From Nitrospina sp. (GTDB lineage: Bacteria > Nitrospinota > Nitrospinia > Nitrospinales > JACRGP01): 64,000 nucleotides of DNA. Of the stretch, positions 1 to 64,000 are shown piece after piece (the first letter of the stretch is position 1; each line of letters opens with the position of its first letter). The stretch covers positions 1 to 64,000 of the forward strand of contig JACAVV010000026.1 in assembly GCA_024648695.1 (NCBI GenBank), written 5' to 3'. The notes beneath the pieces were generated by a model that saw nothing but the letters and a program-made list of their open reading frames with translations, was not told where the DNA came from and did not search any database. Position numbers and translations under genes: made by a program.

Positions 1-18
1 GTTATAAGGGAAACACTC

Positions 19-123
19 ATGGATAAGAAAGCTTTAATCGACATTTTGACTCTAAACCCACAACGATTGAGAAAAATCAACTTAGAACCTATACAATATC
101 AGCTAAGTTTCCCCGGACACTAG
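19..123 (+). CDS. Tiny ORF of 34 aa, doubtful
   Basis: A short reading frame beginning MDKKALIDIL, preceded by AAGGGA at 6-11 with a 7-base spacer, so a ribosome could start here. It runs tail-to-tail into the SBBP protein gene and overlaps its 3' end by 21 bases. No family is recognised. It may equally be the remnant of a larger gene whose promoter lies outside the window. Composition alone does not separate it from a chance ORF. Confidence 0.25.
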   Translation: MDKKALIDILTLNPQRLRKINLEPIQYQLSFPGH

Positions 124-2301
124 TGATGGAATATAATATTTGCTTAAACCGATATCGCCATTACTAGCATTACTTATCTTAAAATTATCCTCCCCTACGA
201 TATAGACGATTCCCTGATTATCTACGGCGATGTTATCGCCTTTTCGGAAGGGAATATTACAGGTGGAAAATCCTAATGAGGGGATATTGTCTTTCTGGTC
301 CAGCTTTAAGACAAATGCAGATTTGCCACATCCGCCCACAGTTGTATCAAAACCACCATGAGAATTTCCCGTGACGTAGACATTTCCAGAATTATCAACG
401 GCGATTCCTCTGCCGTAATCGCGATCTTTTCCCCCGAGATAGGTTGACCAAGCTAAAGTGGGAACATTGTCTTGCTGCTCAATCTTGGTAACAAATATAT
501 CTGTAATCCCACTATCACCTTCAATGGCATTGAGGGTATTAAAATGTGCTGAATCCGTAAATCCCGTAAGATAGATATTTCCAAAATTATCCACGGCAAT
601 GTCAGAGCTATAATCCCAATTGTTTCCCCCGAGATAGGTTGACCAGGCTAGAGTGGGAACATTGTCTTGTTGCTCAAGCTTAAAAACAAATACATCTCTG
701 AACCGGTTATGATCCACGATAGCATTCTTGATGTCAAAATCCGTTGAATCCGTTTCTCCCGTAACATAAACATTTCCCAAATTATCAACGGCGATTCCTC
801 TGCCGAGATCGCGATCACTTCCCCCGAGATAGGTTGACCAGGCTAAGGAAGGAACATTGTTATTCTCCTCAAGCTTAAAAACAAACACATCGTCTAAACC
901 GCTATCTCCCTCAATGGCATTCAAGGTATCAAAGTCACTGCCGGGTTGTCCCATAACATAAACATTTCCCGAATTATCGACAGCAATGTCAATGCCGGTG
1001 TCTCCATCACTCCCTCCTAAAAGGGTAGAATAGGCCAAGGAAGGAACATTGTCTGTTTCCTCAATCTTGACAACAAAAACATCCCTATTACCGTTAAAAT
1101 CCTCAATAGAATTTAAGGTGTAAAAATCCGATGACGAAGTGCTTCCCGTGACATATACATTTCCTGATTTATCAACGGCAATGCCGTTGCCAAAGTAGCT
1201 AAGACTTCCGTCCAAAAAGGTTGACCAGACCAAGGAAGGAACATTATCGTTGTCCTCAAGTTTTAAAACAAACATAGAACCACTAAACTCTTCAAGGGCA
1301 TTCAAGGTTTCAAAAGCACGTGTCGTTCTTCCAATAACGTATACGTTTCCAAAACTATCAACCGCAATACCAGGGTCTTCGTCAGTACCCCGCGTCCCCA
1401 AATAGGATGAGTAGGCCAAAGGATCGATGACTAAATCATGGGAGGAGTCGTATTCAGCCAGATTGAAGGCAACACTGTTATCTGCCATTAAGGAGTAACT
1501 TCCTTCTATTGGCTTTTTCTCACCTGCAATGGTTTGATAAATTATGGGCGTTTGATGAATCACTTCTCCTATTTGGGTTCGTAATAACAGGTCGCCATTG
1601 TCTTTGAGGGTGATTCCGTCCACGCCTTCAAAGTTTAGGGTTATCTGATTCGGATCGGCGCCGGGCTTGACGATGAAGTCGTATTCCAGTTTTCTTTGGT
1701 TGCCGTAATAGACCAGGTCGATGCCGGGATACACTTCTTCGTAATGTATCTTCTTGTAATTCCTGACGCCTTGCTGCCATTTGCTTTGATCATTCCCTAA
1801 GAAATAATTACTGGTGCCTGGAAGTGGTTCTTCGCCGCGAATGTCGGCTTGGGGATTGGCGCCGATCACTTCCATGCGAACGACAGAGGTTTCGGTTTCG
1901 GGCGGTTCCAGGTCTGCCATCGGATCAAAGTGATCTCCTTTGGGCTTACCCGAATCGATGGTTTTTGTCCTCACCATCACCGATTCGGTGGGGGTGAAGT
2001 ACATGGTGTAGCCTTGACCCCGCGAAAGAAATTTCACATCGTCCGAGGTCTGCCCCTCGTTCTTCTCAAAGCGGAGCGGCATTTTGGCGAAGGCGTTTTC
2101 TACCTTCAGCTTTGTTTTCGCATCGGCGGGCTGGGTATCTAATGGAAAAGTCTCCTGAGGGTTCTCAGGCTTATCTAATAACGGACCGCCCATAACGGCG
2201 AATTGAAAATCCTCCTGCCCTGTGGAGATGTAGGCGTGGGCCTGGATTGGGCCTGCCAGGATTAAAAATATAGCGAACGCTATTCTATGAATATGTTCCA
2301 T
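103..2301 (-). CDS. Secreted SBBP beta-propeller repeat protein
   Basis: Probably an exported protein of unknown role, 732 aa. Residues 1-23 form a signal peptide ending in AHA. Residues about 75-295 match the beta-rich N-terminal domain (DUF7948 type) usually found before SBBP repeats, with the characteristic FEKNEGQ and DLVIDPL stretches. The rest is about eight repeats of roughly 54 aa, each with a GIAVDxxGNVYVTG strand and a WSTYLGG strand, as in beta-propeller SBBP/NHL-like repeats. Start ATG has a GGAG box 8 bases upstream. No C-terminal sorting domain is visible after the last repeat. Upstream (toward 3 kb) is a long non-coding stretch, so it is probably monocistronic. The family is established as surface or secreted; ligand and function are unknown. 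Confidence 0.85.
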   Translation of the reverse strand: MEHIHRIAFAIFLILAGPIQAHAYISTGQEDFQFAVMGGPLLDKPENPQETFPLDTQPADAKTKLKVENAFAKMPLRFEKNEGQTSDDVKFLSRGQGYTMYFTPTESVMVRTKTIDSGKPKGDHFDPMADLEPPETETSVVRMEVIGANPQADIRGEEPLPGTSNYFLGNDQSKWQQGVRNYKKIHYEEVYPGIDLVYYGNQRKLEYDFIVKPGADPNQITLNFEGVDGITLKDNGDLLLRTQIGEVIHQTPIIYQTIAGEKKPIEGSYSLMADNSVAFNLAEYDSSHDLVIDPLAYSSYLGTRGTDEDPGIAVDSFGNVYVIGRTTRAFETLNALEEFSGSMFVLKLEDNDNVPSLVWSTFLDGSLSYFGNGIAVDKSGNVYVTGSTSSSDFYTLNSIEDFNGNRDVFVVKIEETDNVPSLAYSTLLGGSDGDTGIDIAVDNSGNVYVMGQPGSDFDTLNAIEGDSGLDDVFVFKLEENNNVPSLAWSTYLGGSDRDLGRGIAVDNLGNVYVTGETDSTDFDIKNAIVDHNRFRDVFVFKLEQQDNVPTLAWSTYLGGNNWDYSSDIAVDNFGNIYLTGFTDSAHFNTLNAIEGDSGITDIFVTKIEQQDNVPTLAWSTYLGGKDRDYGRGIAVDNSGNVYVTGNSHGGFDTTVGGCGKSAFVLKLDQKDNIPSLGFSTCNIPFRKGDNIAVDNQGIVYIVGEDNFKISNASNGDIGLSKYYIPSLVSGET

Positions 2302-2612
2302 TTTCCATTCTCCGGCATCCCCCCTGATGACATAAATCGGTTATCCTGATTATTTATCGTCCAGCGAACTGTATTTTTGCTTTCCAAATCAGTATAAGCT
2401 ATGTCGGATTCTACCAAATCGCTCTCCCGAAATAAAGCTAAACACCAATAAATAAAGGGGTTTTGGGGTTCTGAGATCCGAACTTAAGGCTCTAACCAGG
2501 CCAAATTCAACGTTTTTCACGTCCAAAATCTCCTTAAAAATAAATTAAAAATTTTTTAACTTTTTATGGAAATCGGGTCCCTTCATAATATTAATTAACC
2601 CGAGTTATAGTT

Positions 2613-2913
2613 CAATGTCGTTAAGTTAAGGAATATACTCGCGAAAGGTAAGGGACCCCCTCTCCCCTGGCGGGAGAGGATCAAGGTGAGGGGGAATTGT
2701 AAGGCCAAAGGCCCACCTTTAAGGGTCCCCTTAATTAACTAAAGTTGAGGAAAATGCCATAAAATCTATTAAAATGGACAAAACTTTTTTAAGAGTACAA
2801 CTATTTGGTAGGCCTTTGGCCTCATTTCGCCCCCTCACCTTAGTCCTCTCCCGCCAGGGGAGAGGGGGTCTGGGTATCTACCAGGAAAGATTTTCCTTAA
2901 CTTAACGGCATTG
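2613..2913. repeat. MITE-like imperfect inverted repeat, about 300 bp
   Basis: The outer arms are 21 bases: 2613-2633 reads caatgtcgttaagttaagg and its reverse complement recurs at 2893-2913 with one mismatch. Further in, 2653-2680 (ggaccccctctcccctggcg and on) pairs with 2844-2870, gtgaggggg (2686-2694) pairs with cccctcac (2831-2838), and the aaggccaaaggcc block (2701-2713) pairs with ggcctttggcc (2811-2821). The middle is AT-rich and non-coding. ATAGTT occurs just outside the left arm (2607-2612) and again at 2918-2923, a possible but not exact target duplication. The structure could be a non-autonomous mobile element or a large hairpin in RNA. A degraded half copy lies near 42.7 kb. Confidence 0.75.
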
Positions 2914-3164
2914 AGTAATAGTTAAGAGCCGAAAATAAAGCAAACCTTCAAATGTCCGTAATTCGGGTTGAGGAGATTTTGTTTCTGTTTTTCCCTCCGC
3001 TATCGAATGCTCACTTGTGATTTTTGCCGGATCGGACCCAGAAGCCTTGTCTCCTGCACTTTTTTTTCAATCACCCAAACTCCCGATCTCCTTTAAATAA
3101 AGCCGGTTCCCAAAATGGTGTTTTTGTCAAGGCTCGAATGGGCCGTTTTTGCTTCAATTTTCTG
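2914..3164. other. Intergenic stretch before nrdJ, no gene seen
   Basis: About 250 bases between the inverted repeat and the nrdJ promoter. A T-rich run (3059-3068) is present but no convincing stem precedes it. No ORF here resembles a protein, and no cobalamin riboswitch core was found. Confidence 0.5.
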
Positions 3165-3191
3165 TTGACAACCCAACATGTTGTATATAAG
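3165..3191 (+). promoter_or_regulatory. Candidate nrdJ promoter
   Basis: A perfect -35 hexamer TTGACA lies at 3165-3170, with TATAAG at 3186-3191 as the best -10, a slightly short 15-base spacing. The predicted start of transcription would be near 3198, leaving about 105 bases of leader before the preferred nrdJ start. The region between the hexamers carries the first NrdR-like box. Confidence 0.5.
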
Positions 3192-3218
3192 GTAGTACCC
3201 GGATACTAAATATGGGGA
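3171..3218 (+). promoter_or_regulatory. Tandem NrdR-like boxes in nrdJ promoter
   Basis: Box 1, ACCCAACATGTTGTAT (3171-3186), matches every strongly conserved position of the published NrdR box acaCwAtATaTwGtgt. Box 2, ATACTAAATATGGGGA (3203-3218), matches all but one of them. Their starts are 32 bases apart, which is the three-helical-turn spacing known for paired NrdR sites. Box 1 sits between the -35 and -10 elements, where repressor binding would block RNA polymerase. Inferred role: ATP/dATP-responsive repression of the ribonucleotide reductase gene by NrdR. The nrdR gene is not in this window. Confidence 0.65.
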
Positions 3219-3303
3219 ATCGGTGTATCCTAAGGACAAACAAATCAAGGGGATAGAAATCTCTGTTCCCGCAATCATTTTTAATCCCGTTCGGAGAGGA
3301 ATT

Positions 3304-6300
3304 ATGCGCATCCACCGCATGTTTACAGAAGAAGGTCAAGATCCCTACAACGCCATTCGTTTTGAAGAGCGCGTTTCCAGGATTGTAGGGGCTGATGGGT
3401 CTCTTGTGTCTGAAATGCGGGGTGTGATCGTGCCCGACTTCTGGTCGCAGGTGGCGGTTGATATCATGGCGCAAAAATATTTCCGAAAAGCGGGGATTCC
3501 TGCCGCTGTTCGTAAAAAAGACGAAGCGGGTGTACCGCAATGGCTTCAGGCTTCAGAACCGGATCCCGATATCCTCGACGATCTGCCCCCGGATGAGCGT
3601 CTCATTGGCGAAACGGATTCGCGCCAGGTGTTTCATCGTCTGGCGGGATGCTGGACGTACTGGGGATGGAAAACCAATTGTTTCGATTCCGAAGAGGCGG
3701 CCCGGACCTATTACGACGAAATCCTGCAAATGCTGGCCATGCAAAAGGCCGCTCCCAATTCTCCGCAATGGTTCAACACAGGTCTCAACTGGGCCTACGG
3801 CATAGAGGGTCCGGCGCAAGGGCATTACTATTTCGACACTCAGACCCAACGGGTTGAGCGCTCCAAAAACGCTTATGAGCGGCCGCAACCGCACGCCTGC
3901 TTTATTTTGTCTGTCGATGACGATCTGGTCAACGAAGGCGGCATCATGAACTTGTGGCAGAGGGAAGCGCGTATTTTTAAATATGGGTCGGGAAGCGGCA
4001 CCAATTTTTCCAGCATTCGGGGAGATGGCGAATCCCTGTCAGGCGGCGGTAAGTCGTCTGGCCTGATGAGTTTTCTTAAAATCGGCGACCGCGCCGCAGG
4101 GGCTATCAAATCTGGCGGCACCACGCGCCGGGCGGCCAAAATGGTGACTCTGGATATCGATCACCCCGACATCGAAGATTTTATCGAGTGGAAAGTGCGC
4201 GAAGAGCGCAAGGTGGCGGCGCTGGCGGCGGGTAGCAAGATGTGCAAAAAGCACATGAAAGCCATTCTATCTGCTTGCTGGACCGAAGAAGGCGGCAATT
4301 TTGAAATAAAATCCAACAAAAAACTCAAAAACGCAGTGCGCGAAGCCATTCAGGACGAAATTCCTCAAAATTATATTCACCGCGTAATTCAACTGGGAGC
4401 CCAGGGTTTCACTGAAATTGATTTTGAGGAATATGATATCAACTGGAATTCCGAAGCCTACGCAACCGTTTCCGGACAGAATTCCAACAATTCCGTTCGT
4501 CTCACCAACGCTTTTCTGGAAGCTGTGGAAAACGACGATTCCTGGGACCTGATCAGGCGAACCGATGGGCAAACATCCAAACGCGTTTCGGCACGAAGCT
4601 TGTGGGATAAAATCAACCGCTCGTCCTGGTCGAGTGCCGACCCTGGTTTGCAGTTCGACAGCACGATCAACGAATGGCACACCTGCCCGCAAGGGGGTAA
4701 AATCCGGGCCTCGAATCCTTGTTCCGAATATATGTTTCTGGACGATACCGCCTGTAACTTAGCCTCCATCAACCTGATCAAATTTTATGATACCGGCAGT
4801 GGTAAATTCGATACCGTCGGATTTCGACACGCTTGCCGCTTGTGGACACTGACCCTGGAAATTTCTGTGATGATGGCTCAGTTTCCGAGCCACACCATTG
4901 CACAAAAAAGTTATGACTACCGCACTCTGGGATTAGGATATGCTAATCTGGGAGCCTTATTGATGGTGTCCGGCATCGCTTACGACTCCGAGCAGGCTCG
5001 TGCCGTTGGCGGTGCGCTGACCGCATTGATGACTGGAGCCGCATATGCGATGTCAGCAGAAATCGCCCGTGACCTTGGGACCTTTCCCGAGTTTGGCCGC
5101 AATTCCAAGGACATGTTGCGTGTTATGAGGAACCATTTACGTGCCGTGGAAAATGCCGGTGAAGCCAGTTTTGAAGGCTTGACCGTTTTCCCGCAAGGCA
5201 TCTCTCCCGAGTATTGCCCCGAGTACCTGCTGGAGGCGGCTCGCAGAGAGTGGATGGACACCTTGAGACTGGGCGAGCAATACGGTTTTCGCAATGCTCA
5301 GGTAACGTGCATCGCACCCACTGGCACCATTGGCTTGTTGATGGATTGCGACACGACCGGAATTGAACCCGATTTCGCCTTGGTGAAATACAAAAAACTG
5401 GCAGGTGGCGGATATTTTAAAATCATCAACCAGTCCGTGCCTCCCGCTCTGAAGCGGTTGGGATATCGCCACGATCAGATTCAGGACATAGTCAATTATT
5501 GTGTCGGCACCGGCAGTTTGAATGATTCGCCTCACATCAATTCCCAATCGCTGAAAGCCAAAGGGTTTACTGAAGAAATTGTAAGCCGCATAGAACTGGA
5601 ATTGCCCAAGGTATTCGACATCACCTTTGCGTTCAACAAACACACGCTCGGCGAAGCGTTTTGCCGGGACGTTCTGAAATTGAACAACGAACAGATCAAC
5701 TCATTCAGCTTTGACTATTTAAAACACCTTGGGTTCAGTCCGGAACAAATCGCTGAAGCCAATGACGTGATTTGCGGCAAGATGACGATCGAGAAAGCTC
5801 CGCATTTGAAGGAAGAGCATTACTCCGTGTTCGATTGCGCCAACAAATGTGGAAAGTACGGAGAACGAACTATTCCCCACGAGGCCCATATCTTTATGAT
5901 GGCCGCGGCACAACCCTTCCTGTCCGGCGCAATTTCCAAGACCATCAATATGACCAATGACAGCACTATCGAAGATATCGAGCGAGCCCACCTGATGTCC
6001 TGGAAATTGATGCTGAAGGGTACCGCCGTTTACCGCGACGGATCCAAACTCAGCCAACCCCTCAACAGCGTTTTGGGGGAAGCCTTCAAACTGGCAGAGA
6101 TGGAAGAGCCCGAAATTCGAACCCAGCCGATGAAGATCGCAGAGACCATCATCCGCATGCGCATGGGAGACCGCGAAAAGCTTCCGTACCGGCGTAAAGG
6201 CTACACGCAAAAAGCGATCATAGCCGGCCACAAGGTGTATCTCAGGGCTGGAGAATATGATGACGGTCGCCTGGGAGAAATCTTCATCGATATGCACAAG

Positions 6301-6930
6301 GAAGGCGCCGCGTTTCGAAGCCTGATGAACTGCTTCGCGATTGCCATCTCCCTTGGACTGCAACACGGCGTTCCTCTGGATGAGTTCACCGACGCGTTTG
6401 TGTTTACACGCTTCGAGCCTAATGGCATTGTGACGGGTAACGACAAGATCACCATGGCGACTTCTGTGATCGACTACATCTTCCGCGAATTGGCTATCAC
6501 CTATCTGGGACGTAACGACTTGGCCCAGGTTACGCCGGAAGACTTGCGCGCGGATGCGATTCAAAAGGAAGACGAACTCGATAAGGACAGTCCACAACCC
6601 TCTGCAGAAAACAAGACTCCAGAAGAGGGCAGTCAGTCACCACAGGCCAGTGCAGAAGCCGAACCCGCTCCGCTGAAAGTTCGAATCCTGGACAGCAATA
6701 GCGAAAACGGCAACGGAAATGGCAACGGCAACGGGCACCGCGTGGCGTATCCGGTACCTTCAAGGACTGGCACCACCGTCACCCAACGCCTCAACAAAAC
6801 CGCAGGTGTACTGGCGAAGCTCAAAGGGTATGAAGGCGATCCGTGTCACGATTGCGGACAATTCACACTGGTTCGAAACGGAACCTGCCTGAAATGCCAA
6901 TCCTGCGGCTCGACTTCCGGTTGTTCGTAG
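3304..6930 (+). CDS. nrdJ: B12-dependent ribonucleotide reductase, class II
   Basis: Reduces ribonucleotides to deoxyribonucleotides in the cytoplasm using adenosylcobalamin to generate the thiyl radical, so it supplies DNA precursors with or without oxygen. The 1208 aa product has the substrate-site cysteine in [11 protein letters not shown] (about residue 195), the catalytic NPCSEY segment (about 470) with the Asn-Cys-Glu triad, the phosphate-binding PTGTIG loop (about 670), and a C-terminal zinc-ribbon-like tail CxxC-x11[13 protein letters not shown] (1180-1208) that relays reducing power. A Ser/Glu/Pro-rich linker with a run of Gly-Asn repeats (about 1137-1147) separates body and tail. 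A GTG at 3223 would add 27 residues, but the ATG at 3304 has GGAGAGGA directly upstream and gives the family-typical MRI...RFT start. It appears monocistronic, ended by a strong terminator. Confidence 0.95.
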
Positions 6931-6970
6931 CATAATCAAATCGAAAAATAATTTTTCAATAGTCCTTTGT

Positions 6971-7015
6971 AGCGTAACTCCATCCGCAAGATGATTGGGG
7001 TTGCGCTTTTTTTTT
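6971..7015 (+). terminator. Rho-independent terminator after nrdJ
   Basis: AGCGTAACTCC (6971-6981) pairs with GGGGTTGCGCT (6997-7007) as an 11-pair stem with two G-U pairs, and is followed by a run of nine T. It lies 40 bases past the nrdJ stop. Confidence 0.85.
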
Positions 7016-7091
7016 AAGCATTGCAGAATCCGACAACTTGTAAAATTGGTTTGGGACAGTATATTAATGTTGTCTGGACAAATTCCAATTG

Positions 7092-7274
7092 ATGAACAGT
7101 ACCGCTTATATTTATGGTACTCTTGCAAACAAACGAGAACAGGAAGGACTTCATGCGGACCCTGTAGATATGATGATCGCGGCCATTTCAAAAAGCTTAA
7201 ATGCCCGTATTGCCACTAAAAATATTACGGCTTTTGAAGTGTGCGGAATCAAGCTCATCAATCCTTTCAAATAA
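7092..7274 (+). pseudogene. Truncated PIN-domain toxin (VapC/FitB-like)
   Basis: The 60-residue frame matches only the C-terminal half of PIN-domain ribonucleases of VapC/FitB toxin-antitoxin systems. The helix with YIYGTLANKREQ, the acidic active-site segment ADPVDMMIAAISKSLNA, the ATKNITAFEVCGI strand and the closing INPF are in the expected order. The N-terminal half with the first catalytic aspartate is missing: upstream in frame there is a stop (TAA) about 30 bases before the ATG, preceded by the nrdJ terminator. No antitoxin gene is next to it. Most likely a dead remnant, although the short product could still be translated. The family assignment rests on motif recognition. Confidence 0.7.
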
Positions 7275-7295
7275 GACCACATTTCAGAAAAAAAA

Positions 7296-8276
7296 GTGTC
7301 CCCATCAGAAACAAATTTTCGAACTGTAAGCGACGATTTTGAGCCGGCGTATATGGAGTTGTTCCGTTCGGGCGAATTGTTTCGCCGTTCGCGGGCCGGG
7401 TTGCGCCATCTTCGTTCCTGCCGTGTGTGTCCGCGGGATTGCGACGTCAATCGTCTGGAAAACGAAATGGCGGTTTGCAAGTCGGGCCGTTACGCGGTAG
7501 TAGGAAGCTATTTTCCCCACTTTGGCGAAGAAGATTGCCTGCGTGGCTGGCAGGGAAGTGGAACGATTTTCTTTTCCATGTGCAATTTAAAATGTGTTTT
7601 CTGCCAGAATTTTGATATCAGCCAGGACGGCGAGGGCACCGAAGCCGGGCCGGAGGCGCTTGCACAGATGATGCTGGAACTGCAAGCCAAAGGATGCCAT
7701 AACATCAACTTTGTAACTCCCGAGCATGTGGTACCGCAAATCCTGGAGGCGCTACCTTTGGCGGTGCAAATGGGTCTGCGTCTGCCGCTCGTCTACAACA
7801 CCGGCGCCTACGATTCCATGGAAAGCCTGAAGTTGATGGACGGCATTGTTGATATCTATATGCCCGATTTCAAATATTGGAATTCGGAGCAATCCCAAAC
7901 TTACCTGAAAGCGAAAGACTATCCCGAAGCGGCCCGAAACGTGATTCGGGAAATGCACCGGCAGGTTGGGGAACTGAAGTTCGATAAAAATGGTCTGGCC
8001 AGGCGTGGTGTTCTGGTGCGGTATTTGGTCATGCCGGAAAACACCGACAACACTCGAAGCATATTCAAATTTCTCCGTGAAGAATTATCTCCCGATACCT
8101 ACATCAACATCATGGACCAATATCGTCCGGCGGGAAAAGTAACGGATTCCAGATACTCTGAAATCAACCGCAGGACAACCTCCGATGAAATGGCGGAGGC
8201 TTATGAAATCGCGCGGGAGGAGGGACTCTACCGATTTGATCAAAGAGATCCGGAAGCCTTTCATGAAATGCTTTGA
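7296..8276 (+). CDS. Radical SAM protein, PflX / PFL-activase-like
   Basis: A 326 aa cytoplasmic iron-sulfur enzyme of the PflX group (COG1313), related to pyruvate formate-lyase activating enzymes. A first cysteine cluster, CRVCPRDC (about 42-49), precedes the radical SAM motif CNLKCVFC (about 95-102). Downstream are the MPDFKYW and YLVMPEN segments typical of the family. The start shown is a GTG that keeps the conserved FEPAY..LFRSGEL N-terminus; an ATG at 7353 inside that segment is the alternative. The true substrate of this family is not established. It runs tail-to-tail with waaA, one base apart. Confidence 0.85.
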   Translation: MSPSETNFRTVSDDFEPAYMELFRSGELFRRSRAGLRHLRSCRVCPRDCDVNRLENEMAVCKSGRYAVVGSYFPHFGEEDCLRGWQGSGTIFFSMCNLKCVFCQNFDISQDGEGTEAGPEALAQMMLELQAKGCHNINFVTPEHVVPQILEALPLAVQMGLRLPLVYNTGAYDSMESLKLMDGIVDIYMPDFKYWNSEQSQTYLKAKDYPEAARNVIREMHRQVGELKFDKNGLARRGVLVRYLVMPENTDNTRSIFKFLREELSPDTYINIMDQYRPAGKVTDSRYSEINRRTTSDEMAEAYEIAREEGLYRFDQRDPEAFHEML

Positions 8277-8277
8277 T

Positions 8278-9561
8278 CTAAATACCTGAACATTTTGAGA
8301 TCAGTTGAGCCACACTTATCGAAGCTCCACGATTCGTTTCGACGAAATTCAATGCTTTTTGGGAAACGGTTTGATATAAATCTTGATCTTCCATTAAGCG
8401 AATCCAGGTTTTCTCTATGCTGGTTGAATCCTTCACTTCGAATCCAGCGCTCTCCTCGTCCAGAGATTGAGCCAGGAACTGATGATGTTCCATATAAGGA
8501 CCATGCAGAACCGGTTTGCCCAAAGAGGCAGGTTCCAACAGGTTGTGTCCGCCTCCCGGAGATACCAGGCTGTTGCCCACAAAGGTAAGGTCCGACATGG
8601 CATACGCCTGCATGAGTTCACCCATGCTGTCGAACAGAACAAAAGACTCTTTTACCAGACTGTCTCCATCCAGACCCGATCTACGAACATACGAAACAGA
8701 ATGAGCCTTTAACAGGTTTTCGATTTCTTCGACCCGTTCGATTCGGCGGGGAGCCAGAATCATCAGCAAGGGATATCTGTAGTTTTGCAGGTTTTTAAAC
8801 GCCTCGATTAAAATTTCCTCTTCCCCCCTGTGTGTACTTCCTGCCACAAAAACCTTCACTCCCTCCGGAATTTTAAAAAGAGGATGATCAGGAGGTTTGG
8901 AATCACGGACCTGAAGCGCATCGAATTTGGTATCACCCACCACCTGCATACGATCCTTTGAAACTCCCAGCATATCCAGGTCAGCTTTCGACTCCTCACT
9001 CCTCAAACATAGTAAATTGAAGAAACGTTGTGGAGGATTCAGAAACCGGGACACTTTGGAATAACGTTCGATGGACCTTTTGGAAATTCGGAGATTGAAC
9101 ACACAAGCGGGAATACCTCGTCTGGATAAGGCAGACAAAAATCCGGGCCAATACCCCGTTTCCGCCAAAACAAACAGGTTGGGTTGGATGCGGTTTAAAG
9201 CAAGCGTGAGGCACGGCCAGGCATCCAATGGATGGTAAAACACGGACTGCGCCTCAGGGAGATCTTTAATGGCCGCCTGAAACCCGGATTCGGTGGTCAC
9301 GGAAACCACGATGTTCCAGGCAGGTTGAATTTCCCCTAAGCGCTTAAGCACAGGTTGTGCGGCTTTCACTTCCCCACGGGAAAGGGCATGGACCCACACT
9401 GTTTTCTCTTTGTCCGTTTTGGCCTTTGGTGCCACCGGCACCAGTCCAAATTGATGCGCCAAACCTTGCCGTTTGCTCCCGGTTATCATTCGGTAAAGAA
9501 TGATGACAGGACAAAGGGCCAAAACCAGGATACTTGTGGCCAGGGAATACAAAAAATTCAA
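8278..9561 (-). CDS. waaA: Kdo transferase (3-deoxy-D-manno-octulosonic acid transferase)
   Basis: Transfers Kdo from CMP-Kdo to lipid A precursor at the inner face of the cytoplasmic membrane, the step that starts the LPS inner core. At 427 aa it has the normal length. Residues 1-22 form the N-terminal membrane anchor. The first Rossmann domain carries ETGYWPGFLSAL with the catalytic glutamate, and the second carries the GSTHRGEEE segment and the GGHNLLEPA nucleotide-sugar loop. The start codon is TTG, supported by AAGGA seven bases upstream. It stands alone on the minus strand. Its presence implies a Kdo-containing LPS. Confidence 0.93.
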   Translation of the reverse strand: MNFLYSLATSILVLALCPVIILYRMITGSKRQGLAHQFGLVPVAPKAKTDKEKTVWVHALSRGEVKAAQPVLKRLGEIQPAWNIVVSVTTESGFQAAIKDLPEAQSVFYHPLDAWPCLTLALNRIQPNLFVLAETGYWPGFLSALSRRGIPACVFNLRISKRSIERYSKVSRFLNPPQRFFNLLCLRSEESKADLDMLGVSKDRMQVVGDTKFDALQVRDSKPPDHPLFKIPEGVKVFVAGSTHRGEEEILIEAFKNLQNYRYPLLMILAPRRIERVEEIENLLKAHSVSYVRRSGLDGDSLVKESFVLFDSMGELMQAYAMSDLTFVGNSLVSPGGGHNLLEPASLGKPVLHGPYMEHHQFLAQSLDEESAGFEVKDSTSIEKTWIRLMEDQDLYQTVSQKALNFVETNRGASISVAQLISKCSGI

Positions 9562-9699
9562 ACGGGAATCCTTAACAACAAAAGGGAAGAGATTATGAAC
9601 TCAAGATCTAAAGGCATGATACCATAAGGAAAGGATATCGAAAGGTCCCTTGTAAAAGACATGAAAATACTGAATCCAAACACCAGATAGCGAGAACCC

Positions 9700-9783
9700 A
9701 TGTTTCAAAATACAGAAACCTTTATCGGATTGATCATCGTATTAGCCATTCTTCTACCAATCATACTCAAGAAGTTTTATTAA
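9700..9783 (+). CDS. Possible 27-aa single-span membrane peptide
   Basis: ATG to TAA gives a 27-residue peptide beginning MFQNTETFIG, then a hydrophobic segment of about 15 residues rich in Leu/Ile, then a KKFY tail, in the pattern of small inner-membrane proteins. No strong ribosome binding site is visible. It lies seven bases before the CPXCG gene and could be co-transcribed. It could also be a chance frame. Confidence 0.35.
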   Translation: MFQNTETFIGLIIVLAILLPIILKKFY

Positions 9784-9790
9784 TTGAACA

Positions 9791-9979
9791 ATGGATGAAA
9801 TCGAACATTTCTTTGATTGCCCATATTGTGGAGAATCCGTTTCCATGCTTATTGATTCTTCTGTGCAGGAGCAGGAATACATCGAAGATTGTGAAGTGTG
9901 TTGTCGTCCGATAGAAGTCCACTACCGTGTAAAGGATGGAAGCTTCGAATCTTTCAACGCTTCCCGGACCGATTTTTAA
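9791..9979 (+). CDS. Small CPXCG-motif cysteine-rich protein
   Basis: A 62 aa protein with two CxxC pairs, CPYCGE near residue 10 and CEVCCRPIEVHY near residue 35, which is the layout of the CPXCG cysteine-rich family (Pfam Cys_rich_CPXG). Such proteins probably bind one zinc ion; no biochemical role is established. The stop codon is one base before the preferred start of the intradiol dioxygenase gene, so the two are likely translated from one message. Confidence 0.8.
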   Translation: MDEIEHFFDCPYCGESVSMLIDSSVQEQEYIEDCEVCCRPIEVHYRVKDGSFESFNASRTDF

Positions 9980-9980
9980 T

Positions 9981-10649
9981 ATGACTATTCAGGTCGATGT
10001 TTCACGCAGAGCTTTTTTGAGAGGAACGTTTTCCCTGGGGACGGCACTCACTCTTGAGTTCGTTGAGCCGGCTCTGGCTATATCCTCCTGTTTTCTCACA
10101 CCAAAAGAAACCGAGGGTCCCTTCTTTCCGGTGACTTTTCCTTTGGATAAGGATAACGATCTCACTCAATTGGAAGGAAGCACCAAAAATGCGGATGGGC
10201 AAATGATTGTAGTTCGTGGAGTGGTACAGGATGAATTATGCCGCCCTGCCCCAGGAGCCATGGTCGAAATCTGGCAGGCTTGCACAACCGGGCGGTACAA
10301 CCATCCGCGTGACCGAAACCCGGCAAAGGTAGATCCCCATTTTCAGTATTGGGGCCGGACCGTAGCTAACGAACGGGGTGAATACGGATTCAAAACCATC
10401 AAACCCGGATCGTATCCGGTTAACTGGTTCTGGACGCGCCCCCCGCACATTCATTTCAAAGTTTATTCCCGCCACCATCACATGCTTACCACTCAAATGT
10501 ATTTCAGTGGTGATCCCCTGAACGAAAAAGACCGTTTGCTGGGAGAACATCCTGATCAGGATCAGGAAAAATTCATCGTGTCTTTTGCCGAATTCCGCGG
10601 CATCCCAACGGGGCACTTTGATCTGACCTTGAAAACCCGCCAAAGGTAA
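9981..10649 (+). CDS. Tat-exported intradiol dioxygenase
   Basis: A 222 aa protein of the catechol/protocatechuate intradiol dioxygenase superfamily, which cleaves aromatic rings between two hydroxyls using Fe(III). Residues 9-15 (SRRAFLRG) form a twin-arginine export signal, followed by a hydrophobic stretch and an Ala-Leu-Ala cleavage site, so it probably works outside the cytoplasm. The two-Tyr/two-His iron site is visible: GRYNHP, then YPVNWFW and PPHIHFKVY. The start chosen is the ATG that begins right before the Tat motif and one base after the upstream stop; an ATG at 9936 would overlap the upstream gene by 44 bases. No aromatic-degradation genes are adjacent, so the substrate is unknown. 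Confidence 0.85.
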   Translation: MTIQVDVSRRAFLRGTFSLGTALTLEFVEPALAISSCFLTPKETEGPFFPVTFPLDKDNDLTQLEGSTKNADGQMIVVRGVVQDELCRPAPGAMVEIWQACTTGRYNHPRDRNPAKVDPHFQYWGRTVANERGEYGFKTIKPGSYPVNWFWTRPPHIHFKVYSRHHHMLTTQMYFSGDPLNEKDRLLGEHPDQDQEKFIVSFAEFRGIPTGHFDLTLKTRQR

Positions 10650-10657
10650 TAGGAACT

Positions 10658-11311
10658 TTATTTAACCAGATTGTTTTGCATGGCGTAGCGGACGATGGAA
10701 GCGTTTCCCTGCAAATCCATTTTTTTAAGAATATTGGTGCGGTGTGCATTGGCGGTATTGATGCTGATAGACAGTTCGCTCGCAATGTCCTTGATCTTTT
10801 TTCCTGAAGCGATCATAAAGAAAATCTGGTATTCACGGTTGGACAACAGTTCATGCAATGGCTTTTCAGTGTCCCGACCCAGATTCATCACCAGCGTTTC
10901 GGTCAATTTTTGAGTGATGTATTTTTCTCCTTTGGCCACCTTCTTAATAGCTTCCAGTAACTGCTCCGGCGGACTGGTTTTGGATAAATATCCCGCCGCA
11001 CCTGAATTGATCAACCGCAAACCGTATTGCTCCTCCTGAAAAATGCTCAGGATGATCACCGGCAGGTCGGGATCCTGGAGTTTCAACTGAATTAAAGCTT
11101 CCAGCCCGGTTTTTTCCGGCATCTCAATATCCATCAACAACACATCGACATCCACTTGTGGAACTTTTTCCAACACTTCCACCCCGTTTTCTGCTTCCCC
11201 GACCACCTGCATATTAGGGTCCTGAGTAATAATATGCTTCAATCCCTGTCGTACCACGGCGTGGTCATCGGCGATAAAAACTTTAATAGGATTCTTGCAA
11301 GATTGGTTCAT
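10658..11311 (-). CDS. NarL/LuxR-type response regulator
   Basis: A 217 aa transcription regulator. The receiver domain (1-125) has the acidic pocket ADDH, phospho-acceptor Asp61 in LLMDIEMPEKTG and the conserved Lys in YLSKTSPP. A LuxR-type helix-turn-helix (about 150-212) carries LSNREYQIFFMIASGKK and the recognition helix with INTANAHRTNILKK. It overlaps the upstream sensor kinase gene by 29 bases, so the pair is cotranscribed and translationally linked. The target genes cannot be told from the sequence. Confidence 0.93.
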   Translation of the reverse strand: MNQSCKNPIKVFIADDHAVVRQGLKHIITQDPNMQVVGEAENGVEVLEKVPQVDVDVLLMDIEMPEKTGLEALIQLKLQDPDLPVIILSIFQEEQYGLRLINSGAAGYLSKTSPPEQLLEAIKKVAKGEKYITQKLTETLVMNLGRDTEKPLHELLSNREYQIFFMIASGKKIKDIASELSISINTANAHRTNILKKMDLQGNASIVRYAMQNNLVK

Positions 11312-12677
11312 AGCTTTTTAGAGGGATACTCACTTCAATTGTGGTTCCCTGATTAGGTTGACTACGAATTACAACTTTACCATTCCAAAAATTAATGCGT
11401 TCCTGAATACCTAACAGACCCAATGATTTGGAAATTTTATATTCCCTGGGATCTATACCAATACCATTATCCTGAATCGTCATCATCAAACCATCCGACT
11501 TTACTTCTAATGAAACTTCCACTTTATTGGCTTCCGCATGGCGAGCCACATTGGTGAGAGTTTCCTGAAACACACGAAATAAAGAGGTAGAAAGTTTTTT
11601 ATCAAGTTTCACATCAGAGTCGGGGATGTCAATTTCGCAGGTGATACCCGTTCGAGTCTGGAAATCCCTTGCCTGCCATTCCATAGCTTCGGGCAGGCCA
11701 CACACATCGAGAATTTGCGGGCGAAGTTCGGTGGCAATCCGGCGAACAGAATTGATGGTGGTATCGATCAAGCCTTCCATGGATTCCACTTTTTCGCTCA
11801 GGCAATCCGGATTTTGTTTCAAATCATTTTCCAGGCAGGACAACTCCATTTTGAGCCCGGTCAACATTTGCCCCAACTCATCGTGGACTTCGCGGGCGAT
11901 GCGGGTTTTTTCATCTTCGCGAATCGACTGCAACTGGTTGCTCAGTTTGCGTAAATGCTCCCGGGAATCTTTTAATTCTTTTTCCGCTTTCAGCCGTTCT
12001 TCGATTTCGTTTTCCAAATCATTATTGGCTTCCTGCAGTTTGAAAAAATCGTTGGCCCGTAATTTTTCCTGCCGGTACAACGTGGTGATGACAACCAGCC
12101 CCATAAACAAACCCGTCGCAACAAGAGCAAAATGGGTGTAGCGAAAACGGACCAGGTCCGAGGCCATTATATGTTGTAGTTTCCGTTTCACATCTTTGGC
12201 TTCTTTTAGAAAAACTGCAAAGATACGATTGTAACGTTTATCTATTTTGGTGCCGGAACCTGATACCTCACGCTTTAATAAACGTTCTTTGGAAATATTT
12301 TTAAATTCAGCAAGCCGCCGATTCAGGTCTTCCACAATCAACCGCAGTTCCTTATCCTGTAGCGGCAAAATAATTTCTTCAGCCCGTTCTCCTCCATGCA
12401 AAATAGCTTTTACGTACCACTCCGCACGCGCATAGTTTTCCCAAACCTGGGCTTCCTCAAAATGGTCCCCGTTCAGGATTTCTTCCACCAAAAGATGCGC
12501 CATCGTAACATCCAATTCTACTTCCACGCTGGCGTTGATTAATGGGGCGTACAAAGTATTCATACGCACCGCTTTATTATAGCTGTAAAACAGAGCCCCC
12601 GAGAGGAGGATGCCAACGATCCCCATCAATAAATACATCCACCAGGGAATGGCCAGGAGTTTGATTTTAGTGGTCAC
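11283..12677 (-). CDS. Sensor histidine kinase, HisKA_3 (NarX/DegS class)
   Basis: A 464 aa membrane sensor paired with the response regulator at 10658-11311. It has two membrane spans (about 12-32 and 183-203) enclosing a helical periplasmic sensor region, a linking coiled coil, the dimerisation/phospho-acceptor box REVHDELGQML (His near 262) and a HATPase domain with QETLTNVARHA, DNGIGID and LGLLGIQER. The start codon is GTG, with AGGAAAGAAG upstream. The 237-base gap before it probably holds the promoter (TATACT on the minus strand near 12,716 is a candidate -10). The periplasmic signal is unknown. Confidence 0.92.
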   Translation of the reverse strand: MTTKIKLLAIPWWMYLLMGIVGILLSGALFYSYNKAVRMNTLYAPLINASVEVELDVTMAHLLVEEILNGDHFEEAQVWENYARAEWYVKAILHGGERAEEIILPLQDKELRLIVEDLNRRLAEFKNISKERLLKREVSGSGTKIDKRYNRIFAVFLKEAKDVKRKLQHIMASDLVRFRYTHFALVATGLFMGLVVITTLYRQEKLRANDFFKLQEANNDLENEIEERLKAEKELKDSREHLRKLSNQLQSIREDEKTRIAREVHDELGQMLTGLKMELSCLENDLKQNPDCLSEKVESMEGLIDTTINSVRRIATELRPQILDVCGLPEAMEWQARDFQTRTGITCEIDIPDSDVKLDKKLSTSLFRVFQETLTNVARHAEANKVEVSLEVKSDGLMMTIQDNGIGIDPREYKISKSLGLLGIQERINFWNGKVVIRSQPNQGTTIEVSIPLKSYEPILQESY

Positions 12678-12914
12678 GGCAAACTTCTTTCCTGATTAGA
12701 ATTTTGTTAGAGTATAGAATAAATCATACCTTAAATAAAAGACTTACGTGAATCTTTTTGCATTTTTGAAAAAATCAATTTTTTTCAATAAAATCAATAA
12801 CTTATATCTATCTCAGCATTCGTCGTGAGGGGTAAGAAAGTATTGATTTTAAAATCAGCACGGCCAAGTAAAAAACCCTCACCCATTTCACAGATTTTTT
12901 CTTAAAATTAATGG

Positions 12915-13703
12915 TTAAAAGTTCCTAAGACAATCTCCAAAAAATACCTGGTAGGACAAGGGCACTCCCTGGTCCGTCTCCTGTTCTTGTAAACGATCCA
13001 GAAAATTTTGAAACCGTTGTTTCCCTGTCAGGTGTTTGGCCCGTTTTGGGTCCATGTTTTTTGCGCCAATGCGGCGAATGGATCGAACGGCTTCTTTGGA
13101 ATTTACATAGTTTTGCTGAAACGTTTTTAGCTCGGACCGCAGGATGGTGAATCCAGCTTCATGCAGAAAATTTGCAATTATTAATTCGTCCGGAAATACC
13201 AGCAAATGATGATCCGAACCCGAATCCGCATATTGCCAAGCCGACCTTATTTCCTTAAGCGTGGTTTTTGCAAATAAAGTAATGAACAGCCTTCCCTGCG
13301 GCCTTAATAATTGAAACAGGTTTTTTAACAGGGACCCCAGATCTTCGCACCAATTGAGGGTCGCGCTGGTGAAAATCAAATCCAGGGTCCGGGGCTTCAA
13401 TGGCAGATATTCCGCATCGGCCTGGAGGCATTGCTGTAAGGAAGAAGCACCGGTTTGACGCGTTTTTTTCAACATCTCAAAAGCCAGGTCCACTGACAGG
13501 ATTCGCGCTTGCGGGTAGATTTCCATCATCCCTTTACTGGCAAGACCCGTACCGCACCCGAGGTCCAGGACCATTTCAGGAGATGTTCCGGATTGTTCAA
13601 TCCAGTTTAAAAGTAATTCACCCATCTCCCTTTGCAAGACGGCATTCTGGTCATAGACGCTCACAGCGCCTTCAAAACTTTTCTGAACCTGCTTTTTGTA
13701 CAA
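12915..13703 (-). CDS. bioC: Malonyl-ACP O-methyltransferase
   Basis: Methylates malonyl-ACP so that fatty-acid enzymes can build the pimeloyl moiety of biotin. The 262 aa product has the N-terminal KKQVQKSFEGAVSVYDQNA typical of BioC, SAM motif I VLDLGCGTGLAS (45-56), an acidic SAM-ribose residue in LSVDLAF, and motif IV-like LIFTSATLNWCEDL. The start is TTG; no better ATG keeps the conserved N-terminus. No other biotin gene is in the window, which leaves a small chance that it is another class I methyltransferase, but the N-terminal match is good. Confidence 0.82.
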   Translation of the reverse strand: MYKKQVQKSFEGAVSVYDQNAVLQREMGELLLNWIEQSGTSPEMVLDLGCGTGLASKGMMEIYPQARILSVDLAFEMLKKTRQTGASSLQQCLQADAEYLPLKPRTLDLIFTSATLNWCEDLGSLLKNLFQLLRPQGRLFITLFAKTTLKEIRSAWQYADSGSDHHLLVFPDELIIANFLHEAGFTILRSELKTFQQNYVNSKEAVRSIRRIGAKNMDPKRAKHLTGKQRFQNFLDRLQEQETDQGVPLSYQVFFGDCLRNF

Positions 13704-13741
13704 GAGACTTAAAACCTTTCTTTATTTAATGGGAACTTTAT

Positions 13742-14986
13742 TCACTCGACCGCAATTGATTCTAATTCCTTCACATCTTTTGAATGTGTCTTGAGATAAT
13801 TCAGGTGACCCTTTCGAACGCTTGCCAAATGCGATTCCAGGTTTTCGGGTTTCAACAATACTCCGAACCAGGTTAGACGTCGCTTTTTCATGGGTGATGT
13901 ATTATATATCCGATCCAGCATCATATGACCCAGGGTGGATTTAAAATGGTTCGACTCCCAAAAATAGGCCATTGAGCCCAGCTTATCTCCCATGGGCGGA
14001 GGCGCTTCTTCAGTGATCGGGTTATAACTGGCAAAATCCCAGAACCTTACTTGATGTTGGGAAGCCTTTCCGGTTTCTTCAAAAATGATATCCGCCACCT
14101 TTCTTTTCCAGTTTTCAAAACTCTCCCAATCGCCTTTCAACCGGATGGCCTCCATAAACCGTGCATGGTAAGGGTTGATGACAAGATCGAGGCGAATATT
14201 TTCTTTGATACAAGTTTGGATGAGAGTTCTTAAAGATTCGTCGTGAATCTTTTTCACCGACGACCCTCTGGAATTTTTTACATGTTGGGAAATTCGCCCG
14301 CGCACAAGAATATCCCGTTCGGCTTCAAGAAAAAGCAAATGGTGGCCGAGCTTCCTGATGTCCTCCTCCAGATAACCGGGAGGGGTACTTCCTTCAAAAG
14401 AATAATTGAATGCATTCCCTCCCCTTTGTGTAAACAGGGTTCTAACTGATGCCGAAAAAGCGGATAAAGAGAACACCGTATCCCGCACTTTCAATACGGA
14501 CCCGTAAAAATTGCTCAATGGAGGTGGAAGAGTGTCCGGTGACAATTCTTCTGCAATTTTGTTAAGAGTTTTTCCTGGTTTATAAAACAAGCTCCAATCT
14601 AAGGCCAGAACCACCCGGCGTACCTTTCCGTAAGCTTGAGCCAGTTGAAAATAGTCCAGCATCTCATACATCGTAGCCCCAGGCAGTCCGAGGTTATAGG
14701 CCTTGGAGCCTTCCGGAGCGAGGCCGGAATGCCGGACCGGCCAACCGGTTTGCGCCCTCGATGTCCCTAATACCAAGGCATGAGCCTGTTTTAATTCGGG
14801 AGCGAAGGCCTTGGCGGTTCTTGTATGAGTCAGCAAAGAGGGTTTTTCTTTATTTACACCCTCTATCAGCAAGCGATGGTGGACGGCAAAGGGATCGATA
14901 AAAAAATTGAATCCCGCCCCAAACAGGATCATGGCAATGAGCGAAGCCATCAAAATGCGTAAAAATTTTTCCGGAGTGTTTGCCAT
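13742..14986 (-). CDS. GTSR-motif membrane-anchored partner of the MBOAT acyltransferase
   Basis: A 414 aa protein with one N-terminal membrane anchor (about 8-30) and an extracytoplasmic domain. Residues 74-82 read GTSRAQTGW and are followed by AYNLGLPG, the pattern of the SGNH-like/AlgX-DltD type proteins encoded beside MBOAT acyltransferases. Two bases separate its chosen ATG from the stop of the MBOAT gene; an upstream in-frame codon at 15046 would overlap that gene and was not preferred. In related pairs the MBOAT protein passes an acyl group across the membrane and the partner places it on a glycan. That role is inferred here from gene pairing and motif only. Confidence 0.7.
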   Translation of the reverse strand: MANTPEKFLRILMASLIAMILFGAGFNFFIDPFAVHHRLLIEGVNKEKPSLLTHTRTAKAFAPELKQAHALVLGTSRAQTGWPVRHSGLAPEGSKAYNLGLPGATMYEMLDYFQLAQAYGKVRRVVLALDWSLFYKPGKTLNKIAEELSPDTLPPPLSNFYGSVLKVRDTVFSLSAFSASVRTLFTQRGGNAFNYSFEGSTPPGYLEEDIRKLGHHLLFLEAERDILVRGRISQHVKNSRGSSVKKIHDESLRTLIQTCIKENIRLDLVINPYHARFMEAIRLKGDWESFENWKRKVADIIFEETGKASQHQVRFWDFASYNPITEEAPPPMGDKLGSMAYFWESNHFKSTLGHMMLDRIYNTSPMKKRRLTWFGVLLKPENLESHLASVRKGHLNYLKTHSKDVKELESIAVE

Positions 14987-14987
14987 A

Positions 14988-16586
14988 TTAAAACTGATAG
15001 TAAATAAAGCGTTGCACCTGGGCCATACTGAAAATTGATCCCACATTCAAGAGTGCTATAAACAAGGCCCAGCGCACGGAAAACTCGAACTTCAAAAAGC
15101 CAAGAACTTTATTCGACCAGGGTCCGGGATTCAACACATCATTTTCATGTCCTAAAGGATTGATCGTTGTGTCGTACCGTCCCATCAATTCACGTGTATT
15201 GGGACAGGCCCATACCACGATCATTACCAATCCCAGGCACAGGATTTGCGTTTTGCCTCCAAAGACTTGCGTCGCGCCAAAGTGAATACCCAATTGTTCG
15301 AAAAATTTAATGGCATCCGGGGAATGGGGCGCAAAGGGAGTGGGAAGAATCCACCCGTTAGCTCCGAACATGCCTTTCAATATGATCCAGACTTCCTGCA
15401 TGTTTCCGGAACGGAACAGAACAGAAAGCAGGCAACTGAAGAAAAAATTAAACGCCACACTGATGACGATTCCGCGTAAAGTGGTTTGGCTCAAATCGTG
15501 ACCCATCCCTCTCTTGATCCTGTGCCAGGCATTGTTGAGAAGCATGAGCACACCGTGGCATAAACCCCAGAAAACAAAAGTGATCCCGGCGCCATGCCAG
15601 AGTCCTCCCAGAACCACGGTAATAATCATCGCCATATGTTTAACAAATCGTCCCTTTTTCTTTCGAGACAAAGGAAAGTAAACGTGCAATCGCATGAATC
15701 GCAAGAGGGTCATGTGCCACCGCCTCCAATAGTCGAAGCGATTGACCGCTTTGTAGGGAGAATTGAAATTCAAAGGCAGGTTGATATTGATCATCCGTGC
15801 CAGTCCAACCGCCATGTCGGAATATCCGGAGAAATCAAAATAGAGCTGGAAGGCAAAGGCCAACACACCTCCCCACGCTTCAATAAATGTGACGGAGTAA
15901 CCCGTTCCCACAGCCATGTACATGGGGTCTGCGTACAAAGACAATCCATCTGCGATGACCACCTTCTTGAAAAGTCCCATGGAGAAAATAGAGAGCCCGA
16001 CCGCCAAATTTTCTTTTTGAAGCTTACAGGCATTTTGGTTCTGAAACTGGGGAATCACCTCATTATGGTGAACAATGGGTCCGGCGATCAATTGTGGAAA
16101 AAAGATAACAAACAAACTGTAAGGGACCCACTCCTGCTCCGGGTCCTGGTGTCGATAGACGTCTACCAGATAAGCGATTTGCTGGAATGTAAAAAAAGAA
16201 ATCGCCAGCGGAATATAAATTCCAGGAGTGGTTGAAAAGGCCAGAGAGAAGGTCGTCCCTGATGCAGAAAGCAGGAACAAAAGCTGTTTATAATAAATAA
16301 GCGGGATCAGGTTGCCAATGACTCCAAGGTACAACCAGCGCTTTCGTGCGGCCCGGTTCAGTTGGCTGTCGTGTTTGCCAATTTGTTTTCCCATCAGAAA
16401 ATTGAACACAATGGAACCCGTGATCAACCATAAATACTGAGGATGCCACCATCCGTAAAAAAACAAGGACGCCAAAACCAAAGCAAGAAGGGCTGAACGG
16501 GAGCGCCCCAGTTGCCCCAACTTGAAATACGTGACTAACGCCAGAGGTAAAAACAGAAAAATGAATGTGTACGAATGGAAAAGCAT
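14988..16586 (-). CDS. MBOAT family membrane-bound O-acyltransferase (AlgI-like)
   Basis: A 532 aa polytopic membrane protein with about ten or more spans, starting with MLFHSYTFIFLFLPL as in AlgI/PatA-type enzymes. Conserved cytoplasmic-face motifs are present: FDYWRRWHMTL (about 288-298) and LGGLWHGAGITFVFWG (about 325-340), which contains the catalytic histidine. AlgI relatives O-acetylate extracellular polysaccharides or peptidoglycan. Together with the downstream GTSR protein it forms a two-gene unit. The acceptor is unknown; the glycan island at 48-64 kb is on the same chromosome but too far away to link by operon logic. Confidence 0.9.
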   Translation of the reverse strand: MLFHSYTFIFLFLPLALVTYFKLGQLGRSRSALLALVLASLFFYGWWHPQYLWLITGSIVFNFLMGKQIGKHDSQLNRAARKRWLYLGVIGNLIPLIYYKQLLFLLSASGTTFSLAFSTTPGIYIPLAISFFTFQQIAYLVDVYRHQDPEQEWVPYSLFVIFFPQLIAGPIVHHNEVIPQFQNQNACKLQKENLAVGLSIFSMGLFKKVVIADGLSLYADPMYMAVGTGYSVTFIEAWGGVLAFAFQLYFDFSGYSDMAVGLARMININLPLNFNSPYKAVNRFDYWRRWHMTLLRFMRLHVYFPLSRKKKGRFVKHMAMIITVVLGGLWHGAGITFVFWGLCHGVLMLLNNAWHRIKRGMGHDLSQTTLRGIVISVAFNFFFSCLLSVLFRSGNMQEVWIILKGMFGANGWILPTPFAPHSPDAIKFFEQLGIHFGATQVFGGKTQILCLGLVMIVVWACPNTRELMGRYDTTINPLGHENDVLNPGPWSNKVLGFLKFEFSVRWALFIALLNVGSIFSMAQVQRFIYYQF

Positions 16587-16930
16587 TTAAAGATTGGCTT
16601 GAATTTTGTACAACCGGTTTCCTGAATTTCAGAGGCTGTAAAAAAACGATTGAAATTCCTTCTTAAAACCGGATTGAATAAAGTAGTTTGTCCCAGAGCA
16701 CCCAATCCTTCCAGGAAAATTCAATAAAACTTTGGAAGCAGAGGTCAAGAGAGGTATTATGAATGGATGCTCTCTGTACTTTCCTTAAAGCTTGGCCCAA
16801 AGGTCATCAAACGCATAGAAATATAGCACGTATTGTTTTTTAATGAAGCAGGCAAGGATTATGCCTTTTAAAAACTAATCCTATTCTATTTTCATAAACC
16901 AAAAACCCAGCAAAAGGCCTATTAATTGAT
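16587..16930. other. Divergent intergenic region, 344 bases
   Basis: Lies between the MBOAT gene (leftward) and the thioredoxin/NHL gene (rightward) and should hold both promoters. AT-rich, with no ORF of note, no strong hairpin and no promoter pair I would defend. Confidence 0.5.
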
Positions 16931-18391
16931 ATGAATTTGATTCACGCTCCAAAGTTGGATGCCAAACATCTTCCCTGGTTTAACGTCAAATCCCCCTTGG
17001 ATTTGCCCGATTTGAAGGGCAAGGTGGTGATCCTGGATTTTTGGACCTATTGTTGTATCAATTGCATCCACATCATTCCCACTTTAAAAAGAGTGGAAGC
17101 GAAATTTCCCGATACCCTTGTTGTGATTGGTGTTCACAGCCCCAAATTTCCCGGCGAGAAAGTTACCGACAATGTTGAAAAGGCGATTCAGCGCTATGAA
17201 ATCGAGCACCCTATTGTCCACGACCAGGATTTTAACATTTGGAAACGGTATGCCGTCAACGCCTGGCCTACCCTGATCTTTATCGGTCCCGATGGCTATA
17301 TTTTGGGCCAACTACCCGGTGAGCCCAACCCCGAAATGTTGGAGAAAATGCTGGAAGAGTTGTTCAAGGAATTCGAAAAAAATCAGACCATCAAAGGTGG
17401 CGCCGCAAAACTGGTACAAGCCCAAAAATTTGAAAGTCCATCCACCTTGAAGTTTCCTGGAAAAATTGCCTACAGCGAAGCCGACCGGGAATTTGCCATT
17501 GCCGACAGCAATCACAACCAGATCGTCACTGCCGATTTGGAAGGCAACATCACACGGAGAATCGGTTCGGGAGAGATCGGACAAAAAAACGGCGCCTTTT
17601 CCGAAGCAGAGTTTTACCGTCCGCAGGGCTTGTGTTTTCATGAGGGTGTGGTGTGGGTCGCAGACACGGAAAACCATCTGATACGAAAAGTGGACCTATT
17701 GACAGAAACGGTGGTCACAGTTGCAGGCACCGGGTTGCAAGGCCAATTCATGAAAGGAGAAGGTGAGGCTTTAAAAACACCTCTCAGTTCGCCCTGGGAT
17801 GTTTCCCTGCATGAAGGCCAATTATATATCGCCAACGCCGGTTCGCACCAAATTGCCGTGTATGATACAAAAAGGGAAATGCTGGCGAACTTCGCGGGGA
17901 CCGGACAAGAAGCTTTGATCGATGGCCCGCGTTTAAGGGGCGCCTTCGCCCAAACCAGCGGGTTGGCTGTGGGTGATGGCAAATTGTTTCTGGCCGACAG
18001 TGAAACCAGCGCTATTCGGAGCATTACCCTGGACGATGCCGGTCTCATCGAAACCTATGTGGGCACAGGATTGTTCGACTTTGGCGACCGCGATGGTATC
18101 GGCAAAGATGCAGTCATCCAGCACGCGCTGGGTGTCGATTATTCAGAAGGGGCCTTGTTTTTTGCCGATTCGTATAACAACAAAATCCGCGTCCTGGATT
18201 TAAATTCCCGCGAGGTGATGACGGTTGATGCCACTGTGGATTTGGTATGTGATGACAAAAGCTGTACTCGATTGTGGGAACCGGCGGGAGTTTTAATTTT
18301 GGAGACAACGCTCTATGTTTCCGATACCAACAACCATCGCATTTTGAAGATTGATCTGGAGTCAGAAAAAACTGAACTATTTATTGGATAA
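16931..18391 (+). CDS. Thioredoxin-like / NHL-repeat protein (NHLRC2-like)
   Basis: A 486 aa two-domain protein. Residues 1-150 form a thioredoxin/AhpC-like fold with the cysteine motif CCINC (41-45) in WTYCCINCIH, the signature of NHLRC2 and its bacterial homologues, followed by the cis-proline loop AWPTL. Residues about 165-486 are an NHL beta-propeller with repeated YIAN/LFLADS/LYVSDTNNHRI blades. No signal peptide is seen, so it is probably cytoplasmic. The family is thought to act in redox or protein interaction roles, but no reaction is established. No clear ribosome binding site is present. Confidence 0.88.
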   Translation: MNLIHAPKLDAKHLPWFNVKSPLDLPDLKGKVVILDFWTYCCINCIHIIPTLKRVEAKFPDTLVVIGVHSPKFPGEKVTDNVEKAIQRYEIEHPIVHDQDFNIWKRYAVNAWPTLIFIGPDGYILGQLPGEPNPEMLEKMLEELFKEFEKNQTIKGGAAKLVQAQKFESPSTLKFPGKIAYSEADREFAIADSNHNQIVTADLEGNITRRIGSGEIGQKNGAFSEAEFYRPQGLCFHEGVVWVADTENHLIRKVDLLTETVVTVAGTGLQGQFMKGEGEALKTPLSSPWDVSLHEGQLYIANAGSHQIAVYDTKREMLANFAGTGQEALIDGPRLRGAFAQTSGLAVGDGKLFLADSETSAIRSITLDDAGLIETYVGTGLFDFGDRDGIGKDAVIQHALGVDYSEGALFFADSYNNKIRVLDLNSREVMTVDATVDLVCDDKSCTRLWEPAGVLILETTLYVSDTNNHRILKIDLESEKTELFIG

Positions 18392-18423
18392 AATCGGTCA
18401 AAACAGATTTATCTTAATTGGGC

Positions 18424-18451
18424 TTGCAAATCAAGTGGTGTAGAGTATGAT
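18424..18451 (+). promoter_or_regulatory. Candidate sigma-70 promoter for the 50-aa membrane protein
   Basis: TTGCAA (18424-18429) and TATGAT (18446-18451) are separated by 16 bases and lie about 90 bases before the small ORF at 18542. The spacing and both hexamers are close to consensus. Confidence 0.5.
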
Positions 18452-18541
18452 ACACGCCGCTGATGGGCATTGTTGGCCCCCATTTTCAAATGAATTGATA
18501 TTAACCCAAGAGCCATCGTGGACCCTATACGGTACGGATTT

Positions 18542-18694
18542 ATGGAAACGATCTTGTTGTTTATTGAAGGTTTTGTGAACAAACTGCCCCCCTTGCTTCA
18601 AATGCTTTTGGGCATTTTCATCAGCCTTGGAATATTAAAGATCTTCCTGATGATCGCCAATTATTTCGATAAGAAACGGGAGAAAGAAGGCTGA
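18542..18694 (+). CDS. Small single-span membrane protein, 50 aa
   Basis: The frame beginning METILLFIEGFVN encodes a short amphipathic start with a PP pair, one hydrophobic helix (about residues 18-40) and a charged DKKREKEG tail. An in-frame GTG at 18518 could add eight residues. A good promoter pair lies upstream and the layout resembles conserved small inner-membrane proteins, but no family can be named. It converges with the pentapeptide gene, 16 bases apart. Confidence 0.6.
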   Translation: METILLFIEGFVNKLPPLLQMLLGIFISLGILKIFLMIANYFDKKREKEG

Positions 18695-18710
18695 GTTTTT
18701 TTCTCAGAAT

Positions 18711-19478
18711 TCACGTTTCCGATTCTTCAGGAGGGATAGTGGGTCCGGGGCCCTGGCAATCATAAGAGGTTTCCGAAATCCATTCGATTTTGATGTATTC
18801 GGGGAACTTTGTAGTTTCCCTGTCAAATGCAGTCAATTCCACCTGCCAACAGCATAAATTGAGAGCGGTACTGAGGTCCGCGCTTTCCAGGTTCACCATA
18901 TTCATATACGCGTCCTGGAAATCTGCTTCTTTCAAATTGGACGCGCTCAAATCGGCATGATTCAAATTGGACGCGTTGAATTTTGCACCCTGCAAATCGC
19001 ACCCGCTCATTTCTGCGGCGATCAGATCGGAATCGGTCATATCCGTTTTTTGCAGACTGGATTCGTTCAGATAAATACCCGTCAAGTCGGCATTGCAAAT
19101 GGTGGCCCTGTTCAATTGGGTTTCTCTGAAATCGGCCCCCTCCAGATTCGACTCGTTTAAATTGACACCACCAAGGTTGGAGGCGCTGAAATTGGACTCG
19201 GTCAAATCGCAGTGGCTCAAATTCGCTCCCTGAAACTGGCATTCCCGAGCGCGGACCCGGTACAGGTTAGCCCCTTCCAGATTAGCCCCTTCCAGATTGG
19301 CATTGCTAAGATCGGCTCCATTCAATTGCGCGCCTTGCAAATCTGCCTGCTGAAGGTTGGCCCCGATCAACATGCCCTCGGATAAATCTATCCCCGCCAA
19401 TTGAGCCCCTTCCAGATTAGCGCCTTCCAGGTTTTTTTTGGAGCGTTCCAGCTTTGATATTTTTGCCTCATCCATCAT
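18711..19478 (-). CDS. Pentapeptide-repeat protein
   Basis: A 255 aa protein in which residues about 16-205 are continuous A(D/N)LxG-type pentapeptides (for example NLEGANLEGAQLAG, ADLQGAQLNGADLS), which fold as a right-handed quadrilateral beta helix. A short charged N-terminus precedes them and a non-repeat tail of about 50 aa ends in a proline/glutamate-rich stretch. No signal peptide. Members range from gyrase-protecting proteins to structural proteins of unknown use, and nothing here decides among them. The repetitive DNA also produces open reading frames in other frames that are not genes. Confidence 0.9.
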   Translation of the reverse strand: MMDEAKISKLERSKKNLEGANLEGAQLAGIDLSEGMLIGANLQQADLQGAQLNGADLSNANLEGANLEGANLYRVRARECQFQGANLSHCDLTESNFSASNLGGVNLNESNLEGADFRETQLNRATICNADLTGIYLNESSLQKTDMTDSDLIAAEMSGCDLQGAKFNASNLNHADLSASNLKEADFQDAYMNMVNLESADLSTALNLCCWQVELTAFDRETTKFPEYIKIEWISETSYDCQGPGPTIPPEESET

Positions 19479-19596
19479 CTAAAGTCCCTTTTAAATATTC
19501 TTGATCAAAACACAATTGTACTTTAATAAACCCCATCGGTTTTACTTGTTTTATCCGGAATCAAAAAGCTACAATTAAAAAAAGGAGGTGAACGAT

Positions 19597-19812
19597 ATGC
19601 GTTTCCTTTTAATAACAGGCCTGTTACTCTCAATAACAGCTTGCGCAAGTTACGAGGAGCATTTTAATGTAGGGCATCAGGAGTATCAGGATGCAAATGC
19701 AGAGTGCAGATACCTTTCCTGGCAAAACCCTCAAGGGGTGCGTTACGCTTACGCAAAAACATTTAATGATTGCCTATACGTTAAAGGATTTCAAAAGTAC
19801 AGGTGGCCTTAA
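19597..19812 (+). CDS. Small putative lipoprotein, 71 aa
   Basis: The product starts MRFLLITGLLLSITAC, a lipoprotein signal peptide with lipobox ITAC, giving a mature protein of about 56 aa with three more cysteines or aromatic-rich segments (NAECRYLSWQ, DCLYVKGFQKYRW). The near-perfect ribosome binding site AAAGGAGGTG (19581-19590), six bases before the ATG at 19597, decides the start; the GTG inside that site is not the start. The small size and lone gene give no function. Confidence 0.75.
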   Translation: MRFLLITGLLLSITACASYEEHFNVGHQEYQDANAECRYLSWQNPQGVRYAYAKTFNDCLYVKGFQKYRWP

Positions 19813-19905
19813 ACTTTTGCGTATCTAATTTCCTCACAATAGTAGCTTAAGAATTTACGTTGGATATAATATTATGCCTATGGAACAAAGGGATTTTACG
19901 TAATT

Positions 19906-22482
19906 ATGAAGTTGTTTGAAAATTATTTTTTCAGCGGACCGTCGGCAGGGGAAGAATACCTCAATGGGCATTTTGACCTTTCCTTTATCTTTTTTTCATA
20001 CCTGGTAGCCTCTGCCGCCTCCTACGTGTCTTTGTTATTAGCTTTGAGAATGTGGGAAGCTCAGTCGAGAGAGTATCGCTGGAAATTGCTCATCGCCGGA
20101 GCTGGAAGCCTGGGCGGGGGCATTTGGTCCATGCATTTCATTGGCACCATGGCGATTCACCTTCCCATAGAAGTGACTTATGATGCGAGGTTAACCCTAC
20201 TCTCCCTTATTATTGTGCTGATTGTTTCCGGATACGGACTGCACCGTGTGAGCCGGGTACCCTTGCGCAAATGGGATTTGATCCAGGGCGGCATCATCAT
20301 GGGGATCGGGATTTCCCTGATGCATTATATTGGTATGGAGGCTATGCGTCTTGAGGCCCGAATCCAATACCGCCCAGGGTTGTTTGCTCTTTCCATTATC
20401 ATTGCGATCAGCGCCGCATCCGCCGCATTGATTTTGTGCTTGAAATGTAGAAAACACCCTTCCGGGTTTTGGTGTCCCTTCAGGCTTTTTGGGGCTTTGG
20501 GAATGGGAATTGCCATTGTTGGCATGCACTACTCAGGAATGCTTGCCGCGGTATTCATCAAAACTCCCGTTCCTTTGGATAAAGCCACAGTCGTCCTGGA
20601 CTCTGGTTTGATGGCTTTGGGAATCGCCTCAATCCTTGGAATTATCTTGTATTTATCGATCATAACTTCAAACTTTAATGCCAAAATCGGAGGTAAAAAG
20701 AGGCTATCCATCATCATTTCCATCATGGCAGGATCCGTCCTGATCGTGACCAGTGTCGGGCTGAATATTTTATATTCAGCTTCGTTTGAGGTTCAAAAAA
20801 CTTTCCTCAGCGAAAACGTGAAAAACAAATCCTTTTTGTTAAAAGCTGTTTTGGAAAAAGAGAGCCGGTTTCAAAAAGACTCTTCCAATGAAGACCTCTC
20901 GCGTAACCTGGACGGATTCTTTCACGGGCACAGGGAACTGTTGACCTTTTCTACCACCGGGCAATTGATTGTCGGGATTCTAGGCAAAGGTAACAACCAG
21001 ATCCTCTTCCATGATTCCAATGAAACCTCTTCCAGTTTTTTTCTGAATTTCTCGCGGGTCATCAGGGAGGCCTTGAAAGGCAAGTCCGGAACCCTTGTTG
21101 CAAACGATGAAAATGGGAACAAACTACTCATAGCCTATGGTCCGGTTCCTGGCTTTCCTGTGGGCGTTGCGGTCAAAATGGATATGGAGGAGATTGGAGC
21201 TCCTTTTCGCAAAGCGGGCAAGATTGCCAGCCTGTGCGGCCTTCTCGTTATCCTTGTCGGGGCCGCCTTGTTTGCCGGCATCACCAATCCCATGATCACC
21301 CGGCTGGAAAAGGAAATTCAGGAACGCAAACAAGCCGAAGACGGACTTAGAAAAAGCGAACGCGAATTGGCCAACGCCCAAAAAATTGCCCGACTGGGCA
21401 ACTGGGCCTTAAAGTTAACCGACAACGAACTGCGTTGGTCCGATGAAACCTACCGCATATTCGGCTATCATCCCGGAGAGCTTGATGAAACTTACGATGC
21501 TTTTCTCAAAGGCCTGCACCCCGAGGACCGCGACCTGGTTTTGAATTCGGTTAACAAATCCGTTCAAACTCGCGAGCCTTACAGCATCGACCACCGGATC
21601 GTTTGGCCCGATGGAACCATTCGCTATGTTCACGAACAGTCGGAAGTTCAATTGGATGATTTGAATCGGCCCATACAAATCGTCGGAACCGTGCAAGACA
21701 TCACGGACCGCAAACAGGCGGAAGAACAATTGAAGGAAGTGACCGTTGAAAAGGAAAAAATGGAGACGGAACTGAAATTCGCCACTCTTGTGCAGGAAGG
21801 ATTCCTTCCCGACGAGCCTCCGAAAATCAAAGGATTCGAATTTGCGGCGAAAACCGTTCCTGCTCGATTCATTGGCGGCGATTTCTACGATTTTCTTCCT
21901 CTGGAAGGCAACCGTCTGGGAATTTTCCTGGGCGACGTTTCCGGAAAAGGAGTCTCAGCGGCCTTGTTCATGGCGCGTTTGCTCAGCGATTTCCGTTACA
22001 TCGCACAGAGCCATCGCAGTCCCGGGAAAGTCATGGACAATCTGAATTCTATATTGTCCGAGCGTTCACGCAGGGGCATGTTTGCCACGGCGATCTACAT
22101 AATTCTGGATCTGGAAACGAAACAATTGTCTTTTGCCAACGCGGGCCATCACCCTTTTTTCGTGACAGATTCGAAGGGTAACATTCGGGAAGAAGGCCAT
22201 GAAGGGGGCACTCCTCTGGGTATTATTACGGGTACTACCTATCAGGATTTCAACACGCAATTAAAGCCCGGTGACCTCACACTGATTTATACCGATGGAG
22301 TGACGGAACCTAAAAACGCGGCCAACGAATATTTTGGGAAAGAACGATTGGGTCACCTGGTAGCCAAGCATGCCGATGGCGCTCCAAAAATCATAGAAAC
22401 CGTTCGGTCCCATGTCATGGACTTCACCCGGCCCTCCTCACCCCACGACGATTTGACCCTATTGGCGTTTAAAGTTTTGTGA
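19906..22482 (+). CDS. MHYT-PAS-SpoIIE signalling phosphatase
   Basis: An 858 aa inner-membrane sensor. The N-terminus (1-260) is an MHYT domain: seven spans with the three repeats MHFIGTM (about 75), MHYIGME (138) and MHYSGML (206), thought to bind metal and sense small gases such as O2, CO or NO. An extracytoplasmic loop (about 285-425), another span and a short linker follow, then a PAS domain (about 485-605), a coiled coil and a C-terminal SpoIIE/RsbU PP2C phosphatase (about 645-858) with GGDFYDF, GDVSGKGVSAAL and YTDGVTEP metal-site motifs. Such phosphatases dephosphorylate anti-anti-sigma (STAS) proteins. No STAS or anti-sigma gene is adjacent, so the target is elsewhere. A small secreted protein gene follows after 28 bases. 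Confidence 0.9.
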   Translation: MKLFENYFFSGPSAGEEYLNGHFDLSFIFFSYLVASAASYVSLLLALRMWEAQSREYRWKLLIAGAGSLGGGIWSMHFIGTMAIHLPIEVTYDARLTLLSLIIVLIVSGYGLHRVSRVPLRKWDLIQGGIIMGIGISLMHYIGMEAMRLEARIQYRPGLFALSIIIAISAASAALILCLKCRKHPSGFWCPFRLFGALGMGIAIVGMHYSGMLAAVFIKTPVPLDKATVVLDSGLMALGIASILGIILYLSIITSNFNAKIGGKKRLSIIISIMAGSVLIVTSVGLNILYSASFEVQKTFLSENVKNKSFLLKAVLEKESRFQKDSSNEDLSRNLDGFFHGHRELLTFSTTGQLIVGILGKGNNQILFHDSNETSSSFFLNFSRVIREALKGKSGTLVANDENGNKLLIAYGPVPGFPVGVAVKMDMEEIGAPFRKAGKIASLCGLLVILVGAALFAGITNPMITRLEKEIQERKQAEDGLRKSERELANAQKIARLGNWALKLTDNELRWSDETYRIFGYHPGELDETYDAFLKGLHPEDRDLVLNSVNKSVQTREPYSIDHRIVWPDGTIRYVHEQSEVQLDDLNRPIQIVGTVQDITDRKQAEEQLKEVTVEKEKMETELKFATLVQEGFLPDEPPKIKGFEFAAKTVPARFIGGDFYDFLPLEGNRLGIFLGDVSGKGVSAALFMARLLSDFRYIAQSHRSPGKVMDNLNSILSERSRRGMFATAIYIILDLETKQLSFANAGHHPFFVTDSKGNIREEGHEGGTPLGIITGTTYQDFNTQLKPGDLTLIYTDGVTEPKNAANEYFGKERLGHLVAKHADGAPKIIETVRSHVMDFTRPSSPHDDLTLLAFKVL

Positions 22483-22510
22483 GGTTTTTTTTGACCAAGG
22501 AGACAAGCAG

Positions 22511-22900
22511 ATGTTGAAAATGAGGGAAAAGATCCTTAAGCTACTTTTCATGGTTTCGGTTGGGTTTATTTTCGTTTTCCCTCATTCCGCAGGGGCGGAC
22601 AATTTATCTGAGTTTGGAATTCCTGATATTAAGGGCTTGGACCCGATTCGAATCATTGATCTCGATAAAACGTTAAAGATTCCAGGGAAGGAAACAAAAT
22701 ACGAACTGTATCGCGTGGATAAAACCAGCGTGCTGACTTACAAAATCGACGGCAGGCAATACGGGGTGGCGTATGACCGTGATAATAAATTACCGATCGA
22801 CGTGCTGTTGATGGATCCCAATGGCTACGGGTACTATGAACCTGTCCCTTCCAACAAACCTTTTGAAGCACCGGAATGGGTGATCCTGCACCATCAATAA
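22511..22900 (+). CDS. Secreted hypothetical protein, 129 aa
   Basis: Has a signal peptide (about 1-29, ending AGA) and a mature part with a conserved-looking core (YELYRVDKTSVLTYKIDGRQY, then DVLLMDPNGYGYYEP). This is reminiscent of small periplasmic DUF2782-type proteins, but the match is weak. The ribosome binding site AAGGAG lies eight bases before the ATG. It follows the MHYT phosphatase gene by 28 bases and may be cotranscribed. Function unknown. Confidence 0.7.
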   Translation: MLKMREKILKLLFMVSVGFIFVFPHSAGADNLSEFGIPDIKGLDPIRIIDLDKTLKIPGKETKYELYRVDKTSVLTYKIDGRQYGVAYDRDNKLPIDVLLMDPNGYGYYEPVPSNKPFEAPEWVILHHQ

Positions 22901-22909
22901 TTTTTAAAC

Positions 22910-23380
22910 TTAATATTTGGATCCAAGTGGAGCGCAGGAACCATAGGCACTGGCAATAAAAGGTTTCCCTTTATAACTCATGTAACGGGAATGGATCGCA
23001 GGATATTTGCCGGATTCCAGACTGTCTTCAAACCCAATCCGCGTAAGACTCAGGTACCCTTCGGGGCTCAGTTCGATAAAAACAAATCCGTTGACAGTAA
23101 AATAGTAACTCACAGGCACCGGGTTGCTTCGGTGAGTTACACGCGCCCGGCTTTTACGGGGATCGATGGAATCGAATCGTATGGACCCGATAGAATGCTT
23201 GTAACGTAGTTGCGAGGCCGGGATGTCTAAATGCTCAAGTCCGGTTTCTTCAAAGTTGCACCTGATGGATGAAGCGTATAACAATTCGACGAAACGCGAG
23301 GTATCTGCATAGCTTTGCGCACAGGTGGATGAGGCCCAACCCAATACCAAAAGGAAAATGGAAAATCTCAAGTAATTCAT
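22910..23380 (-). CDS. Secreted hypothetical protein, 156 aa
   Basis: The start chosen gives MNYLRFSIFLLVLGWASSTCAQ, a normal signal peptide; the longer frame reaching to 23491 would overlap the next gene and has a poor N-terminus. The mature protein has two cysteines that could pair (IRCNFEE and GSCAPLG) and a beta-rich look (SYYFTVNGFVFIELSPEGYLSLTRIGF). No family is recognised. It is downstream of, and probably cotranscribed with, the two-span protein at 23418-23681. Confidence 0.7.
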   Translation of the reverse strand: MNYLRFSIFLLVLGWASSTCAQSYADTSRFVELLYASSIRCNFEETGLEHLDIPASQLRYKHSIGSIRFDSIDPRKSRARVTHRSNPVPVSYYFTVNGFVFIELSPEGYLSLTRIGFEDSLESGKYPAIHSRYMSYKGKPFIASAYGSCAPLGSKY

Positions 23381-23417
23381 AGGTCCGCTCAAAAATCTCT
23401 TAGCAGATAAGGATGCA

Positions 23418-23681
23418 TCACAATCCCATCTCGTCAATGTCCAGCAGGAGAATGTGTTTGATGCCCTTCCACAGGGCGACAAAGCCTTCATTAAAGAAAT
23501 ACAGGCTCGCCAAACCCAGCAGAATGATTACAAATAAAGCCAGGTCCTGCTTGAATGGCCGGTTTTTATCGATCACCTTGAAAGGCAGATTGTCGAACAC
23601 CAGGCCCAATCCTACCCAGACAAAAAGCCCGAGAAGTGCATAAGCAACCACCCATCTCAATATTTGAGGATCGTTAAACAT
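23418..23681 (-). CDS. Two-span membrane protein, 87 aa, unknown
   Basis: Two hydrophobic helices (about 9-30 and 47-65) flank a charged loop with KVIDKNRPFKQD; the tail is acidic. It reads as a small inner-membrane protein with both ends on the same side. Unknown family. It shares an apparent operon with the secreted protein at 22910-23380. Confidence 0.6.
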   Translation of the reverse strand: MFNDPQILRWVVAYALLGLFVWVGLGLVFDNLPFKVIDKNRPFKQDLALFVIILLGLASLYFFNEGFVALWKGIKHILLLDIDEMGL

Positions 23682-23904
23682 TGTATCGGAACCTGAGGAA
23701 CAATCTCAATCAAAATTTGCGGATTCGAACTGTGCCGCATGCTCCTTTAAAACCAGCCAAATTGAAGATGTTTGCATTTGATTTTGAATCCTACTGCCAA
23801 AGAAAAAACTTTTTTGCGATAAATCTTTTACCAGCAGGAGATTTATCATCTGTATTCTTCTGAAATATTAAAAAAAAAGTTTCTTCCTCAACCACCATGA
23901 AACG

Positions 23905-24813
23905 TCATGTCATTTGCTCAGGAGCTTTTACGTTTTGCGCGTCTTTTTTCAAATATCGCAAAATGTCGAGGGAATAAAATAAAAACAGTACGGACAATAC
24001 TTCTTCAAAGAGTTCTTCGTTGACCCACCAAAAGAACAAGCTAAAAAAACTGAACAGTAAGAATTTTTGATCAGGAACTACAAAATCGCATTTCCAGCGA
24101 ACCAGGTATTTTTTCAGAAGGCTTCCCAATCCGAATATCAGAGAGCAACTGAACAAAAAAATGTAAACGAACACAGAAACCACCGGTGTCCTGATATTGT
24201 GGAAATTGGTTTCTTCCTGATAATTGGCACTTTTCCAGAAACCGGGGGTGTCCCACCCAAACAAACGCTGGCCCCAACTGATTTCTTCCATACCGACAAA
24301 AAAGGTGAACCCGGCTAAAATCAGGATCCATATTTTGGCATACACCAACACGCCTTTTCGTGCAAAAAGAAGAGCCGCCATCAAAATTGCAGAGGACAAC
24401 AGCAAGAATAATGCGGTCATGGACTCAAACAACCGATCTTCTTCATATAAAACGGCCAAATGTTCCCATCCACTCAAAGTCTGAAGGAAATAAATAAAGG
24501 CAATAACGGACACCATTCCAACAATAGGGTTCCAGAAAATTTTTTTCAAAACTTTCGGAGGGTAAGGCCGGTTATACATCACATAAATAGAAAACAGTGT
24601 CATTAAGATCGAACAACAAATCACCTTACCCGCCCAGTAAGGCGTCGGAAAAGTAACCTGGTTCAGGGGATGCAAATGCAATTTATCGGGACTGACGTAA
24701 CTTGGGGCGAAGGTTAATAACGCCCCTTTGGGAAAAAGTATAAACTCTATCGCCAGGAAACCGATAAGGACTCCATGGAGTATTGCCAAAAATTTCCATG
24801 TCCTACGAGACAT
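23905..24813 (-). CDS. Polytopic membrane protein with EEISWGQR motif
   Basis: A 302 aa protein with about eight predicted spans. The notable segment is GMEEISWGQRLFGWDTP followed by NYQEETNFHN (about residues 173-205), which I recall as the hallmark of an uncharacterised family of bacterial membrane proteins often found near surface-glycan genes. Charged and polar residues in such a segment inside a membrane protein suggest an active or binding site. No neighbours give a clue, and no reaction can be assigned. Confidence 0.75.
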   Translation of the reverse strand: MSRRTWKFLAILHGVLIGFLAIEFILFPKGALLTFAPSYVSPDKLHLHPLNQVTFPTPYWAGKVICCSILMTLFSIYVMYNRPYPPKVLKKIFWNPIVGMVSVIAFIYFLQTLSGWEHLAVLYEEDRLFESMTALFLLLSSAILMAALLFARKGVLVYAKIWILILAGFTFFVGMEEISWGQRLFGWDTPGFWKSANYQEETNFHNIRTPVVSVFVYIFLFSCSLIFGLGSLLKKYLVRWKCDFVVPDQKFLLFSFFSLFFWWVNEELFEEVLSVLFLFYSLDILRYLKKDAQNVKAPEQMT

Positions 24814-25071
24814 AAATTGTAGCTTTCAGTTTTTGCATATTAACGAGTGGGGATAGGTCGGAAGGAAGGGATTGAAAACCGTCAATATTTTCTCTTTATG
24901 GGAAATGTTTTCCGGGCCAACCCAAAAAAAACCTTCAAAACTCTCTACAATTGAACTATAATTTATTGAAAAATAAAGACTTAATTGAATACCTCGTATT
25001 TCAGGAGGTTTTGGCACAAGCCTTGCTCTAATTTAGCATATCGCCCAAAAGTGTCAAAAAAGGAATCAGAC

Positions 25072-25233
25072 ATGAAAACCAATATCGAAAACAAGGACGT
25101 TGAAAAACAATCATTCAGCCCTCTGCAACCTGAAGAAAGCAATTGCCTGGAATCCAAAGAAAAGCCTGCTGTAAAAGAAGTGGAACGCCTCGAAAAGCTT
25201 TTTGGTCCTGAGTGGCTGGAGAGGATTCGCTAA
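25072..25233 (+). CDS. Tiny protein with GPEWL tail, 53 aa
   Basis: Starts MKTNIENKDVEKQ with AAGGAA six bases upstream, which favours this ATG over an in-frame one at 24985. The N-terminal part is acidic, polar and probably disordered. The last 18 residues (EVERLEKLFGPEWLERIR) look like one amphipathic helix and resemble the tail of the tiny protein at 25983-26138. It is the first of five tiny ORFs on the same strand. No known family. Confidence 0.6.
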   Translation: MKTNIENKDVEKQSFSPLQPEESNCLESKEKPAVKEVERLEKLFGPEWLERIR

Positions 25234-25254
25234 CTTCTCACTAGGGGAATCGTT

Positions 25255-25449
25255 TTGGAAATCAAAGAACATTTGGAAATGGAATCATTTGGAACCTCAA
25301 CGCCTCAAGTTGATAAAAAGAGAAAACGTTTTTCTTATAAAAAGCTTGCTCAGGAACGTAAAAAACTTTTCCTCGAAAGAAAAAACCAAATGATGGAAGA
25401 GGTGTATCGATCCAATTTTGTAGAGCGTTGGAAACGCAAGCAATCTTGA
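25255..25449 (+). CDS. Tiny basic protein, 64 aa
   Basis: Begins at a TTG with AGGGGA six bases upstream; an ATG at 25279 lacks such a site. The product is very rich in Lys/Arg/Glu (KKRKRFSYKKLAQERKK) and should be a long charged helix. It follows the previous small gene by 21 bases. A nucleic-acid or ribosome contact is conceivable from composition alone, but nothing proves it. Confidence 0.5.
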   Translation: MEIKEHLEMESFGTSTPQVDKKRKRFSYKKLAQERKKLFLERKNQMMEEVYRSNFVERWKRKQS

Positions 25450-25462
25450 CTGGATGGACTAA

Positions 25463-25642
25463 ATGAACAAACTGATTTTGAGCCATACGGCGCATTCTAA
25501 CATTTTTTCAAAAATTGCCAAAAGGCACCTGAATAAAAATTATAAAAAAGATATTAAGAAACTCTTGTCATCTCCCGATAAAGTTTTTAATGGTTCAATC
25601 AAATTAAGAATTGGAGAATATGATGAAGCGATTCAAGGATGA
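25463..25642 (+). CDS. Possible tiny basic protein, 59 aa
   Basis: Starts MNKLILSHTAHSN at an ATG preceded by a GGATGGA-like box, 13 bases after the previous stop. Lys-rich middle (KRHLNKNYKKDIKK). It overlaps the start of the next tiny gene by about 20 bases in another frame, which suggests translational coupling if both are real. No family. Confidence 0.35.
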   Translation: MNKLILSHTAHSNIFSKIAKRHLNKNYKKDIKKLLSSPDKVFNGSIKLRIGEYDEAIQG

Positions 25643-25802
25643 CTTCAGCCAAGACCAGTCTCCCACCACAATGGCCCCAAATCAGGACGACCACAAAAAA
25701 CTTAATCAATACATTTCTGATTACATCAAGGATTGGAATCTGGAAACAATGAAGAAGCTCTTCGACAATGATACCAATCTAAAGATCAAATTCCGTCAGT
25801 AA
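25623..25802 (+). CDS. Tiny protein, 59 aa
   Basis: MKRFKDDFSQDQ start, with GGAG six bases upstream (25613-25616). The neighbouring ATG at 25620 is only three bases from that site and so less likely. The sequence is polar, with a helical C-terminus (DYIKDWNLETMKKLFDN). Fourth of the tiny-gene cluster. No family. Confidence 0.5.
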   Translation: MKRFKDDFSQDQSPTTMAPNQDDHKKLNQYISDYIKDWNLETMKKLFDNDTNLKIKFRQ

Positions 25803-25982
25803 TCCCCAGAAATTTAAATTTTAGAACATTTTTTTCAATGGATGTCATACAGGGCGAAGGTGCGTCATTGAATTGGTGTTTTTTGACTCCAAAGTTAAAA
25901 AAAGCTAAAGCAAATTGACGGCGATACCGAAAATAGCTTTAAACGTTTTAAATCAGTTAATAAAATTCACGGGACCAGGAAA

Positions 25983-26138
25983 ATGAAAAACAATCAAGCG
26001 CCTGCAAAAAATACGGATGCCTCCAAAGAATCCCATTCACAAAAAAACAACTCACATTCTGAAAAAACCGAACCAGTCAACCGTTTTCGATCCATGGCAG
26101 AAGTGTATGGTCCGGACTTTCTTCGAAAGCTGAATTGA
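25983..26138 (+). CDS. Tiny protein with GPDFL tail, 51 aa
   Basis: Starts MKNNQAPAKNTD after AGGA. The first 30 residues are Asn/Ser/Lys-rich and probably disordered. The end, RFRSMAEVYGPDFLRKLN, matches the tail of the protein at 25072-25233 in spacing and residue type (hydrophobic-x2-hydrophobic-aromatic-GP-acid-aromatic-L-x2-basic/hydrophobic). This suggests two diverged copies of one short family. It converges with the hybrid kinase gene, 35 bases apart. Confidence 0.6.
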   Translation: MKNNQAPAKNTDASKESHSQKNNSHSEKTEPVNRFRSMAEVYGPDFLRKLN

Positions 26139-26173
26139 TCCGCTGTTTTCTCTTTCATTCAATTGCCAAAAGG

Positions 26174-27952
26174 CTATGCTTTGGTTAAATCCTCCAGAAC
26201 TTGAACTATAGGCTCCATCTGGTATTCCGACGAAGCCTTTTTGAAATAAGCGATGAGTTTTTTATCTGTTGGATTCGATTCGTTCAAACCCTCCAAAAGT
26301 TTATCCAGGCGAGTGACACGGCCCATCTGTGCTACATCCAGCAATTCCTGCAGGGTTTCATTGGAAAGCGTGTGACCAGAAAAATCTACGGATTCCTCGG
26401 CCTCTGACTCCGGTTTAGGAGCGGGAACAGACATTTCAAATTCGAATTCAACATTCAATAAATCCTGCAAACAATTAAAGATTCTCTCTGCCCGCACCGG
26501 TTTCAATAGAAAATCGTCACAATTCAACTCGTGAAACTGGTCTTGCTCATGTTTTAAACCGGATGCGGTGACCAGCACAATTTTGGTATCACCCGATACC
26601 CTTTGAATTTCGCGAATAGCTTCCACGCCCCCCATCACCGGCATTCTGATATCAATGAAGGCGATGTCCAGTGAAACATCCTCGGCATGACGCACCGCTT
26701 CCAGGCCGTTTCTTGCTTGAAAAACCTCCACCCCTATCTGACCCAATATCCGGCAAAAAACTTCACGAATATCTTCATGATCATCAGCCACCAGGGCCTT
26801 GATGTGATACCCGGGAGCGAGATGCAAAACGCGTTTGCGGCGGTCGCGCCGTTTGGCAACCTCCCCTTTTGCTGAGGAAAGTTGCAGGGTGAAAGCAAAA
26901 CTCGAACCTTGTCCAGCCTCAGATTCCACCTCCAGAGTGGTTCCCATTAATTCGAGCTGTTTTTTGGAAATGGCCAGTCCCAATCCGGTGCCGCCTTTGG
27001 TGATGCCCTCCTGCCCTTGCCGAAAAGGATCAAAAATGGCATTCCGGTTTTGAGGATCGATCCCCATGCCCGTATCGGTGATTTTAAAAGCAAAGACGTT
27101 GTCCGGTTTGCATTCCAAAGCCAGGGTTACCGATCCGTGGTCGGTGAATTTTACCGCGTTGGCCAACAGGTTGATTAAAACCTGCCTCAGCTTCGACTCG
27201 TCACCACGTACCAACACCCGCTTTTCAAAATTGCCCTGAACCTTGAGCGATAAACCTTTCTGCCGGCAACGGTATTCGAACATGGTAGCCAGACCCTGAA
27301 CCAGCCCGTTGAGGTCAAAATCTTGCGGATTCAATTCCATGTGGCCCGCTTCAATTTTGGAAATATCCAGAATATCGTTGATCAGATAAAGCAAATGATT
27401 GCCATTGCTTTCGATAGTTTGAACCGACTTTTTTTGGTCCGCTTCCAAACGCTTTTCACGAAGCAGAATTTGCGCGTATCCCAGCATCGCCGTCATGGGC
27501 GTGCGGATTTCGTGGCTCATGTTTGCCAGAAACGTGCTTTTCGCATGGTTAGCCGCCTCGGCTTTAATTCGCGCTGATTCCAGACTTTTTTCGAATTCAA
27601 TCCTATCGGTAATGTCCTCAAAAAAACTGCCGAGCGCAATAATGGCTCCGGATGAATCACGCAGTGGAATTCTATTCGATACAAACACCCGTTCGGAACC
27701 ATTAATTTCCAGACGTTCCTCTAACCGGAGGAAAGATTCCGCACCTTGACCTTTGCGGTCGTTTTCCGTAAACGCCTCTGCCACACTGGACTCAAACAAT
27801 TCTGCATCGGTTTGACCGATGATAGATTCCAAATCCAGATGGAAACTTTCAGCAAAACCCCGATTTGCATATAGAAAACGACCGTTGCAATCTTTTATCG
27901 TGACCCACCCTGGACAGAAATCAAATAAAGTTTTAAATAGTTCTGGATTCAT
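26174..27952 (-). CDS. Hybrid histidine kinase (PAS-HisKA-HATPase-REC)
   Basis: A 592 aa soluble signalling protein with no membrane span. A PAS domain (about 1-120) is followed by the HisKA box HEIRTPMTAMLGYAQ (His near 147), a HATPase domain (about 250-365) with NLLANAVKF, DTGMGI and GGTGLGLAIS, and a receiver domain (about 390-510) with phospho-acceptor Asp in IAFIDIRMPVMGG. The last 70 residues are helical and might be a degenerate phosphotransfer-like or output module, but they lack an obvious histidine box. It sits alone on the minus strand, so its output partner is not known. Confidence 0.92.
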   Translation of the reverse strand: MNPELFKTLFDFCPGWVTIKDCNGRFLYANRGFAESFHLDLESIIGQTDAELFESSVAEAFTENDRKGQGAESFLRLEERLEINGSERVFVSNRIPLRDSSGAIIALGSFFEDITDRIEFEKSLESARIKAEAANHAKSTFLANMSHEIRTPMTAMLGYAQILLREKRLEADQKKSVQTIESNGNHLLYLINDILDISKIEAGHMELNPQDFDLNGLVQGLATMFEYRCRQKGLSLKVQGNFEKRVLVRGDESKLRQVLINLLANAVKFTDHGSVTLALECKPDNVFAFKITDTGMGIDPQNRNAIFDPFRQGQEGITKGGTGLGLAISKKQLELMGTTLEVESEAGQGSSFAFTLQLSSAKGEVAKRRDRRKRVLHLAPGYHIKALVADDHEDIREVFCRILGQIGVEVFQARNGLEAVRHAEDVSLDIAFIDIRMPVMGGVEAIREIQRVSGDTKIVLVTASGLKHEQDQFHELNCDDFLLKPVRAERIFNCLQDLLNVEFEFEMSVPAPKPESEAEESVDFSGHTLSNETLQELLDVAQMGRVTRLDKLLEGLNESNPTDKKLIAYFKKASSEYQMEPIVQVLEDLTKA

Positions 27953-28000
27953 GATTCTTGCTTTTAAATTGTTAGAGGATAAAAGACTTCGATTATAACT

Positions 28001-30748
28001 TTAAGATTGAGACCCCAATTGATGAATCAGCTTCAAATGTTTTTCCATACCGACCAGGCGGTTCGCAGAATAATGCCTCAACGCATGTCGGCGGATCTCT
28101 TTTAGCAATTGTTTTCTGTCAAAAGAATCGTTTGAAACGGGAACCTGTCCTCCTATAAGATAATTCAGGATTTTACGATCCCTACCATTTTGAGACTCAA
28201 AATAAAATTTGGATTCGACCGTGTTTGGATCGAGAAAGAAATTCCTTAAATTTAAAATGGCGCAGGTTAAGGGAATAGAGCCGCAAAGATCTTCCGGTAA
28301 CGAAACCGGTACGGGCTTTTTCATATTAGATTGCCATTGATTGAGCAACGCAACGCCCGGTGTGGCCATAGGGTTATTCCGGCCAATATGAATTACGTTG
28401 GTTGTGCTGGAGGTGAAAAGGTTGCGCCCGGCCCAATACCCCAGTTTGGGATTTTCCAGGGTGTGGACGCCTCCATATTCAGAAAACTCGTCCAGAGCAT
28501 TGCCGGAAATGCGTTCCAGCGACAAAAATTGTTCTATACCTTGAAACCCCAAATCCTTCAGCGCTGGATTGTTTTGTTCTGCTCGAAATTTTTTTTCAAA
28601 CAGTTGTAAAGACTCTTTGGTAATGGGCTGTTTCGACCCCAGTATTCCGTAGTCGTGCCGCATGAACTGAAAAACGTAGGCATAGGGAAACACCGAACGG
28701 TAGGTATTCAAAATCAATCGAAGAGTATCGACAGAAAGGGAATAGCCGTGAAACCATTGCAAAAACCTTCCCTTTTCATGCAGGTGTTGGTGGACCAGTT
28801 CATAAAACTCCTTGCTGAAAACGTTTTCCACTCCCGCCATCCAGGGATTGCTGGGTTCACTGATGATCACATCGTACACCTGATCGTTGCTTCGGAAAAA
28901 TCGAAACGCATCGGTGCCCACCACATGAGTTTTCGGATTGGACAACACTCTGTAGTTAAAACGCTCGAAAAGCCTTCCGGCTTCCAGAATCATCGGATTG
29001 ATCTCGATCAAATCCAGCCGTTCCACCTCGCTATATTGAGTGATCACCCCGGCAGTCATTCCCGTTCCAAAGCCCACAATGCAGGCATTTTTCGGGTGCT
29101 CGGTGAACAGAAGCGGAATATGGGCCGACAACTGTTGCGTATAAAAATCGTGAAAGGTACTGCCATCGGTTTTCGCATTGATCTGCACCGCCAAGGCAGG
29201 TTGTTTCTTTTTATTTTTAAAAAATTCCTCATAAGTCACGCTGACTGTTGCCGCTGGTCCATCACTGTAATAAAACCTGGGGTACGGCCACCGCATGGCT
29301 TCATAGCCTTTAAACGTATTCGCAATAGGGGTTGGAAATCGAAACAGGCCAATGGTGAAGTACTGGTTATCCCACAAGGGTTGACGAAGGACAGTCAAAA
29401 GCAAGAGAAGACAAACCCCGGAAAAAACCGCTCGTTGCCGGGATCCCAAAGAACTCCAGAGTTTATACAATGAAAATAAAGCCGACAGGCCGACCAGGAA
29501 TATAAGAAACAGAAACACCTGATTTAAATCATAAGCGTAAAGCAGGTAATAACCAGCCAGCATGGATCCCATCACACATCCCAGGGTATTGATGGCGTAC
29601 AGATTCCCCGTTTCGGATCCCAAACCCGATTGTTCCCTTTTCGCAAGGTGAAAGCACAGGGGCAAAGTGGCGCCACACAGGGAAATGGGGATCAGTAAGA
29701 CCAAACCCAAAATCAGAAACAGGGTGCTGTGATAGGCCCAAAACGCGGGCGGCGTTTGGCTGAAATAGGTTCGAATGACATGCGCATAATAGGGCCAGGT
29801 TTCGACACTGCAAAACAAAGCGATTAAAGTAAATCCATTTGCCAGCAATAAAATGAGAATTGAACAGGGTGGAAGACTTTTGATCTTTCCAACCAGATAA
29901 CCTCCAAAGGCGATGCAAAAAATGAAGATCGCAATGATCACCGAAAAGGAGTAACTGGACGATCCCGCAGAAAGCCCGAACAGGCGAATCATGAGAGTTT
30001 CCAGCCCGATGGTCACAAAACCGGAAATAAAGGCCACTCCCCATAACCAGCGTCTTTTTCCTTCACCAGAAGAAGTAGCATGAGACGGCTTCTTTCCCTC
30101 CGCATAAATTGAAGACGATTCTGAAGTAGGTTGTTCCGGACTTCCCTGAATGGCTCCCAGACTGTAAAACACGCCTCCAACGATCAGATTGATCAATCCG
30201 GCAAAAAAAAGCGTGAGTGGTAATCCCAGGACAGGAAGCAATACGAATCCCGCAAGCAAAGAACCCATCGCCGCACCAAACGTATTGAACCCGTAAATCC
30301 TGGAATGCGTTTTGGTAGCGGAGTGCACATCTTTGCTCAAGGCCTGTGTGAGTACCGGTAAGGTCCCTCCCATTAGAACTGTAGGGACGCCGAAAAATAT
30401 CAAGGCAACAACAATTTCCATGAGGAAGCTGGAAACGGGAACATCAATGAGGGCTTGATAAATCCTGGGAGAAAATATCGCCCAAATCCCGATCAGGAAT
30501 TCGGTGACGCCGTACAGTTTGAATAACTGCATGCGAAACTTTCGGGTCAGGTGACCATAGAGAAAATATCCTGCAGACATGCCTCCCAGAAAAACCGATA
30601 TGATGATTGCGGTGGCCTGGGACTGGGATCCAAGCAAGTATGTAAGATAACGGTGCCAGGTATTCTGAAATACCAGAGCCGTGATGCCGGTGGCAAAAAC
30701 CAGGGTGATGTACAATGCGTTTGAGCGGGAGCGGTTCTCCGCATTCAC
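28001..30748 (-). CDS. Membrane-fused spermidine synthase-like protein
   Basis: A 915 aa fusion. The first half (about 1-480) has around twelve or more membrane spans resembling the transporter-like half of fused MFS/spermidine synthase proteins, with GFNTFGAAMGSLLAGF and its repeat AINTLGCVMGSMLAGY marking an internal duplication. The second half (about 520-760) is an aminopropyltransferase-type Rossmann domain with GFGTGMTAGVI, LDLIEINPMI and VIISEPSNPW. A C-terminal extension of about 150 aa follows. The start is GTG with GGAGGA six bases upstream. The family is common in environmental bacteria; whether it makes polyamines or modifies something else is not established. Confidence 0.87.
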   Translation of the reverse strand: MNAENRSRSNALYITLVFATGITALVFQNTWHRYLTYLLGSQSQATAIIISVFLGGMSAGYFLYGHLTRKFRMQLFKLYGVTEFLIGIWAIFSPRIYQALIDVPVSSFLMEIVVALIFFGVPTVLMGGTLPVLTQALSKDVHSATKTHSRIYGFNTFGAAMGSLLAGFVLLPVLGLPLTLFFAGLINLIVGGVFYSLGAIQGSPEQPTSESSSIYAEGKKPSHATSSGEGKRRWLWGVAFISGFVTIGLETLMIRLFGLSAGSSSYSFSVIIAIFIFCIAFGGYLVGKIKSLPPCSILILLLANGFTLIALFCSVETWPYYAHVIRTYFSQTPPAFWAYHSTLFLILGLVLLIPISLCGATLPLCFHLAKREQSGLGSETGNLYAINTLGCVMGSMLAGYYLLYAYDLNQVFLFLIFLVGLSALFSLYKLWSSLGSRQRAVFSGVCLLLLLTVLRQPLWDNQYFTIGLFRFPTPIANTFKGYEAMRWPYPRFYYSDGPAATVSVTYEEFFKNKKKQPALAVQINAKTDGSTFHDFYTQQLSAHIPLLFTEHPKNACIVGFGTGMTAGVITQYSEVERLDLIEINPMILEAGRLFERFNYRVLSNPKTHVVGTDAFRFFRSNDQVYDVIISEPSNPWMAGVENVFSKEFYELVHQHLHEKGRFLQWFHGYSLSVDTLRLILNTYRSVFPYAYVFQFMRHDYGILGSKQPITKESLQLFEKKFRAEQNNPALKDLGFQGIEQFLSLERISGNALDEFSEYGGVHTLENPKLGYWAGRNLFTSSTTNVIHIGRNNPMATPGVALLNQWQSNMKKPVPVSLPEDLCGSIPLTCAILNLRNFFLDPNTVESKFYFESQNGRDRKILNYLIGGQVPVSNDSFDRKQLLKEIRRHALRHYSANRLVGMEKHLKLIHQLGSQS

Positions 30749-30979
30749 AGGCTGTCCTCCAGAGGCCCTGTTCCTGGGCGGTTAAAATATGCGTAGCCTC
30801 GAAAATACCGGATCTATTATAACCACATCTCCAGAATCAGTTGAGAAAATAAAGTCCTTTATCCGCGGTAAAGATTGATAACGACAATTTTTATGCCTTC
30901 AAAATCAGGCTAATTTGAAAGAAATTTGATATACTTTGTCCGCAGTACGCAGGATAACCCCCATCCCAAGGAGCCTTCC

Positions 30980-31468
30980 ATGAACACCAGAACCAAAAAA
31001 CCTTCCACCCAAAAAACATCGAAAAAGTCCAGTCCTTCAAAAGCTTCAATGAAGACAACAGCCAGTGATTCCCCATCCGACGAAACGCAGGAAACAGAAA
31101 TCGTGGAATTTGCCAGGAATGTTTTAAACCCTCAAATCATCCTGAGCCAAAAAGAAAATAATGAAGCGTTTGAAGACCGATTGTTGAGTTATTTTTCTCT
31201 GGGTTACCTTTATAAAGTCAGTGTGGGAGTCGCCTCTCATCACAAGGTAAGAGGTCCCAAGAAAAAAGAAGCGTTGGCCCGAAAAGTGTTTGTGCGTTTG
31301 TTCGGAGAAGCCGGAGAGGAAATTTTTCAGGAGGTAATGAAAATCAAGGACCATAATGATTTTAAAAAAGGCGGGGCATTAGGGGTTCAGGAATTGAAAG
31401 AAACCCTGGAGGAAAAGGACTCTGCCATGGGACTTTGCCGGTTTTTAATGGAAGTCGAACCCAATTAA
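30980..31468 (+). CDS. Hypothetical protein with disordered basic N-terminus, 162 aa
   Basis: The ATG at 30980 is chosen because AAGGAG lies six bases before it; the frame extends upstream without support. The first 55 residues are a Lys/Ser/Thr-rich tail (KKPSTQKTSKKSS), probably disordered. The remainder is helical (LLSYFSLGYLYKVSVGVASHHKVRG, then FVRLFGEAGEEIFQEVM). No family recognised. A basic tail of this kind is common in nucleic-acid or ribosome-associated proteins, but that is only a hint. Confidence 0.7.
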   Translation: MNTRTKKPSTQKTSKKSSPSKASMKTTASDSPSDETQETEIVEFARNVLNPQIILSQKENNEAFEDRLLSYFSLGYLYKVSVGVASHHKVRGPKKKEALARKVFVRLFGEAGEEIFQEVMKIKDHNDFKKGGALGVQELKETLEEKDSAMGLCRFLMEVEPN

Positions 31469-31489
31469 ATCACCTGAAGGTTTTCATTT

Positions 31490-32224
31490 TTATTCCGGAT
31501 CGTATCGCCCCCTCAATCCGTTAAGACGTATGCGAATCAGGTCCCACAGCATCTGCATGGAATCTTTAACGATGTGCACACGCGACTCCAGAACGTTTTT
31601 CCATTCAACAGGAACTTCTTTTGTTTTTAATCCGCGTCGTTCTGCGATAAACAACAATTCCACATCGAAACTGAAACGGTCGACCGTCATAATGGAAAAA
31701 ACAGGGACAAGCGGTTCCCTATTAAAACATTTAAAACCGCATTGAGTATCGATAAAATCCAGTCCAGCAATTTTGCGTACAAACCCGTTAAATATTCTGC
31801 CCATACCTTGCCGGTACCAGGCTTGCCGCAAAGTGACCTGCGATTCCGGGAGCGACCGCGATCCGATCACCATATCAAAGCCATCAGCCAACCAGGCTTT
31901 TAGTTTGTCCAACTCGTGAATGGGAGTCGACAAATCGGCATCGGAAATTAGCACTACTTCTCCTCTGGCAGATAAAACGCCCTGGCGTACCGAATACCCT
32001 TTGCCCCGATTTCTGCCATTGCGGATCACCTGAATATTGTTACCTCTGAACAAGGTTTCAAAAACCTGAATGGTGTCGTCGACGCTTCCGTCGTCCACCA
32101 GCACCAGTTCCCAGTCGAAAGTTTTTGTAGCAAGAAAATCTTTTAAAGGAGGCAAAGTGTCGGCGATGCGGTCGCCTTCGTTAAACGCGGGAATGACAAT
32201 GGACAGGTAGGGAGTTGCCGGCAT
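31490..32224 (-). CDS. GT2 glycosyltransferase, dolichyl-phosphate glucosyltransferase-like
   Basis: A 244 aa cytoplasmic-face glycosyltransferase of family GT2. It has the N-terminal SIVIPAFNEGDRI strand, VDDGSVDDT, the DXD-type SDADLSTP motif and QCGFKCFNRE, as in polyprenyl-phosphate glucosyl- or mannosyltransferases. No membrane anchor is visible. Such enzymes charge a lipid carrier with a sugar, which GT-C enzymes such as the GT39 protein at 40817-42337 then use. That functional link is inference, as the two are not adjacent. Converges with the gene at 30980-31468. Confidence 0.85.
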   Translation of the reverse strand: MPATPYLSIVIPAFNEGDRIADTLPPLKDFLATKTFDWELVLVDDGSVDDTIQVFETLFRGNNIQVIRNGRNRGKGYSVRQGVLSARGEVVLISDADLSTPIHELDKLKAWLADGFDMVIGSRSLPESQVTLRQAWYRQGMGRIFNGFVRKIAGLDFIDTQCGFKCFNREPLVPVFSIMTVDRFSFDVELLFIAERRGLKTKEVPVEWKNVLESRVHIVKDSMQMLWDLIRIRLNGLRGRYDPE

Positions 32225-32561
32225 TGAAGGCCTTGGAATTTTAGCTTAAGTAGGAAGTTCAAAAGGAAAACAGGCCCTAAAAATAACAGGTTACTTCAAA
32301 AAATCAATGGTTTCCGTGATGGAACATCCAGGGATCTTTTGTTTTTTTCAATCAAACGGCAATACACCGTCTAAGTTCCTTGCCAAGGATCCGGAAAATA
32401 AGGTAAAATCCTCTTTTCCAAAAATAACGTGTTCATTTATTGGGAGCTAATCATCAAAGGAACAGCAGGATCGCTTTGCTGGAATAATATTAGGTCGGGT
32501 CCAGAGGGATTGCATCCATCACCTGATCTGAAGGACCTTCAATAAATTTTTCAGGATTGAA
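32225..32561. other. Divergent intergenic region, 337 bases
   Basis: Separates the leftward GT2 gene from the rightward TPR gene. No convincing ORF, repeat or hairpin is seen; it should contain both promoters. Confidence 0.5.
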
Positions 32562-33161
32562 ATGAGAATTCGAACCGGAATCATTCTCTTTATATTGATT
32601 GCCTTGGTGGGCAACGCCGGCCCTTCGATGGCTCAAAGCGCACGCGACCTGTTTTTCGAAGGCAATGATTATATGAAAGAGGGCAACCTGGAAGAGGCCA
32701 AAGCCGCCTATCTGGAATCCATTGCGCTGAACCCCAAAATTCCAATGGTTCACTTCAATCTGGGTCTCGTTTATAAAAAAATGCGCGACTACCCTGCCGC
32801 GGCTGGTTCGTTAGAGGAGGTCCTGAAGCTGGACCCGAATCATTTGGACGCACGGGTTACTATTGGGAATGTTTACAATTATATGGAAGAATGGTCCAAA
32901 GCTATCTCGCATTTGAACTTTGTAGTGCACCGTAGACCGAATGATCCAGAGGCTCACGGTAACCTGGGCTGGGCTTTACTGAATTATAATGAAGGGCCGC
33001 CTTTTAAATATCTGGTGATAGTCAATCTGGCAAAAGCCGTGGAGCTTTTCGATCAGCAGGGAATGTCCGGTCCCGCAGAAGCCACTCGCAAAACGCTTGA
33101 AGACGCATTAGAAAAATTTGGAAAAGATTATCAAGACCGCTTTGGTTCCAAACAGCCATAA
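32562..33161 (+). CDS. Secreted TPR protein, 199 aa
   Basis: Signal peptide (about 1-24, ending SMAQ), then at least three tetratricopeptide repeats (about 28-135): DLFFEGNDYMKEGNLEEAKAAY, VHFNLGLVYKKMRDYPAAAG and EAHGNLGWALLNYN. The C-terminal part is a charged helix. It is probably periplasmic and mediates protein contacts; the partner is unknown. AGGA lies five bases before the ATG. A repeat-like sequence and a small Nfu-type gene follow on the same strand. Confidence 0.85.
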   Translation: MRIRTGIILFILIALVGNAGPSMAQSARDLFFEGNDYMKEGNLEEAKAAYLESIALNPKIPMVHFNLGLVYKKMRDYPAAAGSLEEVLKLDPNHLDARVTIGNVYNYMEEWSKAISHLNFVVHRRPNDPEAHGNLGWALLNYNEGPPFKYLVIVNLAKAVELFDQQGMSGPAEATRKTLEDALEKFGKDYQDRFGSKQP

Positions 33162-33216
33162 CCCGGTTATTTCATGAGCATAAGAAACGAAAAGGGAATC
33201 AAGTGAAAAAAACAGA

Positions 33217-33250
33217 GTGTCATCCCGAACGTAGCGAAGGATCTCTGGGA
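33217..33250 (+). repeat. Copy of a common dispersed repeat (CCGAACGTAGCGAAGGATCT type)
   Basis: The sequence GTCATCCCGAACGTAGCG, continuing with AAGGATCTCTGGG, resembles the short intergenic repeat (tgtcat-tc-c/tgag-cg-agcgaaggatct) seen in intergenic regions of many Gram-negative genomes. It lies in a 230-base gene gap. Only one copy was noticed in the window. Confidence 0.5.
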
Positions 33251-33391
33251 GCAATTCGTCCAGGGACTCTCCATTAACTTAAGCGTTGGTATAACATCCC
33301 TGGGGCCTTTGCTGGTTTTCTTAACTTCTTTTCATGAAAAATGCAGATTAACCTTGAACATTAATTTATTAAATAAGGACAGCAAGACATC

Positions 33392-33664
33392 ATGAGCGTT
33401 GAGATTTCAGTTGGCGTTACTCGAAACGAAAACTTTTTGCACTTTGCCACCAATCGGGAACTGGTTCCCAAAGGCACCGGATTGTCTTTCCCGGATTCGG
33501 AATCCGCACAGGATTTTGGCCTTGTGAAGGACCTGTTCGAAATTGATGGAGTCGCCAGCGTTTGGGTGATCGGAAACGATGTTCAGGTGACCAAGGAAGA
33601 AAACGTGCGCTGGTCCAGCATCAAATCCAAAGTGATGCAAACGATTAAAAGGCACCTGGACTGA
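33392..33664 (+). CDS. Nfu/NifU N-terminal domain protein, 90 aa
   Basis: Matches the stand-alone N-terminal domain of Nfu iron-sulfur carriers. It has the order VTRNENFLHFATNREL, then FxxxxSAQDFGLVKDLFEIDGVASVWV, then a closing VTKEENVRWSSIKSKV. The C-terminal CxxC cluster-binding domain of full Nfu is absent, so it probably cannot carry a cluster alone and may bind client proteins. It converges with the aminopeptidase gene 20 bases away. Confidence 0.8.
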   Translation: MSVEISVGVTRNENFLHFATNRELVPKGTGLSFPDSESAQDFGLVKDLFEIDGVASVWVIGNDVQVTKEENVRWSSIKSKVMQTIKRHLD

Positions 33665-33684
33665 TACCCCCGGAGACCCAGGAT

Positions 33685-35001
33685 TTATATATGGGTGTCC
33701 GGCGAGAAGAATTCCCGAAACACCCGGATCATTTTTCCGTGATCCTGCGAGCCGGCCATTTCCCGGATCGAATGCATGGAAAGCATCGGGTTACCCACAT
33801 CAACCGTTTTAATTCCCAGATTGGCGGCGGTGATCGGCCCTATCGTACTGCCGCACCCTAAATCCGACCGCACCACGAATTTCTGAACCTTCACACCCGC
33901 GCGTTCGCACAACAACTCAAAACGCGAACCCGACCAGCCGTCGGTGGCATAGCGCTGGTTGGAATTGATCTTTATTACCGGCCCCTGATTGATCAAAGGC
34001 ATATGCCTTGAATCGTGCATCTCGGAATAATTGGGATGGACCGCATGCGCCATGTCTGCTGAAATAAAAAACGACCGCGCCACCGCACGCATAAACTGCT
34101 CCCGGCTTCCCCCCAACCGCTCCAGAATATCTTTCAGAAACGGCGACCCGCCTCCCTGGGCGGTCTGACTGCCAATTTCCTCGTGATCATAAAACGCCAG
34201 CACACGCGTCGCCGCTTCCGGCGTCTCCGACTCCAGCAAGCTCAAGGTTGCGGCGTGACAGGAAGCCAGGTTGTCCAGACGTGGAGCGAATAAAAACTCA
34301 TCATTCATTCCCGCGAAAGCACTTTTTTGAACATCGTGGAGCATCAACTCCAATCCAGCGATATCGTCCACCGGCCGCTTGATTTCACCCGCCACCCATT
34401 GCTTCAAAACCGATTCAGAGGAAATCAATTCATCCACCATCGAAACGATGGGCGGCATATGCGTCTGCTGATTCAGAATCAACCCCTTGTCATTCACCTT
34501 GCGATTGAGATGAATCGCAAGTTGCGGTACCCGCGCCAAAGGATGATCACTTTTCACCAGCACCGATTCCGTAACGTTACCATCGGACTTGACCAAAACC
34601 CGACCCGCCAGAGAAAGATCGCGGTCGGTCCAGGTCCCCAACAGCACGCCGCCATAAACTTCGACGCCAAACTGAATGTAACCGTTTTTCTCATACACCG
34701 GATTCGGCTTCAAACGCAAATTGGGACTGTCCGTATGCGCACCAATGATTTTAAACCCGGACACATGCGGCGCTTCCCCACCCGCCTCAAACACGACCAG
34801 AGAAGAATCGTTACGAGTCACAAAACATTTATCGCCGGGAGTAACCGACCAAGCTTCCTCTTCATTCAGTTCGCGATAGCCATTTCCAAGCAAAAGGCTT
34901 TTTAAACCATCCACCGCATGAAAAGGCGTAGGGGAAGCATCAATAAAGTCCAGCAACGCTTGACTGTATTGACAATTATTTGGGTTGGAATCAGTATTCA
35001 T
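33685..35001 (-). CDS. apeB: M18 family aspartyl aminopeptidase
   Basis: A 438 aa cytoplasmic zinc aminopeptidase that removes acidic N-terminal residues from peptides. Metal and catalytic motifs are visible: GAHTDSPNLRLKP (about 83-95), FYDHEEIGSQTAQGGGSPFL (about 268-287) and SADMAHAVHPNYSEMHD, with GCGSTIGP and MLSMHSIREM near the end. The ATG at 35001 gives the family N-terminus (LLDFIDASPTPFHAV); the frame extends to 35052 without support. Family length is about 430, so it is complete. A lone gene with no regulatory clue. Confidence 0.93.
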   Translation of the reverse strand: MNTDSNPNNCQYSQALLDFIDASPTPFHAVDGLKSLLLGNGYRELNEEEAWSVTPGDKCFVTRNDSSLVVFEAGGEAPHVSGFKIIGAHTDSPNLRLKPNPVYEKNGYIQFGVEVYGGVLLGTWTDRDLSLAGRVLVKSDGNVTESVLVKSDHPLARVPQLAIHLNRKVNDKGLILNQQTHMPPIVSMVDELISSESVLKQWVAGEIKRPVDDIAGLELMLHDVQKSAFAGMNDEFLFAPRLDNLASCHAATLSLLESETPEAATRVLAFYDHEEIGSQTAQGGGSPFLKDILERLGGSREQFMRAVARSFFISADMAHAVHPNYSEMHDSRHMPLINQGPVIKINSNQRYATDGWSGSRFELLCERAGVKVQKFVVRSDLGCGSTIGPITAANLGIKTVDVGNPMLSMHSIREMAGSQDHGKMIRVFREFFSPDTHI

Positions 35002-35413
35002 AAGCTCAATCCTGAAAAGTTGCCAGAGGCAAGAAGGTTTTGGAAAACTCAAAGGCTTATTATAGGCAGGAAAAAATTAAATGTGAATTTAACAAAATAC
35101 CATTTCATTGCTTCCTAAAGCGATCCACTTTTAGTGGTTGGGTCTGGCCGAATTGAATTGGATTAAACACACTGTTAAGTTGGTCGATTCACGGTAAATT
35201 TTGTTTCAAATTTTATCTAAATAATAGAACAACTCCCCTAAAAATAAGGGTTAACCTGTACTTGGGGTTTTCAGATCCTGTCAACTCAACAAAATCCCCA
35301 TTTTATCTTTTTGATTTTTTGTTCATCATAGTATCTTGATGACAGGATGTCAAAAGGTGAAGCCCATTACGGCCTTTTACAATTTTGAACCTTCTTTTTT
35401 TCAGGAGAACATG
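35002..35413. other. Intergenic region, 412 bases
   Basis: AT-rich divergent region between the aminopeptidase gene and the 98-aa protein gene. It holds two short hairpins, CCACTTTTAGTGG (35128-35140) and CCCTAAAAATAAGGG (35236-35250), neither followed by a T run. An open frame with weak starts at 35336/35339 reaches into the 98-aa gene. Confidence 0.4.
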
Positions 35414-35710
35414 ATGGGTGTTGTCCTTAAAGCTGATTTTAAAAGAAAAATAGATTCCCGCCTCTCCAGTTACGATCCCAACAAGAAAAATTGGGAGTAC
35501 CAGTCGGGTATTTTTGTCGATATGTTCAATTTGTTTCCGCAGTTCAAAGACCATGTTGCGGCTTATGTCGAAAGGAATTATTGCTGTGTGGTGAACGATG
35601 AAGACCACGGCGATCCCCGTTCTCTGTTCACCTTTCTAAAAGAGGAAGAGGTCTGGAAACTGAATCACTGGATTCTGAATCGCAGGAATCGTGCCTTTGT
35701 CATCAAATAG
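35414..35710 (+). CDS. Hypothetical protein, 98 aa
   Basis: The ATG at 35414 is preceded by AGGAG (35403-35407) at ideal distance, which decides the start against codons at 35336/35339. The protein begins MGVVLKADFKRK and is rich in aromatic and charged residues, with a core such as FVDMFNLFPQFKDHVAAYVE and an ending WILNRRNRAFVIK. No signal peptide, no known domain. Function unknown. Confidence 0.65.
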   Translation: MGVVLKADFKRKIDSRLSSYDPNKKNWEYQSGIFVDMFNLFPQFKDHVAAYVERNYCCVVNDEDHGDPRSLFTFLKEEEVWKLNHWILNRRNRAFVIK

Positions 35711-35768
35711 GAATTGAATGGTTTGGTGGTGGAATCAAAAGGGATTTCTGAGGATCTGTTAAACCACC

Positions 35769-36557
35769 TTAAATCCAAACCCCTTCAGGCAAGCCTTTCA
35801 CCAGTCCTTTTCTTAAAAATACACTGAACACGAAAATCATCACTTCGTTCATTTTCATCAGGGCTCGGAATCCGTTCTCGGTTTCTCTCCAATCCTGGCG
35901 GATCGCCACTTTGTCGATCAGGGAGGTGGAAAAGAAAATAAAAATCAGAACGAACATCCCCACCCATTCCATCACAGTGATCGCGATTCCCACGCACAAG
36001 ACAGTCGCTCCAACGAGTTCCCACACTCCAATAAATTTAATGTAGGCATTCTCTTCCTTGAGGGTAGTCGTTTGCCTTGAATAAGAATAGGAAAGATACA
36101 CCCAGGTCCAGGCCGATATGGCGGGTGCCAACAGCAATAAATCGACCACCCAGCCACTCCCGAGAGAAACCATCGACAGCCACTGTACGGCGAGCAGTGC
36201 CAGCATCATGGGAAACGCAAAAACCCAGCCCGATTCCTGCGAGCTTGCTTCCGACGTCCGGTTGCCCGCTTTAAGAGGGGAACACCTGCAAAAGTAACGG
36301 TAGCAGGATTTTAAATGGTCACTTCCATGAATCATCAACATGCAAAGCATTGCAAAAAGGCAGGCCAGGCTATGACCGAGGAATAGGAGGCTGATATGGT
36401 ACACCCCTACCAGGACCAGGCCCAAAAAAAATCCGGCGGCGGGAAAAAGCAGGGAGGAATGCCCCTTGAGCGAAGCATTGTCAGAAAAAGAAAAATCCTT
36501 GTTCAAAAACGAGACCTGGCAGAGGGCCGCCCATCCCAGAAGTACCAGATGAAGCAT
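35769..36557 (-). CDS. CobS-like polytopic membrane protein
   Basis: A 262 aa protein with about six or seven spans. Its overall pattern follows cobalamin-5'-phosphate synthase (CobS), the membrane enzyme that joins GDP-cobinamide to the lower ligand: an N-terminal LLFPAAGFFLGLVLV segment in the place of FPLVGLLIG, a following span with LMIHGSDHLKS where CobS has HLDGLADT, and LLLAPAISAWTWVYLSYS where CobS has LLAPVLGRW. The acidic metal-binding residues of the HLDGLADT loop are largely missing, so it is either a much diverged enzyme or a non-catalytic relative. It starts three bases after the exbD stop, the third gene of an exbB-exbD unit. Confidence 0.5.
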   Translation of the reverse strand: MLHLVLLGWAALCQVSFLNKDFSFSDNASLKGHSSLLFPAAGFFLGLVLVGVYHISLLFLGHSLACLFAMLCMLMIHGSDHLKSCYRYFCRCSPLKAGNRTSEASSQESGWVFAFPMMLALLAVQWLSMVSLGSGWVVDLLLLAPAISAWTWVYLSYSYSRQTTTLKEENAYIKFIGVWELVGATVLCVGIAITVMEWVGMFVLIFIFFSTSLIDKVAIRQDWRETENGFRALMKMNEVMIFVFSVFLRKGLVKGLPEGVWI

Positions 36558-36560
36558 TTG

Positions 36561-36956
36561 CTATTTTACCGCAACGCTGATATCCATAATGTTCGCACTT
36601 TGCAAAATGCCCATCACCTCAACCACCTCACCGTAGGGAAGGCCTTTGTCAGCCTTAATGACAGCGTTGTCGACATTGGATCGATCCGGGTTGGCAAGGA
36701 TCAAATCAATTTCCGGCAGGGTTACTGGTTTGCCATCCAGAAACACTTTTTTATCGAGGGTCATTTCAACCAGCAGTTTTTTAGGAGCTTCATCGTTTTT
36801 CGAAGTTTTGGATTTTGGAAGTGAAATATCCATTTTTCTGGAAAAGTCCACAAACACCGTGGAAACCATGAAAAATATAAGGAGCAAAAACACCACATCG
36901 ATCATGGGTGTCATATCCATTCCAAAATTTTCTTCCGGCTCTTTACGAAAATGCAT
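36561..36956 (-). CDS. exbD: ExbD/TolR family biopolymer transport protein
   Basis: A 131 aa protein with a short cytoplasmic start, one span (about 21-40, with DMTPMIDVVFLLLIFFMVS including the proton-path aspartate) and a periplasmic domain with LPEIDLILANPDRSNVDNAVIKADKG, the ExbD/TolR fold. It works with ExbB to turn the proton gradient into force for TonB-dependent uptake or cell-envelope tasks. It follows exbB by 69 bases; AGGAAG precedes its ATG. No tonB or receptor gene is in view. Confidence 0.93.
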   Translation of the reverse strand: MHFRKEPEENFGMDMTPMIDVVFLLLIFFMVSTVFVDFSRKMDISLPKSKTSKNDEAPKKLLVEMTLDKKVFLDGKPVTLPEIDLILANPDRSNVDNAVIKADKGLPYGEVVEVMGILQSANIMDISVAVK

Positions 36957-37025
36957 GAGACTTCCTGAATAGGGTAATTAAAAACTACGCGTTTTCCCGA
37001 TTGCAAAACCGGAAATGAATAGCAC

Positions 37026-37841
37026 TCACTCTGAAGAAGATATAAGGGTTGATTTGGCAGATTGTTTCTGGACTTTCGCCGCGCGCTCCGCACTGTAATC
37101 GGCTTTTCGTTTTTTCATCGATTCGATGGATAACTCTTCCACCATTTGAAACGAAATTTCTTCCATCTCAAAAACGTAACGGTCGATTTTGCCGCGGAAA
37201 TAATGATACATCGCCAAAGCGGGGATCCCCACCACCATTCCTGCGGCGGTCGTGATCAAGGCTTCCGAAATGCCACTGGCCACAAGACCCGGGTTTCCGG
37301 TGCCACTTTGCGAGATGACATTGAACGCTTTGATCATACCGAAAACAGTTCCAAGCAAACCCATCATGGGCGTCAAATTCGCGATAGCGCCCAGCACCCG
37401 TAAATTGGAGTTCAACAAAGACGCTTCGTGCTGACCGGCTCCCTCGATTGCACGTTCGATTTCATCCACCTTGCCCCCAAACCGCAACATGCCCGCTTTT
37501 AAAATTCGGGCCAGGGAATTGTCATAGGACTTGCAAAGTTGAAGGCCCAGATTGATGTCTTTCCAGTTCCAATGCTGTTGGACCTTCAAAAGAAATTCCT
37601 GATTGATGATATTTTTCCGACGCAGATTAACAGCCCGTTCAATAATGATTCCTACCATAAGGATCGAACAAAATATGATGGGCCACATGACCCATCCGCC
37701 TTTTTCCACCAGCGACAGGATTTCCCATTGCGAAGAAGCCGGTGGATTTGGAACCGCCTCCTGACCGAATGCCAAAGCAGGCACCAACATAAAACCAGCA
37801 ACTACAAAAAACCGAATAATATTTCCGGTAAAACTTTTCAT
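37026..37841 (-). CDS. exbB: MotA/TolQ/ExbB proton channel protein
   Basis: A 271 aa inner-membrane protein. Its N-terminus (MKSFTGNIIRFFVVAGFML..ALAFG) is an extra signal-like segment with a short periplasmic region, then the three ExbB spans (about 45-65, 150-170, 190-215) with the GLLGTVFGMIKAF and ALITTAAGMVVGIPALA motifs that line the proton path. An in-frame TTG twelve bases earlier is not preferred. It forms a complex with ExbD, and the gene order exbB-exbD-CobS-like suggests one operon. Confidence 0.93.
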   Translation of the reverse strand: MKSFTGNIIRFFVVAGFMLVPALAFGQEAVPNPPASSQWEILSLVEKGGWVMWPIIFCSILMVGIIIERAVNLRRKNIINQEFLLKVQQHWNWKDINLGLQLCKSYDNSLARILKAGMLRFGGKVDEIERAIEGAGQHEASLLNSNLRVLGAIANLTPMMGLLGTVFGMIKAFNVISQSGTGNPGLVASGISEALITTAAGMVVGIPALAMYHYFRGKIDRYVFEMEEISFQMVEELSIESMKKRKADYSAERAAKVQKQSAKSTLISSSE

Positions 37842-38127
37842 TAAAGAAACCAATCAATCCCCTTTGAGGAAAAATCTTATTAATGGAAGTAACAACTTTC
37901 CTTTGATCCCTTATAGCATGAACAAATCCCGCATATCAAGGAGCAAACCAGAACCTGATCTTAAAGATCAAAGCCATGTTTCCGTTGTCCTTCAAAACCC
38001 GTTTTAGAAACAAGGTCGACCGCAGGAGGATGGCGTTAAAAAATTAAACCCCCTTAAACTTTCCAATAAAACAATGGTATCATAGGAAACATAGGATTCT
38101 ATTAATGATGCAGTATTGAGAACTTTC

Positions 38128-38895
38128 ATGCCCCTCACCCGAGCTTGTGGCTCCCTTTTCAAACTCTTCCTGGCTTGTTTTTTTCTGTCGTGCTTGATGG
38201 CCTGCGCCTCTTCGTCCAACAAGCTTAAAAATGCCAGTCCGGAGGTTTTATTAAAAAAAGCAAAACAGGAATTTAAAAAGAAAGATTTTGATGACGCCGC
38301 CGATCTTCTAAAACAATTACTGGAAGATTTTCCCGACAGCCCGCAACGGACCGTCGGACAGTTGCTCCTGGCTGACGTCCTTTACAGAAACGGACAATAT
38401 GAAGAAGCCAAATTCAATTATCAAAAGTTTATCGAATTATATCCTGCCCATTCCCGAGTGGAACATGCCCATTATTACAAGGGGATGAGTGACTTTAAAC
38501 TGATCGATATAGCGTCCCGGGACCAGACTCCAACATTCAATGCCCTGGACCAGTTTGAAAAACTGTTGGAAGATTTTCCCAAAGGCAAGTATCGCAAACG
38601 GGCAGAGGAAAAAAAAGACGAATGCCTGACCATGCTGGCAACCAATATCCTGGAAATTGGAAAGTTTTATTTTCGAAGCGGGAACTATCAATCCGCCATC
38701 AAAAGAATGAATCTCATATTGGAACTTTACCCCAATCAGAAGTTTAGCGATGAGGTGATGTTTCTACTGGCAGAATCCTATTTCTTTGAACAGAATTATG
38801 ACGAGGCACAAAGATCTTACAAGAAACTGATCAATAAATACCCAAGAAGCGAATTTTCCAAGGAAGCCCGCGACCGCGTAAGAGAGATACGCTAG
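38128..38895 (+). CDS. bamD: Outer membrane assembly lipoprotein BamD
   Basis: A 255 aa lipoprotein with lipobox LMAC (Cys26), followed by tetratricopeptide-like repeats: LLKKAKQEFKKKDFDDAADL, LADVLYRNGQYEEAKFNYQKFI, ARFY-type helices and LAESYFFEQNYDEAQRSYKKLI. It anchors in the inner leaflet of the outer membrane and partners BamA in folding beta-barrel proteins. The ATG at 38128 is preferred; a TTG at 38116 is in frame. It is followed after 13 bases by the sigma factor gene and then plsY, so the three probably form an operon. Confidence 0.9.
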   Translation: MPLTRACGSLFKLFLACFFLSCLMACASSSNKLKNASPEVLLKKAKQEFKKKDFDDAADLLKQLLEDFPDSPQRTVGQLLLADVLYRNGQYEEAKFNYQKFIELYPAHSRVEHAHYYKGMSDFKLIDIASRDQTPTFNALDQFEKLLEDFPKGKYRKRAEEKKDECLTMLATNILEIGKFYFRSGNYQSAIKRMNLILELYPNQKFSDEVMFLLAESYFFEQNYDEAQRSYKKLINKYPRSEFSKEARDRVREIR

Positions 38896-38908
38896 GAACT
38901 TTTAAATT

Positions 38909-39790
38909 ATGCCCACATCCAAAGACGATAAACCGAAACGCAAACAATCAGCCAAAAAGGTATCCAACTCTGGAGATTCTTCCGACGTTTTGACCTCCTA
39001 TTTACAGGAAATCAGCAAGATCAACCCTTTATCACGGGAAGAGGAAAGGGAACTCTCGGAAAAAATCCAGGCAGGCGATCCTTTGGCCCTTCAGGAACTG
39101 GTGCGAAGGAACCTGAAGTATGTTGTGACCGTGGCTAATAAATTCAAAGGCTGTGGCTTGTCTTTTCAGGACCTGATCGAAGAGGGAAACATCGGGCTCA
39201 TACAAGCGGCCAAGCGATTCGACGGCGAACGGCATGTCAAATTCATCACCTACGCCGTGTGGTGGATCCGGCAAGCCATCATGCACTCCCTGGCAGATCA
39301 GGCGGGAACGGTGCGACTGCCCGTCAAGCAGGTGGGCAAAGTTTATAAAATAGACCGCCACGTCAAAGCGCTCACCCAAAAACTGGACCGCGAGCCTACA
39401 CGTGCCGAAATTGCAAGTGATCTGGGAATCGAGTTAGGCGATCTGGAAACCATCATGCGGGCCTATCGTACTTACGTTTCCCTAGACACTCCGTTAAAAA
39501 ACTCCGAAGACACCAGTTACCTGGAACTGCTCGAAAACCCGGATTTTATTTCCTACGACGACCAACTGATTCAGGAAACTTTAAAATCGCAAATCAATGA
39601 TCTGTTGAAACACCTGAATCCACGAGAGGAAAAAATCCTGCGTATGCGGTTCGGCTTCAACGACGACCCCAAGTCTCTTGATGAAATCGGGAAAGAAATG
39701 GGACTGTCCCGGGAACGGGTCCGTCAAATTGAGAAAAAAGCCAAAATGGCTCTTAAACAAAAATTACAATCCACACCCAACGACTCATGA
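38909..39790 (+). CDS. Sigma-70 family RNA polymerase sigma factor (group 2-like)
   Basis: A 293 aa sigma factor lacking region 1.1. It has a basic N-terminal tail, region 1.2 (DVLTSYLQEISKINPL), region 2 with NIGLIQAAKRFD and FITYAVWWIRQAI (promoter -10 contact), region 3 with RLPVKQVGKVYK, and region 4 with EKILRMRFGF..SLDEIGKEMGLSRERVRQIE (-35 contact). It is a non-essential stationary/stress type rather than the main RpoD by length. The stop overlaps the plsY start by four bases (ATGA). Its regulon is not visible. Confidence 0.93.
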   Translation: MPTSKDDKPKRKQSAKKVSNSGDSSDVLTSYLQEISKINPLSREEERELSEKIQAGDPLALQELVRRNLKYVVTVANKFKGCGLSFQDLIEEGNIGLIQAAKRFDGERHVKFITYAVWWIRQAIMHSLADQAGTVRLPVKQVGKVYKIDRHVKALTQKLDREPTRAEIASDLGIELGDLETIMRAYRTYVSLDTPLKNSEDTSYLELLENPDFISYDDQLIQETLKSQINDLLKHLNPREEKILRMRFGFNDDPKSLDEIGKEMGLSRERVRQIEKKAKMALKQKLQSTPNDS

Positions 39791-40371
39791 CCACTATTTT
39801 CGTCTGGCTAATCGCCTATTTTCTTGGGTCGATTCCTTTCGGGGTCGTCCTGGCAAAATTGAATAAAATAGATATCCGCCAACAAGGAAGCGGCAATATC
39901 GGTGCCACCAATGTAAACCGTGTTTTGGGGAAAAAAGCAGGAGTGCTCACCTTAATGGGGGATTGCGCCAAGGGCGCTCTGGCGGTGTTCATAGCAAGCC
40001 TGGCTTTTGAAGATACGGTAAAGATTGCAATCGCAGGCTTTTTTGCCTTTTGCGGCCATTTGTTTTCAGTGTTTTTAAAGTTTCAGGGAGGCAAGGGTGT
40101 AGCCACCGGACTGGGGGTTTTTCTGTACTTAATGCCCTGGGCGACCCTGTCTTCAATGGGTGTTTTTGCTGTTTCAGTGAAAACCAGCAAATACGTTTCA
40201 TTAGGGTCCATTCTGGCGGCGGCCACCTTGCCTCTATTTGGGCTTCTATATAAAATGCCTTTACCCTTTGTGGTCGCCTCGGCCCTGGTGGCCATTCTGA
40301 CCGTGGTGAAGCATCATGAAAATATCCAGAGACTGTTGGCAGGAACCGAAAACAAATTAGGGAAAAAATAG
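39787..40371 (+). CDS. plsY: Glycerol-3-phosphate acyltransferase PlsY
   Basis: A 194 aa inner-membrane enzyme that transfers the acyl group from acyl-phosphate to glycerol-3-phosphate, the first step of phospholipid synthesis. Five spans. Motif 1 (YFLGSIPFGVVLAKL..IRQQGSGNIGATNVNR), motif 2 (KFQGGKGVATGLG) and motif 3 (KHHENIQRLLAGTENK) are intact. It overlaps the sigma gene by four bases, as in translationally coupled operons. Confidence 0.95.
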   Translation: MTTIFVWLIAYFLGSIPFGVVLAKLNKIDIRQQGSGNIGATNVNRVLGKKAGVLTLMGDCAKGALAVFIASLAFEDTVKIAIAGFFAFCGHLFSVFLKFQGGKGVATGLGVFLYLMPWATLSSMGVFAVSVKTSKYVSLGSILAAATLPLFGLLYKMPLPFVVASALVAILTVVKHHENIQRLLAGTENKLGKK

Positions 40372-40374
40372 AAT

Positions 40375-40401
40375 TTGACAAAACCGCTACAACACTATAA
40401 A
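40375..40401 (+). promoter_or_regulatory. Promoter upstream of tRNA-Gly
   Basis: A perfect -35 TTGACA (40375-40380) and -10 TATAAA (40396-40401), 15 bases apart, lie 31 bases before the tRNA-Gly gene. No other gene starts here, so it probably drives both tRNAs. Confidence 0.65.
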
Positions 40402-40432
40402 TTACTGACCTAATTAAAACAAAAATCGCAAT

Positions 40433-40507
<75 letters not shown>

Positions 40508-40548
40508 TTCCATATCCTTCCCCAATTTAGATAAAATCGAACCAAGAC

Positions 40549-40620
40549 GGCACCGTCGCCAAGTGGCTAAGGCCGAGGTCTGCAAAACCTCTATCGGCGG
40601 TTCGAATCCGCCCGGTGCCT
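40549..40620 (+). tRNA. tRNA-Cys (GCA), CCA not encoded
   Basis: Acceptor GGCACCG pairs with CGGTGCC; anticodon stem GAGGT/ACCTC with loop CTGCAAA, anticodon GCA; T arm GGCGG-TTCGAAT-CCGCC. After the discriminator T there is CTC followed by a run of eight T, not CCA, so the tail must be added by the CCA enzyme. The T run may end the tRNA transcript. Confidence 0.96.
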
Positions 40621-40816
40621 CTCTTTTTTTTCAATAACTTACAGCTTTTTCGGTTTGTCATTATTGCCCCTTATTGACTACTTATTGACTATTTTCTTTA
40701 TTGGCCCATAAGAGGTCTCCGATTCAGAGGTAAACCGCAGGTTGAATATTATTTATCCCATGCCAATTAGTCTTTCTCCCAGGCCTCTTTGATTCGCCTG
40801 GAATCAAAATCAGGGA

Positions 40817-42337
40817 CTATCGTGAAAGATCGTATCGGATGTTTAGCCGGTTGGCCCTTGAAGTGAAACTTGCATATTTCCCCTGGGCCAGAATCAGTAG
40901 GGTCAAATCGGGGAATTGTTTTTCCAGGGTGCGATACTCCTCAATAGAGGTCAGCCATACAGCATCAGGCCGATCCTGCATGTGGCGAATCAAGTTTGCA
41001 TACTCTCTTACCGGATTCGAAAGCATGCGGTCGCCGTAGAACATCAAAACGCTTCGCGGGTTCCATTGCGACAACCTGAAATTCATCACCTCCTGATTTG
41101 CCGGAGTGTTCTGTTTGATCAGCGGTGCCAGAGTACGCACATCCACGCTGTTGGGCGACAGGGTTTTGCTTTGCTTGATTTCCCAGGGGGTGGCATTGAT
41201 CAACAAGACCACGACAAACAAAAAGGCGATCATGTAAGGTACCGCTTGCAATTGCCTTTTCTGTGGAAGCCAATCGGCGAGGGTTTTAGCGGTGACCAAA
41301 GCCAAAGCGGGAAATGCGGGAAGGATGTAACGTAACATTTTCGTCGTCGCCAGACTCAGGCCTCCAATTATCACTGCCACCCAGATCAACAAAAGCAGAG
41401 TGGCGGAGTCACGCTTGACCCAATTCTGCCTAGCCATGAGGCTCAATCCAATAAAGGTCACCGGAACCCAGGGCCAATAGTTTTTTAATAAATCCTGCAG
41501 ATACCCGAAAATATGGTACCAGGGTTTGGTGTCCGATACGGCCTTCTCCATGATCTGGCGCGCGAAGTGTTCCTTGACGAAAGCGTCTCCGTAACCAGTC
41601 CAGTTGATGACGAACCACGATCCCCCCAGCACGAGGGAACCTCCAAAGCTGAGGGCTATGGCTTTCCAGGGAATGGGTGACTCTAACCGGTTCACCAGTA
41701 AAAATCCTGCAACGATGATTAAAGGGAACAACCCTAAAATACTTTTGGTGAGTATGGCGCATCCGCTGGCAATGGCGAACAACCAGAAATAATTGGGTCG
41801 TTGAAGTCCTCTCCAGAAACCGTATAAAGCCGCCGTCACCAGAAAGGTTTCGGTGGCATCGAGCATACAGCGTCTCCCGTTTTCCACAAAATAGCCGGGG
41901 AATAATAGAATGAACGCGGAACAAAATGCCAGCCAGCGGTCGCGAAACAGGATCTCCGCAAACCGGTAAGTCAGTACCACCGTCAACAGGGCAAACAGGG
42001 CCGAGGGCAATATTGCAGAATAGCCGGACACGCCGAATCCTTTGAACGCCAGTGCCAGCGTCCAGAATGGAAACGGGGGATTGGCGAAATCGGGTGTGCC
42101 ATTCCAGCGCAGGATCCACCAATCCTGACTCTGCAATATCTCTTTTCCCTTTTGGGCATAATAGGCGTCATCGTAATTGCGCAAGGAAGCCGATGTGGGT
42201 CGCCCGAGAAAAATCAACAGGGAGCACAAGATTAAAATCGCGAGATGAAACCGGCGATCAAACCACAGGTGGTTCCAGTTCCATTCAGAGCCTGGCTCCA
42301 CGGTGTCTGGCTCCTTCGACTTATCTTCTTTATCCAT
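40817..42337 (-). CDS. GT39-type membrane glycosyltransferase (ArnT/PMT-like)
   Basis: A 506 aa inner-membrane GT-C enzyme. The first extracytoplasmic loop carries RNYDDAYYAQKGKEIL with the paired aspartates typical of PMT/ArnT enzymes that use polyprenyl-phosphate sugars. About eleven spans follow, with repeated FFxE/LRY-like patterns, and a periplasmic C-terminal domain from about 390. It probably adds a sugar to lipid A or another envelope acceptor; the sugar is not known. The small gene at 42389-42667 lies upstream on the same strand, 51 bases away. Confidence 0.85.
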   Translation of the reverse strand: MDKEDKSKEPDTVEPGSEWNWNHLWFDRRFHLAILILCSLLIFLGRPTSASLRNYDDAYYAQKGKEILQSQDWWILRWNGTPDFANPPFPFWTLALAFKGFGVSGYSAILPSALFALLTVVLTYRFAEILFRDRWLAFCSAFILLFPGYFVENGRRCMLDATETFLVTAALYGFWRGLQRPNYFWLFAIASGCAILTKSILGLFPLIIVAGFLLVNRLESPIPWKAIALSFGGSLVLGGSWFVINWTGYGDAFVKEHFARQIMEKAVSDTKPWYHIFGYLQDLLKNYWPWVPVTFIGLSLMARQNWVKRDSATLLLLIWVAVIIGGLSLATTKMLRYILPAFPALALVTAKTLADWLPQKRQLQAVPYMIAFLFVVVLLINATPWEIKQSKTLSPNSVDVRTLAPLIKQNTPANQEVMNFRLSQWNPRSVLMFYGDRMLSNPVREYANLIRHMQDRPDAVWLTSIEEYRTLEKQFPDLTLLILAQGKYASFTSRANRLNIRYDLSR

Positions 42338-42388
42338 TGGTGATTGAGGAATGGGTTTGTTTCCGGGAAGGATTGAGGTGGTTGAAAA

Positions 42389-42667
42389 TTATTCTGAAAT
42401 GTATTTATTAAGATTCTGTTTGGTTTCCTGAGAGATGCCTTGTGGGAAAAGGAAACCGAAAGTTTCCAGTCTCCAGATCAACACCTCCGGTCCTTTTAAA
42501 ATGGAGTACCAATAAGGGATCACTGCCCACAGCGGCTTGTTATTCAAGCTGGTCCGGCACAAGACAAAATCCTGAAACTGCTTTTTACAGCGCCGGATCA
42601 AAGGCCAGTTTCCGCGTTCCCGCAATTCGTGCAGGACTTTTAATAAGTTTGATATTCTTTGGATCAT
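42389..42667 (-). CDS. Hypothetical protein, 92 aa
   Basis: Begins MIQRISNLLKVLHELRERGNW and contains LWAVIPYWYSILKGPEVLIWRLETFGFLFP, a strongly aromatic/hydrophobic stretch that may lie in or on a membrane. Base composition resembles its neighbours. It precedes the GT39 gene by 51 bases on the same strand and is probably cotranscribed. No known family. Confidence 0.5.
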   Translation of the reverse strand: MIQRISNLLKVLHELRERGNWPLIRRCKKQFQDFVLCRTSLNNKPLWAVIPYWYSILKGPEVLIWRLETFGFLFPQGISQETKQNLNKYISE

Positions 42668-42685
42668 TAATTTTACAGCACTATG

Positions 42686-42738
42686 GGCCTGCGGCCTTAT
42701 TATTCCCCCGCACCCCTCCCTCTCCCGCCAAGGGGGGA
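42686..42738. repeat. Degraded half of the 2.6-kb inverted-repeat element
   Basis: GGGCCTGCGGCCTTATTATT, continuing with CCCCCGCACCCCTCCCTCTCCCGCCAAGGGGGG, matches the right inner arm of the element at 2613-2913 (GGCCTTTGGCC to CTCTCCCGCCAGGGG) with several substitutions. The other half is absent, so it is a relic. It lies between divergent genes. Confidence 0.55.
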
Positions 42739-42880
42739 TTACTTATCCATAATGGGGTTTATGGCGTCTCTAAACTCTTAGAGTACTTGAAAAATACTGC
42801 CTATACTATATCATTGCCCAATACAGAAGTCATCGGCCCATTCGACCGCATCGGTTAACCTTAGCAGGAGTATCGTATCA

Positions 42881-44743
42881 ATGTCGCACCCTTCACGGGA
42901 ACAATCCGCCCGGGACCAAATTCATCCCGAATCCGACCTCGTCGCCTGGCACCTGGACTACATGGCGCAAATGGTAAAGATCGACAGCCGCAGTTTCAGT
43001 GTGAATGAATTCAAGGGTGATCGGAAAGAACCCACCGATATGAAGGAAATTCTGGACCTGACTGTAGAGTACTTGAAACAGATCGGGTTTCCACAAATAA
43101 AGATCAATCAACCCGAGCCTTCCAATCTTCGCACGACCCCGATATTAATGGCCGAGATTCCAGTGTCACCGGAGAAACCCACGGTTTTACTTTATGCCCA
43201 TTTGGACAAGCAACCCTATATGGACGATGAAAACTTTTCGAAATGGGAAGGAGTGCCGCCCTGGGAACTTCGATGGAATGAGGACCGCAGTCGGGCTTAT
43301 GGACGTGGCGCGGCAGATGACCTCAGTGGTGTGATCTCAATTGGAATAGCGGTGGATGCGCTTTTGAAGGCTTATGGTGTTGAGCCGAACAATAGGGACG
43401 CGAAATCCCTGCAAGAACTGCCTTGTAACATTAAGGTCATCTTTGAAACCGAAGAAGAGTGCGGGTCGCAATCGCTCATCAGCCAGATTCTGCAAAACCG
43501 CGATTTTTTTAAAACGGCAGATTGTGTCATCATCACCGACGTGGTCAATCCCGCCACCGGGGTCCCTGGCCTGACCACATCTTTGCGCGGGATCATTCAA
43601 TGTTACCTCACTCTGGAACAACAGGACGCTTCCAGTGAGATCGATGCACAAACCGCTTTGTATCACACTCTGGCTTCACTGGTCCATGAGGACCATTCAC
43701 TTGCGATTGAAGGGATTGCCCGGACCGACATTCCGGTGAGTGAAGAGGAACGAAAAGGCCTGGCGAAAGTACCCACCAGCGTAAAAGCCCTTCGCGACAT
43801 GGCGGGGCTTCTCCCTGAAACCGGTTTGACGGTACCTGATGATAAAGTCAGCTTGCTGGTGGCGCAACTTCGAAAATCGTTTGCCAACGTTCGTCCGGGC
43901 CATCGAATCGCAGGAGGTGTCATCTTCGGATCCGCGGGAGCGCGCCTCACGTTTCGAGTGCAGGACGGCACCGATAAAAAAGCTTTTGCTGATTCTTTGC
44001 GAAGTTTTTTTGAAACCTACAATATTTACAATTTAAAAATTGATCTGGGCCTGAAGGAATCGTCCGGCTCCAAAGAAATTGTTTTGGACCTCGTCATTCA
44101 ATCTTCCAGCAAAGACCCGCATTCCGGGGTGAATGGCGGACCCTTTCCCGTGCCGGAACTGCAATTGGCACATTTGATTTATTTACTGATTTTACCTGAC
44201 GGCACACTTGCTGATCCCGGCTTACAGGAGTGCATGGAAAACAAACGGTTTCCTGCGGTCACCACTCAGTCGCTGATGATAAGCGGTACCGAAGCCCCCC
44301 GGCCCTTTGACAATCCGTCGGCAAAAGCCCTGGTCGAAATCCGGTTGGCACCAGGAAACAAGGATACCCAGGCCCTTGAAATTTTGAGAGCGCACTTGAT
44401 CGAAAACACACCTCCCGGATTCAAGCCCCTCTTCGAAGCCGACAAAGGAGGCGAGCCCTGGAGCACCGGAATTGAACATCCCGCATTTCGGCAAATGCTG
44501 GATTCGCTGGAAATCGGATTCGGCGTCCCGTCCTGTATTTATGGTTGCGGGGGTTCCATCCCCTTTGTCGCCAAATTGATGGATGCCCTGGGAGACATCC
44601 CACCCATGTGCATTGCCGCATACGACCCGGAATGCAAGATGCACGAACCAAATGAAAGCCTGTCTATGAAGGATTTGATGGGATGCGCCAAAACGATCGT
44701 GCACTTTTTTTCCAAAACACCCACCGTTTTTACTTCATCCTGA
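42881..44743 (+). CDS. M20 family metallopeptidase (dipeptidase-like)
   Basis: A 620 aa cytoplasmic zinc hydrolase, longer than most M20 members (about 450-480). It has YAHLDKQP (about 105-112, metal His), GRGAADDLSG (about 141-150, bridging Asp), ETEEECGS (about 189-196, catalytic Glu) and SKDPHSGVNGGPFPVP of the dimerisation domain. The extra length lies mainly between 215 and 410, where a second domain-sized insertion is found, and in a tail ending PECKMHEPNESL with the last metal His. It probably cleaves small peptides. The nearest neighbours are unrelated. Confidence 0.85.
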   Translation: MSHPSREQSARDQIHPESDLVAWHLDYMAQMVKIDSRSFSVNEFKGDRKEPTDMKEILDLTVEYLKQIGFPQIKINQPEPSNLRTTPILMAEIPVSPEKPTVLLYAHLDKQPYMDDENFSKWEGVPPWELRWNEDRSRAYGRGAADDLSGVISIGIAVDALLKAYGVEPNNRDAKSLQELPCNIKVIFETEEECGSQSLISQILQNRDFFKTADCVIITDVVNPATGVPGLTTSLRGIIQCYLTLEQQDASSEIDAQTALYHTLASLVHEDHSLAIEGIARTDIPVSEEERKGLAKVPTSVKALRDMAGLLPETGLTVPDDKVSLLVAQLRKSFANVRPGHRIAGGVIFGSAGARLTFRVQDGTDKKAFADSLRSFFETYNIYNLKIDLGLKESSGSKEIVLDLVIQSSSKDPHSGVNGGPFPVPELQLAHLIYLLILPDGTLADPGLQECMENKRFPAVTTQSLMISGTEAPRPFDNPSAKALVEIRLAPGNKDTQALEILRAHLIENTPPGFKPLFEADKGGEPWSTGIEHPAFRQMLDSLEIGFGVPSCIYGCGGSIPFVAKLMDALGDIPPMCIAAYDPECKMHEPNESLSMKDLMGCAKTIVHFFSKTPTVFTSS

Positions 44744-44872
44744 TCCGTACTCAACACGCCGCGAAACCGTTTTGGGCTTGGAAAGGTATGAAGATATGGG
44801 GTATCATGTTTTTGATCTCATAAGCCCGAATTCAGGTATCAGGTTAGTCCCAAATTTCAACCTTGTATCCAT

Positions 44873-45859
44873 ATGGCAGAAAACGAAACGACAATTACTA
44901 AGGGTTTGGAATACCGCCCGATCAATATCGAGTTTCTTGATCGCAGTGGCAACGAGTTGTTCGATATCTTCTATAAGACCAAATACTATGGGTCCGTCAA
45001 GTACGTCAAATTTGCCAGTTCCAATCCGGAGCACCAGGAAAAAGTACGCCGTTTGCTTGAAACCGGAGATTGCACCGAAGATTTTTACATTCACGAAAAA
45101 GACCTGTTCAAATATTATTCACACGCCACCAAAACCCTTTCGACTCTGGTAAAGAATCCCAGGGTTCCATTGAAGGTCAAAACCGAAAAAATTTACGACG
45201 TGTCGAAGACTATCATGAAAGAGTTTTTCGACTACAATGCCTCCAGCAAAGTTTTGTCCTCTTCCGAAGAAGTGATGGGTTTGATGGACGATTGCATGTC
45301 TACCAGCGATATGGGTTTTTATGCGGTTTCCCAACTCACCAACAAAGATTATTACACCTACACCCATAGCGTCAACGTCGGGATTTACTGCATGACCTTT
45401 GGTGTCAAATCCAAAATGCCCAGCGAAGAAGTCCGCCAACTCGGCTTGGGCGGCATGCTTCACGATGTGGGCAAATCCAAAATTCCGCACGAGTTGATCA
45501 ACAAGGACGGAAAACTGACCGACGACGAGTTCGAAAAGGTCAAGTTCCACGCCCCTCTTGGGGCCGAGATTTTAAACGAATTGAACTGCTACACTCACAA
45601 TGTTGTGAGCATGGCGGCCCAGCATCACGAAAAGTTCGAAGGCGGCGGATACCCCAAAGGCCTGGTTGGAGATGAAATTTCGATGTATGCGCGTATCTGT
45701 AAAATCATGGACGTTTACGATGCCCTGACCACACGGCGCTCCTACAAAAAAGCCATGACGGCTTATGATGCCCTCACGCTGATGCGAAAACAGATGGCCA
45801 GCGATTTCGACACTCACCTTCTGGACCGGTTCATCGTGCTCATGGGCCCGGAAATATAA
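44873..45859 (+). CDS. HD-GYP domain protein (cyclic di-GMP phosphodiesterase)
   Basis: A 328 aa cytoplasmic protein. The N-terminal 110 residues form an unassigned domain. The HD-GYP domain follows (about 145-328), with HSVNVG, GGMLHDVGKSKIP (metal His-Asp), HAPLGAEIL, HHEKFEGGGYPKGL (the GYP motif) and KIMDVYDALTTRRSYKKA. All expected metal ligands are present, so it should hydrolyse c-di-GMP to GMP. It lies 23 bases before the NAD salvage fusion gene, with no obvious functional link to it. Confidence 0.9.
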   Translation: MAENETTITKGLEYRPINIEFLDRSGNELFDIFYKTKYYGSVKYVKFASSNPEHQEKVRRLLETGDCTEDFYIHEKDLFKYYSHATKTLSTLVKNPRVPLKVKTEKIYDVSKTIMKEFFDYNASSKVLSSSEEVMGLMDDCMSTSDMGFYAVSQLTNKDYYTYTHSVNVGIYCMTFGVKSKMPSEEVRQLGLGGMLHDVGKSKIPHELINKDGKLTDDEFEKVKFHAPLGAEILNELNCYTHNVVSMAAQHHEKFEGGGYPKGLVGDEISMYARICKIMDVYDALTTRRSYKKAMTAYDALTLMRKQMASDFDTHLLDRFIVLMGPEI

Positions 45860-45882
45860 TTCACCGTCTTTAGCCGGGTTGC

Positions 45883-47832
45883 ATGGATCCCGTCATTAGC
45901 AAACATTCTCTCCTGCCCACAAACCTTGGCCCCGGAGATGCCTTTATCGTCATTGATGTCCAAAACGACTTTTTGCCCGGCGGTTCCCTGAGCATAGATA
46001 AAGGTTATGAAGTCGTTGCCCCCCTCAATCGCTATTTGCGATTGTTCCAAAAGAAACAGATCCCACTTTTTTTCAGCCGTGACTGGCATCCCGTCGATCA
46101 TTGTTCCTTCGAGAAATTTGGAGGGCGCTGGCCGGCACATTGTGTGGCCGAATCCGTTGGCGCCCAATTTTGTCCCGCTTTAGATGTTCCCGAATCAGCA
46201 ATCATCATTTCGAAAGCCACAGAAGTTTCAGAAGATGCCTATTCCTGTTTTCAATCCACAGGCTTGCACGAAACCCTTCAAAGGCAAAATATCAAGCGCT
46301 TGTTTGTTGGCGGACTGGCCACCGATTACTGCGTGCTGGAATCGGTAAAGGATGCGGTCCGTTTGAGCTATACGGTGGTAGTGCTGGAAGACGCTATCCG
46401 GGCGGTGGATAATGAAGCAGGTGACGGTCATCAGGCGTTGGAGGAAATGGAATCTTTGGGATGCCAGACCCTCACCCTGGATCGCTGGTTGCCTTACCCG
46501 CAAACGGCCTCTGCCTTGTTGGTCGATCTGTACCAGATCAACATGATGAAATCGTTTTGGGACCGGAGGATGAATCAAACCGCAATGTTCGAGTTTTACG
46601 TTCGCCGCCTTCCGAAGGAAAGAGGATTTTTACTGGCCGCCGGACTGGAACAAGTGTTGGAGTATCTGGAAACTTTAAATTTTTCCGATCAGGACCTCGA
46701 CTGGCTGAAAGACCAGTTGTTGTTGCCTCAGGATTTTCTCGACTATTTGAAATCGTTCCGCTTCACAGGCCGGGTGGAAGCGCTTCCGGAGGGCACCGTG
46801 TTTTTTCAGGAAGAGCCCGTGTTACGCATCACCGCCCCTCTGCTGGAAGCCCAGTTTGTCGAGACACGCATCATCAATTTACTTCAGTATCAGACCATGA
46901 TCGCCTCCAAAGCAGGACGCATCGTGTTGAGCGCTCCCGGAAAATCGCTGGTCGATTTCGGGTTACGCCGCGCCCATGGTGCCGAAGCCGGACTCCTTTC
47001 CGCACGCGCCAGTTACCTGGCCGGGTTTTCAGGAACGGCTACGGTGCAGGCGGGAGCCTTGTTCGACATTCCCCTTTACGGCACCATGGCGCATTCCTTT
47101 GTGCAAGTGCATGACAGGGAATCGGATGCCTTCGAACATTTTGTAAGATCGCATCCGCAAAACACGGTTTTATTACTGGATACCTATCATACCGAACAGG
47201 CGGCCGAGAAAGTGGTGACCCTCGCATCCCGCCTAAAAAAGGAGGGAATCACAATTCAAGCGGTCCGGATCGATAGCGGTGACCTGGGAGCGCATTCGAA
47301 AAAAGTGCGATCCATTCTGGACGCGGGAGATTGCCCGGAGATAAAAATCCTGGCCAGCAGTAATCTGGATGAACACAGCATTCGCCAATTAGTTCAAGAG
47401 GGAGCGCCTATCGATGGGTTTGGAATCGGGACCCGGCTGGTCACTTCCCAGGACGTGCCGTGCCTCGAATGCGCATACAAACTGCAAGAGTATGATGGCG
47501 TCCCAAAACGCAAACTTGCAGAAGGAAAAAAAACCTGGCCCGGACGCAAACAGGTTTTCAGGAATTACGACGATCGTGGCAGGATGTGCGGAGATATCCT
47601 GAGCCTGGAGACCGAGCCCCAGCAAGGCACCCCATTATTGAAGGAATTTTTGAACAAGGGCCGACGTCTACAACCGCCCACGTCTTTGGAAGCATCCCGG
47701 TCAATTGCGTCCCAACAACTAAATACCTTGCCCAAGGCATTAAAACAGTTGGAAACCCATAGCCCCTATCCAGTAGAAATCAGCCTCGCCCTGGAAGAAT
47801 TCACTCGATCCCTGCCGCCACCGCGGGATTAA
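45883..47832 (+). CDS. pncA/pncB: Nicotinamidase / nicotinate phosphoribosyltransferase fusion
   Basis: A 649 aa bifunctional protein that should convert nicotinamide to nicotinate and then to nicotinate mononucleotide for NAD salvage. Residues 1-205 are a nicotinamidase with Asp25 (VIDVQNDF), Lys111 (ISKATE) and Cys150 (LATDYC) as the catalytic triad and Asp67, His69 and His86 (SRDWHP, RWPAHC) as metal ligands. From about 210 the nicotinate phosphoribosyltransferase domain has LLVDLYQINMM, FEFYVRRLPKERGFLLAAGLE, VDFGLRRAHG and LYGTMAHSFVQ. All key residues of both halves are intact, and the frame is continuous with no linker stop, so this is a true fusion. The length equals the sum of the two single enzymes. 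Confidence 0.92.
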   Translation: MDPVISKHSLLPTNLGPGDAFIVIDVQNDFLPGGSLSIDKGYEVVAPLNRYLRLFQKKQIPLFFSRDWHPVDHCSFEKFGGRWPAHCVAESVGAQFCPALDVPESAIIISKATEVSEDAYSCFQSTGLHETLQRQNIKRLFVGGLATDYCVLESVKDAVRLSYTVVVLEDAIRAVDNEAGDGHQALEEMESLGCQTLTLDRWLPYPQTASALLVDLYQINMMKSFWDRRMNQTAMFEFYVRRLPKERGFLLAAGLEQVLEYLETLNFSDQDLDWLKDQLLLPQDFLDYLKSFRFTGRVEALPEGTVFFQEEPVLRITAPLLEAQFVETRIINLLQYQTMIASKAGRIVLSAPGKSLVDFGLRRAHGAEAGLLSARASYLAGFSGTATVQAGALFDIPLYGTMAHSFVQVHDRESDAFEHFVRSHPQNTVLLLDTYHTEQAAEKVVTLASRLKKEGITIQAVRIDSGDLGAHSKKVRSILDAGDCPEIKILASSNLDEHSIRQLVQEGAPIDGFGIGTRLVTSQDVPCLECAYKLQEYDGVPKRKLAEGKKTWPGRKQVFRNYDDRGRMCGDILSLETEPQQGTPLLKEFLNKGRRLQPPTSLEASRSIASQQLNTLPKALKQLETHSPYPVEISLALEEFTRSLPPPRD

Positions 47833-47848
47833 TTACAAGGAGTTGCAA

Positions 47849-47905
47849 ATGGCATTGAAAGCAAATAGGGAAGGCCTTCTCTTTATCCTCGCGGAAGCGG
47901 GCTGA
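47849..47905 (+). CDS. 18-codon ORF with perfect ribosome binding site, possible leader peptide
   Basis: ATG GCA TTG... to TGA gives MALKANREGLLFILAEAG. AAGGAG stands exactly six bases upstream, 17 bases after the pncA/pncB stop. It may be a real micro-ORF, a leader peptide, or the start of a gene lost at the boundary of the glycan island. The frame after the stop continues for another 20 codons, which suggests a decayed gene. Confidence 0.3.
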   Translation: MALKANREGLLFILAEAG

Positions 47906-48398
47906 GTGAGAGAGAAAAAATATTCAATAACAATTCCGACGATATTCCAATACCCAAAACAAAAATAGATCTTTACGACTGACCATTTTCCGAAACTGAT
48001 CAAGTTACCCTGAAAAACAATTTCAAGTTGGAGACCCTAAATGAGGATAATTACAGTTTGTTCAGATTGATAAATGATTTTAGTAATTGTAAAATGCACA
48101 AAGTTCTTCCTTGTCTCCTCGCACGGGTTAGCAATAGCCCTACTTTTACCAAACCTATTGCAAAGTAAAAGCTTTAAAGTTTCTAAATTTCTGCAAAGCT
48201 AAAGTTAAAGACCGCTACGGAACATTATGTGTTTTATGAAAATTAACACCGTATGGCAAACTTACCCGACTAACCAGGAATAATCACTAATTCATCAAAC
48301 TCCAAAACCACTGTTTACCGAACCATTTTGTTTAGAAGAAAACCGTAAATTTTATTTTTCGATCAATCTCAATAAAAAAAATAATTCGAAACTTTCAC
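47906..48398. other. AT-rich leader region of the glycan operon, about 490 bases
   Basis: No ORF that looks like a protein. Composition becomes clearly more AT-rich than in the genes before it, marking the edge of the glycan island. It likely holds the operon promoter and a long untranslated leader, ending at the ops-like element. No certain -35/-10 pair was picked. Confidence 0.45.
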
Positions 48399-48410
48399 GG
48401 CAGTAGCGTG
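48399..48410 (+). promoter_or_regulatory. ops-like element (RfaH-type antitermination site)
   Basis: GGCAGTAGCGTG differs from the ops consensus GGCGGTAGCGTG only at position 4 (A for G). Position G5 and T6, which the RfaH protein reads in the non-template strand, are kept. It is in the sense orientation, eight bases before the first ATG of a long polysaccharide operon, where ops/JUMPstart elements are expected. The upstream part of the full JUMPstart sequence is not recognisable. Inferred role: pausing and recruitment of an RfaH/NusG-paralogue to stop premature termination. Confidence 0.5.
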
Positions 48411-48418
48411 ACGGGTTC

Positions 48419-50713
48419 ATGGAATATATGATAATTGAAGTTAAAATGAAGAAACTATATCCACCAATTGCAAATGGCCTGATCATTTCTATTGTTTTAT
48501 TTCTTGGCTTAGATTTGTCAACCTATGATTTAAACCTGCCCTTTAATATAATTGGAGATATAAACCATCATTTGACAATGGCCAAAGCAATAAGCGAACA
48601 AGGTTGGTGGTGGACAATTGAAAGATTATCGGCCCCCTTTGAGCTGGATATGCTTTTGGCGCCCCTTTTTGGACAATTCGATGTTGCCATTATTTGGGTG
48701 CTGTCCATTATCATCCACAATCCCGCAAAACTTTTGAATGTTTTTTTTCTCGTCACATTTATTTTAAGTGGTACCAGTAGCTTTTGGGTGTTGCGCGAAA
48801 ATGGGATAAGGGACTCTGTTGCCATAATTTTTTCAGTTTTGTTTGCTCTATCGCCCTTTGCTTTTTATCGCTTTAATCATTTGATGCTTACTACTTATAC
48901 GATACCCCTTGTGATTGGTTTTAGTTATAGAATTATAACGGGTACGGTCCAGGATATAGGTGCCAGGCGGATTAAGGTTTATTTTGCGTCTGCCATTATC
49001 CTTGGGTTGAATTATATCTATACCACTTTTTTTGCATGTTTCATCGTTTCCGTATCATTATTGATAGCTTTTGTCCGACATGTAAATAAACATCATGCCT
49101 GGATGGCTGGAAAATACATTATTGTCGTTCTGTTTTTTTGTGTTGTGAATTATTTACCATCTGTGGTTCATTGGAAACAAGACCCGATAGCGAAAGAAAT
49201 GGTAGATATAAAATCTGCTGTCGAATCAGAAACGTTTGGGTTAAAAATTCGTCATTTGTTAACGCCCATTGGAAACCATAAGTTTCCTCCCATTCAGCAT
49301 ATTGAAAGGAAAATCAAGAGTGTTCCCTTTTTATATGAAAATGAAAACCACACTTCCCGGTTGGGGACGGTAGGTTCTTTAGGATTCTTATTAATAATTT
49401 TTGTCAGCCTTGTTTATTTGTCCCAAAATGGGAAAACAATACCTCTTCCAATTATAAAAACATTTCCTCTTTGTGCATTAACCCTGGCGGCTGTATTGCT
49501 GGCCACCATTGGTGGATTGGGTTCACTATTTAATATACTCGTATCTCCGGACATTCGGGCTTATAACAGAATTTCACCTTTTATTCATTTCATGTCGCTG
49601 TTTGCCTTGGCATTTGTGGTTCATGACCTAACAAAAAAATGGTCGAATCTTATTTTTTATCCAGTAGGGATTTTGTTTTTGGGTCTAGCTATAATAGATC
49701 AGGCTCCATTTGATGTTGTTACTGTTAAGTACGAACTATCCCGAAAGATTGCCGTTCCCGTCAAACAATTGACTGAGGAAGTGGAGTCCCGGTTATCCGA
49801 AGGAGCCATGGTTTATCAACTGCCCTATCTAGATTACCCTCATACGCCAAAGGTGCATAATTTGGTGTCTCATCAACACATGAATGGGTATTTATTTTCC
49901 AAAACGCTTAAATGGAGTTGGCCGGCGATGTCCACCAACGCGACACGCATGAATCGATTTGTGAACAGTCTGGATCCTAAGTTTATGGTACGGACTTTAA
50001 TCACTTTAGGGTTTGATGCTATTTGGGTGGACCGCAGGGCCTATGTGGATAGGGGTGATAGTTTAATCAGAAAATTGCAAAATTCGGGGGCAACCCCCCT
50101 CAGCTCAAGTGATGAAATTATGGTGTTGGATTTAAATGAGGCCAAAATGAAGCTGGAAGAAAGTTTTCCGAGCAACGTAATTTTGTTATTTCGAAAATGG
50201 CTGAAATCTGGAAAACCAGGGCAAACTTCTCTGCCTGAAGAAGGGAGAAAACTATTGACAGAAACCTTGGCATTGGGTGAAATGATCTTTTTTAAGGCAG
50301 GAGGTAATTCTAATTTATATTTAGGAAAAGGATGGTCCACTCAAGGACCTGATTCCAGATCCACAGTAGGCAAACAAGCTGAAATCTATGTTATACTGTC
50401 GAACCATAATAAAGGGGATATTAACATTGTGCTAAATGGCGAAGGTTTTGTATTTCAACAACATAAACAAAGCATAGAAATCAAGGTAAATGATGAAGAC
50501 GTCGGCAAATTTGTTTTTACTGTTGAAAATCCGGTACAAGAAATGAGAGTTAACGTCCCCGAGAGGCTTATCCAAAAAGAAAAGGGTATGATCGCTTTGA
50601 CAATAAACGTGGCAAACCCCATCTCACCTCAAGAACTTGGAATAAATACTGACACTCGAAAACTTGGCGTCAGACTACACACAATTCAATTTCTTCCCGG
50701 CTCAAAAGGTTGA
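48419..50713 (+). CDS. GT-C type membrane protein with C-terminal beta-sandwich
   Basis: A 764 aa polytopic protein. The first 450 residues have about eleven spans; the first outer loop carries FNIIGDINHHLTMAKAISEQGWWW and APFELDMLLAPL, a pattern of a GT-C-like family in surface-glycan clusters that is sometimes fused to a phosphoglycerol-transferase sulfatase domain. Here that domain is absent. The C-terminal part has a periplasmic domain and a terminal beta-sandwich (about 625-764, starting YLGKGWSTQGPDSRSTVG), like the DUF7024-type sugar-binding-like modules. Start codons at 48428 or 48446 (MKKLYPP) are alternatives. It should act on a lipid-linked sugar or glycan outside the inner membrane; the substrate is unknown. 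Confidence 0.7.
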   Translation: MEYMIIEVKMKKLYPPIANGLIISIVLFLGLDLSTYDLNLPFNIIGDINHHLTMAKAISEQGWWWTIERLSAPFELDMLLAPLFGQFDVAIIWVLSIIIHNPAKLLNVFFLVTFILSGTSSFWVLRENGIRDSVAIIFSVLFALSPFAFYRFNHLMLTTYTIPLVIGFSYRIITGTVQDIGARRIKVYFASAIILGLNYIYTTFFACFIVSVSLLIAFVRHVNKHHAWMAGKYIIVVLFFCVVNYLPSVVHWKQDPIAKEMVDIKSAVESETFGLKIRHLLTPIGNHKFPPIQHIERKIKSVPFLYENENHTSRLGTVGSLGFLLIIFVSLVYLSQNGKTIPLPIIKTFPLCALTLAAVLLATIGGLGSLFNILVSPDIRAYNRISPFIHFMSLFALAFVVHDLTKKWSNLIFYPVGILFLGLAIIDQAPFDVVTVKYELSRKIAVPVKQLTEEVESRLSEGAMVYQLPYLDYPHTPKVHNLVSHQHMNGYLFSKTLKWSWPAMSTNATRMNRFVNSLDPKFMVRTLITLGFDAIWVDRRAYVDRGDSLIRKLQNSGATPLSSSDEIMVLDLNEAKMKLEESFPSNVILLFRKWLKSGKPGQTSLPEEGRKLLTETLALGEMIFFKAGGNSNLYLGKGWSTQGPDSRSTVGKQAEIYVILSNHNKGDINIVLNGEGFVFQQHKQSIEIKVNDEDVGKFVFTVENPVQEMRVNVPERLIQKEKGMIALTINVANPISPQELGINTDTRKLGVRLHTIQFLPGSKG

Positions 50714-50803
50714 TGAACACTCAACCCAGCGTTGTTCAAAAACAGAATCCAGTTTCCAGTCTTACTTGTTGATTGTCCAAAAGTGAATAAAATTAGGTAA
50801 AGG

Positions 50804-52363
50804 ATGAAGGAAAAGCGAAAAGTTATTTTGATAAACCCGAATTTGGTTTTATTAAAAAGCGATGTGTTTACTACCGGCGTGGTTTATATGCCTTTTGGTT
50901 TGGCCTATTTGGCCGCAAATGTCAGGGCGGAGGGTTATGGTTGCTCGGTAATTGATGCCTTTGGTGAAAAACCCAATCAAATCTGGGTTGAAGATGATTT
51001 GGTTTATAGAGGTTTGACTTCTACTGAAGTGATTGATTATTTTCCTGATGAGGAGTTGCCCCTGGCAATTATTATTTATGCCTGCAATTTAACCTGGCAT
51101 CAGTCTACTTTATCACTCATTAAAGAAATAAAATCCCGTTATCCTTCCGTCCCACTTGGTGTCATTGAAAATACACAAGCGGTTACGGCCTATTCTTTGG
51201 AAAATATCCAAGGTGAATTTTATGAAGCCGGGGCCAATTTTGTCATTATGGGTGAACCGGAAGAACGTTGTTTAAAGGTATTGGAAAACTTTTCGACCGG
51301 TGCATCCTATGAAAAACTACTGGAACACGATGGGATAGGTTATTTTAGTGAAGGAAAAAGTTATTACACAAAGGTAAAGGAAAAGATTGTAGATTTAGAT
51401 TCCCTTCCATTCCCTGCCTGGGATCTGTTTCCTTTGAAAAACTATTGGGATTTGAAGTATTCTCATGGACCGCTCTCAAGTAAGAAGTATTTACCTATTT
51501 TAACTTCGCGTGGATGCCCCTACCCTTGCCGGTTTTGTGTAATTCCAGAAACCAACGATCTCGAATGGCGGCATAGATCGGCCAAAAATATTGTAGATGA
51601 ATTAGAGCATTGGAGGAATACTCTTGGGGTTACGGAATTTCATATTGAAGACGTCAACCCAACCGTGAATGACAAGCAAACCCGGCGCATTTGCAAGGAA
51701 ATCATTGACCGGAAAGTAAACATCCACTGGAAAGTCAGTTCCGGAACAAAGGTAGAAACCATAAAAAATGAAGAGACGATCCAACTTATGGCGCAAGCTG
51801 GATGCAAATATATTTCAATTTCTCCAGAAAGCGGTTCTCAAAGAGTCATGAAACTTCTTAAAAAGCCATTCGATTTGGAGCATGCCGTAAAAATGATTGC
51901 GGCTATGAATCGATTTGGAATCAAATCTCAGGCCTGTTTCGTATTAGGATTTCCGGGTGAGGAAGACCCGGACAGGGAACTCACACGAAAGATGGTTTAT
52001 GATCTTGTTCGTGCTGGAGTCAGTGAAATTGCCTTATTCGTAGTCACCCCGGTTCCAGGGTCGGATATCTATGAAAACTTTGAGGGATACGACAATTATT
52101 CCCAGTTGAACTTTTCTCCCACCTGGCGACAGGACTATGAACATTTGAATAAATTTCGGGTTAAGTTGTATCGCGAATTTTTGTTTTGGAAGGTTTGTTC
52201 CCGACCTCTGGAAATTTTCAAACAAGTGCTAAACTTTGTATTCAGACGATTCGAAACTAAAATGGAAATGGTTCCTTTTCGGGCTTTTCATATGATGATA
52301 AAAATAAAAGTTTTCGAATTTCAAAGGAAATTTTCAAACTCTACTTTTCAAACCAAATCGTAA
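50804..52363 (+). CDS. B12-binding radical SAM protein
   Basis: A 519 aa iron-sulfur enzyme. Residues 1-165 form a cobalamin-binding-like Rossmann domain (FGLAYLAANVRAEGYGCSVIDAFGE) without the strict DxHxxG motif. The radical SAM core starts at TSRGCPYPCRFCVIPE (CxxxCxxC, about 237-252), with GCKYISISPESGSQRVM and GFPGEE further on. Class B-type radical SAM methylases and related enzymes of this layout modify unactivated carbons. Its place in the glycan operon suggests methylation or rearrangement of a sugar or lipid carrier, which is inference. It follows the GT-C gene by 90 bases. Confidence 0.85.
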   Translation: MKEKRKVILINPNLVLLKSDVFTTGVVYMPFGLAYLAANVRAEGYGCSVIDAFGEKPNQIWVEDDLVYRGLTSTEVIDYFPDEELPLAIIIYACNLTWHQSTLSLIKEIKSRYPSVPLGVIENTQAVTAYSLENIQGEFYEAGANFVIMGEPEERCLKVLENFSTGASYEKLLEHDGIGYFSEGKSYYTKVKEKIVDLDSLPFPAWDLFPLKNYWDLKYSHGPLSSKKYLPILTSRGCPYPCRFCVIPETNDLEWRHRSAKNIVDELEHWRNTLGVTEFHIEDVNPTVNDKQTRRICKEIIDRKVNIHWKVSSGTKVETIKNEETIQLMAQAGCKYISISPESGSQRVMKLLKKPFDLEHAVKMIAAMNRFGIKSQACFVLGFPGEEDPDRELTRKMVYDLVRAGVSEIALFVVTPVPGSDIYENFEGYDNYSQLNFSPTWRQDYEHLNKFRVKLYREFLFWKVCSRPLEIFKQVLNFVFRRFETKMEMVPFRAFHMMIKIKVFEFQRKFSNSTFQTKS

Positions 52364-52448
52364 AAAGTTCGAATACAGAACTCCCCATAAATTCAATATT
52401 GGCCCTGAACCTTCTTTCTATTCTTTTAAGCCTTCGAAGACATTACCC

Positions 52449-53384
52449 ATGAATCCAACAGAATTCACCGAAATTGCATTATGTCCCATTTGCGAACATT
52501 CCGATTACGTTCCGTTGTGGGCATCGAATTATCCGGAAAACATTTCTTTTGAGGAATTTAAGGAAGTTTTCAAATCTTCTAGTGACGCCGAATTGTTCGA
52601 TCAACTGGTTAATTGCAAGGAATGCGGTTTGGCTTATTTAAACCCGCGGATTCGATCAGATATTATTCTAAATGGTTATGCTGATGCCGAAGACCTTCGT
52701 TTCGTATCTCAAAATGATTTTAGGATTAGAACATTTTATAAGAAATTTCGAAAGTGGCTAGGTGAATATAAAATTCCATTGAACAAAGAAGTTGCCGTGC
52801 TTGATGTGGGGTGTGCCGCAGGGGCCTTTCCCAAAGCGGCGCACGATCTCGGCCTTTCTGTTATTGGAGTCGAACCCAGCCGGTTTTTAAGTGAAATCGC
52901 CCGCAATGAATATGGTTTGGATATTCGCCCCGGTCTGTTGCAAGATCAAAATTTTTCAAATAATTCATTTAACATTATTTCTCTTTGGGATGTAATAGAA
53001 CATCTAATCGACCCATCCGAAGTGCTGGGGGAGATAAAGCGTATTCTTGATGATGACGGATTCCTTTTGGTGAATTATCCTGAGTATGACTCTTGGCCTC
53101 GAAAACTTTTGGGAAAAAAATGGCCGTTTTTTCTGAATGTTCATTTGTTTTACTTCACTCCTGAAACCATAAAAAAGTTAATGGCAAAAAACGGGTTTGA
53201 AGTTTTAAAAGTTGAACCCTATTTCCAAACTCTTGAATTGGGATACATTCTGGAGAGGGCAGGCAAGGTACTTCCTTTCTTTAAATTCGTTGCAAAATTG
53301 GTCAATCTGTGTGGAATAGGAAAAATTCCATTCACTTATTATATTGGCCAAACCCTGGTAACGGCAAAAAAACAAAAATCATGA
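52449..53384 (+). CDS. SAM-dependent methyltransferase with N-terminal zinc ribbon
   Basis: A 311 aa cytoplasmic enzyme. Two CxxC pairs, LCPICEHSD (residues 12-15) and NCKECGLAYLNPR (about 56-59), form a small zinc-binding domain, and then comes a class I methyltransferase fold with VLDVGCAAGAFPKAA (about 116-130), VIGVEPS and LWDVIEHLIDPSEVLGEI. This layout is common in deoxysugar C-methyltransferases and polysaccharide modification enzymes of glycan clusters. Its stop overlaps the HAD gene start (ATGA), so the two are translationally coupled. Confidence 0.9.
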   Translation: MNPTEFTEIALCPICEHSDYVPLWASNYPENISFEEFKEVFKSSSDAELFDQLVNCKECGLAYLNPRIRSDIILNGYADAEDLRFVSQNDFRIRTFYKKFRKWLGEYKIPLNKEVAVLDVGCAAGAFPKAAHDLGLSVIGVEPSRFLSEIARNEYGLDIRPGLLQDQNFSNNSFNIISLWDVIEHLIDPSEVLGEIKRILDDDGFLLVNYPEYDSWPRKLLGKKWPFFLNVHLFYFTPETIKKLMAKNGFEVLKVEPYFQTLELGYILERAGKVLPFFKFVAKLVNLCGIGKIPFTYYIGQTLVTAKKQKS

Positions 53385-54070
53385 ACCAGGATTTCGCGTT
53401 TATTTTTGATATGGACGGTGTTCTGGTTTTGAGCAGTAAAATACACGGCCAGGCCTTTCATAAAGCTCTTGAAACAGAAGAAGTAAAATTGGACTCCTAC
53501 AGTTTCATTGCTGGAATGCGCACCGATACTGCCTTCAAACTTTTGTATCAAAAATCCCAAGTCGAGCTTTCCGAAGATAAACTAACCAAGTTGGTGGATC
53601 TTAAAAGGCGAACCGCTCAAAAATTGCTCAAAGAAAACTTTCCCTTAGCCCCCGGTGTTCCTGAAGTATTATTCAACCTCCAAGCCAGAAAAATTAAAAT
53701 GGGATTGGCAAGTTCTTCCTCTTCATTTAACGTTAATATGTTTCTTAAAGAAAGCGGTGCAGAATCCGTTTTTTCGGTTGTTATGAGTGGGGAGGATGTT
53801 TTAAAAGCAAAACCCGACCCTGAAATTTATATTAGGTCCGCCCAACAACTTGGTTATCCTATCGAAAAATGCGTGGTGGTTGAAGACTCAAGGAGTGGAA
53901 TTCAAGCCGCCCAATCCGCTGGGGCCAAGATTGTCGCTGTTAACTGGGCTGAGGAGACTCAAAACCCTCTGGAAATGGGAGCCCACTTATTGATAAAACG
54001 AATAGACGACTTAGTGGATATCCGGTTATCCAGTCATGGACAATTGTTTTTAGCAGAATCATCCGAGTGA
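53381..54070 (+). CDS. HAD superfamily phosphatase/phosphomutase
   Basis: A 229 aa cytoplasmic HAD enzyme of the beta-phosphoglucomutase-like subgroup. It has the nucleophile motif FDMDGVLVLSS (Asp10, Asp12), a helical cap domain, motif II-type LASSSSSFN, the lysine in KPDPEIYIRSAQQLG and acidic motif IV VVEDSRSGIQAA. The start is the ATG overlapping the previous stop by four bases; the frame upstream of it is a shadow. In this operon it probably removes or moves a phosphate on a sugar that the fused nucleotidyltransferase next door then activates. Confidence 0.9.
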   Translation: MNQDFAFIFDMDGVLVLSSKIHGQAFHKALETEEVKLDSYSFIAGMRTDTAFKLLYQKSQVELSEDKLTKLVDLKRRTAQKLLKENFPLAPGVPEVLFNLQARKIKMGLASSSSSFNVNMFLKESGAESVFSVVMSGEDVLKAKPDPEIYIRSAQQLGYPIEKCVVVEDSRSGIQAAQSAGAKIVAVNWAEETQNPLEMGAHLLIKRIDDLVDIRLSSHGQLFLAESSE

Positions 54071-54073
54071 ACA

Positions 54074-56851
54074 ATGGGGACGATTAACCCTAAAAAATGG
54101 ACCTGTATTATACCTGTTGCGGGGAAGGGTTCCCGCCTGGGTTATGACCGGCCTAAAACGCTTTATCCCATTAATGGCCGCTCAATGCTTTCCCGCTTGA
54201 TTTCGTTTTTTCGAAACCATTGTTCAACCTTTGTGATAGTGGTTTCACCGGAAGGTGAAAGTGACGTGGTTCAGGAATTAAATTCTCTTTCTGACAAAAT
54301 CAACTATTCCATAGCAGTCCAGCCAAAACCCACAGGAATGGCGGATGCTATTTTATGTGCAAAGCAATATTGCAATACCGAGCAACTAGTTTGTGTTTGG
54401 GGGGATCAAATATGTTTGCTGGAAAGCACGATCCAAAAAACGTTGGAGTTTCATCAATCGAATTCTGAAAATGTTCTAACCTTGCCTACAGTTTGGAAAA
54501 AAAATCCCTATATTCATATTCAACGTGACGAGACGGGCCGAGTAATCAAGGTTCTTCAAGCCAGAGAGGGAGAAATTGATGTTGATATGGGCGAAAACGA
54601 TTGCGGACTGTTTTCCTTCCAGACAAAAGCACTTTTTTCGATTTTGGAAAAATTTCGAACCCGCAATGAAGTCCGGGGAGGAAAAACAGGGGAACAAAAC
54701 TTATTACAATTTTTTCCGGAATTTGAAAACCTTGGGCGGGTCAATACACTTTCAATCGCTACGGAGGAAGAGACCTTGGGCGTGAACACTGTTGAGGAAG
54801 CTAAACTGGCAGAGTCTATATTGGTGGATCGTGAAAATAATGCATTCCCCACAAAGTTACGTGTGGTTATGTTTTCGGGAGGACGGGGAACTTCCACCCT
54901 GGCACCCCTGCTAACGAATCACCCTCAAATCCAACTAACCATGTTGATTAACGGCTATGATGATGGTTTATCAACCGGTCGTTTGAGAGAATTCATACCG
55001 GGTTTCCTGGGACCCTCCGATTTCAGAAAAAACCTGGCTCGTCTCATTCCCTCAGATAATCCTAGCAACCGGGCCTTAAAATTCATAATAGAATACCGTT
55101 TGCCGGATTCACTAGAATATGCAGATGCGATTACCTTATTAGATAATTTATTGGAGAATGAATCCTCCCTGCTATCAGAAGAGTTTTGGGAACATTTGAA
55201 TTCCCTGACAATTTTCCATGCAAAATATTTTCAACGAAAAATCAAACGATTCCTGGAGTATTGCAAAGACCAGGAAAAAAAAGACATCTATTTTTCCTTT
55301 CAAGATTGTTCCTTGGGTAACATTCTCTTTGCTGGAATTTTTCTGGAAATGGACCGGGATTTTAACAAGAGCCTTGCGAGTTTTGTTGAAGCAGTCAAAC
55401 CAAAGGCAAAAATTTTAAATCTTACGCAAGGTGAGCCTCTGGTATTAGTCGGGTTGAAATCCGATGGTTCTGTAATGAAAAAAGAGGCCGATATTGTAGC
55501 TCCCCAAAATAAATTTAAAATGAAGGATATTTTCTTATTAGAGAAATATCTTTCTAATGATGAGTTAAAAGACCTGGAGAAACTTGATTTAGAAGAAAAG
55601 CATCAAACGTTGCTAAAACGAGAAGTGTTGCCTCAAATTTCAGAAGATACCAGAAATGAAATTGAAAATGCAGACCTGATTATTTATGGCCCCGGCACAC
55701 AACATTCTTCTTTATTTCCCAGCTACCTTACTGTCGGTCTATATGAGGCAATAAAAAAGAATGTCCACGCGGAAAAAATATTTATTTCAAACATTGTAAG
55801 AGATCATGAAATTCAGGATGAAACAACCAACACCTTGGTTGATAAATTCATTTACTACATGAACCGAAAAAGAACTTCAAAAATAACTTCCGATGGAATG
55901 GTGAATCAGTTTTTCTTTCAGCAAACCGGTGAAAACCCCAAGGGCAAATCAAATAGCCCGGATTATCTTGATTTGGATATCGGGAATTTTAAAGTTGGGA
56001 ATGATAAACAAGTGATAATGGACTGGGAAGATGAAGGCGGAACCCATCATGGAAGCAGGGTTGTTGATGAACTGATATCAATTGTCAACGAAAAGGTGAA
56101 GCACAAAATTAAAAATGTGCACTATATGGTATCTATCATTGTCCCTGTTTTGAACGAAGAACATACTTTAGAAAAGGTTTTATCCGATCTCAATCTGATC
56201 AATTTCCAGCCCCATGGATTGTCTAAAGAAATCATTGTTGTTGATGGAGGGTCAAACGATAACTCCGTAGAAATTGCCAAATCCAAAAATTATGTTCGTT
56301 TTTACCAACTACCGAATGACGTCCATGGCCGGGGGGCGGCCTTTCGACTAGGAGTCGAAAAGGCCAAAGGGGATATTGTTGCTCTTTTCCCTTCAGATGA
56401 TGAGTATGAAGCCAAAGACTTGCTTGGCTTGGTCGATACCAAAAACCAGGGTGAGTTCGAGGTGATTTTTGGCAGTCGCTCTATTAGATGCCGGGATATA
56501 ACAGGGCGAATTAACCAGATTTACGCAGGAAAAATAGTGCCTTCCCTGATTTCAAAATTTGGGGGAATGTTTTTTTCTATTTTATATTTGATCTTATTCA
56601 ACCGATTTATTACGGACCCTTTTACAGGGGTAAAAATTTTTAACAGGCGGCTTTTTAATTCACTTGGACTGAAAGCAAACGGCGTTGAACTGGAAGCGGA
56701 AATTTTAGCCAGGTTAGCAAAAGAAAGAGCTTTTATTCTCGAATTACCAATTGATTATCGACCAAGACTAAAGTCTGAAGGAAAGAAAATCACGGTTTTG
56801 GAAGGACTCTATACTTTGCTCTATCTTATAAAAATGAAGTTTAGCCAATAA
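54074..56851 (+). CDS. Fusion: sugar nucleotidyltransferase - YvcK/CofD-like - GT2
   Basis: A 925 aa three-domain protein. Residues 1-245 are a sugar-phosphate nucleotidyltransferase with GKGSRLGYDRPKTLYPI (17-33) and VCVWGDQICLLES. Residues about 262-640 resemble the YvcK/CofD family: MFSGGRGTSTLAPLL in the place of GGGTGLSxLL, NGYDDGLSTGRLRE in the place of ADDGGSSGRLR, GPSDFRKNLARLI, and YGPGTQHSSLFPSYL near 537. Residues about 683-925 are a GT2 glycosyltransferase with IIVPVLNEEHTL, VVDGGSNDNS and PSDDEYEAKD. One frame runs through with no stop, so it is not an assembly slip between genes. It could activate a sugar, then handle and transfer a phospho-sugar. I know of no described protein with this order, but cannot search. 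Confidence 0.85.
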   Translation: MGTINPKKWTCIIPVAGKGSRLGYDRPKTLYPINGRSMLSRLISFFRNHCSTFVIVVSPEGESDVVQELNSLSDKINYSIAVQPKPTGMADAILCAKQYCNTEQLVCVWGDQICLLESTIQKTLEFHQSNSENVLTLPTVWKKNPYIHIQRDETGRVIKVLQAREGEIDVDMGENDCGLFSFQTKALFSILEKFRTRNEVRGGKTGEQNLLQFFPEFENLGRVNTLSIATEEETLGVNTVEEAKLAESILVDRENNAFPTKLRVVMFSGGRGTSTLAPLLTNHPQIQLTMLINGYDDGLSTGRLREFIPGFLGPSDFRKNLARLIPSDNPSNRALKFIIEYRLPDSLEYADAITLLDNLLENESSLLSEEFWEHLNSLTIFHAKYFQRKIKRFLEYCKDQEKKDIYFSFQDCSLGNILFAGIFLEMDRDFNKSLASFVEAVKPKAKILNLTQGEPLVLVGLKSDGSVMKKEADIVAPQNKFKMKDIFLLEKYLSNDELKDLEKLDLEEKHQTLLKREVLPQISEDTRNEIENADLIIYGPGTQHSSLFPSYLTVGLYEAIKKNVHAEKIFISNIVRDHEIQDETTNTLVDKFIYYMNRKRTSKITSDGMVNQFFFQQTGENPKGKSNSPDYLDLDIGNFKVGNDKQVIMDWEDEGGTHHGSRVVDELISIVNEKVKHKIKNVHYMVSIIVPVLNEEHTLEKVLSDLNLINFQPHGLSKEIIVVDGGSNDNSVEIAKSKNYVRFYQLPNDVHGRGAAFRLGVEKAKGDIVALFPSDDEYEAKDLLGLVDTKNQGEFEVIFGSRSIRCRDITGRINQIYAGKIVPSLISKFGGMFFSILYLILFNRFITDPFTGVKIFNRRLFNSLGLKANGVELEAEILARLAKERAFILELPIDYRPRLKSEGKKITVLEGLYTLLYLIKMKFSQ

Positions 56852-56862
56852 GAGGATTTTCA

Positions 56863-57591
56863 GTGAAAACAGTTTCTATAATAATCCCGGCCTATAATGA
56901 GGAAGCTTCTATCGGTCTATTGATGGATAAAATACGAACCGTTGATACGGAATCCCTTGGATTTCAAAAAGAAATAATAATTGTTGATGATGGTTCCACC
57001 GATTCCACTGCAGAAATTGTGAAAAACTTGCTGGATGAAAATATACAATTCCTCCAGCAAGAGAATCAGGGAAAAGGAAAAGCCGTTCAGAACGGTATCG
57101 CTAAGGCGACCGGGGAGTTTGTTTTGGTTCAAGATGCCGACCTTGAGTATGAGCCCAAGGATTATATTCCATTACTAAAAAATATTACGGGTTCAAATAG
57201 CGTCGTTTATGGCAGTCGAACCATGGGCCAGTATTATAAGTATAATAGAAAATTCCCTTTTCCTGGGCGCCATAATACCCAGGCATTTGGACCCTGGATT
57301 GCGGGCGTGGTACTAACTTTTTGGGTTTTCCTGTTATATGGTAGATGGATAACAGATACTCTTACAGGATATAAGGTTTATCCAAGAGATTTAATTTGCA
57401 AATTGAATATTGTAACTTGCGGATTTGAAACGGATCACGAGATCACATCCAAACTTTTGAAAAAGAAAATAGGGATCAAAGAAGTTCCCATTGAGTACTA
57501 TCCCAGGACCATTGAAGAAGGGAAAAAAATCAGATTTAGCGATGGAATCAAAGCCATATTAACCTTTTTGAAATTCCGCTGGTTTTCCTGA
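56863..57591 (+). CDS. GT2 glycosyltransferase (dolichol-phosphate mannosyltransferase-like)
   Basis: A 242 aa cytoplasmic-face GT2 enzyme with SIIIPAYNEEASIG, VDDGSTDST and VQDADLEYEP, the sugar-nucleotide binding core, a hydrophobic segment (about 143-163) and TLTGYKVYPR. The start codon is GTG with AGAGGA six bases upstream. It follows the three-domain fusion by 11 bases and resembles that protein's C-terminal domain, so the operon has two GT2 activities. It probably loads a polyprenyl phosphate with a sugar. Confidence 0.88.
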   Translation: MKTVSIIIPAYNEEASIGLLMDKIRTVDTESLGFQKEIIIVDDGSTDSTAEIVKNLLDENIQFLQQENQGKGKAVQNGIAKATGEFVLVQDADLEYEPKDYIPLLKNITGSNSVVYGSRTMGQYYKYNRKFPFPGRHNTQAFGPWIAGVVLTFWVFLLYGRWITDTLTGYKVYPRDLICKLNIVTCGFETDHEITSKLLKKKIGIKEVPIEYYPRTIEEGKKIRFSDGIKAILTFLKFRWFS

Positions 57592-57745
57592 TAAAGGTTT
57601 ATTCCTTCATTAGATAACTAAAGGAAACCAGAAAAATTCGAAATTCAAAAAATAATGAATCTATTGTTGCATAAGAAATTGTTCTTTTAAAACTTATAAG
57701 TGGTTGACCTGTAATAAATTTAAGAACTGGTAACTGAGTTCCAGA

Positions 57746-59977
57746 TCATGAAGCATAGATTCTTAAATGCACCTCATCATAAAAAGAATTATTGTTCTTC
57801 TTGATTATAAAGAAAATATGCTCATTTTTAGATACTCTTAAATCGAATTTTCTTAGGGTTCTATTGGTCTCGTCAACCTTGAATTCGCCAACAGGGGCAT
57901 CATCCTTTTTAATGGTTAAAATAACTCCATCGCTATTTTTACCTAAGAATGTTAAGTTTACATCCAGAACAAATTGAACTATCAAATCTTCACTTCCTAT
58001 CCATTTAAAATCCAAAACAGCATCTTTTTCGTTTCCTGGATGTAAAACAAAATGGTTATCTTTTTCCTTCCTAATCCACGGATAATGCTCACTTGAACTT
58101 AATCTTTTGACACCCTCGATTAACCTTAATTCATGAAACTCTCGTGTATTTCTATTCTGGGCATATTCCTTTACAGCAAAATATCTTTTTTTGTGTGGCA
58201 ACAATAAAACTTGGGTATTTAACCAGGAAAAACTTTCTGCCTCACTCAAACCCAAAGGAAAATCATAGTCATATAATTTACGTTTGTAAGAATCATACCT
58301 AGTCGCAAAAAAATATTTAGTGTCACCATTTTTGGCTTTTTCTGCAAGTTCATCTTGAGAAATAACTTTAAACTTTATCCGGTTGTCCAACATTAATTGA
58401 AAACTCAACGGGGGTTTATTGTTTTTATCAATATAAATGGTGGTATCCATATTGATAAGTTTTGGGTTTAAATATTGCCCTCCATTAACTTTTTCTACAT
58501 ATAAATAGTTTGATGTTTTTATTGAGATAAATAACAAGGCAATAACTACACAATATATGCTTCGCTTAACAATTTCTTTGTTATCTTTAAGTAAATTAAA
58601 AAGCAAACATAAACAAACATAAAGAAATACCGGTATAAATAAAGCGTAGTGGTTGTTGATGTCAAGATGCTTTTCCAGGCTGAAATTAATAACAGCTAAA
58701 ATTTCTGCATATGGTTCTAAATCATGGGTCTGCAAAAGCACATAGATAACAACTAATGCAATTCCTTCGGCCGTTAACCTTATAGATGCAAGGTATGAAA
58801 ATATTTTTTCTGAAATTCTTGGGTTTGCTATCACCATAAGGAAAAAAGGAGCAATCAAATAACCATATAATCTCTCATGAAAAATATAATAATTCTTATC
58901 GGGATATGCCCACTCGATATGACTGACACTATGTAAGGATAGAACTAAAGGCATGGCGGCGGTCATAAGAATCAAAATAATTCCAAGCGTTATATACTCA
59001 CTGTTTTCACGCTTTTGTCCCCTAATGAATAATTGTTTTAGAACTATAAAAACTACGAAAAATGGTAGGAAAAGAGTGTATGAAAATAAATTTAAAAGAC
59101 TCCCAGCGTAGGTGAGCATAATATTTAGTGGCTGATTAAAGTTATAAATGGAAACATCGCCACTATATCGCCCAATCCCTGTGACCGGAGCAAGTTGTTG
59201 GGTAAACCACAAAAGAGAAATATAACTAAATAGAAACCAAAAAAGTATTTTCAGTGAGAACAACCATTCCAGCTTGAATCCAAAGGTGATCATTATTATG
59301 GCAACCACCACAATAACCGGCAACAAGACAAATGTTTGTTTTACATAAAAAAATAAAACGCAAGCTGAAGCCAGGCCAACTATTGATTTGACGATAATCT
59401 GCTTTTTAAAAACGGTGTTTTTAATAGCTTTTGTTGTTAAAAAACAGAAGGCATAAAAAGAACAATAGTATATGGGTTCTGTCATTATTAGCCCTGTAAA
59501 ACTGGAATATGGCATAAGATGCCCAGAAATAATAACGGCAAATAGTCCTACTATTGGTTTATGACTTGATACTAAATTAAAAAGTTTAAATAGAAAATGG
59601 ACTCCCACACAAATAAAAACGCTGTTGAAAACAACTATTCCAGCTCTCACATATATGTATTCATGAAAAAAATGAAAAGGTGAGATAAGCAATGGATATA
59701 AAAAGTTTGGTTGAGACCCTAATATATCGTCAGCACTAAATCCCGCCATCATTGAAACATCGTCAATATATAAAGACGCTATATTCCTTGAAATGCTCAA
59801 ATAAAAAGGGCCATCACCAGAAGGCTGGGCTCTAATGGTTGTGCCAATAGCTATATGAAATATTAAAAATACAAATTGAGACAACACATACCAAATCGTT
59901 ACTGGACTGGCTTGATAAGCCTTCTTCCAAAAACCCCAAAATCCGTGACTTGTTTCGTATTTTTCTTTTACTTCCAT
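57746..59977 (-). CDS. Polytopic membrane protein, probable GT-C glycosyltransferase
   Basis: A 743 aa protein with about eleven spans in the first 480 residues and a periplasmic C-terminal part. The first loop has RAQPSGDGPFYLSISRNIASLY with an acidic residue as in GT-C enzymes; the rest matches no family I can name. The C-terminus (KWIGSEDLIVQFVLDVNLTF and VGEFKVDETNRTLRKFDLRV) is beta-rich. AT-rich like its neighbours. It is the only gene of the island facing the other way and converges with the GT2 gene. Confidence 0.7.
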   Translation of the reverse strand: MEVKEKYETSHGFWGFWKKAYQASPVTIWYVLSQFVFLIFHIAIGTTIRAQPSGDGPFYLSISRNIASLYIDDVSMMAGFSADDILGSQPNFLYPLLISPFHFFHEYIYVRAGIVVFNSVFICVGVHFLFKLFNLVSSHKPIVGLFAVIISGHLMPYSSFTGLIMTEPIYYCSFYAFCFLTTKAIKNTVFKKQIIVKSIVGLASACVLFFYVKQTFVLLPVIVVVAIIMITFGFKLEWLFSLKILFWFLFSYISLLWFTQQLAPVTGIGRYSGDVSIYNFNQPLNIMLTYAGSLLNLFSYTLFLPFFVVFIVLKQLFIRGQKRENSEYITLGIILILMTAAMPLVLSLHSVSHIEWAYPDKNYYIFHERLYGYLIAPFFLMVIANPRISEKIFSYLASIRLTAEGIALVVIYVLLQTHDLEPYAEILAVINFSLEKHLDINNHYALFIPVFLYVCLCLLFNLLKDNKEIVKRSIYCVVIALLFISIKTSNYLYVEKVNGGQYLNPKLINMDTTIYIDKNNKPPLSFQLMLDNRIKFKVISQDELAEKAKNGDTKYFFATRYDSYKRKLYDYDFPLGLSEAESFSWLNTQVLLLPHKKRYFAVKEYAQNRNTREFHELRLIEGVKRLSSSEHYPWIRKEKDNHFVLHPGNEKDAVLDFKWIGSEDLIVQFVLDVNLTFLGKNSDGVILTIKKDDAPVGEFKVDETNRTLRKFDLRVSKNEHIFFIIKKNNNSFYDEVHLRIYAS

Positions 59978-60952
59978 TTCTTGCCTTATGAGTTTTTTCT
60001 GGATTTACAATTTACCTTAGGATTTGAGACTTTTTCTCCGCAAATTTGTCACCTTTTGTTGCGGAATTAATTGGTCTAATATCAAAATAGGATTTATATT
60101 GCTTTACTAATCCGATCCTTATGAGGGCGATTAAAAACATCTGATATGGATTTATGAAGTGTCACCAACTGCATTCCACTTAGTATAATAATGATGAAAT
60201 TCTCGAAAATGGCGTTCGGATTAAGTATTTGGGGGCAATGTAATTGTGTTACACACTGCTCTGATAATCGAAGTAAAAAAATGGTGACTAAAAAGAAGGA
60301 CGACCCATAATTATCTGTTCAGTAAGCGGGAATTTATTCTATTTTACTGCTTTCTTGTTATCAAGATAAAACGGTATCCTTAAAATAAATCAAATTGACT
60401 TTCTCTAGCAAATATATCGTACCGTTTAAAGTAGAATTACTATTGAACTCTAATTTAAGAGAAAAAATTCTCTTTGAATTCGTGCCTTTATTCAGGTAGA
60501 GGTCCTGTAAACTAAACAATGCCAGAGATAATGAAACCCTCCTATATCCAGAATAAATAGTTGCTGTCCAAATATAACCGTTGGATGGAAAAGAGTCTCA
60601 AAATAATTTGATAATTAAATAGACATTTCAAATTTAGAGATATATTTTAGAAACTGGTTTTATTACATAAAGCGAGAAATTTAGCGGCTTTTTCTAAGAC
60701 AAAAATTTATGAAAATGCTTATCCAATATTTTTGTTCACCCCTTGTTTTCAAAGGTCTCACAACAATTGAATGTGCAATAATACCGTCTAAAAGAGATGT
60801 CATTTTTCTCTTTGAATTGGACAGAAACTTAACCATCAGAAAAGATAATACCAATCAGACTCGAACGTTTAACTACCCATAGAGATTTAAAAAAAACAAA
60901 CCCGGAAAAATCCGGTTCCTAAACGCCAGTACCTGCACGTTATCCTTAAAAA
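59978..60952. other. Long AT-rich intergenic region, 975 bases
   Basis: No open frame above about 60 codons on either strand and no tRNA or transposase fragment. Strongly AT-rich. It separates two divergently transcribed glycan genes and holds a terminator-like hairpin facing left near its right end. It could contain decayed sequence from an earlier gene or insertion. Confidence 0.5.
60888..60917 (-). terminator. Terminator-like hairpin on the minus strand, orphan
   Basis: Read leftward, AACCGGATTTTTCCGGGTT is a 5-pair GC stem (CCGGA/TCCGG) with a 4-base loop, followed by TGTTTTTTTT. It points away from the FkbM gene and no gene on the minus strand ends here, so its purpose is unclear (it may stop antisense transcription from within the FkbM gene). 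Confidence 0.4.
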
Positions 60953-62608
60953 ATGCGAACAAAGACTTTTATTTCCTACGCCCAAAATTTTGAAGACGTC
61001 ATTTTATGGCGGGCTTTAAAGAAAATAAAAAAAGGTTTCTATATTGATGTTGGAGCTAACAATCCCAACGTGGAAAATGTAACCAAAGCATTTTATGAAA
61101 ACGGATGGAGCGGGATTAATGTGGAACCCATTTCCCAATGGTATAAAATGTTGGAAAAAGAACGGCCCCGTGACATTAACCTTAACACCGCAGTTGGAAA
61201 TGAAAAAGGCGAAGTAATTCTTTATGAAATCCCAGGCACAGGTCTATCAACCTTCAGCAAGGAATACGCGGAATCTTATAAGGCCAAAGAAGACCTGAAA
61301 GTTGTCAATAGGAATGTCCCTGTTACTACATTATCTGATATTTGTGATCGGTATCATTCTGCACCCATTCATTTTTTGAATATTGATGTAGAAGGTATGG
61401 AAAGCCAGGTTTTGCAAGGGATGGATTTCACCAAATACAGACCCTGGGTTATTTTATGTGAGGCTACCATTCCCAACTCACAAAAAGCAAACTATAAAGG
61501 TTGGGAAACCATATTATTGAATAGTGATTACAAGTTCGTTTATTTTGATGGTCTCAACCGTTATTATATTGCCAAAGAACATAAAAAACTAAGTTCTTCC
61601 TTTAAGACTCCTCCAAATATTTTTGATGGGTTTTTGTTGAGTGGTTATAGTCAGTCGCTTGAGAAAGGGATACGCCTGAAAAATGAAATTCAAGAGTTGA
61701 AAGCAAAAGGCCTTGAACGAGAGACCAGTTTAACCCAGAACTTAAAAACTCAAGAAAATCTGATAGAGTCATTAAAGCTTAAACTTGAAGAGAGTGATGC
61801 CAAAATTGCTGAATTAAATCAATCTTCGCATCATTGGTATCTTGAAACTGGGAAAGAAAAAGAACATTCACAAGCCTTGCAAGCAGAAAATGAACGTTGT
61901 GAGGAACAACTGAAGGAACAAAAAGAATTTAACAAGAAGTTGAGCCTAGAGCTTGAGAGTAGCCAGGCGTTGTCATTGGAGTTTCATCAAGCATTACGTC
62001 AATTATCAAAAGAAAAAAGACACCTACAAGAGGAAGTGGATCTAGACAAACAAAAAATTAAAAGCTTAGAGCAATTAAATCAAGACATAAGAATCAGTTT
62101 GGCTGGATATGACGAATTGAAGCAGAAACATAACGAGTTGAATAATCAATGTCACCATTGGTTTGAAGCTCATAATCAAGCAAATCAAAGTTTGTTGGAA
62201 ATGCGCCAAAGCTTTTTTTGGCGGGCCACAATACCCTTACGAACATTGAGCGGATTTGTTAAACGTTCCCTTTCCTGGTTGAAACACAAACCCAAGGCAA
62301 TGATAAAAAATGTTGTTTTTATCATGGTTTCATATCTTTTTAGATTTCCACTATTTAAAGGAAAGCTAATTAATTTTTTTTCAAATAACCCGGAATTGAA
62401 AAACCGCTTTGAAAAATGGGTGCTTCAAAAACCCAGGTTAACAGCTTTTTTTTCTGAAGAAGGGCTAGTTAATCCCAAGGCATTCCAGCCAGCTTCGTCA
62501 ATCCAGTCGGTCCAATCCGAAAGAAAACTAGAAACCACTGAGCCGCTAAATCCCACCGCAAAAAAGATTTATACCAGCTTGATGAACCTTGAGAAAGATA
62601 CCATTTAA
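60953..62608 (+). CDS. FkbM-family methyltransferase with long coiled coil
   Basis: A 551 aa protein. Residues 1-210 are an FkbM-type O-methyltransferase: FISYAQNFEDVILWRAL, KGFYIDVGANNP (SAM motif I), NVEPISQWYKML, and FLNIDVEGMESQVLQGMDF. Residues about 235-425 are a heptad-rich coiled coil (ELKAKGLERETSL onward), then two hydrophobic or basic helices (RATIPLRTLSGFVKRS, MIKNVVFIMVSYLFRFPLF) that may associate with the membrane. FkbM enzymes methylate sugars or hydroxyls on glycans and lipids. The coiled coil probably organises the enzyme on a partner. Its stop shares a base with the start of the next gene. Confidence 0.85.
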   Translation: MRTKTFISYAQNFEDVILWRALKKIKKGFYIDVGANNPNVENVTKAFYENGWSGINVEPISQWYKMLEKERPRDINLNTAVGNEKGEVILYEIPGTGLSTFSKEYAESYKAKEDLKVVNRNVPVTTLSDICDRYHSAPIHFLNIDVEGMESQVLQGMDFTKYRPWVILCEATIPNSQKANYKGWETILLNSDYKFVYFDGLNRYYIAKEHKKLSSSFKTPPNIFDGFLLSGYSQSLEKGIRLKNEIQELKAKGLERETSLTQNLKTQENLIESLKLKLEESDAKIAELNQSSHHWYLETGKEKEHSQALQAENERCEEQLKEQKEFNKKLSLELESSQALSLEFHQALRQLSKEKRHLQEEVDLDKQKIKSLEQLNQDIRISLAGYDELKQKHNELNNQCHHWFEAHNQANQSLLEMRQSFFWRATIPLRTLSGFVKRSLSWLKHKPKAMIKNVVFIMVSYLFRFPLFKGKLINFFSNNPELKNRFEKWVLQKPRLTAFFSEEGLVNPKAFQPASSIQSVQSERKLETTEPLNPTAKKIYTSLMNLEKDTI

Positions 62609-64000
62609 TGCGTATTGTGATTGATCTTCAACCTGTTCAAGGCTTGGGCCGGAAACGGGGTATCGGAAAATACAGTCAGATGGTCGCCCAATCTATCGTT
62701 CGTAATCGGGGCGATCATGAAGTTCTTATCACTCTGAATGGAATCGATGACCAATTTATTGATTCCATTCGGGATGGGTTTTATGAATCCTTGCCTCCAG
62801 AGAATATTCGGGTATGGAATTCTCCAGGGCCAGTTGATTTCAGGGACACTGGAAATGTCTGGCGGCGACGTACTGCCGAGTTGGTTCGGGAGGCATTTTT
62901 GGCATCTTTGAAACCCGATGTCGTCTTGTTAACAAGTGTATTTGAAGGGTTGCACGATAATGTGGTGACAAGTATCAATACTTATACCCAGACTTTTCCA
63001 ACCGCAACAATCTTGTATGATCTGATTCCTCTCCTTGATAAAAAAACCCACCTTGAGAACAAATTACTTGAAGCGTGGTACTTTTCCAAATTAGACCACT
63101 TACGCCGATCAGAAATGTTGTTAGCCATTTCAGAGTCTTCTCGACAAGAAAGCATTCAGTATCTTGATTTTCCGCCAGAAAAAGTTATCAACATATCTGG
63201 GGCAATTGATAACCAATTGTTTAAACCCTTGTCCATTTCCCCTAGCGAAGAGGAATCTTTTAGAAAACGATTCAACGTGAATCGTCCATTCATTTTATTT
63301 GTTTGTGTGATCGAACCTCGAAAAAATGTTGATGCAGTCATACGGGCCTTTAGTAAATTACCTCCACAATTAAGGGCCGAGCACCAACTCGTTGTGGTTG
63401 GTAGGATTGGAGAATCTGAAAAAGAAAAATTTTTAAGTTTGGGAATAGAGTTTGGTTTGATGGAAAGGGATATTTTCTTTTCAGACTATATTTCAGATGA
63501 TGATTTGCTCACCTTTTATAATCTATGCAAAGTTTTTGTTTTTCCGTCTTTGCACGAGGGCTTGGGATTACCAGCTCTGGAAGCAATGTCTTGTGGCAGA
63601 GCAACCATTGGCTCCAATACATCAAGTATTCCAGAAGTGATTGGGAGGGACGATGCCCTGTTTAATCCTAAAAGTGATGAGTCGATTGCTGAAAAACTTG
63701 AAGAAGTCCTTGTTAATGATGAGTTTCGAAAGGATTTGGAGGCCCATGGCCTCAAAAGAGCAAAGAAATTTTCATGGAATATAACAGCAAAAAGAGCGAT
63801 TAAAGCATTTGAGGGTATTTATGCAGAAAACTATCAAAGTAAAGTTTTTGGATATACAACTCCTCTTAGGCCCAAATTGGCGTATGTATCACCGCATCCT
63901 CCCCATTTAAATGTACCGAATGATTTTATTTCCAAGCTTCTACCAGAACTTAACCGCCACTATGATATTGACATTATTGTTTTTGATGAAATCAACCCGG
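62608..64000 (+). CDS. GT4 glycosyltransferase, cut by window end
   Basis: Starts MRIVIDLQPVQGLGRKRGIGKYSQ, overlapping the previous stop by one base. It has no stop up to the window end, at least 464 residues. A GT4 (GT-B fold) glycosyltransferase domain covers about residues 1-400, with an N-terminal acceptor side, FILFVCVIEPRKNVDAVIRAF, and the nucleotide-sugar site FVFPSLHEGLGLPALEAMSCG. After about residue 415 a second segment begins (RPKLAYVSPHPPHLNVPNDF, HYDIDIIVF), which looks like the start of another GT4 domain, so the full protein is probably a tandem glycosyltransferase. Partial at its 3' end. Confidence 0.85.
   Translation, partial: MRIVIDLQPVQGLGRKRGIGKYSQMVAQSIVRNRGDHEVLITLNGIDDQFIDSIRDGFYESLPPENIRVWNSPGPVDFRDTGNVWRRRTAELVREAFLASLKPDVVLLTSVFEGLHDNVVTSINTYTQTFPTATILYDLIPLLDKKTHLENKLLEAWYFSKLDHLRRSEMLLAISESSRQESIQYLDFPPEKVINISGAIDNQLFKPLSISPSEEESFRKRFNVNRPFILFVCVIEPRKNVDAVIRAFSKLPPQLRAEHQLVVVGRIGESEKEKFLSLGIEFGLMERDIFFSDYISDDDLLTFYNLCKVFVFPSLHEGLGLPALEAMSCGRATIGSNTSSIPEVIGRDDALFNPKSDESIAEKLEEVLVNDEFRKDLEAHGLKRAKKFSWNITAKRAIKAFEGIYAENYQSKVFGYTTPLRPKLAYVSPHPPHLNVPNDFISKLLPELNRHYDIDIIVFDEINP

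Follow-up and report, generated by a model that had tools for sequence, protein, structure and literature searches.

The locus and its three-domain protein

Positions refer to the window, the whole stretch of 64,000 nucleotides of Nitrospina sp. DNA that was analysed. A single uninterrupted open reading frame at 54074-56851 encodes a protein of 925 aa, in which an NTP-transferase, a YvcK/CofD-like and a GT2 domain follow one another. The protein, its parts and the neighbouring genes are as follows:

50804..52363, + strand: radical SAM protein of the B12-binding type, 47-52% identical to genes of the Pseudomonadota cassette described below
52449..53384, + strand: SAM-dependent methyltransferase, 45-51% identical to cassette genes
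53381..54070, + strand: HAD-IA hydrolase/mutase of the beta-phosphoglucomutase group (HAD_2, E 5.7e-34), probable ATG start at 53381
54074..56851, + strand: the 925-aa protein
54074..54841, + strand: residues 1-256, MobA/GlmU-like sugar-phosphate nucleotidyltransferase domain (Pfam, family alignment)
54857..56110, + strand: residues 262-679, YvcK/CofD-fold domain, third PF01933 branch (Pfam, profile, model, Foldseek)
54959..55033, + strand: metal-site and family-signature motifs, from DDGLSTG (beginning at D296) to LGPSDFRKN (D316, K319), by conservation and motif match
55688..55726, + strand: motif GPGTQHSSLFPSY, residues 539-551, with G541, T542, S546, P549 and Y551 invariant
56123..56842, + strand: residues 684-923, GT2 domain resembling dolichyl-phosphate-mannose synthase (Pfam; best PDB match 5mlz)
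56863..57591, + strand: second GT2 with canonical DAD, polyprenyl-phosphate glycosyltransferase-like (GT2, E 7.9e-29), 52-56% identical to Pseudomonadota cassette genes

The preliminary description, made from the letters of the sequence, had placed three domains in one frame, and each of them matched Pfam above the curated cut-off: NTP_transf_3 at residues 11-139 (E 2.5e-15), CofD PF01933 at residues 264-599 (E 1.1e-23; 84.3 bits against a cut-off of 30) and Glycos_transf_2 at residues 687-815 (E 1e-22). The full-length AlphaFold2 model (pLDDT 88, pTM 0.62) puts the domain edges at approximately 1-256, 262-679 and 684-923, with a disordered part at 619-652. The HAD and GT2 genes named as neighbours were recovered upstream and downstream, respectively. 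The HAD protein scored 112.9 bits with the beta-phosphoglucomutase model TIGR01990, under its cut-off of 189.4, and across 39 sequences the DxD motif as well as His21, Lys74, Lys143, Glu167 and Asp168 proved invariant.

The N-terminal domain (PF12804, 57.5 bits against 27; PF00483, 38.7 against 21.2) belongs to a distinct NTP-transferase subfamily marked in the family alignment by the motifs AGxGSR, PK, GMGDAI, WGD, PY and REGD, with G88, W109 and D111 invariant and R21, K28 and N238 nearly so. Against the GlmU equivalog it reached 78 bits, under the cut-off of 450. When the subfamily profile was run on eight genomes, the best match in each was the module member (125-301 bits), the next best scoring 42-111.

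Farther along the contig lies a surface-polysaccharide region with Wzm-/Wzt-like ABC transporter, GMD-like and GT4-like genes, as read from their translations, which bears out the glycan setting proposed earlier. The same region holds an ORF (60953-62608) in which a long coiled-coil-looking part comes after an FkbM-type methyltransferase domain. Elsewhere in the window, a 649-aa ORF at 45883-47832, read by eye, combines nicotinamidase-like (isochorismatase-type) and nicotinate phosphoribosyltransferase-like parts and shares 57-60% identity with genes of three relatives.

A third branch of the CofD/YvcK superfamily

The middle domain was modelled with AlphaFold2 from 47 family members (mean pLDDT 91, pTM 0.91). 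A Foldseek search of the PDB returned 19 matches below 1e-3, all of them YvcK or CofD/FbiA structures, headed by YvcK 2o2z (E 7.8e-18) and followed by the CofD/FbiA entries 3c3d and 6uw1 (E ~2e-7). The YvcK/CofD fold assigned in the preliminary description therefore holds, but the domain is neither of the two enzymes in its name. The superfamily has two characterised branches, and the profile HMM of the family separates its members (380-451 bits) from YvcK (55-61 bits) and FbiA (11-12 bits); three actinobacterial genomes with the family (G077-G079) also carry two more PF01933 proteins, a YvcK and an FbiA. Judged by sequence, the CofD-like domain is thus a third branch of the superfamily.

Its signature is strict. 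Among 67 members, D296, D316, R318 and K319 are invariant (67/67), N293 and Y295 are found in 66 each, and G298, S300, R305, L312, G313, P314, S315, R342, N416, E471, G541, T542, P549, Y551, N573 and D577 are likewise fully or almost fully conserved; several residues of this set are not found in YvcK. The metal ligands of FbiA are D45 and D57 (PMC7253369), and D296 and D316 match them by motif, not by superposition.

The closeness of the fold to YvcK raises the alternative that the middle domain acts as YvcK/GlmR does, sensing an NDP-sugar and regulating the NTP domain or serving as an accessory nucleotidyltransferase. The nearest solved structures are indeed YvcK, and a synthesis of UDP-GlcNAc from UTP and GlcNAc-1-P has been reported for GlmR (PMC10128056, PMC13046274), the first of whose catalytic aspartates is kept as D296 in 67/67 members. 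The catalytic asparagine of GlmR (N198), placed by motif in PNLL, is nevertheless Ser550 in the window, while N293, Y295, K319, Y551 and D577 are specific to the family and not YvcK-like. Moreover, the family coexists with a canonical YvcK in the three actinobacterial genomes, another uridyltransferase would be redundant with the NTP domain, and a regulator is not expected in the minimal operon of a phage. We consider a YvcK-like role improbable.

PF01933 occurs once in the genome of the window, in the 925-aa gene, and the CofD-like domain was not found in the 76 other genomes of the phylum among the 77 searched; the gene was therefore probably acquired horizontally. The family was present in one of 147 genomes from the order of a Pelagibacteraceae member and in 36 of 201 Streptosporangiales genomes; for the latter order, a link of the family to madurose was considered.

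A recurring module in bacteria and phages

Single-sequence scans of genome and viral collections gave no match, but a search with an alignment built from two seeds, one a protein of an Acaryochloris plasmid and the other of a huge phage, retrieved 12 viral and 57 bacterial loci, which together with the seed loci make 71. An NTP-transferase gene of one subfamily adjoins the CofD-like gene in 66 of them, four of the five exceptions being cut contigs, and 63 of 71 have a HAD domain, either fused or nearby; no module-type HAD was found near the CofD-like gene of L055, L074, L075 and L023. The distance matrices of the CofD-like and NTP proteins were correlated (Spearman 0.79 for 44 dereplicated loci; none of 2000 permutations as high). 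Control YvcK and FbiA loci, all under 4 kb, held no NTP or HAD match.

The arrangement of the genes varies, brackets denoting fusions. Actinobacteria have GT2-CofD-HAD-NTP; Gammaproteobacteria, Cytophagaceae and Melainabacteria have [CofD-GT2-like]-HAD-NTP; a Propionibacterium has [CofD-HAD]-[NTP-GT4]; SAR86 has [GT2-CofD]-NTP; and phages have [CofD-HAD]-NTP, the Firmicutes MAGs carrying the same genes in either order. The CofD-HAD fusions of phages, Firmicutes MAGs and a Propionibacterium use two unrelated HAD classes. A PDB search with the C-terminal HAD of a single phage protein found no match, but the alignment search related it to phosphomannomutase (E 9.5e-15), and the Firmicutes HAD resembles alpha-phosphoglucomutase (E 2.2e-9). 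Although they are of different classes, the module HADs resemble sugar phosphomutases, the stand-alone HAD-IA type falling in the beta-phosphoglucomutase group. Beside the CofD-GT2 gene of a Pelagibacteraceae locus (L055:11943-12443) lies an opposite-strand HAD protein, the start of which resembles GmhB by eye.

The large phages (L024, LR756500.1, and L025-L036) carry genes for a T4 beta-glucosyltransferase-like protein, the CofD-HAD fusion and the NTP-transferase. The first of these is near the module in 11 of 13 phage records, which include near-duplicates and represent about ten distinct phages, and in seven the gap is at most 48 bp. Because of this pairing, an NDP-sugar is the plausible product of the module, and the gene set is apparently a DNA-sugar pathway that has so far gone unreported. 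No cultured phage carrying the module was found in our searches. The huge-phage record L024 also contains (50-2772) a type II topoisomerase-like gene, seemingly split by an intein that carries an endonuclease-like ORF (by eye).

Origin of the fusion in a conserved cassette

Closer relatives were drawn from a sample of 399 genomes of Pseudomonadota, the phylum of an Arenicellaceae member. Five loci (L135, L136, L138, L140, L141) hold all of the radical SAM, methyltransferase, HAD, NTP, GT2 and CofD-GT2 genes, 37-56% identical to those of the window; L137 and L142 have the same cassette in part or reordered, and L055 and L064 carry related, shorter versions. Since these six functions occur there as separate genes, the window protein is, as gene comparison indicates, an NTP gene joined to a CofD-GT2 gene inside an otherwise conserved cassette. 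The fusion, on which the preliminary description had centred, is real in the window, but the same functions recur elsewhere as separate genes or in other fusions.

Given that the NTP-CofD-GT2 order in one chain was not found in any other genome searched, and that the fusion is seen in a single assembly, that of the window, we considered whether an error in assembly or sequencing had merged two neighbouring genes. The frame is, on the contrary, continuous, with a short linker and no frameshift, the three domains are all conserved and in frame, and the cassette context agrees with the relatives. The contig also belongs to the genome of the window, because three genomes from the same family or order have genes that share 57-60% identity with one lying 7 kb upstream of the fusion. 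Such an error is therefore very improbable.

Proposed route of sugar activation and its alternatives

Taken together, the module likely makes and hands on an activated sugar. Our favoured explanation, with a probability of about 0.42, is that the cassette is an assembly line that makes and transfers an unusual sugar destined for a surface glycan, with the CofD-like step first. What was observed are the domains with their fold, the assignment to a third branch, the conservation of the metal-site residues and the recurrent association of CofD-like, HAD and NTP-transferase genes; from these we infer in which order the steps follow, which reaction the CofD-like domain catalyses, and what serves as sugar and as acceptor. 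The two conserved aspartates of the CofD-like domain would hold a metal and a nucleotide, and the domain would phosphorylate a sugar phosphate at its anomeric position. The HAD enzyme would remove the other phosphate to leave a sugar-1-phosphate, from which the NTP-transferase domain would make the NDP-sugar. The GT2 domains similar to DPM synthase would then pass the sugar onward from the NDP-sugar, probably to polyprenyl phosphate, and the radical SAM protein and the methyltransferase may modify the sugar or the chain. The placement of the CofD-like domain as a phosphotransferase ahead of the NTP domain is itself tentative, slightly more doubtful than not.

The order CofD-like, HAD, NTP, glycosyltransferase is suggested by the CofD-HAD and NTP-GT4 fusions, the latter, in the same Propionibacterium, looking as if the NDP-sugar passed straight to the transferase. 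Several points stand against it. We know of no CofD-superfamily enzyme that phosphorylates a sugar: in the known chemistry of the superfamily, FbiA/CofD transfers a phospho-acid that an NDP donor supplies, and GlmR is a reported uridyltransferase. A HAD phosphomutase and an NTP-transferase could yield an NDP-sugar without any CofD-like step, and the position of the CofD-like domain between NTP and GT2 in the window also fits a step after activation. The four loci named above, near whose CofD-like gene no module-type HAD was found, count against the order too.

Such a later step is the substance of the second live reading, a transfer of the CofD type, in which the NTP domain would make the NDP-sugar and the CofD-like domain would transfer its sugar phosphate part to an acceptor, releasing NMP. 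Were the fused GT2-like domain to hold polyprenyl phosphate as this acceptor, the step would be a phosphoglycosyl-transferase reaction. The GT2 domains bear on the question directly. The fused GT2 of the window keeps the GSR motif and has PSD in place of DAD, whereas the separate GT2 keeps DAD; in the close clade of the window, CofD-fused GT2 domains have PSD or PAD instead of DAD, and outside it the donor half is degenerate, with GSR kept in most members. Thus, in the fused GT2 of Gammaproteobacteria, Melainabacteria and Cytophagaceae a degenerate donor half stands beside an acceptor half with GSR, the arginine of which binds the lipid phosphate in DPM synthase. Retention of GSR next to a degenerate donor half favours a GT2 that would hold an acceptor, and hence favours the phospho-transfer reading. 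There is also precedent in CofC/CofD, where a nucleotidyltransferase feeds CofD (PMC8764529) and CofD/FbiA uses LPPG or EPPG; in addition, the metal ligands of FbiA are matched by motif and the NTP and CofD-like domains are fused in the window. This reading, however, does not account for the phage versions, which lack a lipid-binding part and are paired with a DNA-glucosyltransferase-like gene, and leaves the CofD-HAD and NTP-GT4 fusions unexplained. We regard it as on balance unlikely, but as a serious contender.

In its broadest and distinctly improbable form, the third CofD branch would be a new class of phosphoglycosyl transferases, placing sugar phosphate from the NDP-sugar of its NTP partner onto GT2-held polyprenyl phosphate to start a glycan, the phages reusing the chemistry on another acceptor, perhaps modified DNA. 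If true, this class would have a soluble fold unlike the two known classes. The earlier proposal that the protein makes and moves an activated phospho-sugar accordingly survives as one of two live readings; the fusions of the relatives favour, without proving, the assembly line with the CofD-like step before activation.

Our literature searches gave no description of the module or of a protein with the NTP-transferase, CofD-like and GT2 order, in agreement with the earlier view that the architecture was undescribed. To our knowledge, a module built around a third CofD/YvcK branch has not been described so far. Present in several bacterial phyla and in large phages with fixed partners, this branch would add a new step to nucleotide-sugar or glycan assembly and, in phages, points to the DNA-sugar pathway outlined above. 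It lends itself to direct testing, given its known partners and the existence of small stand-alone versions, and the window protein, uniting three steps, would be a handy enzyme for in vitro tests of order and channelling.

Comparison with known systems

YvcK/GlmR (UPF0052, TIGR01826) shares with the CofD-like domain its fold and most sequence motifs, yet the TIGR01826 score of the middle domain (74.4 bits) is under the cut-off of 196. The CofD-like family has LGPSDxRKN where YvcK has PPGDxRMA and differs further by its specific Y551, K319 and D577 and by the linked NTP and HAD genes; of the GlmR catalytic residues D40, D41 and N198, it keeps the first aspartate, with S550 at the asparagine in the window by motif. 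CofD/FbiA, the 2-phospho-L-lactate or PEP transferase, shares the superfamily, the two metal-site aspartates and a partner nucleotidyltransferase (CofC), but the family differs in its cross-score of 11-12 bits, in having no F420 setting and in the sugar type of its NTP-transferase partner. The best NCBIfam model for the middle domain is the CofD-like protein of the GAK system (TIGR04357; 84.4 bits against a cut-off of 340), and an annotated GAK CofD and a CofD-GT2 member share only 24% identity over half of the latter.

The arabinosyl-hmC set of phage RB69 (ORF055c SIS, ORF053c-052c) is likewise a candidate NDP-sugar route for DNA glycosylation with an NTP-transferase (PMC6024577). There, the NTP-transferase is joined to a weakly kinase-like domain (E ~0.002, under cut-off), and no CofD-like domain is present; ORF053c-052c was rejected as a CofD relative. 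ORF052c (L094:1595-3281) weakly matches fructosamine kinase (E 0.002) and APH (E 0.018); if these matches hold, ORF053c-052c would be an NTP-transferase-kinase fusion. In gut Firmicutes MAGs (L087:13798-15934, L089:8735-10829), the RB69 SIS protein and ORF052c have homologues at a distance of a few kb from the CofD module. The idea that CofD displaced a kinase is weak, because two Firmicutes loci hold both sets.

Heptose-type pathways proceed through a kinase, a HAD phosphatase and a nucleotidyltransferase, the same three-step logic as in the route proposed for the module. Unlike them, the module has no known sugar kinase identified among its genes, and the CofD-like domain would fill that slot.
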